NCBI GenBank assembly: GCA_017440465.1
Contig: JAFSHF010000023.1
Location: forward strand, 1 to 33,514
From: Clostridia bacterium
GTDB lineage: Bacteria; Bacillota; Clostridia; Oscillospirales; QAKW01
Direction: 5' to 3'
Length of the DNA: 33,514 nt
A program made the position numbers and the translations under genes. Each line of letters begins with the position of its first letter. The first letter of the stretch is position 1. Below the pieces are notes generated by a model. It made no database searches. It saw only the letters and a list, made by a program, of their open reading frames with translations, and was not told the origin of the DNA. Of this stretch, positions 1 to 33,514 are shown piece by piece.

Positions 1-45
1 AAATCCGTTAATTTTATAGATAAGTTGAATTTTTCAAAAAAATAC

Positions 46-74
46 TTGCCAAATCTTTTTCGTTATGTTATAAT
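46..74 (+). promoter_or_regulatory. Strong sigma-A-type promoter of the leader/Cys-rich unit
   Basis: A -35 box TTGCCA (46-51) and a perfect -10 box TATAAT (69-74) are separated by 17 bp. Transcription would start near 81, just ahead of a short leader peptide and an intrinsic terminator. Confidence 0.8.
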
Positions 75-100
75 GCAATATACTTAATAGGTAATGAGAG

Positions 101-169
101 ATGCTTGTTCGGCTTTATGAACAACATAATAACCATTATGTTGCCCGCTTTCATTATGTATTAGAATGA
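101..169 (+). CDS. Putative 22-residue leader peptide
   Basis: A short frame opens with ATG at 101 and ends with TGA at 167-169, about 20 nt after the predicted transcription start. The only ribosome-binding sequence is a weak purine run directly before the ATG. The peptide is unusually rich in His, Asn and Tyr codons (two CAT-TAT pairs, plus CAT AAT AAC). The coding stretch holds three perfect small hairpins: TTGTTC/GAACAA, AACATAAT/ATTATGTT and TTTCATT/AATGAAA. It is followed by a terminator at 240-284 and then a real gene at 336. The layout is that of a ribosome-mediated attenuator, as found ahead of many resistance or amino-acid genes. Translation is inferred; the region could instead be an untranslated structured RNA. 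Confidence 0.45.
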   Translation: MLVRLYEQHNNHYVARFHYVLE

Positions 170-239
170 AAAATGTCTTAAGAGTTTGGAATTCATACTT
201 ATGTGATCCGAAAAGAGACCACGTGCCTGAGCCTAAGAG

Positions 240-284
240 CCTGTGCCATTTAATCGCTGCTTGCGATTATGGTGCAGGTTTTTT
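240..284 (+). terminator. Intrinsic terminator/attenuator inside the leader
   Basis: A lower stem CCTGTGCCAT (240-249) pairs with ATGGTGCAGG (269-278). An upper stem AATCGC/GCGATT closes a TGCTT loop, and six T follow. It ends about 50 nt before the next gene, so it would have to be read through for that gene to be transcribed from the promoter at 46-74. GAGCCT occurs twice just before it (229-234, 237-242), so a partly duplicated 5' arm could form an alternative pairing. Confidence 0.8.
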
Positions 285-335
285 CTTTTTTTTGAAATTA
301 AGACGCAGGTGAGCCAAAGAACAAGGAGATTTTAA

Positions 336-530
336 TTGAAAAGCGCATTACTGAATAACTCGAGTCCTATGGAAATTGAAACATCACGGCGGCGGTTTTT
401 ATGCCCTATATGCGGCAAGCATACCGTATTGTGGCTGCTTCCCGAAACAGAGATTAAAAACCTGCCGGTAAAATGTAAACTCTGCGGGAAGGAAAGTGTT
501 GTGAGCATCGATCCGCTTGCTGAACCCTAA
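336..530 (+). CDS. Cysteine-rich KTR-like small zinc-ribbon protein
   Basis: A 64-residue protein with start TTG at 336 and AAGGAG at 323-328. No ATG gives as good a ribosome-binding site; the ATG at residue 12 lacks one. Two CxxC pairs, CPIC (residues 23-26) and CKLC (47-50), frame a core like the small Cys-rich KTR family. Members are often found next to resistance genes on mobile elements. Four cysteines in this spacing suggest one structural zinc. The molecular role of the family is not known to me. It is preceded by a promoter, leader peptide and terminator and followed by its own terminator, so it forms a one-gene unit. Confidence 0.7.
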   Translation: MKSALLNNSSPMEIETSRRRFLCPICGKHTVLWLLPETEIKNLPVKCKLCGKESVVSIDPLAEP

Positions 531-587
531 AAAAAATACCATTTCGAAGCAAAACCGACTCTCGCAAAAAGGATATGTACATCCGGC

Positions 588-611
588 GCAAACGCTTGGC
601 GTTTGCATTTT
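588..611 (+). terminator. Intrinsic terminator after the Cys-rich gene
   Basis: GCAAACGC (588-595) and GCGTTTGC (599-606) form a perfect 8-bp stem with a TTG loop, followed by ATTTTT. Confidence 0.75.
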
Positions 612-642
612 TAAAAAGAAATTTGTAGTAAACACTTACAAA
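603..642 (+). promoter_or_regulatory. Candidate promoter and operator of the TetR-sipW unit
   Basis: A weak -35 TTGCAT (603-608) lies 17 bp from TAGTAA (626-631). An inverted repeat TTTGTA (622-627) and TACAAA (637-642), spaced by 9 nt, covers that -10 region. This is a plausible autoregulatory TetR site 16 nt before the tetR-type start. Both calls are inferred from position and symmetry only. Confidence 0.35.
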
Positions 643-658
643 ACGGAGAGAGAAGAAA

Positions 659-1255
659 ATGGAGCAAAAATATTTGCGTCAAAAGCTGATCGAGAGCGCG
701 ATCCATATTGTCGCCGTTGATGGGATCCATAAAGCCACCACCAAAGCGATCGCGACCCATTCGGGCATCAATGAGGCGTATATCTACCGCGTATTTGAAG
801 ATAAGGAAGATCTATTTTTCGCCACCTTTACCGCGATCGATAAGGATCTGATCGCCTGTATTTTGAAGTATATGCCGATCATGGATATTAAGGGCATCGA
901 TCTCGACGAACGGTGCCGTATCTTCTTCCGAAGCTGTTGGGAGAATGTTGTTGCCGACCGCGAGAAGTGCTCCTTCTTTATTAAATATTATTACTCGCAC
1001 TACTATAATTCCTATTCGCCCATCGAGCGAAGAAAGGCATATCGCGAGGTGATCGATTGGATCACTCCCGCGTTTAAAAAGGGGACCGATGTCTGGCGTA
1101 TGTTCAACCGTATCCTCGATATTGTCTATTCCACCGTCGTCAAAATCCTGCGCGACGAAATTCCCGATAATGAAGAGACTGCAGAAGAAGTCTTTGCCGT
1201 TGTTTTCTCCGCTATCGGCCCGCGCCTTTCCTGGCATGATAAAAATCCAAACTAA
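659..1255 (+). CDS. TetR/AcrR family transcriptional regulator
   Basis: A 198-residue protein, typical TetR length, with ATG at 659 after GGAGAG (645-650). The N-terminal DNA-binding part (about residues 8-55) has the usual TetR pattern: a first helix, a TTKAIATHSGINEAYIYRVF-like helix-turn-helix, then an acidic-Asp-Leu turn. The remaining two thirds are helical and aromatic-rich, as in ligand and dimerisation domains, but the ligand cannot be guessed. It sits 14 bp before the first signal peptidase gene on the same strand, so it probably controls the surface-protein locus and itself. A palindrome overlaps its likely promoter at 622-642. It could also be an activator of a distant target. Confidence 0.85.
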   Translation: MEQKYLRQKLIESAIHIVAVDGIHKATTKAIATHSGINEAYIYRVFEDKEDLFFATFTAIDKDLIACILKYMPIMDIKGIDLDERCRIFFRSCWENVVADREKCSFFIKYYYSHYYNSYSPIERRKAYREVIDWITPAFKKGTDVWRMFNRILDIVYSTVVKILRDEIPDNEETAEEVFAVVFSAIGPRLSWHDKNPN

Positions 1256-1269
1256 AGAGAGGGCATTTT

Positions 1270-1980
1270 GTGAAAAAAGTATTCAATATAATCAAAACCA
1301 CCGTCGTCTGGCTTATGATATTGCTTGCCGTATCGATGATGATCTTCACCGTCATTTCCTGCACAACCTTTAATCGAAATGACCGCAGCCTTTTCGGCTA
1401 TAAAATGTATATTGTTAATTCCGACTCTATGTCCGCCACCGATTTTAAGGCCGGCGCATTGATCTTTGCCAAAGAGGTAGACCCCGCCACCCTGAAGGAG
1501 GGCGATATCATCACCTTTATGTCGCAGGACACCGATTTCTTCGGCGAGACCATCACCCATAAGATCCGCAGGATCACCACCGATGCTGAAGGCAATCCCG
1601 GCTTTATTACCTACGGTACCACCACTGATACCGATGATGAGACCATCGTTACCTATCCGTATGTATTGGGTAAATATCAAAGCAACATCCCCGGTCTCGG
1701 AACCTTCTTCAATTTCTTGAAGACTACCCCCGGCTATTTCATCTGCATCTTTACCCCCTTTATGCTGATCATCTTATATGAAGGCTTGAGGTTCTTCAGC
1801 CTGTTCCGCCGATACAAAAAAGAGCAGATGGAGGAAATGCAGGCGGAAAGAGAGCAGATCGAAGCCGCTAAAGAAGAAAATGCAAAAATGCTGGAAGAAC
1901 TCAAGGCGCTCAAAGCCCAATTCGAAAGCACCCAACCGAGCGAAGAGCAGGAACCTGCCAAGGAAGAAGCTCCGGTTTAA
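1270..1980 (+). CDS. sipW: SipW-like signal peptidase I (copy 1) with coiled-coil tail
   Basis: A 236-residue membrane protease with start GTG at 1270 after GAGAGGG. TM1 spans about residues 10-31. The catalytic Ser lies in NSDSMS (Ser53), and a THKIRR motif gives His97 in place of the usual bacterial Lys. That Ser/His pair defines the archaeal/ER-type SipW class. TM2 spans about 154-176, which leaves the C-terminus in the cytoplasm. The tail (about 183-220) is a Glu/Lys/Ala-rich predicted coiled coil followed by an acidic Pro/Glu end. SipW enzymes release TasA/camelysin-type proteins, several of which follow. The residues after the catalytic Ser (SMSATD) differ from the usual SMEP seen in copy 2, hinting at different substrates or activity. 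Confidence 0.9.
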   Translation: MKKVFNIIKTTVVWLMILLAVSMMIFTVISCTTFNRNDRSLFGYKMYIVNSDSMSATDFKAGALIFAKEVDPATLKEGDIITFMSQDTDFFGETITHKIRRITTDAEGNPGFITYGTTTDTDDETIVTYPYVLGKYQSNIPGLGTFFNFLKTTPGYFICIFTPFMLIILYEGLRFFSLFRRYKKEQMEEMQAEREQIEAAKEENAKMLEELKALKAQFESTQPSEEQEPAKEEAPV

Positions 1981-2064
1981 AATCAATGTACTTACATACA
2001 AAGAAATTCTTTGTTGTAAGCGTGGTAAAAAAATGTGTTTTGTCTTCAATTATTTTTACCCCGC

Positions 2065-2171
2065 GCCGTCCCATCTTCTCTCCGATGGGCGGCAATCAAA
2101 GCACTCAAGGGGATGAAAAAATCGCCTTGACCTTGCTAAAAGGCGATTTCCTTTGAGTGTTTTGATTGCCG
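2065..2171 (+). repeat. Two-hairpin intergenic element, copy 1
   Basis: Hairpin A: GCCG (2065-2068), an unpaired T, then CCCATC (2070-2075) facing GATGGG (2084-2089) and CGGC (2090-2093). Hairpin B: CGGCAATCAAA (2090-2100) pairs with TTTGATTGCCG (2161-2171) and continues through a G.T pair, C-G and ACTCAAGG with CCTTTGAGT. An inner perfect 10-bp stem (2119-2128 with 2140-2149) holds an 11-nt loop. CGGC is shared, so its pairing in A and in B is exclusive. No T-run follows, so it is not a normal terminator. The same layout recurs at 3997-4069 and 8094-8205. Confidence 0.85.
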
Positions 2172-2260
2172 AAGATTTCGGCAAACCAGCTTCTGCATTG
2201 ACCAACAACCGCAGATGCCGGTTCATAAATTATATGTTGGAAAAAAGGAGGTCATTAAAA

Positions 2261-3967
2261 ATGACAAAGCGGAAGACAACCAAGCGCGCGTTGCTGTTCA
2301 GCGCCTTGTCCTTGCTGATGTGCGTAGCCATGCTGATCGGCAACACATATGCTTGGTTCACAGACAGTGTTACCTCCGGTAGCAATAAGATCGTTGCCGG
2401 TACTTTGAAACTGGACCTTGAAGTACTTGAGAACGGAACATGGAGTTCTATCAAGGAATCTCGGGCACCCATCTTTAATTATGAAAAGTGGGAACCCGGT
2501 TATACCGACGTGAAGATCCTCAAGGTTGAGAATGAAGGCAACCTTGCGCTGAAGTGGTATGCCAAATTCGTATGCGGCAAAAAACTTTCCATCCTTGCCG
2601 ATGTAATTGATGTATATGTCTGCCCGAGTGAGACTACGGAACTTACATATCCTGCCGATCGTGATCTTACCGGTTACACCCATGTTGGCACTTTAAAACA
2701 GTTTGTGGATACCATTGAAACTACGACGTATGGCCATCTTGCTACGGGCAAGTCTGCCTATCTGGGCATTGCTCTGAAAATGCAAGAGAGTGCCGGCAAT
2801 GAGTATCAGGGGTTAGACCTCGGTGCAGCGTTTGATATTCAGATTCTTGCCACTCAGGATACCGTTGAATCCGACAGCTTTAACAATCAGTACGATGCTA
2901 ATGCAGAATATGAAAAGAGTGCTGATGTTTGGGACGGCACAGCGGATACTTCTTGGTACAACGATACCGATACTGAGTTCGTGATTACCACTGCTGAGCA
3001 GCTTGCAGGCCTTGCTAAACTCGTTGACGAAGGTAATAACTTCGCAGGTGAGACTATTAAGCTTGCCGCAGATTTGGATCTTGCGTCCATACCTTTTAAT
3101 CCCATTGGTCATTCTGCAAATGGGAAGTCCTTTAATGGTACTTTTGACGGTCAAGGGCATACAATTTCCAATATGTACGAGCAAAGCGACCTTGGTGCAT
3201 GGCAGTACGAGGGTGAATACTATGGTCTCTTTGCTTACACCAACGGTGCTGTTATTAAAAACGTAACTATTGCAGATGCATACATCTCCAGCGGTAGAAA
3301 CGAAGCTGCAGGTGTTGTGGGCAATGCAGTGGACACAACGTTCTCTGACATTACAATTTCCAACACTACTTTAATTGCCTATAACAATTCGGCCGGCGGC
3401 GTTGCGGCAGAGTGCTACGGAAATTGCTCTTTCACAAACATTGTTGTCGATGAAGATACCGTTATTGGTCCTCTTTGGGGCACATATGATGTTCGCCTGG
3501 GTGGCGTAGTTGGTTTGGTTCATGCCGGTAACAATGTGACATTCTCTAATATCACTGTTGCTTGCCAATTAGATGCAATCAATGACGTTGCCGCAAACTA
3601 CCAGTATTGGTTATACCGTTATAGCGGAATGCTGATTGGTCATGTTGACGGTGTGAACGGAGTCGCTGATCCCACGGGATATGTCACTTGTGAAAACGTA
3701 AAAGTAATCTACGGCGATTGGGTCAACTATCATTACTGCGAAGATGCCGATCTTGGTGCCGGTAGCTATAACGGTCCCGGAGAGTACAAATACGCACGTG
3801 TTGAAGCAGGAACAGGAACAGACGGGATTGATCTTTCTGCTTGTAACCACAATGCAGATGAGTCCCATAATGTACTTATAGTCTTTGATCAACTGTTTGG
3901 TGGTGGTCAGGGTATTAAGGGTCTGAAAACCTATGACGGCGTAACCGTTGTTTATAACAATAAATAA
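2261..3967 (+). CDS. SipW-dependent surface protein with GLUG-like repeats
   Basis: A 568-residue exported protein with ATG at 2261 after AAGGAGG (2245-2251). An upstream in-frame start at 2153 lacks a site and falls in the repeat element, so it is rejected. The basic N-terminus, hydrophobic stretch (about 10-28) and NTYAWFTD (28-35) form a SipW-type signal, cut probably after Ala31. Residues about 36-210 are a camelysin/TasA-like beta domain ending in ATQDTVESDSF. That end is nearly the same in the protein at 6057. From about 240 come TAEQLAGLAKLV and beta-strand repeats such as GLFAYTNGAVIKNVTI, resembling GLUG repeats of adhesins. No membrane or sorting anchor is present. It is likely a matrix or adhesive component processed by the neighbouring SipW enzymes. 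Confidence 0.85.
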   Translation: MTKRKTTKRALLFSALSLLMCVAMLIGNTYAWFTDSVTSGSNKIVAGTLKLDLEVLENGTWSSIKESRAPIFNYEKWEPGYTDVKILKVENEGNLALKWYAKFVCGKKLSILADVIDVYVCPSETTELTYPADRDLTGYTHVGTLKQFVDTIETTTYGHLATGKSAYLGIALKMQESAGNEYQGLDLGAAFDIQILATQDTVESDSFNNQYDANAEYEKSADVWDGTADTSWYNDTDTEFVITTAEQLAGLAKLVDEGNNFAGETIKLAADLDLASIPFNPIGHSANGKSFNGTFDGQGHTISNMYEQSDLGAWQYEGEYYGLFAYTNGAVIKNVTIADAYISSGRNEAAGVVGNAVDTTFSDITISNTTLIAYNNSAGGVAAECYGNCSFTNIVVDEDTVIGPLWGTYDVRLGGVVGLVHAGNNVTFSNITVACQLDAINDVAANYQYWLYRYSGMLIGHVDGVNGVADPTGYVTCENVKVIYGDWVNYHYCEDADLGAGSYNGPGEYKYARVEAGTGTDGIDLSACNHNADESHNVLIVFDQLFGGGQGIKGLKTYDGVTVVYNNK

Positions 3968-3996
3968 TTTAGAGTTCTTTCTTGTTCATTTTAAGT

Positions 3997-4069
3997 CCGT
4001 CCCATCCCTCCCTGCGAGGGATGGGCGGCAATCAAAGCCTACATCTGCGGATGTAGGTTTTGATTGCCG
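3997..4069 (+). repeat. Two-hairpin intergenic element, copy 2 (short distal stem)
   Basis: It begins 30 nt after the preceding stop. Hairpin A: CCG, T, CCCATCCCTC (4001-4010), loop CCTGC, GAGGGATGGG (4016-4025), CGG. Hairpin B: CGGCAATCAAA (4026-4036), a G.T pair, CCTACATC (4038-4045), loop TGCG, GATGTAGG (4050-4057) and TTTGATTGCCG (4059-4069), giving a continuous stem of 20 pairs. The base stem equals copies 1 and 3, but the distal stem is unrelated in sequence. Confidence 0.85.
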
Positions 4070-4113
4070 AAGGCAACAATATTGCCAAATTGCAAACGAA
4101 GGAGAGATCGTTT

Positions 4114-4725
4114 ATGAGCAATGCATTAAAGAAGATCTGGAACATCCTATCCACCGCATTGGTGGTGCTGATGGTTTCCTGCGCGGTGTTTTTGATGGGA
4201 TCGCGTTTGGTGGGCTATCAATGCTATACCGTCATTTCCGGCAGTATGGAGCCCAAATACAGCGTGGGCGATCTGATCTATGTCAAAAAGGTGGACCCAA
4301 CTGCCATCCATGTCGGCGACGACATTACCTTTGTCCTCAACGAGGATTTGGTGGTCGCCACCCATAGAGTAGTGCGGATCGATGTGGAAAATCAACGCTT
4401 CTATACCAAGGGCCTTGCCAACGAGATCGAGGACAACGATCCCGTACATTTCAATAATTTGATCGGTGTACCGCAGTTTTCCATCCCGAAGCTCGGGTAT
4501 GTTTCGGATTTTATTCAGCATCCGCCCGGAACCTATATCACCATCGGCATCGGAATTATTCTGATCCTTGCCGTCTTTCTGTCCGATATGATCGGTAAGA
4601 AGAAAGAGGATGAGGAAGAAGATGCCACCGCGGTGCAGGCCGAGATGGATACCGCCGCCGAAGAGAATGAACGGCTGAAGGCAGAGCTTGCGCAGCTTCG
4701 TGCAGAAATGGAAAGCAAGAAATAA
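4114..4725 (+). CDS. sipW: SipW-like signal peptidase I (copy 2) with coiled-coil tail
   Basis: A 203-residue protease with ATG at 4114 after AAGGAGAG (4099-4106); the longer reading from 4060 has no such site. TM1 spans about residues 10-30. The canonical SGSMEP motif gives catalytic Ser44, and VATHRVV gives His84, the Ser/His dyad of SipW enzymes. GDLIYVKKV and GDDITFV follow the family pattern. TM2 spans about 140-159. A KKK stop-transfer and a cytoplasmic tail (about 165-203) come next, rich in Glu/Ala/Leu heptads and probably coiled coil. It stands directly before the surface gene at 4850. It probably processes SipW-type precursors here, alone or together with copy 1, whose tail could pair with this one. 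Confidence 0.92.
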   Translation: MSNALKKIWNILSTALVVLMVSCAVFLMGSRLVGYQCYTVISGSMEPKYSVGDLIYVKKVDPTAIHVGDDITFVLNEDLVVATHRVVRIDVENQRFYTKGLANEIEDNDPVHFNNLIGVPQFSIPKLGYVSDFIQHPPGTYITIGIGIILILAVFLSDMIGKKKEDEEEDATAVQAEMDTAAEENERLKAELAQLRAEMESKK

Positions 4726-4741
4726 CTACGGTTTCACATTT

Positions 4742-4769
4742 ATATCGATCAAGAAATCTTGAACGATAT
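4742..4769 (+). other. Near-perfect intergenic hairpin/palindrome
   Basis: ATATCG (4742-4747) and CGATAT (4764-4769) enclose an A.A mismatch and TCAAG/CTTGA around an AAAT loop. CTTGAA recurs at 4758-4763 and twice more before the ribosome binding site. No T-run follows. It could be an operator or an mRNA structure; function unknown. Confidence 0.4.
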
Positions 4770-4849
4770 GAACTTGAAATATCAATCTTGAAGAAAGGAG
4801 GACCCCCCCTATGGAAAAGAAAATTCAATCAAAAAAAGGAGAAACGAAG

Positions 4850-5974
4850 ATGAACAAAAGAAAGATTTTTTTGGTAGCTGTGTCTGTCTGCGTGATTGCG
4901 ATTTTGTCGCTGAGCACCTTAGCATGGTTCACCGATGAAGACCAGGTCACCAATAAGTTTTACGTTGGCGACACTACCACCGACGCCGATAAAGTATTCG
5001 GCATCGATCTTTGGGAAACGGCAGACAAGGATGAAGACGGCACCATCACCGACGCCGAGACCTATGGCAAAGATACAAAAGACGACACCGGCATTACTTA
5101 TGAAGATATCCTTCCCGGCGGACTCTACGATAAAAACCCCTACTTCACCAATACCGGTATCCACGGTCAGTACCTCAGAGCGATCGTCACTGTAACCGAA
5201 GCGGATATTCTTAAGGTTGCGATGACTCCCAAGGGCTCCGAAGTAAGTGTTTGGGAAGAGGTCAAACTGTTCCTGCCCGGAACAAGCGATAAGTGGGAAC
5301 TTGCACATAAGTATCACACCAACAAGGATACCTTTGTATTCGTATACTACTACAATGAGGTTCTGGAGGCAGGCAAAACGACCGACGCCTTGTTTGATGC
5401 GGTCGTAATGCCCACCGAGCTTACCAAGGAGCAGGCGGCTGAGATCGATAACTTCGAGATCAAGATCGTCGGTCAGGTGATCCAGTCCGAGAATCTGGTC
5501 GATGTTGCCAATGCCAAGGAAGCCTTTGCGAAATATTGGGATGAAGAAGGCGTTGTCGCGGGCGTAGTGATCGATAAGGATCTGGCTAATGCTGATTCAA
5601 CGGTTTCGATCTCTTATCCCGTTACCGGCAACCTCGGCACCTTTACTGCAACGCCCATCAGCTATGACAGCGCAAACTACACCGACCCTGATATGCCCGG
5701 TGTTCTTATGACCAGCGATGCTACCGCAACCATCAAATCGGGCGCAAGCTTCATTGATGTCCCCGCCGATGTACCTAACGTTACGATGTATCTCAAAAAT
5801 ACCGACCTTACCATCGAAGCCGGCAGTAAGTTTATTACCGGTGCTCACGGTACCGGTCAGATCATGCTTGAGAATGTTACCATCAATGGCGAAAAGGTTA
5901 CTTCCGCCAATATCGATGCCATCGTTGCAGAATATGTGACCGGTTTCAATAGCAGCAACTTTATGGTTTGGTAA
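4850..5974 (+). CDS. SipW-dependent camelysin-like protein with EF-hand-type loop
   Basis: A 374-residue protein. ATG at 4850 has AAAGGAG at 4835-4841. A second in-frame ATG at 4811 also has AAAGGAGG (4794-4801), with a run of seven C between them, and would add 13 charged residues. The shorter start gives a normal signal peptide, so it is preferred. The hydrophobic stretch (about 6-22) and STLAWFTD (22-29) form a SipW-type signal. DKDEDGTITDAE (59-70) fits a calcium-binding EF-hand loop at positions 1, 3, 5, 6, 8 and 12. The camelysin-like domain runs to about 225, with the QVIQSEN motif echoed in the protein at 8243. The remainder is a beta-rich extension without an anchor. It is a likely secreted subunit, possibly calcium-stabilised. 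Confidence 0.85.
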   Translation: MNKRKIFLVAVSVCVIAILSLSTLAWFTDEDQVTNKFYVGDTTTDADKVFGIDLWETADKDEDGTITDAETYGKDTKDDTGITYEDILPGGLYDKNPYFTNTGIHGQYLRAIVTVTEADILKVAMTPKGSEVSVWEEVKLFLPGTSDKWELAHKYHTNKDTFVFVYYYNEVLEAGKTTDALFDAVVMPTELTKEQAAEIDNFEIKIVGQVIQSENLVDVANAKEAFAKYWDEEGVVAGVVIDKDLANADSTVSISYPVTGNLGTFTATPISYDSANYTDPDMPGVLMTSDATATIKSGASFIDVPADVPNVTMYLKNTDLTIEAGSKFITGAHGTGQIMLENVTINGEKVTSANIDAIVAEYVTGFNSSNFMVW

Positions 5975-5981
5975 ATTCCAT

Positions 5982-6020
5982 AACTGCACTCGCTTGTCGG
6001 CGCGGGAACTGCAGTTTTTA
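5982..6020 (+). terminator. Intrinsic terminator within the surface locus
   Basis: AACTGCA (5982-5988) pairs with TGCAGTT (6010-6016). An inner CTCGC/GCGGG stem extends it, and it runs into TTTTT. It would separate the gene at 4850 from that at 6057, or act as partial read-through control, since no clear promoter is visible before 6057. Confidence 0.65.
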
Positions 6021-6056
6021 AACAATGCCGACAAATATTAAAGGAGACGATTTAAA

Positions 6057-8078
6057 ATGACTAAAACAAAAAGCACCAAGCGTGCTCTGCTGACAAGCGC
6101 CCTCGCACTTCTTTTGTGTGTTTCGATGCTGATCGGCAGCACCTTCGCTTGGTTTACCGATAGTGTTACCTCTGCTGGTAACATCATCAAGTCCGGTAAG
6201 CTCGATGTAACAATGGAGTGGAAGGACGCTACCGCAACCGGTAAGCAGCTGACTTATAAGGATGCATCCGAGGGTGCGATCTTTAACTACGAGCTTTGGG
6301 AGCCCGGCTATGTGGAAGCAAAGAACATTAAGATCAGCAATGTCGGCACCTTGGCACTGAAGTATCATCTGAATATCGCCGCAAACGGCGAAGTCAGCGA
6401 CCTGGCTGATGTTATCGATGTTTATTTTGCCGAGGGCGAATATACTCTTGCAAACAGAGATATGGCAGAGCTTACATTAGTTGGTACTCTGAGCGATATT
6501 CTGGATGGGATGCCTGCCAATATGGCCGGCGACCTTGAGGCAGATACCGCTGATACCGTCACCATCGCTCTTAAGATGCAGGAGAGCGCAGGCAACAAGT
6601 ATCAGGATCTTGCAATCGGCACTGATTTCAAGGTGATCTTGATGGCAACTCAGGATAATGTTGAGTTTGATAGTTTTGATGAGAACTACGATGATATCGA
6701 AGTTCCCGATAAGGATATCAAGGTTATCGATGGCAATACCTACTATTATCTTGAAGACGGTAACGTTGTTCTCAGAAGCGTTCCTTACGGAAATGTAGGT
6801 TCTACCTTTAACTTTAGAGACGATATAACGATTCTCGGTATTGGTACAGATAAAGGCGATACAAATGGTCCTGTATTCAGCAAGTCTTCGCCCATTGAGA
6901 GCATTACTCTAAACGAGGGATTAACCGCAATCAATGCAAGAGCCATTACCGGTATCAAAACTCTGAAGTCTATCAACTTCCCATCCACCCTTAAATTCAT
7001 TGGGGAACAGGCTTTTGCCCAAGCCGGTATGACCGAACTTACGATTCCTTCGAATGTTGAAGAAATCAAATTTGGTGCGTTCAGAGATATGGCAAATCTG
7101 ACTACCGTTACCATCGAAGGCAATCCGACCCTTGCGAACTATGTATTCCGTTCTTGCCCCAATCTAACCAGCATCTATCTTTTGGGTGATGATGTTCAGT
7201 TTGAAGGCGGCGGTCAGTTTGCAACCCATCAAGACACCGGATATTCCAATCCTTTGACAATCTATGTTAAGAATGCTACCGTTGCTGCAAGAGTCTATGC
7301 GGCGCAGTCTTCCGCAACAGACTACGAAGTCAAGATCCTCGGCGATGCAGCCGACGGCAGCGATGCAACTGCTGTAGAGCAGGTGAAGAACAACACCCAG
7401 CTCGACGAAGCGATTAAGAACGGAGCATCTACTGTAGTTTTGGGCTCCGGTACTTATTCTACACCTGCGTCTGCCAAGGGCAAGACTCTGACCATCATCG
7501 GTAATGGCGATACTGTTGTTGATGTGCTGGATTACGGCGCAGCTGAAGGTGATGGCGATTATAGCCTTGAGGGTTCGACCGTAACCTTTGAAAATGTTAC
7601 CATCACCACCAAGACAACCTACTTCCCCGGTTATGTAAGAATGAAGGGTATTTACAATAACTGCACCATCAACGGTGTTTGGACTCTCTATGATAACGGC
7701 GAGTTCAATAACTGTACCTTTAACGTTTCCGGCGATGTATACAACGTTTGGACTTGGGGCGCAGCGAAGGCTACCTTCAATAATTGCACCTTCAATAACG
7801 ATGGTAAAGCCATCCTCGTTTATGGCGGCGGCAGCACCAAACTGACTGTAAACGGTTGTACCTTCAACGATAACGGCGGCTTGACTTCCAAGAAGGCTGC
7901 CATTGAGGTTGGTGCAGGCTACGGCTCTTCCTTTGATCTGAACATTAGTGATACCGTTGTCAACGGCTATGAGATCAATGATGAAGGCATCAACACCGGT
8001 ACTACTCTGTGGGGCAATAAAAACTCCATGGGAACCGATAAACTCAACGTTGTGGTTGACGGCGTAGACGTTTATTAA
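6057..8078 (+). CDS. SipW-dependent surface protein with LRR_5 and beta-helix regions
   Basis: A 673-residue protein with ATG at 6057 after AAAGGAG (6040-6046). The first 35 residues nearly match the protein at 2261: MTKTKSTKRALL, a hydrophobic core, then STFAWFTD. The camelysin-like module runs to about 212 and ends ATQDNVEFDSF. Residues about 250-390 hold BspA-type leucine-rich repeats, for example LKSINFPSTLKFIGEQAF and AFRDMANLTTVTI. From about 440 to the end, Asn/Cys/Thr-rich repeats with NNCTING, FNNCTFN and VNGCTFN look like a right-handed beta-helix. BspA-type repeats are common in adhesins of gut and oral bacteria. There is no C-terminal anchor, so it would be held by fibre assembly or other wall contacts. 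Role in adhesion is inferred. Confidence 0.87.
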   Translation: MTKTKSTKRALLTSALALLLCVSMLIGSTFAWFTDSVTSAGNIIKSGKLDVTMEWKDATATGKQLTYKDASEGAIFNYELWEPGYVEAKNIKISNVGTLALKYHLNIAANGEVSDLADVIDVYFAEGEYTLANRDMAELTLVGTLSDILDGMPANMAGDLEADTADTVTIALKMQESAGNKYQDLAIGTDFKVILMATQDNVEFDSFDENYDDIEVPDKDIKVIDGNTYYYLEDGNVVLRSVPYGNVGSTFNFRDDITILGIGTDKGDTNGPVFSKSSPIESITLNEGLTAINARAITGIKTLKSINFPSTLKFIGEQAFAQAGMTELTIPSNVEEIKFGAFRDMANLTTVTIEGNPTLANYVFRSCPNLTSIYLLGDDVQFEGGGQFATHQDTGYSNPLTIYVKNATVAARVYAAQSSATDYEVKILGDAADGSDATAVEQVKNNTQLDEAIKNGASTVVLGSGTYSTPASAKGKTLTIIGNGDTVVDVLDYGAAEGDGDYSLEGSTVTFENVTITTKTTYFPGYVRMKGIYNNCTINGVWTLYDNGEFNNCTFNVSGDVYNVWTWGAAKATFNNCTFNNDGKAILVYGGGSTKLTVNGCTFNDNGGLTSKKAAIEVGAGYGSSFDLNISDTVVNGYEINDEGINTGTTLWGNKNSMGTDKLNVVVDGVDVY

Positions 8079-8093
8079 TTTGATTTTTTAAGT

Positions 8094-8205
8094 CCGTCCT
8101 AACTCCCCTTGCGGGAGTTAGGCGGCAATCAAAGCACTCAAGGGGCTTTGAAAAATCGCCTCGACCTTGCTAAAAGGCGGTTCCCTTTGAGTGTTTTGAT
8201 TGCCG
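8094..8205 (+). repeat. Two-hairpin intergenic element, copy 3
   Basis: It begins 16 nt after the preceding stop. Hairpin A: CCG, T, CCTAACTCCC (8098-8107), loop CTTGC, GGGAGTTAGG (8113-8122), CGG. Hairpin B: CGGCAATCAAA (8123-8133) with TTTGATTGCCG (8195-8205), extended by G.T, C-G and ACTCAAGGGG/CCCTTTGAGT. An inner AATCGCCT/AGGCGGTT stem carries the loop segment GACCTTGCTAA shared with copy 1. Hairpin A differs from copies 1 and 2 in both arms, yet pairing is kept. Confidence 0.85.
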
Positions 8206-8242
8206 AGCGGCTCACTTAAATCTTGCAAAGGAGGGCGTGATA

Positions 8243-8815
8243 TTGGGCAAGATCAAAATGAAAATACTTGTTGTTGCTCTTGCGGCAACGATGATGACGT
8301 TTATAAGCACATCAACCCTTGCATACTACTCAACCGTCGGAAAAGCCACCAATGTCGTGACCTCCGGTAATATTCAATTTAAAATTCACGAAATGACCGA
8401 TCAGGGCAAGGAGTTCCCCAAGGAGGGCGTGTATATCGTCCCCGGTGATGTTGTTTCCAAGAAGGTCAGCATCGAAAGCGATTGCGATCATCCCTTCTAT
8501 CTGCGCGTCAAGATGGTATACGGCATCGATGCGCAGGAACTGACGGCAGAGGATTGCTTTAAACTTCATATCGACGAGAAGCATTGGAAACTGCGCGACG
8601 GTTGGTACTATTATACCGATATCGTTGACCCCGGTGAAACCACGCCCGATGTCTTCTCCCATGTGGAGATCGTCGGTTCTGAGGTGGACAACAGCTACAT
8701 CGGTAAGACCTTGACACTCACCGTTAAGGCCCAAGCGGTTCAAAGCGAAAATAATCCCATCACCGACGGTAACACCTATACCGCCTCCGGATGGCCGAAG
8801 GAGGCAGACAAATGA
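8243..8815 (+). CDS. SipW-dependent TasA/camelysin-like protein
   Basis: A 190-residue protein, about the size of single-domain camelysins. TTG at 8243 is chosen because AAAGGAGG (8227-8234) lies 8 nt ahead; GTG at 8237 is too close and ATG at 8258 too far. The hydrophobic stretch (about 6-22) then STSTLAYYSTVGKATNVVTSG is a SipW-type signal with AYYS in place of AWFTD. The mature part has the beta-sandwich features VPGD, FYLRVKM, DPGETTPDVF and KAQAVQSENN. Two Cys (in DCDHP and EDCFKL) could form a disulfide. It shares an ATGA overlap with the next gene, so the two products are probably made together. It is the closest match here to a fibre-forming major subunit. Confidence 0.85.
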   Translation: MGKIKMKILVVALAATMMTFISTSTLAYYSTVGKATNVVTSGNIQFKIHEMTDQGKEFPKEGVYIVPGDVVSKKVSIESDCDHPFYLRVKMVYGIDAQELTAEDCFKLHIDEKHWKLRDGWYYYTDIVDPGETTPDVFSHVEIVGSEVDNSYIGKTLTLTVKAQAVQSENNPITDGNTYTASGWPKEADK

Positions 8816-9474
8816 AAAAGATCATAGCATTATTTGTGGCTTGTATCATCGCTCTTTCCGTTGCCCTGCCTGCATTTGCGGCAGAGGGAAAGGTGACCTA
8901 CAGTGGCAACGCGGGGAACTTTATTTTTGAACCGGGCAGTGAACATTCGCCGACCGATCTGTTCCCGAACTTTAAGGGCGTGATGCCCGGCGACATCTTG
9001 ACGCAGAAGATCACCGTGAAAAACGACTTAGACAATAAGGTCAAGGTCAAAATTTATCTGCGCTCTCTCGGCGCGCAGGAAGATTCTGTGGAGTTTCTCT
9101 CGCAGCTTGGCTTGAAGGTCGCCAAGAGCAGCGACAACGAGATGGCATATATGTTCGATGCCGCCGCCAATGAGAAAGCGCAACTCACCGATTGGGTCTG
9201 TCTGGGCACGCTCTATTCCGGCGGTAAGGTGAATCTGGACGTCACATTGAACGTTCCCGTTTCGTTGGAGAATGAATTTCAAAGCAAGATCGGCAAGCTG
9301 GATTGGGAATTTAAGATCGAAGAATTTCCGATCGAATCGAGCGATCCTCAATCCCCGAATACCGGCGACGATTTTCGCTTGGGCTTATGGATCGCTGTGA
9401 TGCTCTGCTCGCTGTCGATGATCATCATCCTTTTAGTATGGAGAAAAAGGGATAAAGAAAAAGCAGATCAGTAA
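8812..9474 (+). CDS. Secreted protein with sortase-type C-terminal sorting signal
   Basis: A 220-residue protein with ATG at 8812 after AAGGAGG (8798-8804), overlapping the previous stop by ATGA. It has a classical Sec signal peptide (about 1-24, ending AFAAEG), unlike its SipW-type neighbours. The mature beta-rich domain has MPGDILTQKITVKND, as in camelysin folds. The C-terminus carries SPNTGDD (about 185-191), a hydrophobic segment (about 194-212) and a WRKRDKEK basic tail, the layout of a sortase signal. (S/P)PxTG motifs are known substrates of the Clostridioides difficile class B sortase. No sortase is in this window. It may be a wall anchor or basal subunit for the SipW-type proteins; this is inference. 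Confidence 0.8.
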   Translation: MKKIIALFVACIIALSVALPAFAAEGKVTYSGNAGNFIFEPGSEHSPTDLFPNFKGVMPGDILTQKITVKNDLDNKVKVKIYLRSLGAQEDSVEFLSQLGLKVAKSSDNEMAYMFDAAANEKAQLTDWVCLGTLYSGGKVNLDVTLNVPVSLENEFQSKIGKLDWEFKIEEFPIESSDPQSPNTGDDFRLGLWIAVMLCSLSMIIILLVWRKRDKEKADQ

Positions 9475-9494
9475 TAAGCAAAAGGAGGAAAGGT

Positions 9495-10142
9495 ATGAAG
9501 TTCCGAGCCAAAAACAGAATATACATACAAATTGCCTCGGTACTCAGCCTATGCGCGATCATTCTTTGGGGCATTCTCGGCGCAGGCACATCGCTGGCTT
9601 GGTTTACCGATGCCTCCCCCGAGATCAATAATATTTTCCATTTAGCTGAGTTTGATCTGGCGGTATCCCACCGCCTGCCCGACGGTACTTGGGAAGAGAT
9701 CGACAGTCAGACCAAGGTTTTTGATGAAAAGGCTTTATATGAGCCCGGTTATACGCAGGTCGTTTATCTGAAGGTACATAATAATGGAACAATTCCCTTT
9801 GAGTTTTATACCGCAGTCAATGTCAACGGCTGTATTAAAGCGAAAAATGTGTTCGGTCAGGAGTTTATGCTGCAGGATCATCTCAAATTCGGCATCACTA
9901 CCGCCGATAGCGAGGCGGCAATGGAAAGTAGCGTTTCCGACCGCGAAAAGGCGGCAGAGATCGCCGATATGCCCTTAAAGAATTATGATACCGAGACTGC
10001 GGAATTGAAGGACGGTGAAACCAAGTATATTGCCCTGATTGTCCGTATGCCCGAGGAGGTCGGCAACATTGCCAACTACCGCGGCGACACCGTCCCGAAG
10101 GTCGAACTTGGCATCACCGTCAAGGCAGACCAGATAAAATAA
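9495..10142 (+). CDS. SipW-dependent surface protein, small
   Basis: A 215-residue protein with ATG at 9495 after AAAGGAGG (9481-9488). The N-terminus MKFRAKNR, a hydrophobic stretch (about 11-30) and TSLAWFTDAS (32-41) form a SipW-type signal. The mature part shares features with the modules at 2261 and 6057: a Trp-bearing strand near 57, YEPGYTQVVYLKVHNNG, and an EVG near the end like the ESAG sites there. It stops after the single camelysin-like domain, with no repeats or anchor. It lies 20 bp after the sortase-type gene and belongs to the same transcription unit. Probably a minor or accessory subunit. Confidence 0.83.
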   Translation: MKFRAKNRIYIQIASVLSLCAIILWGILGAGTSLAWFTDASPEINNIFHLAEFDLAVSHRLPDGTWEEIDSQTKVFDEKALYEPGYTQVVYLKVHNNGTIPFEFYTAVNVNGCIKAKNVFGQEFMLQDHLKFGITTADSEAAMESSVSDREKAAEIADMPLKNYDTETAELKDGETKYIALIVRMPEEVGNIANYRGDTVPKVELGITVKADQIK

Positions 10143-10178
10143 CGACCGACAGCGAATTTTTGAAAGGAGGATGATGGT

Positions 10179-11090
10179 GTGAAAAAATTATATGAAGAAT
10201 TTTTCCGTATTCCTAAATTTGGGAAAATACGTGAAAAAGTAATGCTCACCCGCGTGGTCACGACCGCGGTAATTATGGTGATGTGTCTTTCCGCTATGGG
10301 AATTACCGCCTATGCCTATTTTTCTTGCAGTATCGCCTCCTCCTCCAATAAAATCAAAGCGGCAAGCTTTGAAGCAACGGTTTCCATAACAATAAAAGGA
10401 AATTCTGTTCCCGTTGTAAAGAAAGACGATGTGCAGACCGCCGATTTGGAAGCGGGAGATTATACGATCAAACTCTCCGGAGAAGGCTGTTCGGCAGATA
10501 AAGGCTTTTGCGTGATTACCATCGGTGAGAAAAAATACTATACCGATCAGATCGGTTTGGTTGCCGAGAAGGGTCTGACAGACGCGGATGTGGAATTTGA
10601 TCTGCACTTATCGGAACCTGCAAAGATCGAAATTTCCTCCCATTGGGGCACCTCGGTGTATTACGGCTATAAAGAGGAAGGCGGAACAGAAATTTTTATC
10701 GAGGATGACGACGATCTGGATCTGACCGCCCAAACAACGAATGTTGACGACAGTAAATCCGAAGAGATCACCGATCAGCCCGAAGAAAAGCCGTCGGATA
10801 CACAGGAGGAACCGGAAACACCTGCTCCGCAGGCATCGGAGATCGTAACAACTCCTTCTGCCGAGACAACAAAACCGGCTGAAACGACTCCGCCCGAAAC
10901 GACGGAGCCGACCGATACAACAGAGCCGAGTACGTCGACCTCGGAGCCTGAAACAACTCCGCCGACGCAATCGACAGAGTCGACCGAAACCGAACTCACA
11001 GAAACGGAAAACACAGAACCCGCAGAAAACCCGACCGCTATCGAAAATACGCAGACAGCAGGCGCACCCATCGATAAGACAAAAGAATAA
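10179..11090 (+). CDS. Secreted protein with SipW-like signal and Thr/Pro/Glu-rich tail
   Basis: A 303-residue protein with GTG at 10179 after AAAGGAGG (10163-10170). A long charged N-terminal segment (1-24), a hydrophobic stretch (about 25-46) and AYAYFSCSIASSSNKIKAASFEA follow, a variant of the SipW signal lacking AWFTD. A compact domain spans about residues 57-180 and ends in an acidic DDDDLD run. From about 190 to the end the chain is low-complexity, rich in Thr, Glu, Pro and Ser (repeats such as TTEPT and TTPP), like an extended stalk or a glycosylated linker. No anchor follows. It ends the locus before a strong terminator. It may bridge the fibre to the wall; function unknown. Confidence 0.8.
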   Translation: MKKLYEEFFRIPKFGKIREKVMLTRVVTTAVIMVMCLSAMGITAYAYFSCSIASSSNKIKAASFEATVSITIKGNSVPVVKKDDVQTADLEAGDYTIKLSGEGCSADKGFCVITIGEKKYYTDQIGLVAEKGLTDADVEFDLHLSEPAKIEISSHWGTSVYYGYKEEGGTEIFIEDDDDLDLTAQTTNVDDSKSEEITDQPEEKPSDTQEEPETPAPQASEIVTTPSAETTKPAETTPPETTEPTDTTEPSTSTSEPETTPPTQSTESTETELTETENTEPAENPTAIENTQTAGAPIDKTKE

Positions 11091-11097
11091 AAAGAAT

Positions 11098-11134
11098 CAA
11101 AAAATGACGGTTGCACTGCAACCGTCATTTTTTT
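11098..11134. terminator. Bidirectional terminator between convergent units
   Basis: TGACGGTTGCA (11105-11115), a single C, and TGCAACCGTCA (11117-11127) are flanked by A6 and T7. It can end the surface locus on + and the zinc/kinase unit on -. Confidence 0.85.
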
Positions 11135-11139
11135 CGATT

Positions 11140-11730
11140 TTATTTCTCCGCCATCGCGCGAGCGGCGCGGGCAATAATGTCTGCCGCCAGATTGATGCCG
11201 ATGGCGCTGTTGATGCAAAGGTCGTAGTGATCGGCCTTGCCCCAAGTGCGATGGGTGAAATAATCATAGTATGCTTTACGCGCTTTATCCTTTTTCTTGA
11301 CCAGATCTTTAAAGTTCTTGGCTTCCAGATGATAAACCTTTTCGGCGCGCTCCGCCCGCATCTCTAAGGGCGCGTGGATAAACACCTCTAAGGTATGGTG
11401 ATCCTGCTCCAAAATACTGTCGGCACACCGCCCAACGATGACGCAAGGCCCTTGCGCCGCCAATTCTTTGATGACTTTGGTTTGGGCAAAAAAGACCTTA
11501 TCCTGCAGAGGGACTTCAATGGATGTGTGGGTCAAGGTATAAAGCAGGCTGGCAGGGCGATCCTGTTGCATCTGCTCCACTACGGTTTCGTGGAATCCGC
11601 TGCGTTCGGCGGTTAAGGCGATCAACTCCCGATCATAGAGGGGGATATTCAATAAAGTAGCAACCTTCTTGCCGATCAGGCGCCCGCCCGATCCGAAAGA
11701 ACGGCCGATGGTAATGATAGGTAATGCCAT
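11140..11730 (-). CDS. Cytidylate kinase-like family protein
   Basis: A 196-residue P-loop protein. The N-terminal ITIGRSFGSGGRLIG matches the phosphate-binding loop of the cytidylate-kinase-like family common in Clostridia and distinct from Cmk. CVIVGRCADSIL and RAERAEKVYHL contain the glycine turn and the Arg-rich lid typical of nucleoside monophosphate kinases. YYDYFTHRTWGKADHYDLCINS is a family hallmark near the end. Start ATG at 11730 has AAAGGAT upstream. It follows znuB by 33 bp with no clear terminator between them, so it may be read from the zinc operon. Its physiological substrate is unknown. Confidence 0.8.
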   Translation of the reverse strand: MALPIITIGRSFGSGGRLIGKKVATLLNIPLYDRELIALTAERSGFHETVVEQMQQDRPASLLYTLTHTSIEVPLQDKVFFAQTKVIKELAAQGPCVIVGRCADSILEQDHHTLEVFIHAPLEMRAERAEKVYHLEAKNFKDLVKKKDKARKAYYDYFTHRTWGKADHYDLCINSAIGINLAADIIARAARAMAEK

Positions 11731-11763
11731 AGTGGGAGATCCTTTCGTGGTTTTCTATCTTTA

Positions 11764-12639
11764 TTATATATGGCTTTTGCGGATTTGTAAACTTTTAAAT
11801 TTGCCAATGAGCGCAAAGATCAAAAAGATCACCAGATTGACCGCGACCACGGTGGCACCCATTGGGATGGGGGCTTGGGTGGGGGCAAAGGAGATGAGGA
11901 TCCCCAACGCGGCCGCGCCGACACCGACCAAGGCGGAGCAGAGCATCACATCGCGGAACCGCTTAAATACCTGCATCGCCGCCAATGCGGGGAAGATGAC
12001 CAGAGCAGAGATCAGCAAAGACCCCACCAAATTCATTGCAATGACAATGACGACCGCGGTAATGGCGGCGATCAATAGTTGATAGGCTTGGGTGTGCAGT
12101 CCGGTGGCTGCTGCAAATTCTTCATCAAAAGTGATCGCAAAGATCTGCCGATAAAATAAAAAGAACAGTAAAAGGACCACCGCCGCCATAATACCGCAGA
12201 TCCATAGATCCGCCGTCTTTAAGGTCAAGATCGAAGTGGAACCGAATAACGTGGTGCAAACATCCCCTGCGACATTGCCGCCGTTGCCGAAAAGATTGAT
12301 GATCAGGTAGCCCAGTGCCAAAGAACCCACCGCCCAAAGTGCCAGCGAGGCATCCCCGCGGATCTTCGCCTTCTTGCCGCCGCGCAACAGAAGAATGGCG
12401 GCGATGACGGTAATCGGCAGGACCAAAAGCATCTCATCGGAGAGTTTCAAAGCGGTGGCGATCGCCAAGGCGCCAAAGGCCACGTGGGAAAGCCCGTCGC
12501 CGATAAAACTCATCCGCTTGAGCACCAGCGAAACGCCCAAAAGGGAAGCGCAGAGCGCTACCAAGATCCCGACAATCAGGGCGCGAACAGCAAAGGGATA
12601 GGAAAGGATATGACCGATCTGTTGAAGCATCTCAAGCAT
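11764..12639 (-). CDS. znuB: Zinc/manganese ABC transporter permease (ZnuB family)
   Basis: A 291-residue membrane protein. ATG at 12639 is chosen for AAAGGAGGGA six bases before it; a longer reading would start inside the ATPase gene. Eight or nine hydrophobic helices are visible. Family motifs include RALIVGILVALCASLLGV and GDGLSHVAFG near residues 50-60, and LLISALVIFPALAA late in the chain. It overlaps the upstream ATPase gene by 8 bp, implying translational coupling. It forms the membrane channel that receives Zn2+ from the lipoprotein encoded upstream. The same family also imports manganese, but the zur gene and operator favour zinc. Confidence 0.9.
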   Translation of the reverse strand: MLEMLQQIGHILSYPFAVRALIVGILVALCASLLGVSLVLKRMSFIGDGLSHVAFGALAIATALKLSDEMLLVLPITVIAAILLLRGGKKAKIRGDASLALWAVGSLALGYLIINLFGNGGNVAGDVCTTLFGSTSILTLKTADLWICGIMAAVVLLLFFLFYRQIFAITFDEEFAAATGLHTQAYQLLIAAITAVVIVIAMNLVGSLLISALVIFPALAAMQVFKRFRDVMLCSALVGVGAAALGILISFAPTQAPIPMGATVVAVNLVIFLIFALIGKFKSLQIRKSHI

Positions 12640-13318
12640 GGGCTGTCCCTCCTTTGAAATAGTCCTCCGCCGCCCCAAAAAAGGCGGAATCCTTGCCGAT
12701 ATGCAGAATCTTATCGGCATATTTTTTTGCCGCCTCCAAATCGTGGGAGATCATAATGATGGTGATCTTCTGTTCTTGATTCAGCCGTCGGATGATCTCG
12801 TAAAGTTCGGCGGTGGCGTGGGGATCCAATGCCGCCGCAGGCTCATCCAGCAAAAGCAGTTCGCGGGTCGCCATCAGCGACCGCGCCAAAAGCACCTTGC
12901 GCTGTTGCCCGCCCGAAAGCTCCCGAAAACAACGGTTTTCCAAAGGGAGCAGTTCCAACTGTTCCATCACCGTGTGGGCGCGCTCTTTTTCTTCCTTGGA
13001 ATAAAAGGGGAAAAGCCCGCCGCGGTTTAACCCGCCCGAGCGAATGATCTCTTTGACCGAGGCAGGGAAATCCTTTTGCGACGGCGTCTGCTGGGGGAGA
13101 TACCCAATCCGATTGGCTTTGAGCCCATCGGCAAAGAGAATCTCACCCGCCAAGGCTTGATTTAAACGCAGTAAGGCTTTTGCCAGCGTGCTTTTGCCCG
13201 ATCCGTTTTCCCCTAATATAAAAAGGTAGTCGCCTTTATTTAAGGAAAAATCGATTCCGGTGGCAACGGTTTTTCCTTCATATCCAAGTGTTAAATTGCG
13301 GCATTCCAATTGCGCCAT
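12632..13318 (-). CDS. znuC: Zinc ABC transporter ATP-binding protein (ZnuC family)
   Basis: A 228-residue ABC ATPase, normal length for the family. Walker A is GENGSGKS (about 36-43), the Q-loop is in YLPQQ, the signature is LSGGQQRK (about 137-144), Walker B is LLLLDEP and the switch His is in ISHDLE. It begins 1 bp after the stop of the solute-binding lipoprotein gene and overlaps the permease gene at its end. It energises metal import by ATP hydrolysis at the cytoplasmic face. The translation signal before its ATG is weak, so it may depend on coupling from the gene before it. Confidence 0.92.
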   Translation of the reverse strand: MAQLECRNLTLGYEGKTVATGIDFSLNKGDYLFILGENGSGKSTLAKALLRLNQALAGEILFADGLKANRIGYLPQQTPSQKDFPASVKEIIRSGGLNRGGLFPFYSKEEKERAHTVMEQLELLPLENRCFRELSGGQQRKVLLARSLMATRELLLLDEPAAALDPHATAELYEIIRRLNQEQKITIIMISHDLEAAKKYADKILHIGKDSAFFGAAEDYFKGGTAHA

Positions 13319-13319
13319 A

Positions 13320-14213
13320 TCAGTATATCACTTTCTTTAACGTCTCTAAATTTTCTTTCATTATATCAAGATAAGCTTCGGTCATCTGCTCCACCGATTG
13401 CATTGAATTTAAGGTCAGGATCTGCATCCCCTCAGTATGGCTGCTTTCGATGACCGTCTGCGCCAGATCGGGCTTGGATTGCTCCAAGATCAAAAGGGCA
13501 GGTACCCGATGGGTATCAGCCGCATCCGCCAGCATAGTTATAGTGGATGCGCTCGCTTCGGTCTCGGCAGAACAGCCGTCAAAGGCGGCATAGCAAGTCA
13601 GCCCATAGTCTGCCGCAAGATACCGAAACGGATACCGATCCGCAAAGATCAAAACGCGGTTTTTGGCGGCACCGCAGATTTGCCGGTATTCGTTGTCTAA
13701 GGCTGCCAACTGCGCTGTGTATGCGTTGGCATTGGCTTTCAGTTCTTTCTTTAGATCGGGTGCAAGGACGCAAAGGGCATCGCAAATGGCATCCACCCCT
13801 TTTTGAGCGTTATTAAGGGAAAGCCAGGTGTGCTCATCTTCTGTGTGCTCGTGTTCTTCTTCGGTATGGTCGTGGGGGAGTGCCAAAAGGGTGGAATGTT
13901 CCGCCAGATTCAGCTTGTTTTTGTGTTCCTTCGGGAGCCAGTCTTCGGAAGTTCCGCCGTTGCAGATCAAAAGATCGGCTTGTTGCAAGGTTGCAAAATC
14001 CAAGGCAGAGGGCTCAAAACTGTGCAGATCCGCACCGTTGCCCAAAAGGCGCAGATCAAAGCGATCTGCTTGGTCCCCTAAGATGTTGCGGGTCCAATCG
14101 TAAGAAGCAAATAAAGTGCAGAGTATGAGCGGCTTTTCGTTTTGCCGCTTGGGCGCGGCGCACCCACTCAAAAGGAGGATAAGAATTAATAAGAAGGAAA
14201 GAAAACGTTTCAT
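13320..14213 (-). CDS. znuA: Zinc-binding lipoprotein of the ABC transporter (ZnuA family)
   Basis: A 297-residue cluster A-I solute-binding protein. ATG at 14213 follows AAAAGGAGGG; a longer reading would start inside zur. The signal peptide ends in LLLSGC, giving a lipid-modified Cys18. ADLHSFEPS provides the first metal His (His64). A His/Glu/Asp-rich loop (HDHTEEEHEHTEDEH, residues 114-128) is a hallmark of zinc chaperone loops. Downstream, RVLIFADRYPFRYLAADYGL supplies a further conserved region. It captures Zn2+ outside the membrane and hands it to the permease. It overlaps the zur stop by ATGA. Confidence 0.9.
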   Translation of the reverse strand: MKRFLSFLLILILLLSGCAAPKRQNEKPLILCTLFASYDWTRNILGDQADRFDLRLLGNGADLHSFEPSALDFATLQQADLLICNGGTSEDWLPKEHKNKLNLAEHSTLLALPHDHTEEEHEHTEDEHTWLSLNNAQKGVDAICDALCVLAPDLKKELKANANAYTAQLAALDNEYRQICGAAKNRVLIFADRYPFRYLAADYGLTCYAAFDGCSAETEASASTITMLADAADTHRVPALLILEQSKPDLAQTVIESSHTEGMQILTLNSMQSVEQMTEAYLDIMKENLETLKKVIY

Positions 14214-14626
14214 TGCTCGCTCCCTCCTTTTGCGCGGCAACCGCACCGCCCGAATAAAACCGAGCGATACTCATCCACTGTGAAGCCGTTTTTCTTGAAG
14301 ATCTCGTTTAAAAGAAGAGCGGATTGCTCTTCTTCCATATGCATCAGTTTGCCGCAGTCCAGGCATTTTAAATGCAGATGCTCGTGGCAATGCGCGCCCG
14401 CCTTCCGATAGAGTGCACAGCGGGTGCCCTCCTGCTCACTTTTATGGAGCAGCTGCTCTTCGGCCATCTTACCGACCAAGCGGTAAACGGTGCTTTTGCC
14501 CGGTGCGTCGGCACCGTATTGCGCCATCAAAGCTTCCGCCAACGCATCGGCTGTATAGGATTGATCGGGGTTGCGATCCATCAGTTCCAGGATCTGCCGC
14601 CGCGATTTTGTCTGATAATGCGCCAT
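14210..14626 (-). CDS. zur: Fur-family regulator, probable Zur
   Basis: A 138-residue Fur-family repressor. The winged-helix part (about 1-75) includes SYTADALAEAL and STVYRLVGKMAE. The HCHEHLHLKCLDCGK segment supplies a His cluster and the first CxxC of a structural zinc site, and CGC near the C-terminus supplies the second. It is the first gene of the zinc uptake operon and overlaps the lipoprotein gene by 4 bp. A perfect 7-1-7 palindrome lies between its promoter and start, so it most likely represses its own operon when zinc is plentiful. Fur or PerR specificity cannot be excluded from sequence alone, but the operon partners indicate zinc. Confidence 0.88.
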   Translation of the reverse strand: MAHYQTKSRRQILELMDRNPDQSYTADALAEALMAQYGADAPGKSTVYRLVGKMAEEQLLHKSEQEGTRCALYRKAGAHCHEHLHLKCLDCGKLMHMEEEQSALLLNEIFKKNGFTVDEYRSVLFGRCGCRAKGGSEQ

Positions 14627-14656
14627 ACCGCACCGCCTTTCTTGTCATCTTAAATT

Positions 14657-14709
14657 TGAGAATGATTCTCATTTTGTATAGTATATAATAAATTATTCCT
14701 TTTTGTCAA
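14657..14709 (-). promoter_or_regulatory. Promoter and 7-1-7 Zur/Fur-type operator of the zinc operon
   Basis: Read on the minus strand, TTGACA (14709-14704) and TATACT (14685-14680) are 18 bp apart. The perfect palindrome TGAGAATGATTCTCA (14657-14671) lies at the expected transcription start. It matches the 7-1-7 geometry of Fur-family boxes, so bound repressor would block initiation. Confidence 0.85.
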
Positions 14710-14719
14710 TCATTAATTC

Positions 14720-14748
14720 TTGACAATTAATTGAAATGGGTTTATAAT
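14720..14748 (+). promoter_or_regulatory. Strong promoter of the tRNA gene
   Basis: TTGACA (14720-14725) and TATAAT (14743-14748), both consensus, are 17 bp apart and lie 14 bp before the tRNA. It diverges from the zinc operon promoter. Confidence 0.88.
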
Positions 14749-14762
14749 ACAATACACGCAAT

Positions 14763-14839
14763 GGAGGTATAGCACAGCTGGTTAGAGCACTTCGTTCACA
14801 TCGAAGGGGTCACAGGTTCGAATCCTGTTATCTCCACCA
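14763..14839 (+). tRNA. tRNA-Val (anticodon CAC)
   Basis: A 77-nt cloverleaf with an encoded CCA end (14837-14839). The acceptor stem is GGAGGTA/TATCTCC with one G.T pair. The anticodon stem CTTCG/CGAAG encloses TTCACAT, reading the GTG codon. The T-arm is CAGGTTCGAATCCTG. The D-stem holds one A.A mismatch. A promoter and terminator surround it as a single-gene unit. Confidence 0.95.
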
Positions 14840-14842
14840 AAC

Positions 14843-14872
14843 AAAAAGCACCCGATCGGGTGCTTTTTGTTT
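14843..14872 (+). terminator. Intrinsic terminator of the tRNA gene
   Basis: GCACCCGATCGGGTGC is a self-complementary stem flanked by A5 and T5, followed by GTTTTT. Confidence 0.85.
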
Positions 14873-14885
14873 TTAAATGTCAAGG

Positions 14886-14914
14886 TTGCAGAGATAAAAA
14901 AAGAGTGCTATAAT
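14886..14914 (+). promoter_or_regulatory. Promoter of the metF operon
   Basis: TTGCAG (14886-14891) and TATAAT (14909-14914) are 17 bp apart. Only about 30 nt of leader precede the start codon, which leaves no room for an S-box or similar riboswitch. Confidence 0.65.
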
Positions 14915-14948
14915 AAATTTAATTATAGATTAAGAAAGGTGATTTTAA

Positions 14949-15824
14949 ATGAAGATCATCAATTTGCTGAAAAATAAAAAATTAAGTCTTTCCTTTGAGG
15001 TGTTTCCGCCCAAGACCGAAAGCGGGTTTGAGACCGTTAAGACCGCCACCGAAGAGATCGCCAAACTGCGCCCTTCCTATATGAGTGTCACCTACGGTGC
15101 GGGCGGCGGGATCGGGGAGTATACCCTGCAGATCGCCAAGAATATTAAGGATAATTATAATGTTCCCACTTTGGCGCATCTGACCTGCGTTTCTTCCTCC
15201 AAAGAAACGGTGGCGCAAAAGATTGCCGCGATGAAAGAGGCGGGGATCCAAAATGTTCTGGCATTGCGCGGCGATATTCCGCAGGAACTGCAGGGTGCAG
15301 ACCGCAGCAATTGGGATTTTCGGTATGCCATCGATCTGGTGCGCACCTTAAAAGCGGCAGGGGATTTTTGCATCGGCGGTGCTTGCTATCCTGAGATCCA
15401 TCCCGAAAGTGCCAACCAAAAAGAAGATATCCGCCGCTTAAAAGAAAAGGTGGATGCCGGTTGCGATTTTCTTACCACCCAAATGTTTTTTGATAATAAT
15501 CTGCTCTATAGTTTTCTCTATAAAATTCGCGAAGCAGGCATCGATGTTCCGGTCATCCCCGGCATTATGCCCATCACCAACGCCAATCAAATTGAGCGGG
15601 CAATCACCCTATCGGGTTCGTTTATGCCCCAGCGCTTTAAGATTTTGGTGGATCAATTCGGCTCCGATCCTGCCGCAATGAAGCAGGCGGGGATCGCTTA
15701 CGCTACCGATCAGATCATCGACCTGTTTGCCAACGGTATTACAAACGTTCACGTTTATTCGATGAATAATCCCGACGTCGCCCAAAAGATTTTGCAGAAT
15801 CTTTCGGATATTTTGGGTAAATGA
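14949..15824 (+). CDS. metF: Methylenetetrahydrofolate reductase
   Basis: A 291-residue protein, the length of bacterial MetF, with ATG at 14949 after GAAAGGTG. The chain follows the family: SLSFEVFPPKTE near the start (active-site Glu), YMSVTYGAGG, THLTC-like AHLTCV, ALRGD, a GGACYPEIHPES segment, then TQMFFDN and PGIMPI. It reduces 5,10-methylene-THF to 5-methyl-THF, the methyl donor used by the MetH encoded two genes later. It shares a 4-bp ATGA overlap with the next gene. No separate zinc-cluster subunit gene is seen nearby. Confidence 0.95.
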   Translation: MKIINLLKNKKLSLSFEVFPPKTESGFETVKTATEEIAKLRPSYMSVTYGAGGGIGEYTLQIAKNIKDNYNVPTLAHLTCVSSSKETVAQKIAAMKEAGIQNVLALRGDIPQELQGADRSNWDFRYAIDLVRTLKAAGDFCIGGACYPEIHPESANQKEDIRRLKEKVDAGCDFLTTQMFFDNNLLYSFLYKIREAGIDVPVIPGIMPITNANQIERAITLSGSFMPQRFKILVDQFGSDPAAMKQAGIAYATDQIIDLFANGITNVHVYSMNNPDVAQKILQNLSDILGK

Positions 15825-16399
15825 GCGGATCGTTGATTGCTAAAATTGAACCTTCGGCGGTCAATCCTGCCGAGGTATTACGCTATGCAGGCAGCAAAGG
15901 AGCAGATCCTGCGGTGGAAGAACTGCTGAAAGAATGTATCGCGGAAGCGCAAAGGGAATTTTCCTATCGCGTGTGTTATTGCTGCCTGCCGTTGCAGATA
16001 GACGGCAAGGACTGCCGCATCGGTTCTCTCTGCTTGCGCTCCAAAGCGTTGGCAAAAACCTTGAGCGGGTGCAGTGAGGTGATCCTCTTCGGTGCAACTT
16101 TAGGGGTGGGGATCGATCGGCTGATTGGGAAGTATCTGCGGATCTCACCCGCTAAAGCGTTGCTGATGGATGCCTTAGGTACCGAGCGCATTGAAGCGCT
16201 TTGCGATGCCTTTTGCAAAAGCCAAGGGTGTAAAATTACACCGCGTTTTAGCGCGGGATACGGCGATCTACCCCTTGCGGTGCAGTCTGATCTGTTCGCG
16301 TTATTGCAATGTGAAAAGAAGATCGGTCTTTGTATGACCGATGGGCTGATGATGAGCCCATCGAAATCCGTAACAGCGATTTTTGGAATAAAGGAGTAA
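15821..16399 (+). CDS. Methionine synthase activation-domain protein
   Basis: A 192-residue protein resembling the C-terminal AdoMet-binding reactivation domain of MetH as a separate polypeptide. Visible are the RVCYCCLPLQ segment, a LFGATLGVGIDRLI stretch, DALGTERIEALCD and RFSAGYGDLPL, the last matching the RxSxGYxxCP-like region of the activation domain. It lies between metF and the metH that lacks this domain, with ATGA overlap upstream and AAAGGAG before the next start. It probably rescues oxidised cob(II)alamin on that enzyme by reductive methylation with S-adenosylmethionine. Confidence 0.88.
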   Translation: MSGSLIAKIEPSAVNPAEVLRYAGSKGADPAVEELLKECIAEAQREFSYRVCYCCLPLQIDGKDCRIGSLCLRSKALAKTLSGCSEVILFGATLGVGIDRLIGKYLRISPAKALLMDALGTERIEALCDAFCKSQGCKITPRFSAGYGDLPLAVQSDLFALLQCEKKIGLCMTDGLMMSPSKSVTAIFGIKE

Positions 16400-16401
16400 T
16401 T

Positions 16402-18792
16402 ATGACCTTTCTTGAGTTTTTAAAAACCAATCACGTTTTCTTCGATGGCGGAATGGGAACGCTGCTGCAGGCCAAAGGTCTGCAGGCAGGCGAACTGCCG
16501 GAGCGTTGGAATCTCAGCCATCCGCAGATCGTCCAAGAGATCCATCGCGCTTATTATGATGCGGGCAGTAATGTGGTCACCGCCAATACCTTCGGTGCCA
16601 ATGCACTGAAATTTTCTGCCGAAGAATTGGACTTTATTGTTCGGGCGGCGATGGAAAACGCGCGGCTTGCCCAAGCGCAAAGCGGTGGGGATCAACCCAA
16701 GTTTATTGCCTTGGATATCGGCCCTTTGGGCAAATTGCTCAAGCCCTTGGGGGATTTGGAGTTTGAAGATGCGGTGGAGCTGTTTGCCAAAACCGTCCGT
16801 CTGGGCGTAAAATACGGTGCCGACCTTATTTTGATCGAGACGATGAACGATTGCTATGAGACCAAAGCCGCGCTGTTGGCGGCCAAGGAGAACAGCACTC
16901 TGCCGGTGTTGGTCTCCAATGCCTATGGGGAAGACGGAAAGCTGATGACCGGTGCCACCCCTGCGGCAATGGTCGCTATGCTGGAAGGAATGGGGGCGGA
17001 TGCCATCGGTGCCAACTGCTCTTTAGGTCCCAAGCAACTTTCCTCAGTGGTAGAGGAACTTTTGGAGTGTGCCTCCGTTCCCGTCTTGATGCAAGCCAAT
17101 GCCGGCTTGCCGAAATTAGATGGAGAAACCACCGTTTTTGATGTAAAGGAAAAAGACTTTGCGGAAGAAACCGCCGCATTGATGCAAAAAGGTTTGCGGA
17201 TCGCAGGCGGTTGCTGCGGAACAACGCCTTCCTATATTAAAGAATTGGCGGAAACTGCTAAAAACATTGAAATTAAGCCGATTTCGGCAAAGAATAGAAC
17301 CGTCGTTTCTTCCTATACCCACGCAGTTGAGTTCGGTAAAGGGCCGATTTTAATCGGCGAGCGAATCAATCCCACCGGCAAAAAGCGGTTCAAGCAAGCG
17401 TTGGTGGATGGGGATATGGATTATCTTCTCGGCGAAGGGGTCGCCCAGCAGGAAAAGGGCGCGCATCTGCTGGATGTCAATGTGGGCCTGCCCGAAATTG
17501 ACGAACCTAAGATGCTCAAAGCCGCGGTCTGCGAACTGCAGGCGGTCAGCAATCTGCCGTTGCAGATCGATACCGCCGATCCCAAAGCAATGGAGTGTGC
17601 ACTTCGCTGCTATAATGGTAAAGCGTTGATCAATTCGGTCAACGGTAAAAAAGAGAGTATGGACGCCATCTTCCCGCTGGTAAAAAAATACGGCGGTGCG
17701 GTCATTGCGCTGACCTTGGATGAGGATGGAATTCCCGCCACCGCCGAAGGCCGCCTTGCCATCGCCAAGCGGATTATGGACACCGCGGCTGCCTACGGTA
17801 TCGATAAAAAAGACCTGATCTTTGATCCTTTGGCAATGACCGTCAGCGCCGATCAAAATGCGGCGAAGGTGACCTTGGAGGCGGTTTATCGTATCCGTAC
17901 CGAGTTGGGTTGTCATACCTCGCTGGGGGTTTCTAACGTTTCCTTTGGGTTGCCCAATCGGGATGCGATCAATGGGGTATTCTTTGCAATGGCGTTGCAA
18001 AATGGATTATCTGCCGCCATTATGAACCCCTATTCCGCCGAAATGATGAAAACCTATTATGCCTATCGGGCTTTAAAGGGGCTGGATGAAAACTGCGCCG
18101 ATTATATTGCCTCGGCGGAGCAATGGATTCCTGCGGCGGAAGCGGTTGCTGCCCCTGCCAAAACCCAAGAAGAAGCCCGCCCTGCCTTGCAGCAGGCAAT
18201 TATCAAGGGCTTCAAAGATAAAGCGGCGCAGTTGACCAAGGACCTGCTTTGTTCGGTCGCTCCGCTGGACTTGGTGAATAAGGAGATCATTCCTGCGCTA
18301 AATATCGTCGGCGAAGGGTTTGAAAAGAAGACAGTGTATCTGCCCCAATTGCTGATGAGTGCTGAGGCCGCCAAGGCGGCTTTTGAGGAGATCAAAGGCT
18401 TTATGGCAGGCGGGGAGAAAGCGGCAGGGAAAGGCCCGATCATTCTTGCAACGGTGCAAGGCGATATCCACGATATCGGCAAAAACATCGTTAAACTTTT
18501 GCTGGAAAACTATGGTTTTGATGTAGTGGATCTGGGCAAGGATGTTCCGCCCCAAGTAGTTTTGGAGCGCGCGATCGCCCTTCAAGCCAAAATCGTCGGT
18601 CTCAGCGCGCTGATGACCACCACCGTTCCCGCGATGGAAGAAACCATCCACCTGCTCAAAGAGCAAGCCCCTTGGTGCAAGACCGTAGTGGGCGGAGCGG
18701 TGCTGACCAAAGAGTATGCTGAAAAAATGAATGCGGATTTTTATGCCAAAGATGCAATGGAAACCGTTCGTTTTGCCGAAACCGTTCTTTAA
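16402..18792 (+). CDS. metH: Cobalamin-dependent methionine synthase without activation domain
   Basis: A 796-residue protein against about 1,200 in full MetH. ATG at 16402 follows AAAGGAG (16390-16396). The homocysteine domain (about 1-290) carries zinc Cys206 in GANCSLG and Cys271/Cys272 in GGCCGT. The pterin-binding domain (about 310-570) begins PILIGERINPTGK. A helical cap and cobalamin domain (about 590-796) include GDIHDIG (688-693), whose His690 would ligate cobalt. The AdoMet activation module is absent and replaced by the separate upstream gene. It transfers a methyl group from methyl-THF to homocysteine. A terminator follows directly. Confidence 0.95.
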   Translation: MTFLEFLKTNHVFFDGGMGTLLQAKGLQAGELPERWNLSHPQIVQEIHRAYYDAGSNVVTANTFGANALKFSAEELDFIVRAAMENARLAQAQSGGDQPKFIALDIGPLGKLLKPLGDLEFEDAVELFAKTVRLGVKYGADLILIETMNDCYETKAALLAAKENSTLPVLVSNAYGEDGKLMTGATPAAMVAMLEGMGADAIGANCSLGPKQLSSVVEELLECASVPVLMQANAGLPKLDGETTVFDVKEKDFAEETAALMQKGLRIAGGCCGTTPSYIKELAETAKNIEIKPISAKNRTVVSSYTHAVEFGKGPILIGERINPTGKKRFKQALVDGDMDYLLGEGVAQQEKGAHLLDVNVGLPEIDEPKMLKAAVCELQAVSNLPLQIDTADPKAMECALRCYNGKALINSVNGKKESMDAIFPLVKKYGGAVIALTLDEDGIPATAEGRLAIAKRIMDTAAAYGIDKKDLIFDPLAMTVSADQNAAKVTLEAVYRIRTELGCHTSLGVSNVSFGLPNRDAINGVFFAMALQNGLSAAIMNPYSAEMMKTYYAYRALKGLDENCADYIASAEQWIPAAEAVAAPAKTQEEARPALQQAIIKGFKDKAAQLTKDLLCSVAPLDLVNKEIIPALNIVGEGFEKKTVYLPQLLMSAEAAKAAFEEIKGFMAGGEKAAGKGPIILATVQGDIHDIGKNIVKLLLENYGFDVVDLGKDVPPQVVLERAIALQAKIVGLSALMTTTVPAMEETIHLLKEQAPWCKTVVGGAVLTKEYAEKMNADFYAKDAMETVRFAETVL

Positions 18793-18797
18793 ACAAT

Positions 18798-18830
18798 AAA
18801 AAGCCGAGCGCAGTGCGCTCGGCTTTTGTT
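18798..18830. terminator. Bidirectional terminator between metH and uxaA
   Basis: GCCGAGCGCA (18803-18812), G, TGCGCTCGGC (18814-18823) with A and T runs outside. It serves converging metH (+) and uxaA (-). Confidence 0.85.
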
Positions 18831-18834
18831 TTGA

Positions 18835-20205
18835 TTAAAGAGTTACGCCGTCTTTGAAGATGGAAATCTCTTCGTAGCCGTTTTGCTCGTTTTTGGTTTT
18901 CTCGCCGCTTGCCACTGCCAGAACAAAGTTCAGCAGATCGTCGGTGGGATCCTCGCCCTTCAGCATGGGGCTGGCATCGAAATCGATCCAGTTGGCTTTA
19001 TGGGTGGCCAGATAATGGTTGGTAGCGATCTTCGCCGTCGGAACACCGGTTCCCAAGGGAGTGCCGCGTCCGGTAGTGAAGAGGATCATATGCGCACCGG
19101 CAGCCATCAGATTGGTTACCGCCACAATATCGTTGCCGGGACCGTTCAAAAGGGAAAGACCGTTCTTGGTCACCCGATCACCGTAGTCCAGAACATCGAC
19201 AACGGGGGAAAGCCCGCCCTTTTGCACGCAACCCAAGGATTTTTCTTCCAGCGTGGTAATCCCGCCCTTTTTATTGCCGGGCGAGGGATTTTCATAGATC
19301 ACTTGATTATGACGAGTGAAATAATCCTTAAAGTTGTTGATGAGAGCGACCGTCTTTTGGAAGGTGGCTTCATCCACGCAACGCTGCATCAAAAGATGTT
19401 CCGCACCAAACATTTCGGGCACCTCGGTCAGCACACAACTGCCGCCCATCGCCACCAGCTTATCGCAGAACCGACCGACCAAGGGGTTGGCGGTGATGCC
19501 GGAAAAACCGTCGCTTCCGCCGCATTTCAAGCCCACCTTGAGCTTGGAGACGGGGATGGGTTGCTTTTTGAAGGTGGCGGCATATTCCTGCAGTTCACGG
19601 ACGATGGCAACGCCGGCTTCAATTTCGTCTTCCACATCCTGGACGCTCAAAAAGCGTACTCGCTTTTCGTTCCATTCACCCAAAACCGTTTTAAAAACAT
19701 CGATGTTGTTGTTCTCGCAGCCCAAGCCCAAAACCAGAACACCGCCTGCATTGGGATGATTGACCATCCCGCGCAGGATCTTTTGGGTCACTTCCTGATC
19801 CTCATTCAGCTGAGAGCAGCCGAAGGGGTGGGGGAAATGCTTGGCACCGGTTTTTTGAGCGATCTTCTCGGCGATCTTATTGACGCAACCGACGGTGTTG
19901 ACGATCCAGACATCGTTGCGGATGCCCACCTCGCCGTTCTCGCGGAGATAACCGTCAAAGGTACGATCGGTTTCGATCTTCTCCTGCTTGAGTTCGGCAG
20001 GGGTATAGGTATATTCCAATTTTTCGGAGAGATTGGTTTTGACGTTATGGGTATGTACGTGCTCGCCTTTCTTAATATCGGCAGTAGCGTGGCCGATGGG
20101 CTGGCCGTATTTGATGATGTTCTCGCCCGCTTGGATATCCCGCGCGGCGTATTTATGCCCATCTTCAATGTTTACTTCAACGTTGTCAAGCTTCGTTATT
20201 AACAT
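18835..20205 (-). CDS. uxaA: Altronate dehydratase
   Basis: A 456-residue protein with both parts of the UxaA family. The N-terminal SAF-like domain (about 1-90) has DIQAGENIIKYGQPIG and HVHTHNV. The larger catalytic region has GEVGIRNDVWIVNTVGCVN, HPFGCSQ, GLGCENN, LKCGGSDGFSGITANP and FTTGRGTPLG. The Cys residues in the GC and CGG motifs fit metal binding. It removes water from altronate to give 2-keto-3-deoxygluconate in galacturonate use. ATG at 20205 overlaps the end of uxaB by 20 bp, with GAGG ahead. Later Entner-Doudoroff-type genes are not in the window. Confidence 0.92.
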   Translation of the reverse strand: MLITKLDNVEVNIEDGHKYAARDIQAGENIIKYGQPIGHATADIKKGEHVHTHNVKTNLSEKLEYTYTPAELKQEKIETDRTFDGYLRENGEVGIRNDVWIVNTVGCVNKIAEKIAQKTGAKHFPHPFGCSQLNEDQEVTQKILRGMVNHPNAGGVLVLGLGCENNNIDVFKTVLGEWNEKRVRFLSVQDVEDEIEAGVAIVRELQEYAATFKKQPIPVSKLKVGLKCGGSDGFSGITANPLVGRFCDKLVAMGGSCVLTEVPEMFGAEHLLMQRCVDEATFQKTVALINNFKDYFTRHNQVIYENPSPGNKKGGITTLEEKSLGCVQKGGLSPVVDVLDYGDRVTKNGLSLLNGPGNDIVAVTNLMAAGAHMILFTTGRGTPLGTGVPTAKIATNHYLATHKANWIDFDASPMLKGEDPTDDLLNFVLAVASGEKTKNEQNGYEEISIFKDGVTL

Positions 20206-21457
20206 GCTTTAATACCTCGTCCTTTAAGAAAATCAGATCCTGATCCCAAAGCGCTTTATTGCGTAAGATCTCTTCTACTGTTGCGCTCTTCATAAATTCG
20301 GTAACATCCGCGTCGTCGTTGGTCTCCCCGACGCGATAAAATTCGATCAATTTCGCAAACGCAAAGATCAAAGTTTCGGGCATTTTATTGAACCGCTTGA
20401 TGTATTCCAAAATGGAGGGAAGAACACGGACCTTGAATTTGCTGACCGAGTTTAAGGCGATGGAAGAAAGATAATGCTTGATGTAGGGGTTGGCAAAGCG
20501 GGTCATAACATTATCGGCATATTCCAGCAATTCTTCTTTGGGCAGATCCAAAGTGGGGATGATCTCATCGTAGATACACTTTTTCAGGTGAGCGTTCATT
20601 GTGGGATCGTCGATGCAGGATTTGACGGTATCCAAGCCGGAAAGCAACGCATAGGGAACCAGCGAGGTATGGGCACCGTTGAGGATGCGGACCTTGCGGG
20701 TGCGATACATTTCCAGATTATCGGTCAGAATGACATTCAGACCGCATTGACCCAAAGGCAGTTCCTCAAAGAGATCCTTATAGCCTTCGATGACCCAGAG
20801 GTGGAAATACTCGGAGGTATTGGCCATATTGTCTTCCCAGCCGAGGTTCAGATCCTCGCCTCTGGGATAACCGGTGTTGATGCGGTCAACCAAAGTGTTG
20901 CAGAAGATGTTTTCATTCTCGATCCAGGCTTTGAAATCTTCGCCTAAATTCCAAAGGTCGGCATATTGCAGAATGCATTTTTTGAGGTTTTCGCCGTTCT
21001 TATTGATCAGTTCACAGGGCAGGAAGATAAAACCGCCCAAGTTGATGTCAAAGCGGCGCTTGAGCAGTTGAGTCAGCTTGCCGGGGAAGGTGTTGGCAGG
21101 GCGGTCTTCCCACTTGTCCTTCTTATCAAAGACAATACCTGCCTCGGTGGTATTGGAAACGATGAAGCGGAAATCGGGGTTTTCTGCCAAAGCGATATAT
21201 CCATCGAAATCTTCGTAAGCTTTGACACAGCGGGAAATGCAGGTGATCTTGCGGGTGTCCACCCCTTCGATGCCGCGGCAGATATGGGTATAGTCGCAAC
21301 CCTGCGCCATCAGCATATCACACATACCGTTTTTGATGGGCTGAACAACAGTGATCCGCCCTGCAAAATCGGTCTGCTCGTTGGCAATGTCTACCATCCA
21401 GTCCACAAATCCGCGTAAAAATCCGCCTTCACCAAATTGAATAATCTTTTCGTTCAT
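20186..21457 (-). CDS. uxaB: Tagaturonate reductase (altronate oxidoreductase)
   Basis: A 423-residue polyol dehydrogenase-family protein. The N-terminal IIQFGEGGFLRGFVDWMV is the NAD-binding segment, shorter than in many relatives. FIVSNTTEAGI is a typical strand. The catalytic signature KVRILNGAHTS (Lys, Asn, His) occurs near residue 255. It reduces tagaturonate to altronate, the substrate of the following uxaA, so the two overlapping genes catalyse successive steps. The ribosome site GGAGG lies in the last codons of the preceding hydrolase gene. Fructuronate reductase (UxuB) is the nearest alternative, but the uxaA partner favours UxaB. Confidence 0.88.
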   Translation of the reverse strand: MNEKIIQFGEGGFLRGFVDWMVDIANEQTDFAGRITVVQPIKNGMCDMLMAQGCDYTHICRGIEGVDTRKITCISRCVKAYEDFDGYIALAENPDFRFIVSNTTEAGIVFDKKDKWEDRPANTFPGKLTQLLKRRFDINLGGFIFLPCELINKNGENLKKCILQYADLWNLGEDFKAWIENENIFCNTLVDRINTGYPRGEDLNLGWEDNMANTSEYFHLWVIEGYKDLFEELPLGQCGLNVILTDNLEMYRTRKVRILNGAHTSLVPYALLSGLDTVKSCIDDPTMNAHLKKCIYDEIIPTLDLPKEELLEYADNVMTRFANPYIKHYLSSIALNSVSKFKVRVLPSILEYIKRFNKMPETLIFAFAKLIEFYRVGETNDDADVTEFMKSATVEEILRNKALWDQDLIFLKDEVLKHVNNEA

Positions 21458-21459
21458 TT

Positions 21460-22941
21460 TTAAATCCTCCCTGTTGGATCACCGGTGGCGATCCCTTCGT
21501 ATTCATTCATAAAGTCTTCGGCTTTTTTGATCATTTTGATGCCCAACTTAAGATCTTCGCGGAAGCTGAATATCATTTGCAAACGGCCGAAATAAGTATC
21601 GATGACTTGAACATCGATGAAAAACGTGTTGGCATCCGCCCAAGCGGCAGATGCGGCGCAATCAAAGAGGCGGTCGCCCGGCACCGTTCCGATGCGGTCG
21701 GCATAGCCCTTTTGGGGGAACTTGCCAAAGCGGTTGGCATTGATGCCAAAGGAAAGTTCTTTATCTCCCTGCGCGTTGGTGTAGGCAAGGGTGCCGCCGC
21801 CTTCGTCGAAGGTAATCTTCAGCTTGGTAATACCCATGGGGTTGGTATCCAGCGCAAAGGTCTTGCCGTTGATGCGCTCTGCCATCGGGCTTGTCGCCGC
21901 GCCCTTGGCGTGGAAGAGCTCTAAAGTCGAGCAATAATCCGCCAGTGCTTTTTGCGCTTGGGAATTTTCCTCCATCGGTGCATCCTGCGCCTTGCGAATG
22001 ACCAAATCAAAAAGGGCGTTGATGATGATCATTCTCGCATAATCATTGCCTTGGTTATCACCGTTATAGATCACAATGAGGTCCTTATCGGGAACGCAGA
22101 TGGCAAATTGGCAACCCATTCCATTAAAGAAATAGGAGTTGTCGTGGGTGCGCCAAAATTGATATCCATACCCTTCATATATGTAAGAGGGGTAATCGGT
22201 GGTAATGGTGGATACTTGGCAAGCGGTGGCTTCTTCGATGTATTTTTCGTTTAGAAGCTGCTCGCCGTTCCAATTTCCCTTGTGCATACAAAACTGCGCG
22301 GCTTTTAAAAGATCGGTGGGCTTGCAGATCAGTGCCGAATCGCTCCAGGAATGACCGCCGGGGCAGGCCAGCATATCCGCTTCCTCGGAAAAGCCGATTT
22401 TATCCAAAAACTTTTCCCGCAGATAGTCCATCAGCGGTTTTCCGCTGACACGCTCCACCAAAGCACCTAAAATAAAGGAACCGTTACTGTCGTATTCAAA
22501 AAAGGTTCCGGCATGATGCGCTGTGGGGGAGGGATTTTGAAAATAATCCAAGACCCGATCCTGCGGCTTGATGGGGAACCAACTGCGCCGTTGCTTGGCG
22601 GTTCGCATCATCAGCATCTGGCGGATGGTCAGCGCGCGAAAATAATCGTCGGTCAGTTGTTTGGCTTCTTCGGGGAAATAATCGATCAGTTTATCATCCA
22701 GACCGATCAAACCGTCCTGCTCCAAAAAGCCGATCGCCAAAGAAACAAAACTTTTGGTCGCCGAATACATCCGATGCTGAAAATCCTTATGAAAGGGCTT
22801 CCAATAATGTTCAAAGAGAATTTGATCTTTCCGCATAATGATCAGATCGTGGGTTGCCAGTTCCGAACGCTCCAGCAATTCCAGATATGCCTGAATATCC
22901 GCGGAGGAGATTCCCATTTTTTCGGGAGTGCAGTAATTCAA
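21460..22941 (-). CDS. Beta-lactamase-family serine hydrolase
   Basis: A 493-residue protein with TTG at 22941 after AAGGAAGG; no in-frame ATG near it has such a site. The penicillin-binding/beta-lactamase fold is visible: SATK (Ser60, Lys63), a YDS motif at Tyr150 and a GHSW segment. There is no signal peptide or membrane anchor, so it should be cytoplasmic. A C-terminal beta-rich extension (about 330-493) follows. It is first in an operon with uxaB and uxaA, 2 bp before uxaB. That suggests an esterase or hydrolase acting on a plant-derived or esterified sugar acid, not antibiotic resistance. Substrate unknown. Confidence 0.85.
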   Translation of the reverse strand: MNYCTPEKMGISSADIQAYLELLERSELATHDLIIMRKDQILFEHYWKPFHKDFQHRMYSATKSFVSLAIGFLEQDGLIGLDDKLIDYFPEEAKQLTDDYFRALTIRQMLMMRTAKQRRSWFPIKPQDRVLDYFQNPSPTAHHAGTFFEYDSNGSFILGALVERVSGKPLMDYLREKFLDKIGFSEEADMLACPGGHSWSDSALICKPTDLLKAAQFCMHKGNWNGEQLLNEKYIEEATACQVSTITTDYPSYIYEGYGYQFWRTHDNSYFFNGMGCQFAICVPDKDLIVIYNGDNQGNDYARMIIINALFDLVIRKAQDAPMEENSQAQKALADYCSTLELFHAKGAATSPMAERINGKTFALDTNPMGITKLKITFDEGGGTLAYTNAQGDKELSFGINANRFGKFPQKGYADRIGTVPGDRLFDCAASAAWADANTFFIDVQVIDTYFGRLQMIFSFREDLKLGIKMIKKAEDFMNEYEGIATGDPTGRI

Positions 22942-23032
22942 AATACATACCTTCCTTTCTATCTATAGTAATATTATAAAACTATTAGATATATTTTTCT
23001 ATAAAAAAATTGCTACGTTTATGCGAAAATAC

Positions 23033-23061
23033 TTGAATTTTTTGATATTTTATGATATTAT
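23033..23061 (+). promoter_or_regulatory. Promoter of the AraC-type regulator
   Basis: TTGAAT (23033-23038) and TATTAT (23056-23061) are 17 bp apart, about 24 nt before the GTG. A TATAAT for the divergent hydrolase-uxa operon reads at 22978-22973 on the minus strand, without a good -35, consistent with a need for activation. Confidence 0.55.
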
Positions 23062-23084
23062 ATAAAAAAAGGAGGTGAGAAGCG

Positions 23085-23897
23085 GTGCAATTTCGAAAAT
23101 TTGCCGACGGTCAGCAGTTTTATTTTCACCATGAAACGACCGGCGATCAGGAGCATGACCGCCATCACGAAAAGCATTATCATAATCTTTTTGAACTTTA
23201 TTTCATCAGCGGCGGCAGTTGCAATTATTTCATCGATCATAAATCCTATCGATTGATCCCGGGCGATCTGGTGCTGATCCCCGAAGGGGTGATCCATAAT
23301 ACCGAGTATAAAAATTCCCAGCATTCCCGTATCCTCATTAATTGCTCCCGCCGATTTATCCCCGCTTCGGTGATGCCGCTGTTGCCTCCGAAAACTTATC
23401 TTTACCGCAATCCCTCTCTTATTAACGAACTCTTTCGTATCTTTGATATGATCGAAAAGGAGTATTTGCTCAATGACCCCTTGAGCGAAGAGATGCTCAG
23501 CAGTTATATGAATATGCTCTTTATTTTGCTTGCGCGCAATAAAGAGGGGTGCATCTCGGTGGACGATGGCAATGAGTATATCGCCCGCGCGGTCGCCTAT
23601 CTGCAAAAAAATCTTTCCTCCGAAGTATCTCTGCCGGAGATCGCAGGTCTTTGCTCGGTCAGTCCGGAGCATTTTTCCCGAATGTTCAAAAAAGAAACCG
23701 GCTTTGGCTTTTGCGAATATGTCAACCTTTTGCGGTTGCAAAAGGCAGAGGCGATGCTCAAGCAGCCCAATTCCGGCTCCATTGCCGATGTGGCGCTGGC
23801 CTGCGGGTTCAACGACAGTAATTATTTCTCGGTGAAATTCCGCAAGCACTACGGCATCTCGCCAAAGAAACTCCAGCAAAAATACCGCAAAAAATAA
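23085..23897 (+). CDS. AraC family transcriptional regulator
   Basis: A 270-residue protein with GTG at 23085 after AAAGGAGGTGA (23068-23078). The N-terminal cupin sensor (about 1-150) includes HYHNLFELYFISGG and PGDLVLIPEGVIH. The C-terminal half is a two-HTH AraC domain: SLPEIAGLCSVSPEHFSRMFKKETG and SIADVALACGFNDSNYFSVKFRKHYGISP. It diverges from the hydrolase-uxaB-uxaA operon, so it most likely activates hexuronate use when a sugar acid is sensed. The inducer is not known. A shared terminator lies just after it. Confidence 0.9.
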   Translation: MQFRKFADGQQFYFHHETTGDQEHDRHHEKHYHNLFELYFISGGSCNYFIDHKSYRLIPGDLVLIPEGVIHNTEYKNSQHSRILINCSRRFIPASVMPLLPPKTYLYRNPSLINELFRIFDMIEKEYLLNDPLSEEMLSSYMNMLFILLARNKEGCISVDDGNEYIARAVAYLQKNLSSEVSLPEIAGLCSVSPEHFSRMFKKETGFGFCEYVNLLRLQKAEAMLKQPNSGSIADVALACGFNDSNYFSVKFRKHYGISPKKLQQKYRKK

Positions 23898-23926
23898 AAA
23901 GATCCGCAAATCTGCGGATCTTTTTT
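23896..23926. terminator. Bidirectional terminator between araC-type and antiporter genes
   Basis: GATCCGCA (23901-23908) and TGCGGATC (23913-23920) around AATC, with A5 before and T6 after. Confidence 0.85.
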
Positions 23927-23929
23927 GCT

Positions 23930-25216
23930 TTATTTTTGCAGTTGCTTTTGCTTGAGATGCTCGTCGCGTGCGCTGACTTTGCCTTCGGGGCGGATCTCGC
24001 CGGCTTTTTGCAGGGAGATCTTGGTCAGGAACGGACCGATCAGTTCGTAGATCAGTACCGAGAAGAGGGTAATGTTGGCAACAATGGCACCTTCCGCACC
24101 AAGCTGCTCGGCTTTCAATGCCATCCCCAAAGCAACACCGGCTTGGGGGAATAAGGTGATGCCTAAATATTTAACGATATTGGGATCGCATTTCATCATC
24201 TGCGCGCTGAAGCGTGCGCCGCTGTATTTACCAAGGCAACGGAAGATAATGTAGACCAGACCGATGCAGACGATCAACGGATCCTTGAATAAATGCAATT
24301 CCAATTCCGCACCGCTCAGGACGAAGAAGAGAATGAAGAGCGGGGCGGTCCAACGATCCACACGGTCCATCAATTCTTCGGAAAAATCGCAGATATTGCA
24401 GAAGATGGTGCCCAGCATCATGCAGACCAGCAGGGGCGAAAAGGCGATGTGAATACCAAACACTTCGAATTTCATCATCGAAAGTGCAACAGTCAGAAAA
24501 ACAAAGGTGACCGACATGGAAAGACGCTTGGATCTGGAATGGAAGAATTGCTCAAACCAATCGAATAAGAAGCCCATCACTGCGCCCAAAAGCAGGGAGA
24601 GAATGACTTCCAAAAGCGGCTCTAAAATAATGGAGATCATATCGATCTTGCCATTCATCAATGCGCGAGCAATGCCGAAGGAAACCGCAAAAAGCACCAA
24701 GCCAACCGCGTCATCCAGCGCAACAATGGGGAGAAGAATGTCAGTCAGGGGACCTTTGGCTTTATATTGGCGAACTACCATCAGGGTGGCCGCCGGTGCG
24801 GTTGCAGAAGCGATAGCACCCAAAATGATGGCAGCCGGTAACGGCAGTTTTTCGGGGATCAGAAAATGCAGCCCGATCAACGCGGCATCCACAAAAATCG
24901 TGGTGACCACCGCCTGCAAAATGCCGATGACAGTTGCTTGCTTGCCGTTCTTTTTTAGTTGAGAAAGGCGAAATTCATTGCCGATAGAAAAGGCAATGAA
25001 GCCTAAGGCTACATCGGCGATGATGGATAAGCCCTTGATCTGCTCGATAGAATTGAAGCCGAAGCCTTCCACCTGCAGCGCACCGATCAGATAAGGTCCG
25101 ATCAGAATACCCGCTACCAGATAGGCGGTAACCGCCGGCAACTGCACAAGCTTTGCCAAGCGGGAAAGCATCAACCCTGCAAAAAGGGCGACAGATAAAC
25201 ATAAAAGGATTTCCAT
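23930..25216 (-). CDS. CPA2-type cation/proton antiporter
   Basis: A 428-residue integral membrane protein with about a dozen hydrophobic segments, the core length of the CPA2/KefB family without a regulatory TrkA domain. Hallmarks are QLPAVTAYLVAGILIGP near residue 30 and VALDDAVGLVLF, the Asp-Asp pair in the ion-binding helix. ATG at 25216 has AAAAAGGAGGGG upstream. It probably exchanges Na+ or K+ for H+ at the inner membrane. It has no neighbour that reveals its role. The gap up to 25343 shows no further gene. Confidence 0.87.
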   Translation of the reverse strand: MEILLCLSVALFAGLMLSRLAKLVQLPAVTAYLVAGILIGPYLIGALQVEGFGFNSIEQIKGLSIIADVALGFIAFSIGNEFRLSQLKKNGKQATVIGILQAVVTTIFVDAALIGLHFLIPEKLPLPAAIILGAIASATAPAATLMVVRQYKAKGPLTDILLPIVALDDAVGLVLFAVSFGIARALMNGKIDMISIILEPLLEVILSLLLGAVMGFLFDWFEQFFHSRSKRLSMSVTFVFLTVALSMMKFEVFGIHIAFSPLLVCMMLGTIFCNICDFSEELMDRVDRWTAPLFILFFVLSGAELELHLFKDPLIVCIGLVYIIFRCLGKYSGARFSAQMMKCDPNIVKYLGITLFPQAGVALGMALKAEQLGAEGAIVANITLFSVLIYELIGPFLTKISLQKAGEIRPEGKVSARDEHLKQKQLQK

Positions 25217-25342
25217 ATGAATCCCCTCCTTTTTAATAACCGTAGGTTATTATAGCACCAAAGTATCTCATATTCAAGCGGCAAAATCCATAAAAAGAAC
25301 GCTTGATAAAGTCCGGATTCGTGAAATTTTGATAAATAAATA

Positions 25343-25372
25343 TTGACAAATTGACGGTTTTTTCCATAATAT
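25343..25372 (+). promoter_or_regulatory. Promoter of the degenerate permease gene
   Basis: TTGACA (25343-25348) and TAATAT (25367-25372) are 18 bp apart and about 30 bp before the first start codon. Confidence 0.5.
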
Positions 25373-25403
25373 AATGTACCTATTAAGAAAGGTAAAAAAC
25401 ATT

Positions 25404-25919
25404 ATGATGATTTATGCGTTGATTTTATTTTCTGTCACCTTTGTATTGATGATGATCGCGGGAACGATGGGTCTGGTCGCGATTTTTGTCGAAAGCAAAA
25501 TGCCCGCCCTATCGGCTGTATTGGTCTTGCTGATCGCCGCTTCCTTTATTGAGAACAAACCTTAGATCACCAACGGTTTGATCTGCTGCGGTCTCCTTGC
25601 GATCGGTTTGGTTTATACATGGATCAAGAAAAAAGATTTTAAGGTGATCCTTCCGCCGCTGAAAGAAATTGATTTCATCACCATCGGGATCCTCTTCGGT
25701 CTCTTTTTGATGATCGGCGGTATTTCTTCCCAAGGGGTGATCGATGCGGCGGCAACTGCACCCCCCATCGGTGCTTCGGCAAATATCACCGGTATCGGAA
25801 TCCTTCGTAAGAACGGCTATACAGTCAAGAATAAGGATTTCTTCCGTATCGGTATCCCGTTCACCTTGGCGGCGATCATTCCTGCATACATCTATATTTG
25901 GTTTGTTTACGGTGTTTAA
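25404..25919 (+). pseudogene. Decayed SLC13/ArsB-like anion permease
   Basis: ATG at 25404 has GAAAGGT ahead. A single frame runs to the TAA at 25919, broken by TAG at 25563-25565 within ...IENKP*ITNGL. The parts look like a permease of about 420 residues with pieces missing. An N-terminal helix is joined to MMIAGTMG...VESKMPAL, then at once to VLLIAASFIENKP. The GVIDAAATA segment is joined directly to PPIGASANITGIG. The end, FFRIGIPFTLAAIIPAYIYIW, is a typical last helix. Apparent joins lie near 25449, 25512 and 25757. The reading is a pseudogene with in-frame deletions plus a stop; the family layout is recalled, not searched. A working small transporter is unlikely. Confidence 0.7.
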
Positions 25920-25925
25920 TTAAAT

Positions 25926-25960
25926 AAAAATTGCCTTCCGAACGGAAGGCAATTTTTTTT
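25926..25960. terminator. Bidirectional terminator between pseudogene and TRAP gene
   Basis: TTGCCTTCCG (25931-25940) and CGGAAGGCAA (25943-25952) around AA, with A and T runs on either side. The TRAP permease stop codon overlaps its end. Confidence 0.85.
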
Positions 25961-27923
25961 ATGCGTTTTTATACGTTTTCATTGTAAAGAATTGCATCAA
26001 AACAACGCAGCCGGCCAAAGCCAAACCGATCAAATCGGTGGTAAGACCCGGATAGATCAGAAGCAAACCACCCGCCGCACTGATAATGCGTTGCCACCAA
26101 GGCATTTTATGCAGCAACCAGCCTTCGATGCCGGAAGAGACAGCAAACATACCGATCAGCGAAGTGATGCAGATCAGCAGAACATTCCAGATGTTGGTGT
26201 TGATCAGCAACATCGCAGGATTCAAAGCAAATATATAAGGAATAATGAACGCACCGATCGCCAATTTGGTGGCGGTGACCGCTGTTTTCATCGGATTTGC
26301 CTGTGCGATCGCCGCACCTGCATAGGCAGCCAAAGCCACCGGCGGGGTGAGGTCGGCAACAATACCGAAATAGAAAACAAAGAGATGGGCGGCAATATCG
26401 GGAACGCCCATGGCAATCAGAATCGGAGCACAGGTGGCGGCCATAATGCAGTAGTTGGCGGTGGTGGGAACACCCATACCCAGAATAATACAGCAAATCA
26501 TGGTTAAGAACAGGGCTATAAGGACATTATTGCCGGAGAAGGCGATAACCGCACTTTGCAAAACAGCGGCCAATCCGGTCATGGTAATGATGCCGGAAAT
26601 AATTCCTGCAACACCGCAGGCAACAGCGACAGCGATAATACCTTGTCCGCCTGCCGCCAACGCTTCAAAGATGCGTTTGGGTGTGATTCGTTGTTCTTTA
26701 TTAAACAACCCCACAACGATGGTCGCCAAAATGGCGATCGCCGCGGCAAAAGAGATGGTAAAGAAGTTTCCGCTTACCAAGAAAATCAAAAGAGCCAAGG
26801 GGAGTAGAAGATAAAGTTGCTTAAGTAACGGCTTGGCTTCGGGCATTTCCTCTTTGGTCAGCCCGCGTAAACCTTCTTTTTTGGCTTCCAGATGGACAGT
26901 GATGAAAACACCGGCGAAATAAAGAACCGCAGGTAAAATAGCGCAGACAACGAGTTTTCCGTAGTGAATGCCCAGATTCTCAGCAATCAGAAATGCCGCC
27001 GCACCCATAATGGGGGGCATGATCTGTCCGCCGGTGGAGGCGGAAGCCTCAGCGGCCGCGGCAAATTCAGGTTTGTAGCCTGCTTTTTTCATCAACGGGA
27101 TGGTGACAGAACCGGAACCGACGGTGTTGGCAACCGAAGAGCCGGAAACCATACCTTCCAACGCACTGGCGATAACCGCAACCTTGGCAGGACCGCCCGA
27201 AAACCGCCCAACAACAAGGTTGGCGACCTTAATAAAGAAATCGGCAATGCCGGTCCGTTCCAAAAAGGCGCCGAAGATAATAAAGATGGCAATAAAGTTT
27301 CCGCAAGCGCGGATGGGCGGACCTATGATGCCGCTCTCGGCGTAGAAGATGGATTGAACAATATGACGCAGTTGATTCCAGCCGGACATACTGCTGAAAT
27401 GGATAATGGCATAGACTAGCAAAGCGCCCGCCACAATCAGAATGGGAACGCCGACACAGCGGCGGCAAAGTTCTGCAAGCGCCAAAATGCCGATGACACC
27501 GGCGATCACATGGGGAAGACCGATATTTAACCCCAGTTTACCGATCTCCACGGCAAAGATGGCGTAAAAGAGAAATCCACCGGTACCTAAAACCATAATG
27601 GCGATGTCGTACCAAGGCAGATGATTGGTTTTTTGCTTTCCCTTTTTGATGGGGAAAACCAAAAATCCGCAAAGGATGATAAATGCCATAAAAACAGAGA
27701 TTTTCGTTTGAAAATACCATCTGCCGTCGAAGGTGACATAGATGCAAAATGCAGCGAAAGCCGCAAGAATACTTTGAACAATGATCTTCGGAATTCCATC
27801 CCAAACACGGGTATTGGATTCTCGATCAAATTTTTTCATAACCTCGTCCAGATCCATTGGACCTTGAGGCTCTTCAGCTTTATTCCGCTTGAATAGGCGC
27901 TTGATTTTTTCGAGCAAAGCCAT
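25959..27923 (-). CDS. TRAP transporter fused permease (TAXI-type)
   Basis: A 654-residue membrane protein, the size of fused DctQM permeases in TAXI systems. ATG at 27923 has AAGGAGG upstream. A charged cytoplasmic N-terminus (1-45) precedes the small-subunit-like helices (about 50-190), then the large DctM-like part. Hallmarks are ALEGMVSGSSVANTVGSGSVTIPLMKKAGY, ASTGGQIMPPIMGAAAFL and ILGMGVPTTANY. It moves a solute, often a carboxylic acid, with Na+ or H+, using the lipoprotein encoded just before it. A strong hairpin in the gap between the two genes may lower its expression. Confidence 0.92.
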   Translation of the reverse strand: MALLEKIKRLFKRNKAEEPQGPMDLDEVMKKFDRESNTRVWDGIPKIIVQSILAAFAAFCIYVTFDGRWYFQTKISVFMAFIILCGFLVFPIKKGKQKTNHLPWYDIAIMVLGTGGFLFYAIFAVEIGKLGLNIGLPHVIAGVIGILALAELCRRCVGVPILIVAGALLVYAIIHFSSMSGWNQLRHIVQSIFYAESGIIGPPIRACGNFIAIFIIFGAFLERTGIADFFIKVANLVVGRFSGGPAKVAVIASALEGMVSGSSVANTVGSGSVTIPLMKKAGYKPEFAAAAEASASTGGQIMPPIMGAAAFLIAENLGIHYGKLVVCAILPAVLYFAGVFITVHLEAKKEGLRGLTKEEMPEAKPLLKQLYLLLPLALLIFLVSGNFFTISFAAAIAILATIVVGLFNKEQRITPKRIFEALAAGGQGIIAVAVACGVAGIISGIITMTGLAAVLQSAVIAFSGNNVLIALFLTMICCIILGMGVPTTANYCIMAATCAPILIAMGVPDIAAHLFVFYFGIVADLTPPVALAAYAGAAIAQANPMKTAVTATKLAIGAFIIPYIFALNPAMLLINTNIWNVLLICITSLIGMFAVSSGIEGWLLHKMPWWQRIISAAGGLLLIYPGLTTDLIGLALAGCVVLMQFFTMKTYKNA

Positions 27924-27951
27924 AAGTTACCTCCTTAATAAATGTTGAAAG

Positions 27952-27979
27952 GGCTGCGGCGATGAAAATCGCCGCAGCC
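27952..27979 (-). other. Intercistronic hairpin between TAXI receptor and permease
   Basis: GGCTGCGGCGAT (27952-27963) and ATCGCCGCAGCC (27968-27979) form a perfect 12-bp stem with a 4-nt loop. No T-run follows. Such hairpins can shield the upstream message and keep receptor above permease. Confidence 0.7.
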
Positions 27980-28001
27980 GGAAATGTGCGATTTAGAGTA
28001 A

Positions 28002-28949
28002 TTACTCGGCAGTAACGGTGATGCCCTTTTCTGCAAAGTATTTAGCAGCACCCTTATGGAAGGGAGCATCCATACCGGTAGTGGCATTGGTCAGATCCAA
28101 TTCTGCACTCTTGGCATGGGCAATGGAATCTTTATTGTCAAAAATCGCTGCGGTCAAAGCATAGATATCGTCTTCGGATGCATTGGCATCGCAGATCAAG
28201 GTTGCTTTAACAGTGATGGTTTCAACATCGGCTTCCTGACCTTTGTAGGTTCCTGCAGGAACGGTGTAGGAAGTGTAGTAGGGGCAAGCCTTCATGATCT
28301 TGGCGGCGATATCGCCATCGATGGGAACCAGCCAAGCGTCGTTGGTGGTGCAAAGATCGGTGATGGCGGGGGTGGGAGCGCCGGCGACGATGAATGCGGC
28401 ATCGATCTGACCGTTCTTCAAAGCATCTGCACTATCGGCAAAACTTTGTTTTTGCGCATTGATGTCATTTTCAGTCAGACCTGCAGCGGTCAAAACGTCC
28501 AAAGCGTTGAAATAAACACCGGAACCGGGAGCGCCGATAGAAACAGTTTTGCCCTTCAGATCGGCAACACTCTTGATGTTTTTATCCATGGTGATCAACT
28601 GAACAGATTCGGCATAAAGACCTGCGACAACACGGAAAGAATCTACTTTGCCTTCTTCGGCAAAGGTGCCGCTTCCTGCCCAAGCATAAGCCAAAACGTC
28701 AGACTGAACGGTTGCCAGCTGATAGATGCCGGCATCGATACCCTGAATGTTGGCCTTGGAACCGTCTGTAGAAACAGCGGTAACGTTGATACCGGTATGC
28801 TCTTTAATAGTGGAACCCAAAACATTGCCGTATGCATAGTAAGTACCTGCAGTACCGCCGGTACCCATAGTCATGCCTGCGGAGCCGCAAGCTGCCAAAG
28901 AAAGGGCAAGTGCAAGGGTTAAAACGATTGCGATGATCTTCTTCATCAT
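28002..28949 (-). CDS. TAXI family TRAP solute-binding lipoprotein
   Basis: A 315-residue protein with ATG at 28949 after AGGAGG. The signal peptide ends LSLAAC, so Cys21 is likely lipid-modified. Family features are GTGGTAGTYYAYGNVL, STDGSKANIQGI, LKGKTVSIGAPGSGVYFNALDVL, IDAAFIVAGAPTPAI and APFHKGAAKYFAEKGI near the end. It binds a solute outside the membrane and delivers it to the fused permease encoded after it. TAXI receptors often bind small carboxylates such as glutamate or 2-oxoglutarate, but the ligand cannot be read from sequence. Confidence 0.93.
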   Translation of the reverse strand: MMKKIIAIVLTLALALSLAACGSAGMTMGTGGTAGTYYAYGNVLGSTIKEHTGINVTAVSTDGSKANIQGIDAGIYQLATVQSDVLAYAWAGSGTFAEEGKVDSFRVVAGLYAESVQLITMDKNIKSVADLKGKTVSIGAPGSGVYFNALDVLTAAGLTENDINAQKQSFADSADALKNGQIDAAFIVAGAPTPAITDLCTTNDAWLVPIDGDIAAKIMKACPYYTSYTVPAGTYKGQEADVETITVKATLICDANASEDDIYALTAAIFDNKDSIAHAKSAELDLTNATTGMDAPFHKGAAKYFAEKGITVTAE

Positions 28950-28984
28950 TGTGATTTCCTCCTAAATAATTTATATAATGTAAT

Positions 28985-29014
28985 ATTATACAATAAACAC
29001 GATATATCTGTCAA
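28985..29014 (-). promoter_or_regulatory. Promoter of the TRAP-TAXI operon
   Basis: Minus strand TTGACA (29014-29009) and TATAAT (28990-28985) are consensus boxes 18 bp apart, about 35 nt before the start codon. Confidence 0.8.
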
Positions 29015-29033
29015 GGAAAGAACTGAGTATACT

Positions 29034-29069
29034 AAAAAAGCACGAAAAAGACTGCTTTTTCGTGCTTTT
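29034..29069 (-). terminator. Terminator after the second TAXI-like gene
   Basis: GCACGAAAAAG (29040-29050) and CTTTTTCGTGC (29055-29065) around ACTG. On the minus strand the stem is followed by six T. Confidence 0.8.
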
Positions 29070-29073
29070 ATAT

Positions 29074-30009
29074 TTACTTTGAATAGACGGATATCTGATG
29101 TTCTGCAAAGTATTTGGCGGCTCCTTTGTGGAACGGAAGGTCCACACCCTGATGGGCGAAATCAAGATCGATACCCTTAAAGGCTGCTTTTGTAATTTCA
29201 TAGATTTGATCCTTCTCGCAGTCGGCACCGCAGAAGAGAACGGTTTTTACCCCAAGAGTGGGAACGTCCTTCTCCTGATCGGTAAAGGAATGCGCAGGAA
29301 TTTTGCTTTGGAAGTAGTCGCCGTTCTCCTTTTGCAGTTGATCTAAATATTCCTGCTCAAAGGGAACAAGGTAGAGCGATTGCTCTTTCATAAACTTTGT
29401 TAGCGCGGGAGAGGGCAACGCGGTGGTGATAAATGCGGCATCGATTTTGTCCTCTTTCAAAGCCTCTAAGCTCGCGGTCAGGTTGTAGTTTTTTATTTTT
29501 TTCTTTTTCCGCAGTCGCGGCAGGTCTTCTTCTTGAAGCCCCATCGCGTCCAAAAGATCCATCGCGTTCAGATTGGTTCCGCTATAAACGGAGCCCAGCG
29601 AAACCACCTTTCCTTTCAGTTGCTCGACGGAGCGTACCGCAGGATCGGTGGTGACCAGCATCAACTGCTCGGTACCAATGCAGCCGATGGCGCGCAGAGA
29701 ATCGATCTTTCCTTCTTTTTTGAAGATGTTGGTTTCGTTCCAGGAATGGTTCAAAAGATCTGCCTGCCCAATGCCGATATTTTCGGGGGTTTCATCAATG
29801 ATGATCATATTGGCCTTGGCACCATCGGTGGAATAGGGTTTGATGATCAGCCCGCTTTGTTCTTTGACCGTTTTTGCAAAGTCCTTTCCGTATCGATGGT
29901 AAACACTGTCGATACAGCCGGTGGGCATGGAAAAATCGGGTTTTGTGTTGCAGGCGGTAATGCCGAGCAGCAGCACCGCGGTCAGAAATAATGCAGTAAT
30001 TCGTCTCAT
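29074..30009 (-). CDS. Second TAXI-like lipoprotein, divergent
   Basis: A 311-residue protein. ATG at 30009 is preferred for AAGGA eight bases ahead; ATG at 30018 would overlap the acyltransferase stop as ATGA. The signal peptide ends GITAC, giving lipid Cys20. It shares STDGAKAN, LKGKVVSLGSVYSGTNLNAMDLLDAMGL, KIDAAFITTALPSPAL and LPFHKGAAKYFAEHQI with the receptor at 28002. The early glycine-rich GTGGTAGTYYAYG segment is replaced by PTGCIDSVYHRYG, and a basic KKKK run is inserted near residue 170. No permease lies in its own operon, so it may share the nearby one, act as a sensor or bind a lipid-related ligand. Confidence 0.85.
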   Translation of the reverse strand: MRRITALFLTAVLLLGITACNTKPDFSMPTGCIDSVYHRYGKDFAKTVKEQSGLIIKPYSTDGAKANMIIIDETPENIGIGQADLLNHSWNETNIFKKEGKIDSLRAIGCIGTEQLMLVTTDPAVRSVEQLKGKVVSLGSVYSGTNLNAMDLLDAMGLQEEDLPRLRKKKKIKNYNLTASLEALKEDKIDAAFITTALPSPALTKFMKEQSLYLVPFEQEYLDQLQKENGDYFQSKIPAHSFTDQEKDVPTLGVKTVLFCGADCEKDQIYEITKAAFKGIDLDFAHQGVDLPFHKGAAKYFAEHQISVYSK

Positions 30010-30014
30010 AAAAT

Positions 30015-31265
30015 TCATCCTTGCTTGATGCGATATAATTCTTCGGTGGCAAATGCCAATTTGGTAACAACGTCGGTCTTGGCGGGATAGCAATAAAAGG
30101 AATCCCGCTCGGTGGAAATATCCACGCAATCCAAGGGCTTGATATAGCAGTAATCATATTCGATATGCAGGCTGTTGGTCTGCGCCGGTGTGCGCTGAAT
30201 ACAGTAATCTTCACCGTTATAATGACCGCGCAGAATAAAGCCTTCGTCGATGGTGTGGGTCAGGGTGGCTTTGCCTAATTTTTCAAATTTCCAGCAGCGG
30301 GGCAGGGAGTAGACCTCCACCTCGTCTTCAAAGGAATAGGTGCCTTCTTCGATCTGCTTGCGTACCTGCAGACGCTCCCATTCAAACCAATCGGGAATGT
30401 GGGCAAACTCGGTCTCACCGCTCAGCGCAGAAAGACTGCCGTCCTCATTGAGGTTCCATCGTTTGCCGCATTCGGTGCAGAAAAGCTCCGTCCCCTTGGA
30501 TGCCATCCCGGATTCCTTGAGGCAATGGGGGCATTGATAAAGAACCTTGTGCAGCCCTTCGGCGCGGTGGGGCTCGGTGATCAAAATACCGTTTTCTTTT
30601 TGATATTTGTATTCATCATAGGATAAGGCATCCCGCAGGGCGGCGTTGATCTCGTCCACGCTCATTGTTTCGATCTGCGCGGGGGTCAGAATTTGAGTCA
30701 TGGTCATATGCAGAGGCACCTTGCGGGGCTTGCGATAGTTCCAGAAAGGGGTCAGCAAGTGGTTGCCGTGATGCACCACCGCAACGACGGGAACTTTGTT
30801 CTTTTTCACCAGCTTGCCCAAGGATTCGGGCAGATATGCCAGTGTCCCGATGGGGGTATAGCGCGCTTCGGGATACATCGCCAAGATATCGCCCCGCTTG
30901 AGTACGCGGCTGATGGATTTGATGAGATGCAGATCCATCGTAAATTTGCGGGTGCAGATGGCGCCGATCAGCTCCATCAACCAGGGGCGGCGATAGTATC
31001 CGTCGATGCTGACGACATTGTTGACCCGATGGGGAAAGGTCCCCATCGCGCAAAGTTCAAAATCGATGAAATACATATGGTTGCTCAAAAGCATATAGGG
31101 CGGCTTCAGCCCCTCCATATGGATCTTTTCCACCTTGTATTTCTTGCCGATCAGCATAATGCGGGATAGCAAGGCGATCAGCCAGACGATGATCAGCGGC
31201 TGGCGGATGGGATATCGAGCGGTATTATACCGCTTCTTATTTTTATAGTTGACATCAATATTCAT
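30015..31265 (-). CDS. PlsC-like acyltransferase with C-terminal zinc ribbon
   Basis: A 416-residue protein with ATG at 31265 after TAGGAG. One hydrophobic segment (about 22-40) is near the N-terminus. The LPLAT domain has SNHMYFID (His/Asp acid-base pair of the HxxxxD box) and MYPEARYTP (the EGxR-like block 3). Beyond the normal domain (about residue 250) comes an extra region with CPHC and CTEC pairs, a rubredoxin-like zinc ribbon, then a beta-rich tail. It probably transfers acyl chains to a glycerol phosphate or related lipid. It is the first gene of a two-gene unit with the second TAXI-like lipoprotein. The substrate is unknown. Confidence 0.83.
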   Translation of the reverse strand: MNIDVNYKNKKRYNTARYPIRQPLIIVWLIALLSRIMLIGKKYKVEKIHMEGLKPPYMLLSNHMYFIDFELCAMGTFPHRVNNVVSIDGYYRRPWLMELIGAICTRKFTMDLHLIKSISRVLKRGDILAMYPEARYTPIGTLAYLPESLGKLVKKNKVPVVAVVHHGNHLLTPFWNYRKPRKVPLHMTMTQILTPAQIETMSVDEINAALRDALSYDEYKYQKENGILITEPHRAEGLHKVLYQCPHCLKESGMASKGTELFCTECGKRWNLNEDGSLSALSGETEFAHIPDWFEWERLQVRKQIEEGTYSFEDEVEVYSLPRCWKFEKLGKATLTHTIDEGFILRGHYNGEDYCIQRTPAQTNSLHIEYDYCYIKPLDCVDISTERDSFYCYPAKTDVVTKLAFATEELYRIKQG

Positions 31266-31295
31266 AAATTACTCCTAAAATGCAAATACAAAATT

Positions 31296-31324
31296 ATTTT
31301 ACAATATCTGCGTCTATTTTGCAA
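31296..31324 (-). promoter_or_regulatory. Promoter of the acyltransferase operon
   Basis: Minus strand TTGCAA (31324-31319) and TAAAAT (31301-31296) are 17 bp apart. It diverges from the hydrolase promoter. Confidence 0.6.
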
Positions 31325-31328
31325 CCGT

Positions 31329-31357
31329 TTGCAATTTTTTCTTTTATATGGTATTAT
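31329..31357 (+). promoter_or_regulatory. Promoter of the alpha/beta hydrolase gene
   Basis: TTGCAA (31329-31334) and TATTAT (31352-31357) are 17 bp apart. TTGCAA also occurs at 31319 and 31358, giving three copies around the two promoters. Confidence 0.6.
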
Positions 31358-31382
31358 TGCAACAATTAAGGAGTCGATGAAA

Positions 31383-32321
31383 ATGAAATTTTTAATATGG
31401 ATTTTTATTGCGGTATTGGCTTTGATTACTCTTTTGCTGATCGGTTGCGGCATTTGCTTTTATATGGCCTTTTATGAGCCTCGCACCAAAAAGAACCAAA
31501 GCGCCAAGGCGATTTTGCCGCCGGGCGATCTGTATGCACCCTTTCGGGAAGTGACCCGCCGATGGGCGGAAGAAATTCGGGCAATGGATTGCGAAGAATT
31601 TTATATTCGTTCTTTCGATGGTCTGCAACTCTACGGTCGCTATTTTGAATATGAGAAAGGCGCGCCGATCGAGATCATGTTCCACGGCTACCGCGGCAGT
31701 GCGGAGCGGGATCTGGCGGGCGGTGTCCGCCGCGCCTTTGCGGTGGGGCATAGCGTGATCTTGGTGGATCAGCGTACCTCCGGCAAGAGCGAAGGTAGGG
31801 TCATTTCCTTTGGCATCAATGAAAGCCGCGATTGCTTGGCGTGGGTGCAAAAAACCATTGACCGCTTCGGCCCCGATGTCAAAATTATTCTAACAGGCAT
31901 TTCTATGGGTGCCGCCACCGTGCTGATCGCCGCAGGGCAGCCTTTGCCCCCAAATGTGGTGGGCGTTCTGGCGGATTGTGGCTATACTTCGGCAAAGGAG
32001 ATCATCCAAAAAACTATCCGCGATATGAAACTTCCCGCCCGTCCGCTCTATCCGTTGGTGCGGCTGGGAGCAAGGATGTTCGGGCGGTTTGACCCCGATG
32101 AATTTTCGCCCATCGAAGCGGTGAAAAATATCAAGGTCCCCACCATCTTTTTCCATGGGGATGCCGATGATTATGTTCCTGCGGAAATGAGCCAAAGAAA
32201 CTATGATGCCTGCGCATCCAAGAAAAAGATCCATTTCATCCAAGGGGCAGGCCACGGGCTTTCTTATCCTGTTGCTTCCGATGAATATGTTGCGGTAATG
32301 AAAACATTTTTCTATAACTAA
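31383..32321 (+). CDS. Membrane-anchored alpha/beta hydrolase
   Basis: A 312-residue protein. ATG at 31383 has AAGGAG nine bases ahead; ATG at 31377 is too close. One N-terminal membrane helix (about 2-24) precedes the hydrolase domain. MFHGYRGSAE forms the oxyanion region, GISMGAA the nucleophile elbow with Ser, HGDADDYVP the catalytic Asp and GAGHGLSYP the catalytic His. The pattern fits the extracellular or membrane-tethered hydrolases of the BAAT/peptidase S9-like group in Clostridia. It diverges from the acyltransferase gene, so a lipid or ester substrate is possible but unproved. Confidence 0.88.
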   Translation: MKFLIWIFIAVLALITLLLIGCGICFYMAFYEPRTKKNQSAKAILPPGDLYAPFREVTRRWAEEIRAMDCEEFYIRSFDGLQLYGRYFEYEKGAPIEIMFHGYRGSAERDLAGGVRRAFAVGHSVILVDQRTSGKSEGRVISFGINESRDCLAWVQKTIDRFGPDVKIILTGISMGAATVLIAAGQPLPPNVVGVLADCGYTSAKEIIQKTIRDMKLPARPLYPLVRLGARMFGRFDPDEFSPIEAVKNIKVPTIFFHGDADDYVPAEMSQRNYDACASKKKIHFIQGAGHGLSYPVASDEYVAVMKTFFYN

Positions 32322-32350
32322 AAAACAGCGCCCGCAAGCGCTGTTTTTTT
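32321..32350. terminator. Bidirectional terminator after the hydrolase
   Basis: CAGCGC (32326-32331) and GCGCTG (32338-32343) with an A5 run before and T7 after. Confidence 0.75.
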
Positions 32351-32356
32351 AATGAA

Positions 32357-33403
32357 TCAAATGACAAATTGTACCACACAGAATGCGGCATAGATCCCTA
32401 AAAGGAGAATTCCCTGCCAACGCGAAAGCTTCTCGCGGAAAAGGGTGGGAACGGTCATAATGAGCATCACCGCCAGCATGACAGGAATGTCGATCACCAA
32501 AGAGGCGTTGATGCCGGCAATGGTCGAAGATGCAGGAACATTAAAGGGGTTGATGGTGATTGCCGCACCGCTGACAAGGACCAGATTGAAAAGGTTTGCA
32601 CCAATAATATTACCCAAAGAAAGAGAACCGTGGCCCTTGGCAAGCGCTGTGATGGCGGTGACCAATTCGGGCAGGGATGTTCCCAGCGCAACAATGGTCA
32701 AGCCGATCACCTTTTCGGAAACACCGCACTTTTCGGCAACGATGATGGCGTTATCCACCAGCAGATCTGCGCCGAAAGCAATCAAAACAGCACCCAGCAC
32801 CAAAAGGAGAATATCTTTGAGCAGGCTGTCTTTGGTCCCTTCGCGGACCGATTCCACAACGTGATCTTCGCCGCTGTACATTTCCAGACTTTCCTCGCTG
32901 TTCATCGCACCGAATTCTTCTTCGATCATCACCGTCTCCACCGAGGCGGCGGTCGTTTTCATGCGCAGAACGGTAGAGATCATATAGATAAGAAAGATAC
33001 AAAGTAAAAGAATGCCGATCACGCGGCTGAAAGTTCCCCCAAAATAGGCGATTGCACAATAGAATGCCGCCGCACCGAAAAAAAAGGCGACCGGCAGCGC
33101 CATACTTTTTCTGGCGGCAGGGCCGGGCTTGATCGCGATGGTCAATGCGGCAATCAGCGATGTATTGCAGATGATGGACCCGATGGCATTGCCGTATGCA
33201 ATGGACCCGCTTCCTTGAAAAGCGGCACCGGCGGAAACCATCACTTCCGGCAAGGTTGTCCCTATGGAAACAACGGTTGCGCCGATCAGCAGTTCGGGCA
33301 AATGAAATCGGCGGGCAATACCGGTTGCTCCGTCCACAAACCAGTCGCCGCCCTTGATCAGCATAACAAAACCGAGCGCAAGCAATAATATAGGAACGAT
33401 CAT
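32357..33403 (-). CDS. Calcium/sodium antiporter (CaCA family, YrbG-like)
   Basis: A 348-residue membrane protein with two homologous Na_Ca_ex halves. The alpha-1 repeat is IGATVVSIGTTLPEVMVS with GNAIGSIICN. The alpha-2 repeat is IGLTIVALGTSLPELVTA with GNIIGANLFN. The Glu in each TLPE or SLPE is the ion-binding residue. An acidic loop (about 155-185) separates the halves, as is usual. ATG at 33403 has AAGGAG upstream. It exports Ca2+ or imports Na+ across the membrane. It is a single-gene unit with its own promoter and terminator. Confidence 0.93.
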   Translation of the reverse strand: MIVPILLLALGFVMLIKGGDWFVDGATGIARRFHLPELLIGATVVSIGTTLPEVMVSAGAAFQGSGSIAYGNAIGSIICNTSLIAALTIAIKPGPAARKSMALPVAFFFGAAAFYCAIAYFGGTFSRVIGILLLCIFLIYMISTVLRMKTTAASVETVMIEEEFGAMNSEESLEMYSGEDHVVESVREGTKDSLLKDILLLVLGAVLIAFGADLLVDNAIIVAEKCGVSEKVIGLTIVALGTSLPELVTAITALAKGHGSLSLGNIIGANLFNLVLVSGAAITINPFNVPASSTIAGINASLVIDIPVMLAVMLIMTVPTLFREKLSRWQGILLLGIYAAFCVVQFVI

Positions 33404-33438
33404 TTTGCGTACTCCTTATTTTTGTTGTTATTTGTCAT

Positions 33439-33467
33439 ATTATAACTTATTATGAAATTATTTGCAA
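33439..33467 (-). promoter_or_regulatory. Promoter of the antiporter gene
   Basis: Minus strand TTGCAA (33467-33462) and TATAAT (33444-33439), 17 bp apart. On the plus strand TTGTTA (33425-33430) and TATTAT (33448-33453), also 17 bp apart, could serve a divergent gene. Confidence 0.7.
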
Positions 33468-33492
33468 GATAAAACTTTTCAAGAGGACCTAT

Positions 33493-33514
33493 ATGGTCGA
33501 AATCGTACATATTT
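33493..33514 (+). CDS. Possible 5' end of a further gene, cut by the window
   Basis: ATG at 33493 has AAGAGGA (33481-33487) ahead and a candidate plus-strand promoter. Only seven codons are present, so the product cannot be named. Confidence 0.3.

Follow-up and report, generated by a model that had tools for sequence, protein, structure and literature searches.

The intergenic two-hairpin element described here is a real RNA family that does not belong among ordinary terminators, catalogued Rfam families or scattered repeats. Judging from its placement and from analogous systems, we put at roughly one in two the probability that it acts as an intercistronic mRNA processing and stabilization element, which would set expression ratios along the matrix operon. 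Three copies lie in the window, by which we mean the whole stretch of 33,514 nucleotides analysed, and its occurrence beyond its own genome is new relative to the original prediction, which had described these three copies from the sequence alone.

Three copies of a two-hairpin element in a SipW locus

The copies occupy positions 2065-2171, 3997-4069 and 8094-8205, exactly where they had been placed before, and each separates a stop codon from the following gene on the same strand in the SipW locus (Table 1). In every copy a short GC-rich hairpin A abuts a long hairpin B. As predicted, no copy departs from the base stem CGGCAATCAAA/TTTGATTGCCG, and both arms of hairpin A are altered between copies with complete pairing in each. 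The upper half of hairpin B varies in length (44 vs 82-83 nt), copies 1 and 3 having a long hairpin B in common (95% identical) and copy 2 a short one. A further part of the element, absent from the original prediction, is the CCG or GCCG immediately 5' of hairpin A. Compared with dinucleotide shuffles, the minimum free energies (MFE) of copies 1, 2 and 3 gave z-scores of -7.4, -9.7 and -8.3, and no shuffle folded as well as the native sequence for any of the three. Near-matches to the base-stem half-site number 9 in the window against 1.5 expected, a count reached in 0 of 100 shuffles. The element is confined to these copies, as had been noticed for the window: across the whole 1.17-Mb metagenome-assembled genome (MAG; 65% complete) the covariance model finds no fourth element, and a fourth CGGCAATCAAA proved to be a lone half-site.

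Table 1. Elements and genes of the SipW locus, in window coordinates
Feature	Positions	Strand	Remarks
SipW-type signal peptidase, upstream of copy 1	1270..1980	+	NF046067 E 1.5e-22; TIGR02228 over cut-off
Copy 1, strand X	2065..2068	+	GCCG, then bulged T 2069; sequence same as Z; nascent fragment 2060-2093 folds with X:Y paired
Copy 1, hairpin A	2070..2089	+	CCCATC/GATGGG
Copy 1, hairpin B	2090..2171	+	Y = 2090-2093, Z = 2168-2171; long apical part; covariance model E 1.9e-10
SipW-dependent (TasA/camelysin-type) surface protein, between copies 1 and 2	2261..3967	+	TIGR04088 over cut-off; PF12389
Copy 2, strand X	3997..3999	+	CCG, then bulged T 4000
Copy 2, hairpin A	4001..4025	+	CCCATCCCTC/GAGGGATGGG
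Copy 2, hairpin B	4026..4069	+	covariance model E 9.3e-16
Second SipW-type signal peptidase, downstream of copy 2	4114..4725	+	TIGR02228 E 1.2e-26
SipW-dependent BsaA-like protein, 3' side without element	4850..5974	+	TIGR04088, TIGR04090
SipW-dependent LRR/beta-helix surface protein, upstream of copy 3	6057..8078	+	TIGR04088, LRR_5
Copy 3, strand X	8094..8096	+	CCG, then bulged T 8097
Copy 3, hairpin A	8098..8122	+	CCTAACTCCC/GGGAGTTAGG
Copy 3, hairpin B	8123..8205	+	upper part 95% like copy 1; covariance model E 7.5e-13
BsaA-type matrix protein, downstream of copy 3	8243..8815	+	TIGR04090 E 3e-7
Ordinary bidirectional terminator closing the gene run	11099..11133	+	16-pair stem and T-run; contrasts with the elements

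The host locus is a co-directional gene run (1270-11090) encoding two SipW-type signal peptidases (both over the TIGR02228 cut-off), three SipW-dependent proteins (all over the TIGR04088 cut-off) and BsaA-like proteins. One element comes after the first signal peptidase, another after the first SipW-dependent protein and the third after the LRR surface protein; none was found in the gaps 4114-4725/4850-5974 and 5974/6057 of the run. The surroundings of the run have features of their own. Positions 85-295 form a structured region (z -5.2) that has no Rfam match and ends in a strong T-run terminator, with a 53-aa Cys_rich_KTR zinc-ribbon gene (369-530) downstream of it; the terminator-hairpin end and the zinc-ribbon gene are kept beside the element-bearing SipW loci L014 and L017 and likewise at a further locus, L130. 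This region is possibly an attenuated leader of the SipW locus. Adjoining the operon at 11764-14626 (minus strand) lies, judging by eye from the translations, a Fur-like regulator together with the membrane, ATPase and binding proteins of an apparent ABC transport cluster for a metal, possibly zinc.

The element is found across gut Clostridia

When 85,000 species genomes were scanned for the exact base stem, with any interior allowed, 59 stretches emerged, about 40 of which came from gut Clostridia MAGs and had hairpin A at the 5' side; the remainder were unrelated chance matches without hairpin A. Among these, some 15-20 exact base-stem matches in unrelated phyla had neither hairpin A nor a surface context, and we treated them as chance and used them as background. 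A covariance model was then built from 38 pattern-found sequences, the seeds having been picked by the exact base stem. The search over Clostridia that had been proposed for checking the prediction yielded about 105 elements from gut Clostridia (n=105 at a score above about 36 bits). At E < 1e-6, 25 of 394 genomes of the same order have an element, five further carriers outside the order were found in the class (341 genomes; G403, G622, G623, G659 and G688), and in the phylum (348 genomes) there was none besides the own genome. Most of the genomes are MAGs, the E-values of the model are rough and genes were called by a simple script. The named carriers include Lachnospiraceae MAGs, Oscillospiraceae MAGs and the cultured Cuneatibacter caecimuris (DSM 29486; element at NZ_SGXF01000004.1, locus L023, 5085-5162), and copy number ranges from 1 to 8 per genome. 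Some elements stand in tandem within one intergenic gap, three in L049 (6425-6808, minus strand) and two in L031 (1442-1589, plus strand). For delimiting the hairpins we relied on a direct stem search, as placing A and B by global MFE split 45 of 110 elements wrongly.

Selection acts on a structure of the sense-strand RNA

The suggestion that paired changes reflect a selected RNA structure is upheld by strong covariation over 84 aligned copies, in which changes in the arms keep the pairing instead of destroying it. In this alignment 96.5% of the pair cells are paired, against 84.7% when shuffled and at most 52% when slid. Of the 29 pairs, 26 have changed on both sides, and the covariation score reaches 0.398, compared with 0.175 for shuffled and at most 0.112 for slid controls. 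Because the structure guided the alignment, the figures are biased in its favour, a tendency that the slid controls and the pattern-found set limit. Hairpin A comprises 5-13 pairs, and hairpin B has a CGGC/GCCG clamp topped by AAUCAAA/UUUGAUU. Covariation extends even to the base stem, with variants such as CAATTAAAG/TTTTAATTG, CGGGAACC/GGTTCCCG and CTGCAATC/GATTGCAG, and CAATCAAAG/CTTTTGATTG is conserved across orders. By inspection, the loops vary in length and sequence. Hairpin B is more similar within genomes than between them.

Wobble pairs reveal which strand folds. The 38-sequence set was found by a strand-symmetric pattern and oriented by hairpin A alone, hairpin B being unused, and on the sense strand its hairpin B has 75 G-U against 9 A-C cells (sign test 4e-14, in which the cells are not independent). 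The corresponding counts in the 84-copy alignment are 211 and 37. This large excess of G-U over A-C identifies the sense RNA as the folding strand.

A third strand competes for the base of hairpin B

The short strand directly 5' of hairpin A, which we call X, is usually CCG or GCCG followed by a bulged U. Its sequence equals that of Z, the 3' base strand of hairpin B, so that X and Z both complement Y, the 5' base strand of hairpin B. The spacer between the two hairpins is 0 nt in 103 of 109 elements, and X would turn single-stranded once hairpin B closes. In a register-free test that allowed one bulge or mismatch, at least three contiguous X:Y pairs were present in 93 of 103 abutting elements, compared with a mean of 43 and a maximum of 56 for shuffled X and with 15 when Y was slid by 3. 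Elements with a variant base (n=32) are informative as well: with their own Y, 18 showed X:Y pairing, against 11.5 with permuted Y (fraction 0.0015), and in a looser register 25 against 19.5 (fraction 0.008). The case is clearest between window copy 1 and the element of the same-genus locus L130, where X, Y and Z changed together, from GCCG/CGGC/GCCG to GCUG/CAGC/GCUG. A fixed-register test gave a weak excess (80.9 vs 79.3% shuffled), which we attribute to bulges and column dominance and which makes the register-free test the valid one; this weak count leaves the evidence for the X strand strong, yet below that for the main stems.

For all three window copies and L130, fragments that stop at the end of Y fold into the X:Y state, whereas full elements fold with Y:Z paired, which predicts a handover during transcription: in the nascent RNA, X:Y should form first and then give way to Y:Z. 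Whether X, Y and Z amount to a true RNA switch, in which the X:Y and Y:Z states differ in fate and the cell biases the choice, is a different matter, and we consider this quite doubtful. The bias might then come from upstream translation, an RNA-binding protein or the secretion state, and would retune the matrix-protein ratio; if this is true, surface operons would have an intercistronic regulatory RNA of a new class.

Elements are tied to surface operons

Essentially all 105 elements flank SipW/TasA/BsaA-type genes on the same strand, with hairpin A upstream, and about 101 of them are intercistronic. Most begin 12-94 nt from the preceding stop (median 27 nt from stop to X), the exception being some sipW-to-tasA junctions at which the element stands 300-400 nt past the upstream stop. 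A Shine-Dalgarno sequence is present in 95 of 104 cases, and with a median of 39 nt to the next start a promoter would hardly fit, which makes it probable that the downstream genes are reached by read-through. According to NCBIfam, the upstream proteins (n=73) include 37 TIGR04088 and 7 SipW proteins, and the downstream ones (n=84) 18 TIGR04088, 17 SipW and 17 BsaA proteins; neighbours that looked unclassified were mostly contig-truncated surface proteins. Three giant SipW-type surface proteins (L133 4173-10118, minus strand; L129 5039-10297, plus strand; L045 3-533, plus strand) have C-termini that look like Hint/intein modules, with a weak Pfam Hint match in L133 only, and possibly serve self-processing or ligation.

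Within the order (394 genomes), SipW-cognate proteins occur in 24 of 25 element carriers but in only 51 of 369 non-carriers (Fisher p 4e-18). The sole exception is G001, a genome of the same genus as the window, with an orphan element at L130 (5291-5372, minus strand). No SipW genes are found on its 9-kb contig, the element lies beside the same small zinc-ribbon gene, and its 5' flank resembles, by eye, that of window copy 1; it is apparently a relic of a lost operon. The five matches outside the order, which were not used in the model and thus form a partial hold-out, comprise two SipW-type loci and three loci of InlB-repeat/cadherin-like type, which ties the element to surface operons that are mainly, though not exclusively, of the SipW kind. 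At the latter three (L144, L145 and L147, from other orders), the element stands between an InlB-repeat-type surface protein and a cadherin-like secreted protein, outside the SipW system. Conversely, about 7 in 10 SipW-cognate genomes of the order have no element, and SipW/TasA-type operons without it often contain large intercistronic hairpins of other, unrelated kinds (L157, L158, L160, L161, L165, L167 and L169), which would be expected if the task is widespread and the element is one conserved solution to it.

Comparison with known systems

The statement that no named RNA family matches has stood up: Rfam 15 gave no match at the elements at gathering thresholds, and a permissive scan only chance matches, the best being mir-8512 (25 vs 90 bits). 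Literature searches for the sequence or for an intercistronic SipW RNA returned nothing relevant. ANTAR targets consist of two hairpins with conserved 6-nt loops, and we rejected this class by inspection on account of the variable loops. An integron attC site was likewise rejected by inspection, the base being CGGCAATCAAAG/CTTTTGATTGCCG and the R box GTTRRRY being absent. REP/BIME, BOX and ERIC sequences are intergenic palindromic repeats that fold in mRNA and are scattered and numerous. The element resembles them as an intergenic palindrome but differs in having 1-8 copies, at surface operons only and in one orientation. A mobile REP/MITE repeat was therefore rejected on distribution; instead of being scattered without regard to surface genes, strong whole-genome matches all lie at surface operons, bar the one relic locus. 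The main text of PMC8040213, on human-microbiome candidate RNAs, names no such context, and an earlier unnamed listing among its 3161 motifs is possible.

The best-studied analogue is the type III IR4 of the cip-cel operon of Ruminiclostridium cellulolyticum. There, a small stem-loop SL1, whose sequence is irrelevant, and a large stem-loop SL2, AU-rich at its base, direct the cut to the site between them; SL2 stays on the downstream mRNA, and the authors suspect RNase Y (PMC10311766). Both are intercistronic in an operon for an extracellular multi-protein structure, and in the element, too, we found a small upstream stem-loop, variable in sequence, followed by a large one with an AU-pair base as its lower stem. 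Unlike IR4, the element is conserved in sequence across orders, its hairpins abut, X competes for the base and its cleavage is putative. The SRPS stem-loops (PMC4423207, PMC8219983) are also stable stem-loops between genes of operons for complexes, and the element is indeed a stable stem-loop between co-directional cistrons; SRPS stem-loops, however, were found by folding energy and not as a sequence family, whereas the element is a covarying family. As to the operon itself, PMC7395162 describes for the same kind of operon in C. perfringens, sipW-bsaABCRSD, a short bicistronic sipW-bsaA mRNA and a full-length read-through mRNA, with a predicted terminator after bsaA and, in the passages covered, no two-hairpin element.

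What the element may do

The cip-cel IR4 and C. perfringens sipW-bsaA analogues lead us to favour processing with end protection over, in falling order of probability, partial termination, a regulated switch and readings at the DNA level. On this reading the element is a structured RNA that acts in cis within the polycistronic transcripts of SipW-dependent surface or matrix operons, and its parts run in the order X, hairpin A, Y, hairpin B, Z. Because X and Z are identical and both complementary to Y, hairpin A would fold first, lengthened by X:Y, and Y would go to Z as hairpin B closes, giving an end state of two abutting hairpins in a near-continuous helix with no single-stranded linker. An endoribonuclease of the RNase Y or III type might then cut at or beside the element, after which hairpin A would shield the 3' end of the upstream mRNA and hairpin B the 5' end of the downstream mRNA. 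Cutting and end protection together could thus keep cistrons of one operon at different levels. What the data establish is the structure with its covariation, the folding strand, the placement and the complementarity of the three strands; the cut, the protection, the enzyme and the ratio are inferred. Some points count against processing. Hairpins that stabilize mRNA seldom depend on primary-sequence conservation, and the retention of CAATCAAAG/CTTTTGATTG across orders is a hint of a specific binder; the long spacing at some sipW-to-tasA junctions is nearer to a 5'-leader role; and the IR4 cut site is single-stranded, whereas hairpins A and B abut.

Partial intrinsic termination, in which the apical hairpin and the paired UUUUGAUU tract would halt some transcripts after the upstream matrix gene and let others read through, is an unlikely alternative. 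The terminator with read-through reported after bsaA in C. perfringens (PMC7395162) speaks for it, as do the UUUU immediately after the apical stem in most copies and the likeness to internal terminators of ABC-importer operons in cellulolytic Clostridia, which are also intra-operonic, with long stems and poor U-tracts paired to the 5' side (PMC9045158). Unlike those terminators, the element has no U-tract at the stem end, scores negatively and possesses hairpin A and a conserved base. That it is not an ordinary terminator, as originally argued from the missing T-run, agrees with a mean of 1.95 T in the 8 nt after hairpin B and with negative median terminator scores for the apical hairpin (-24.8; 1 of 47 above 0), the whole of hairpin B (-51.8; 3 of 65) and hairpin A (-52.5; 0 of 65). 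Operon-terminal positions account for only 3-4 of 105 elements, the window operon closes with a separate ordinary T-run terminator, and termination leaves the conserved CGGC/GCCG base and X unexplained. About as probable, if anything a shade less so, would be a regulated element, in which a protein or the ribosome finishing the upstream gene favours X:Y or Y:Z and thereby switches processing, termination or downstream translation. The primary sequence of hairpin B conserved across orders, the mutually exclusive and covarying X:Y and Y:Z pairings and the upstream stops close to X would all suit such control; the loops, however, are not conserved, X:Y has just 3-6 pairs, so that the end state strongly favours hairpin B, and an unsystematic look noticed no regulator gene travelling with the element.

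Readings at the DNA level, as a mobile palindromic repeat or as a recombination site, folded from single-stranded DNA, for the shuffling of surface-gene cassettes, seem very improbable. The patchy distribution among genomes, the position after genes in same-strand paralogue arrays and the greater likeness of hairpin B within genomes could be taken in their favour, but tandem gene duplication explains this likeness, attC-like GTTRRRY boxes are not visible, the few copies per genome are all at surface operons in a single orientation, and strand-specific wobble and three-strand covariation show that the sense strand folds. Least credible of all, to the point of being negligible, is a chance or lineage-only repeat without function: the many SipW-cognate genomes that do without the element might suggest one, whereas the 84-copy covariation already contradicts it, as do the strand asymmetry and the independent matches at surface operons of other orders.

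For operons that build an extracellular fibre, how bacteria set protein ratios within the operon is still an open question, and only a few cases have been worked out in Clostridia. Having an RNA family that can be recognised and that goes with SipW-type surface operons in many gut families makes this question searchable and testable: such operons can be picked out in metagenomes by the element, compensatory mutants are ready-made, a cultured carrier exists, and the unusual three-strand base lends itself to direct testing.
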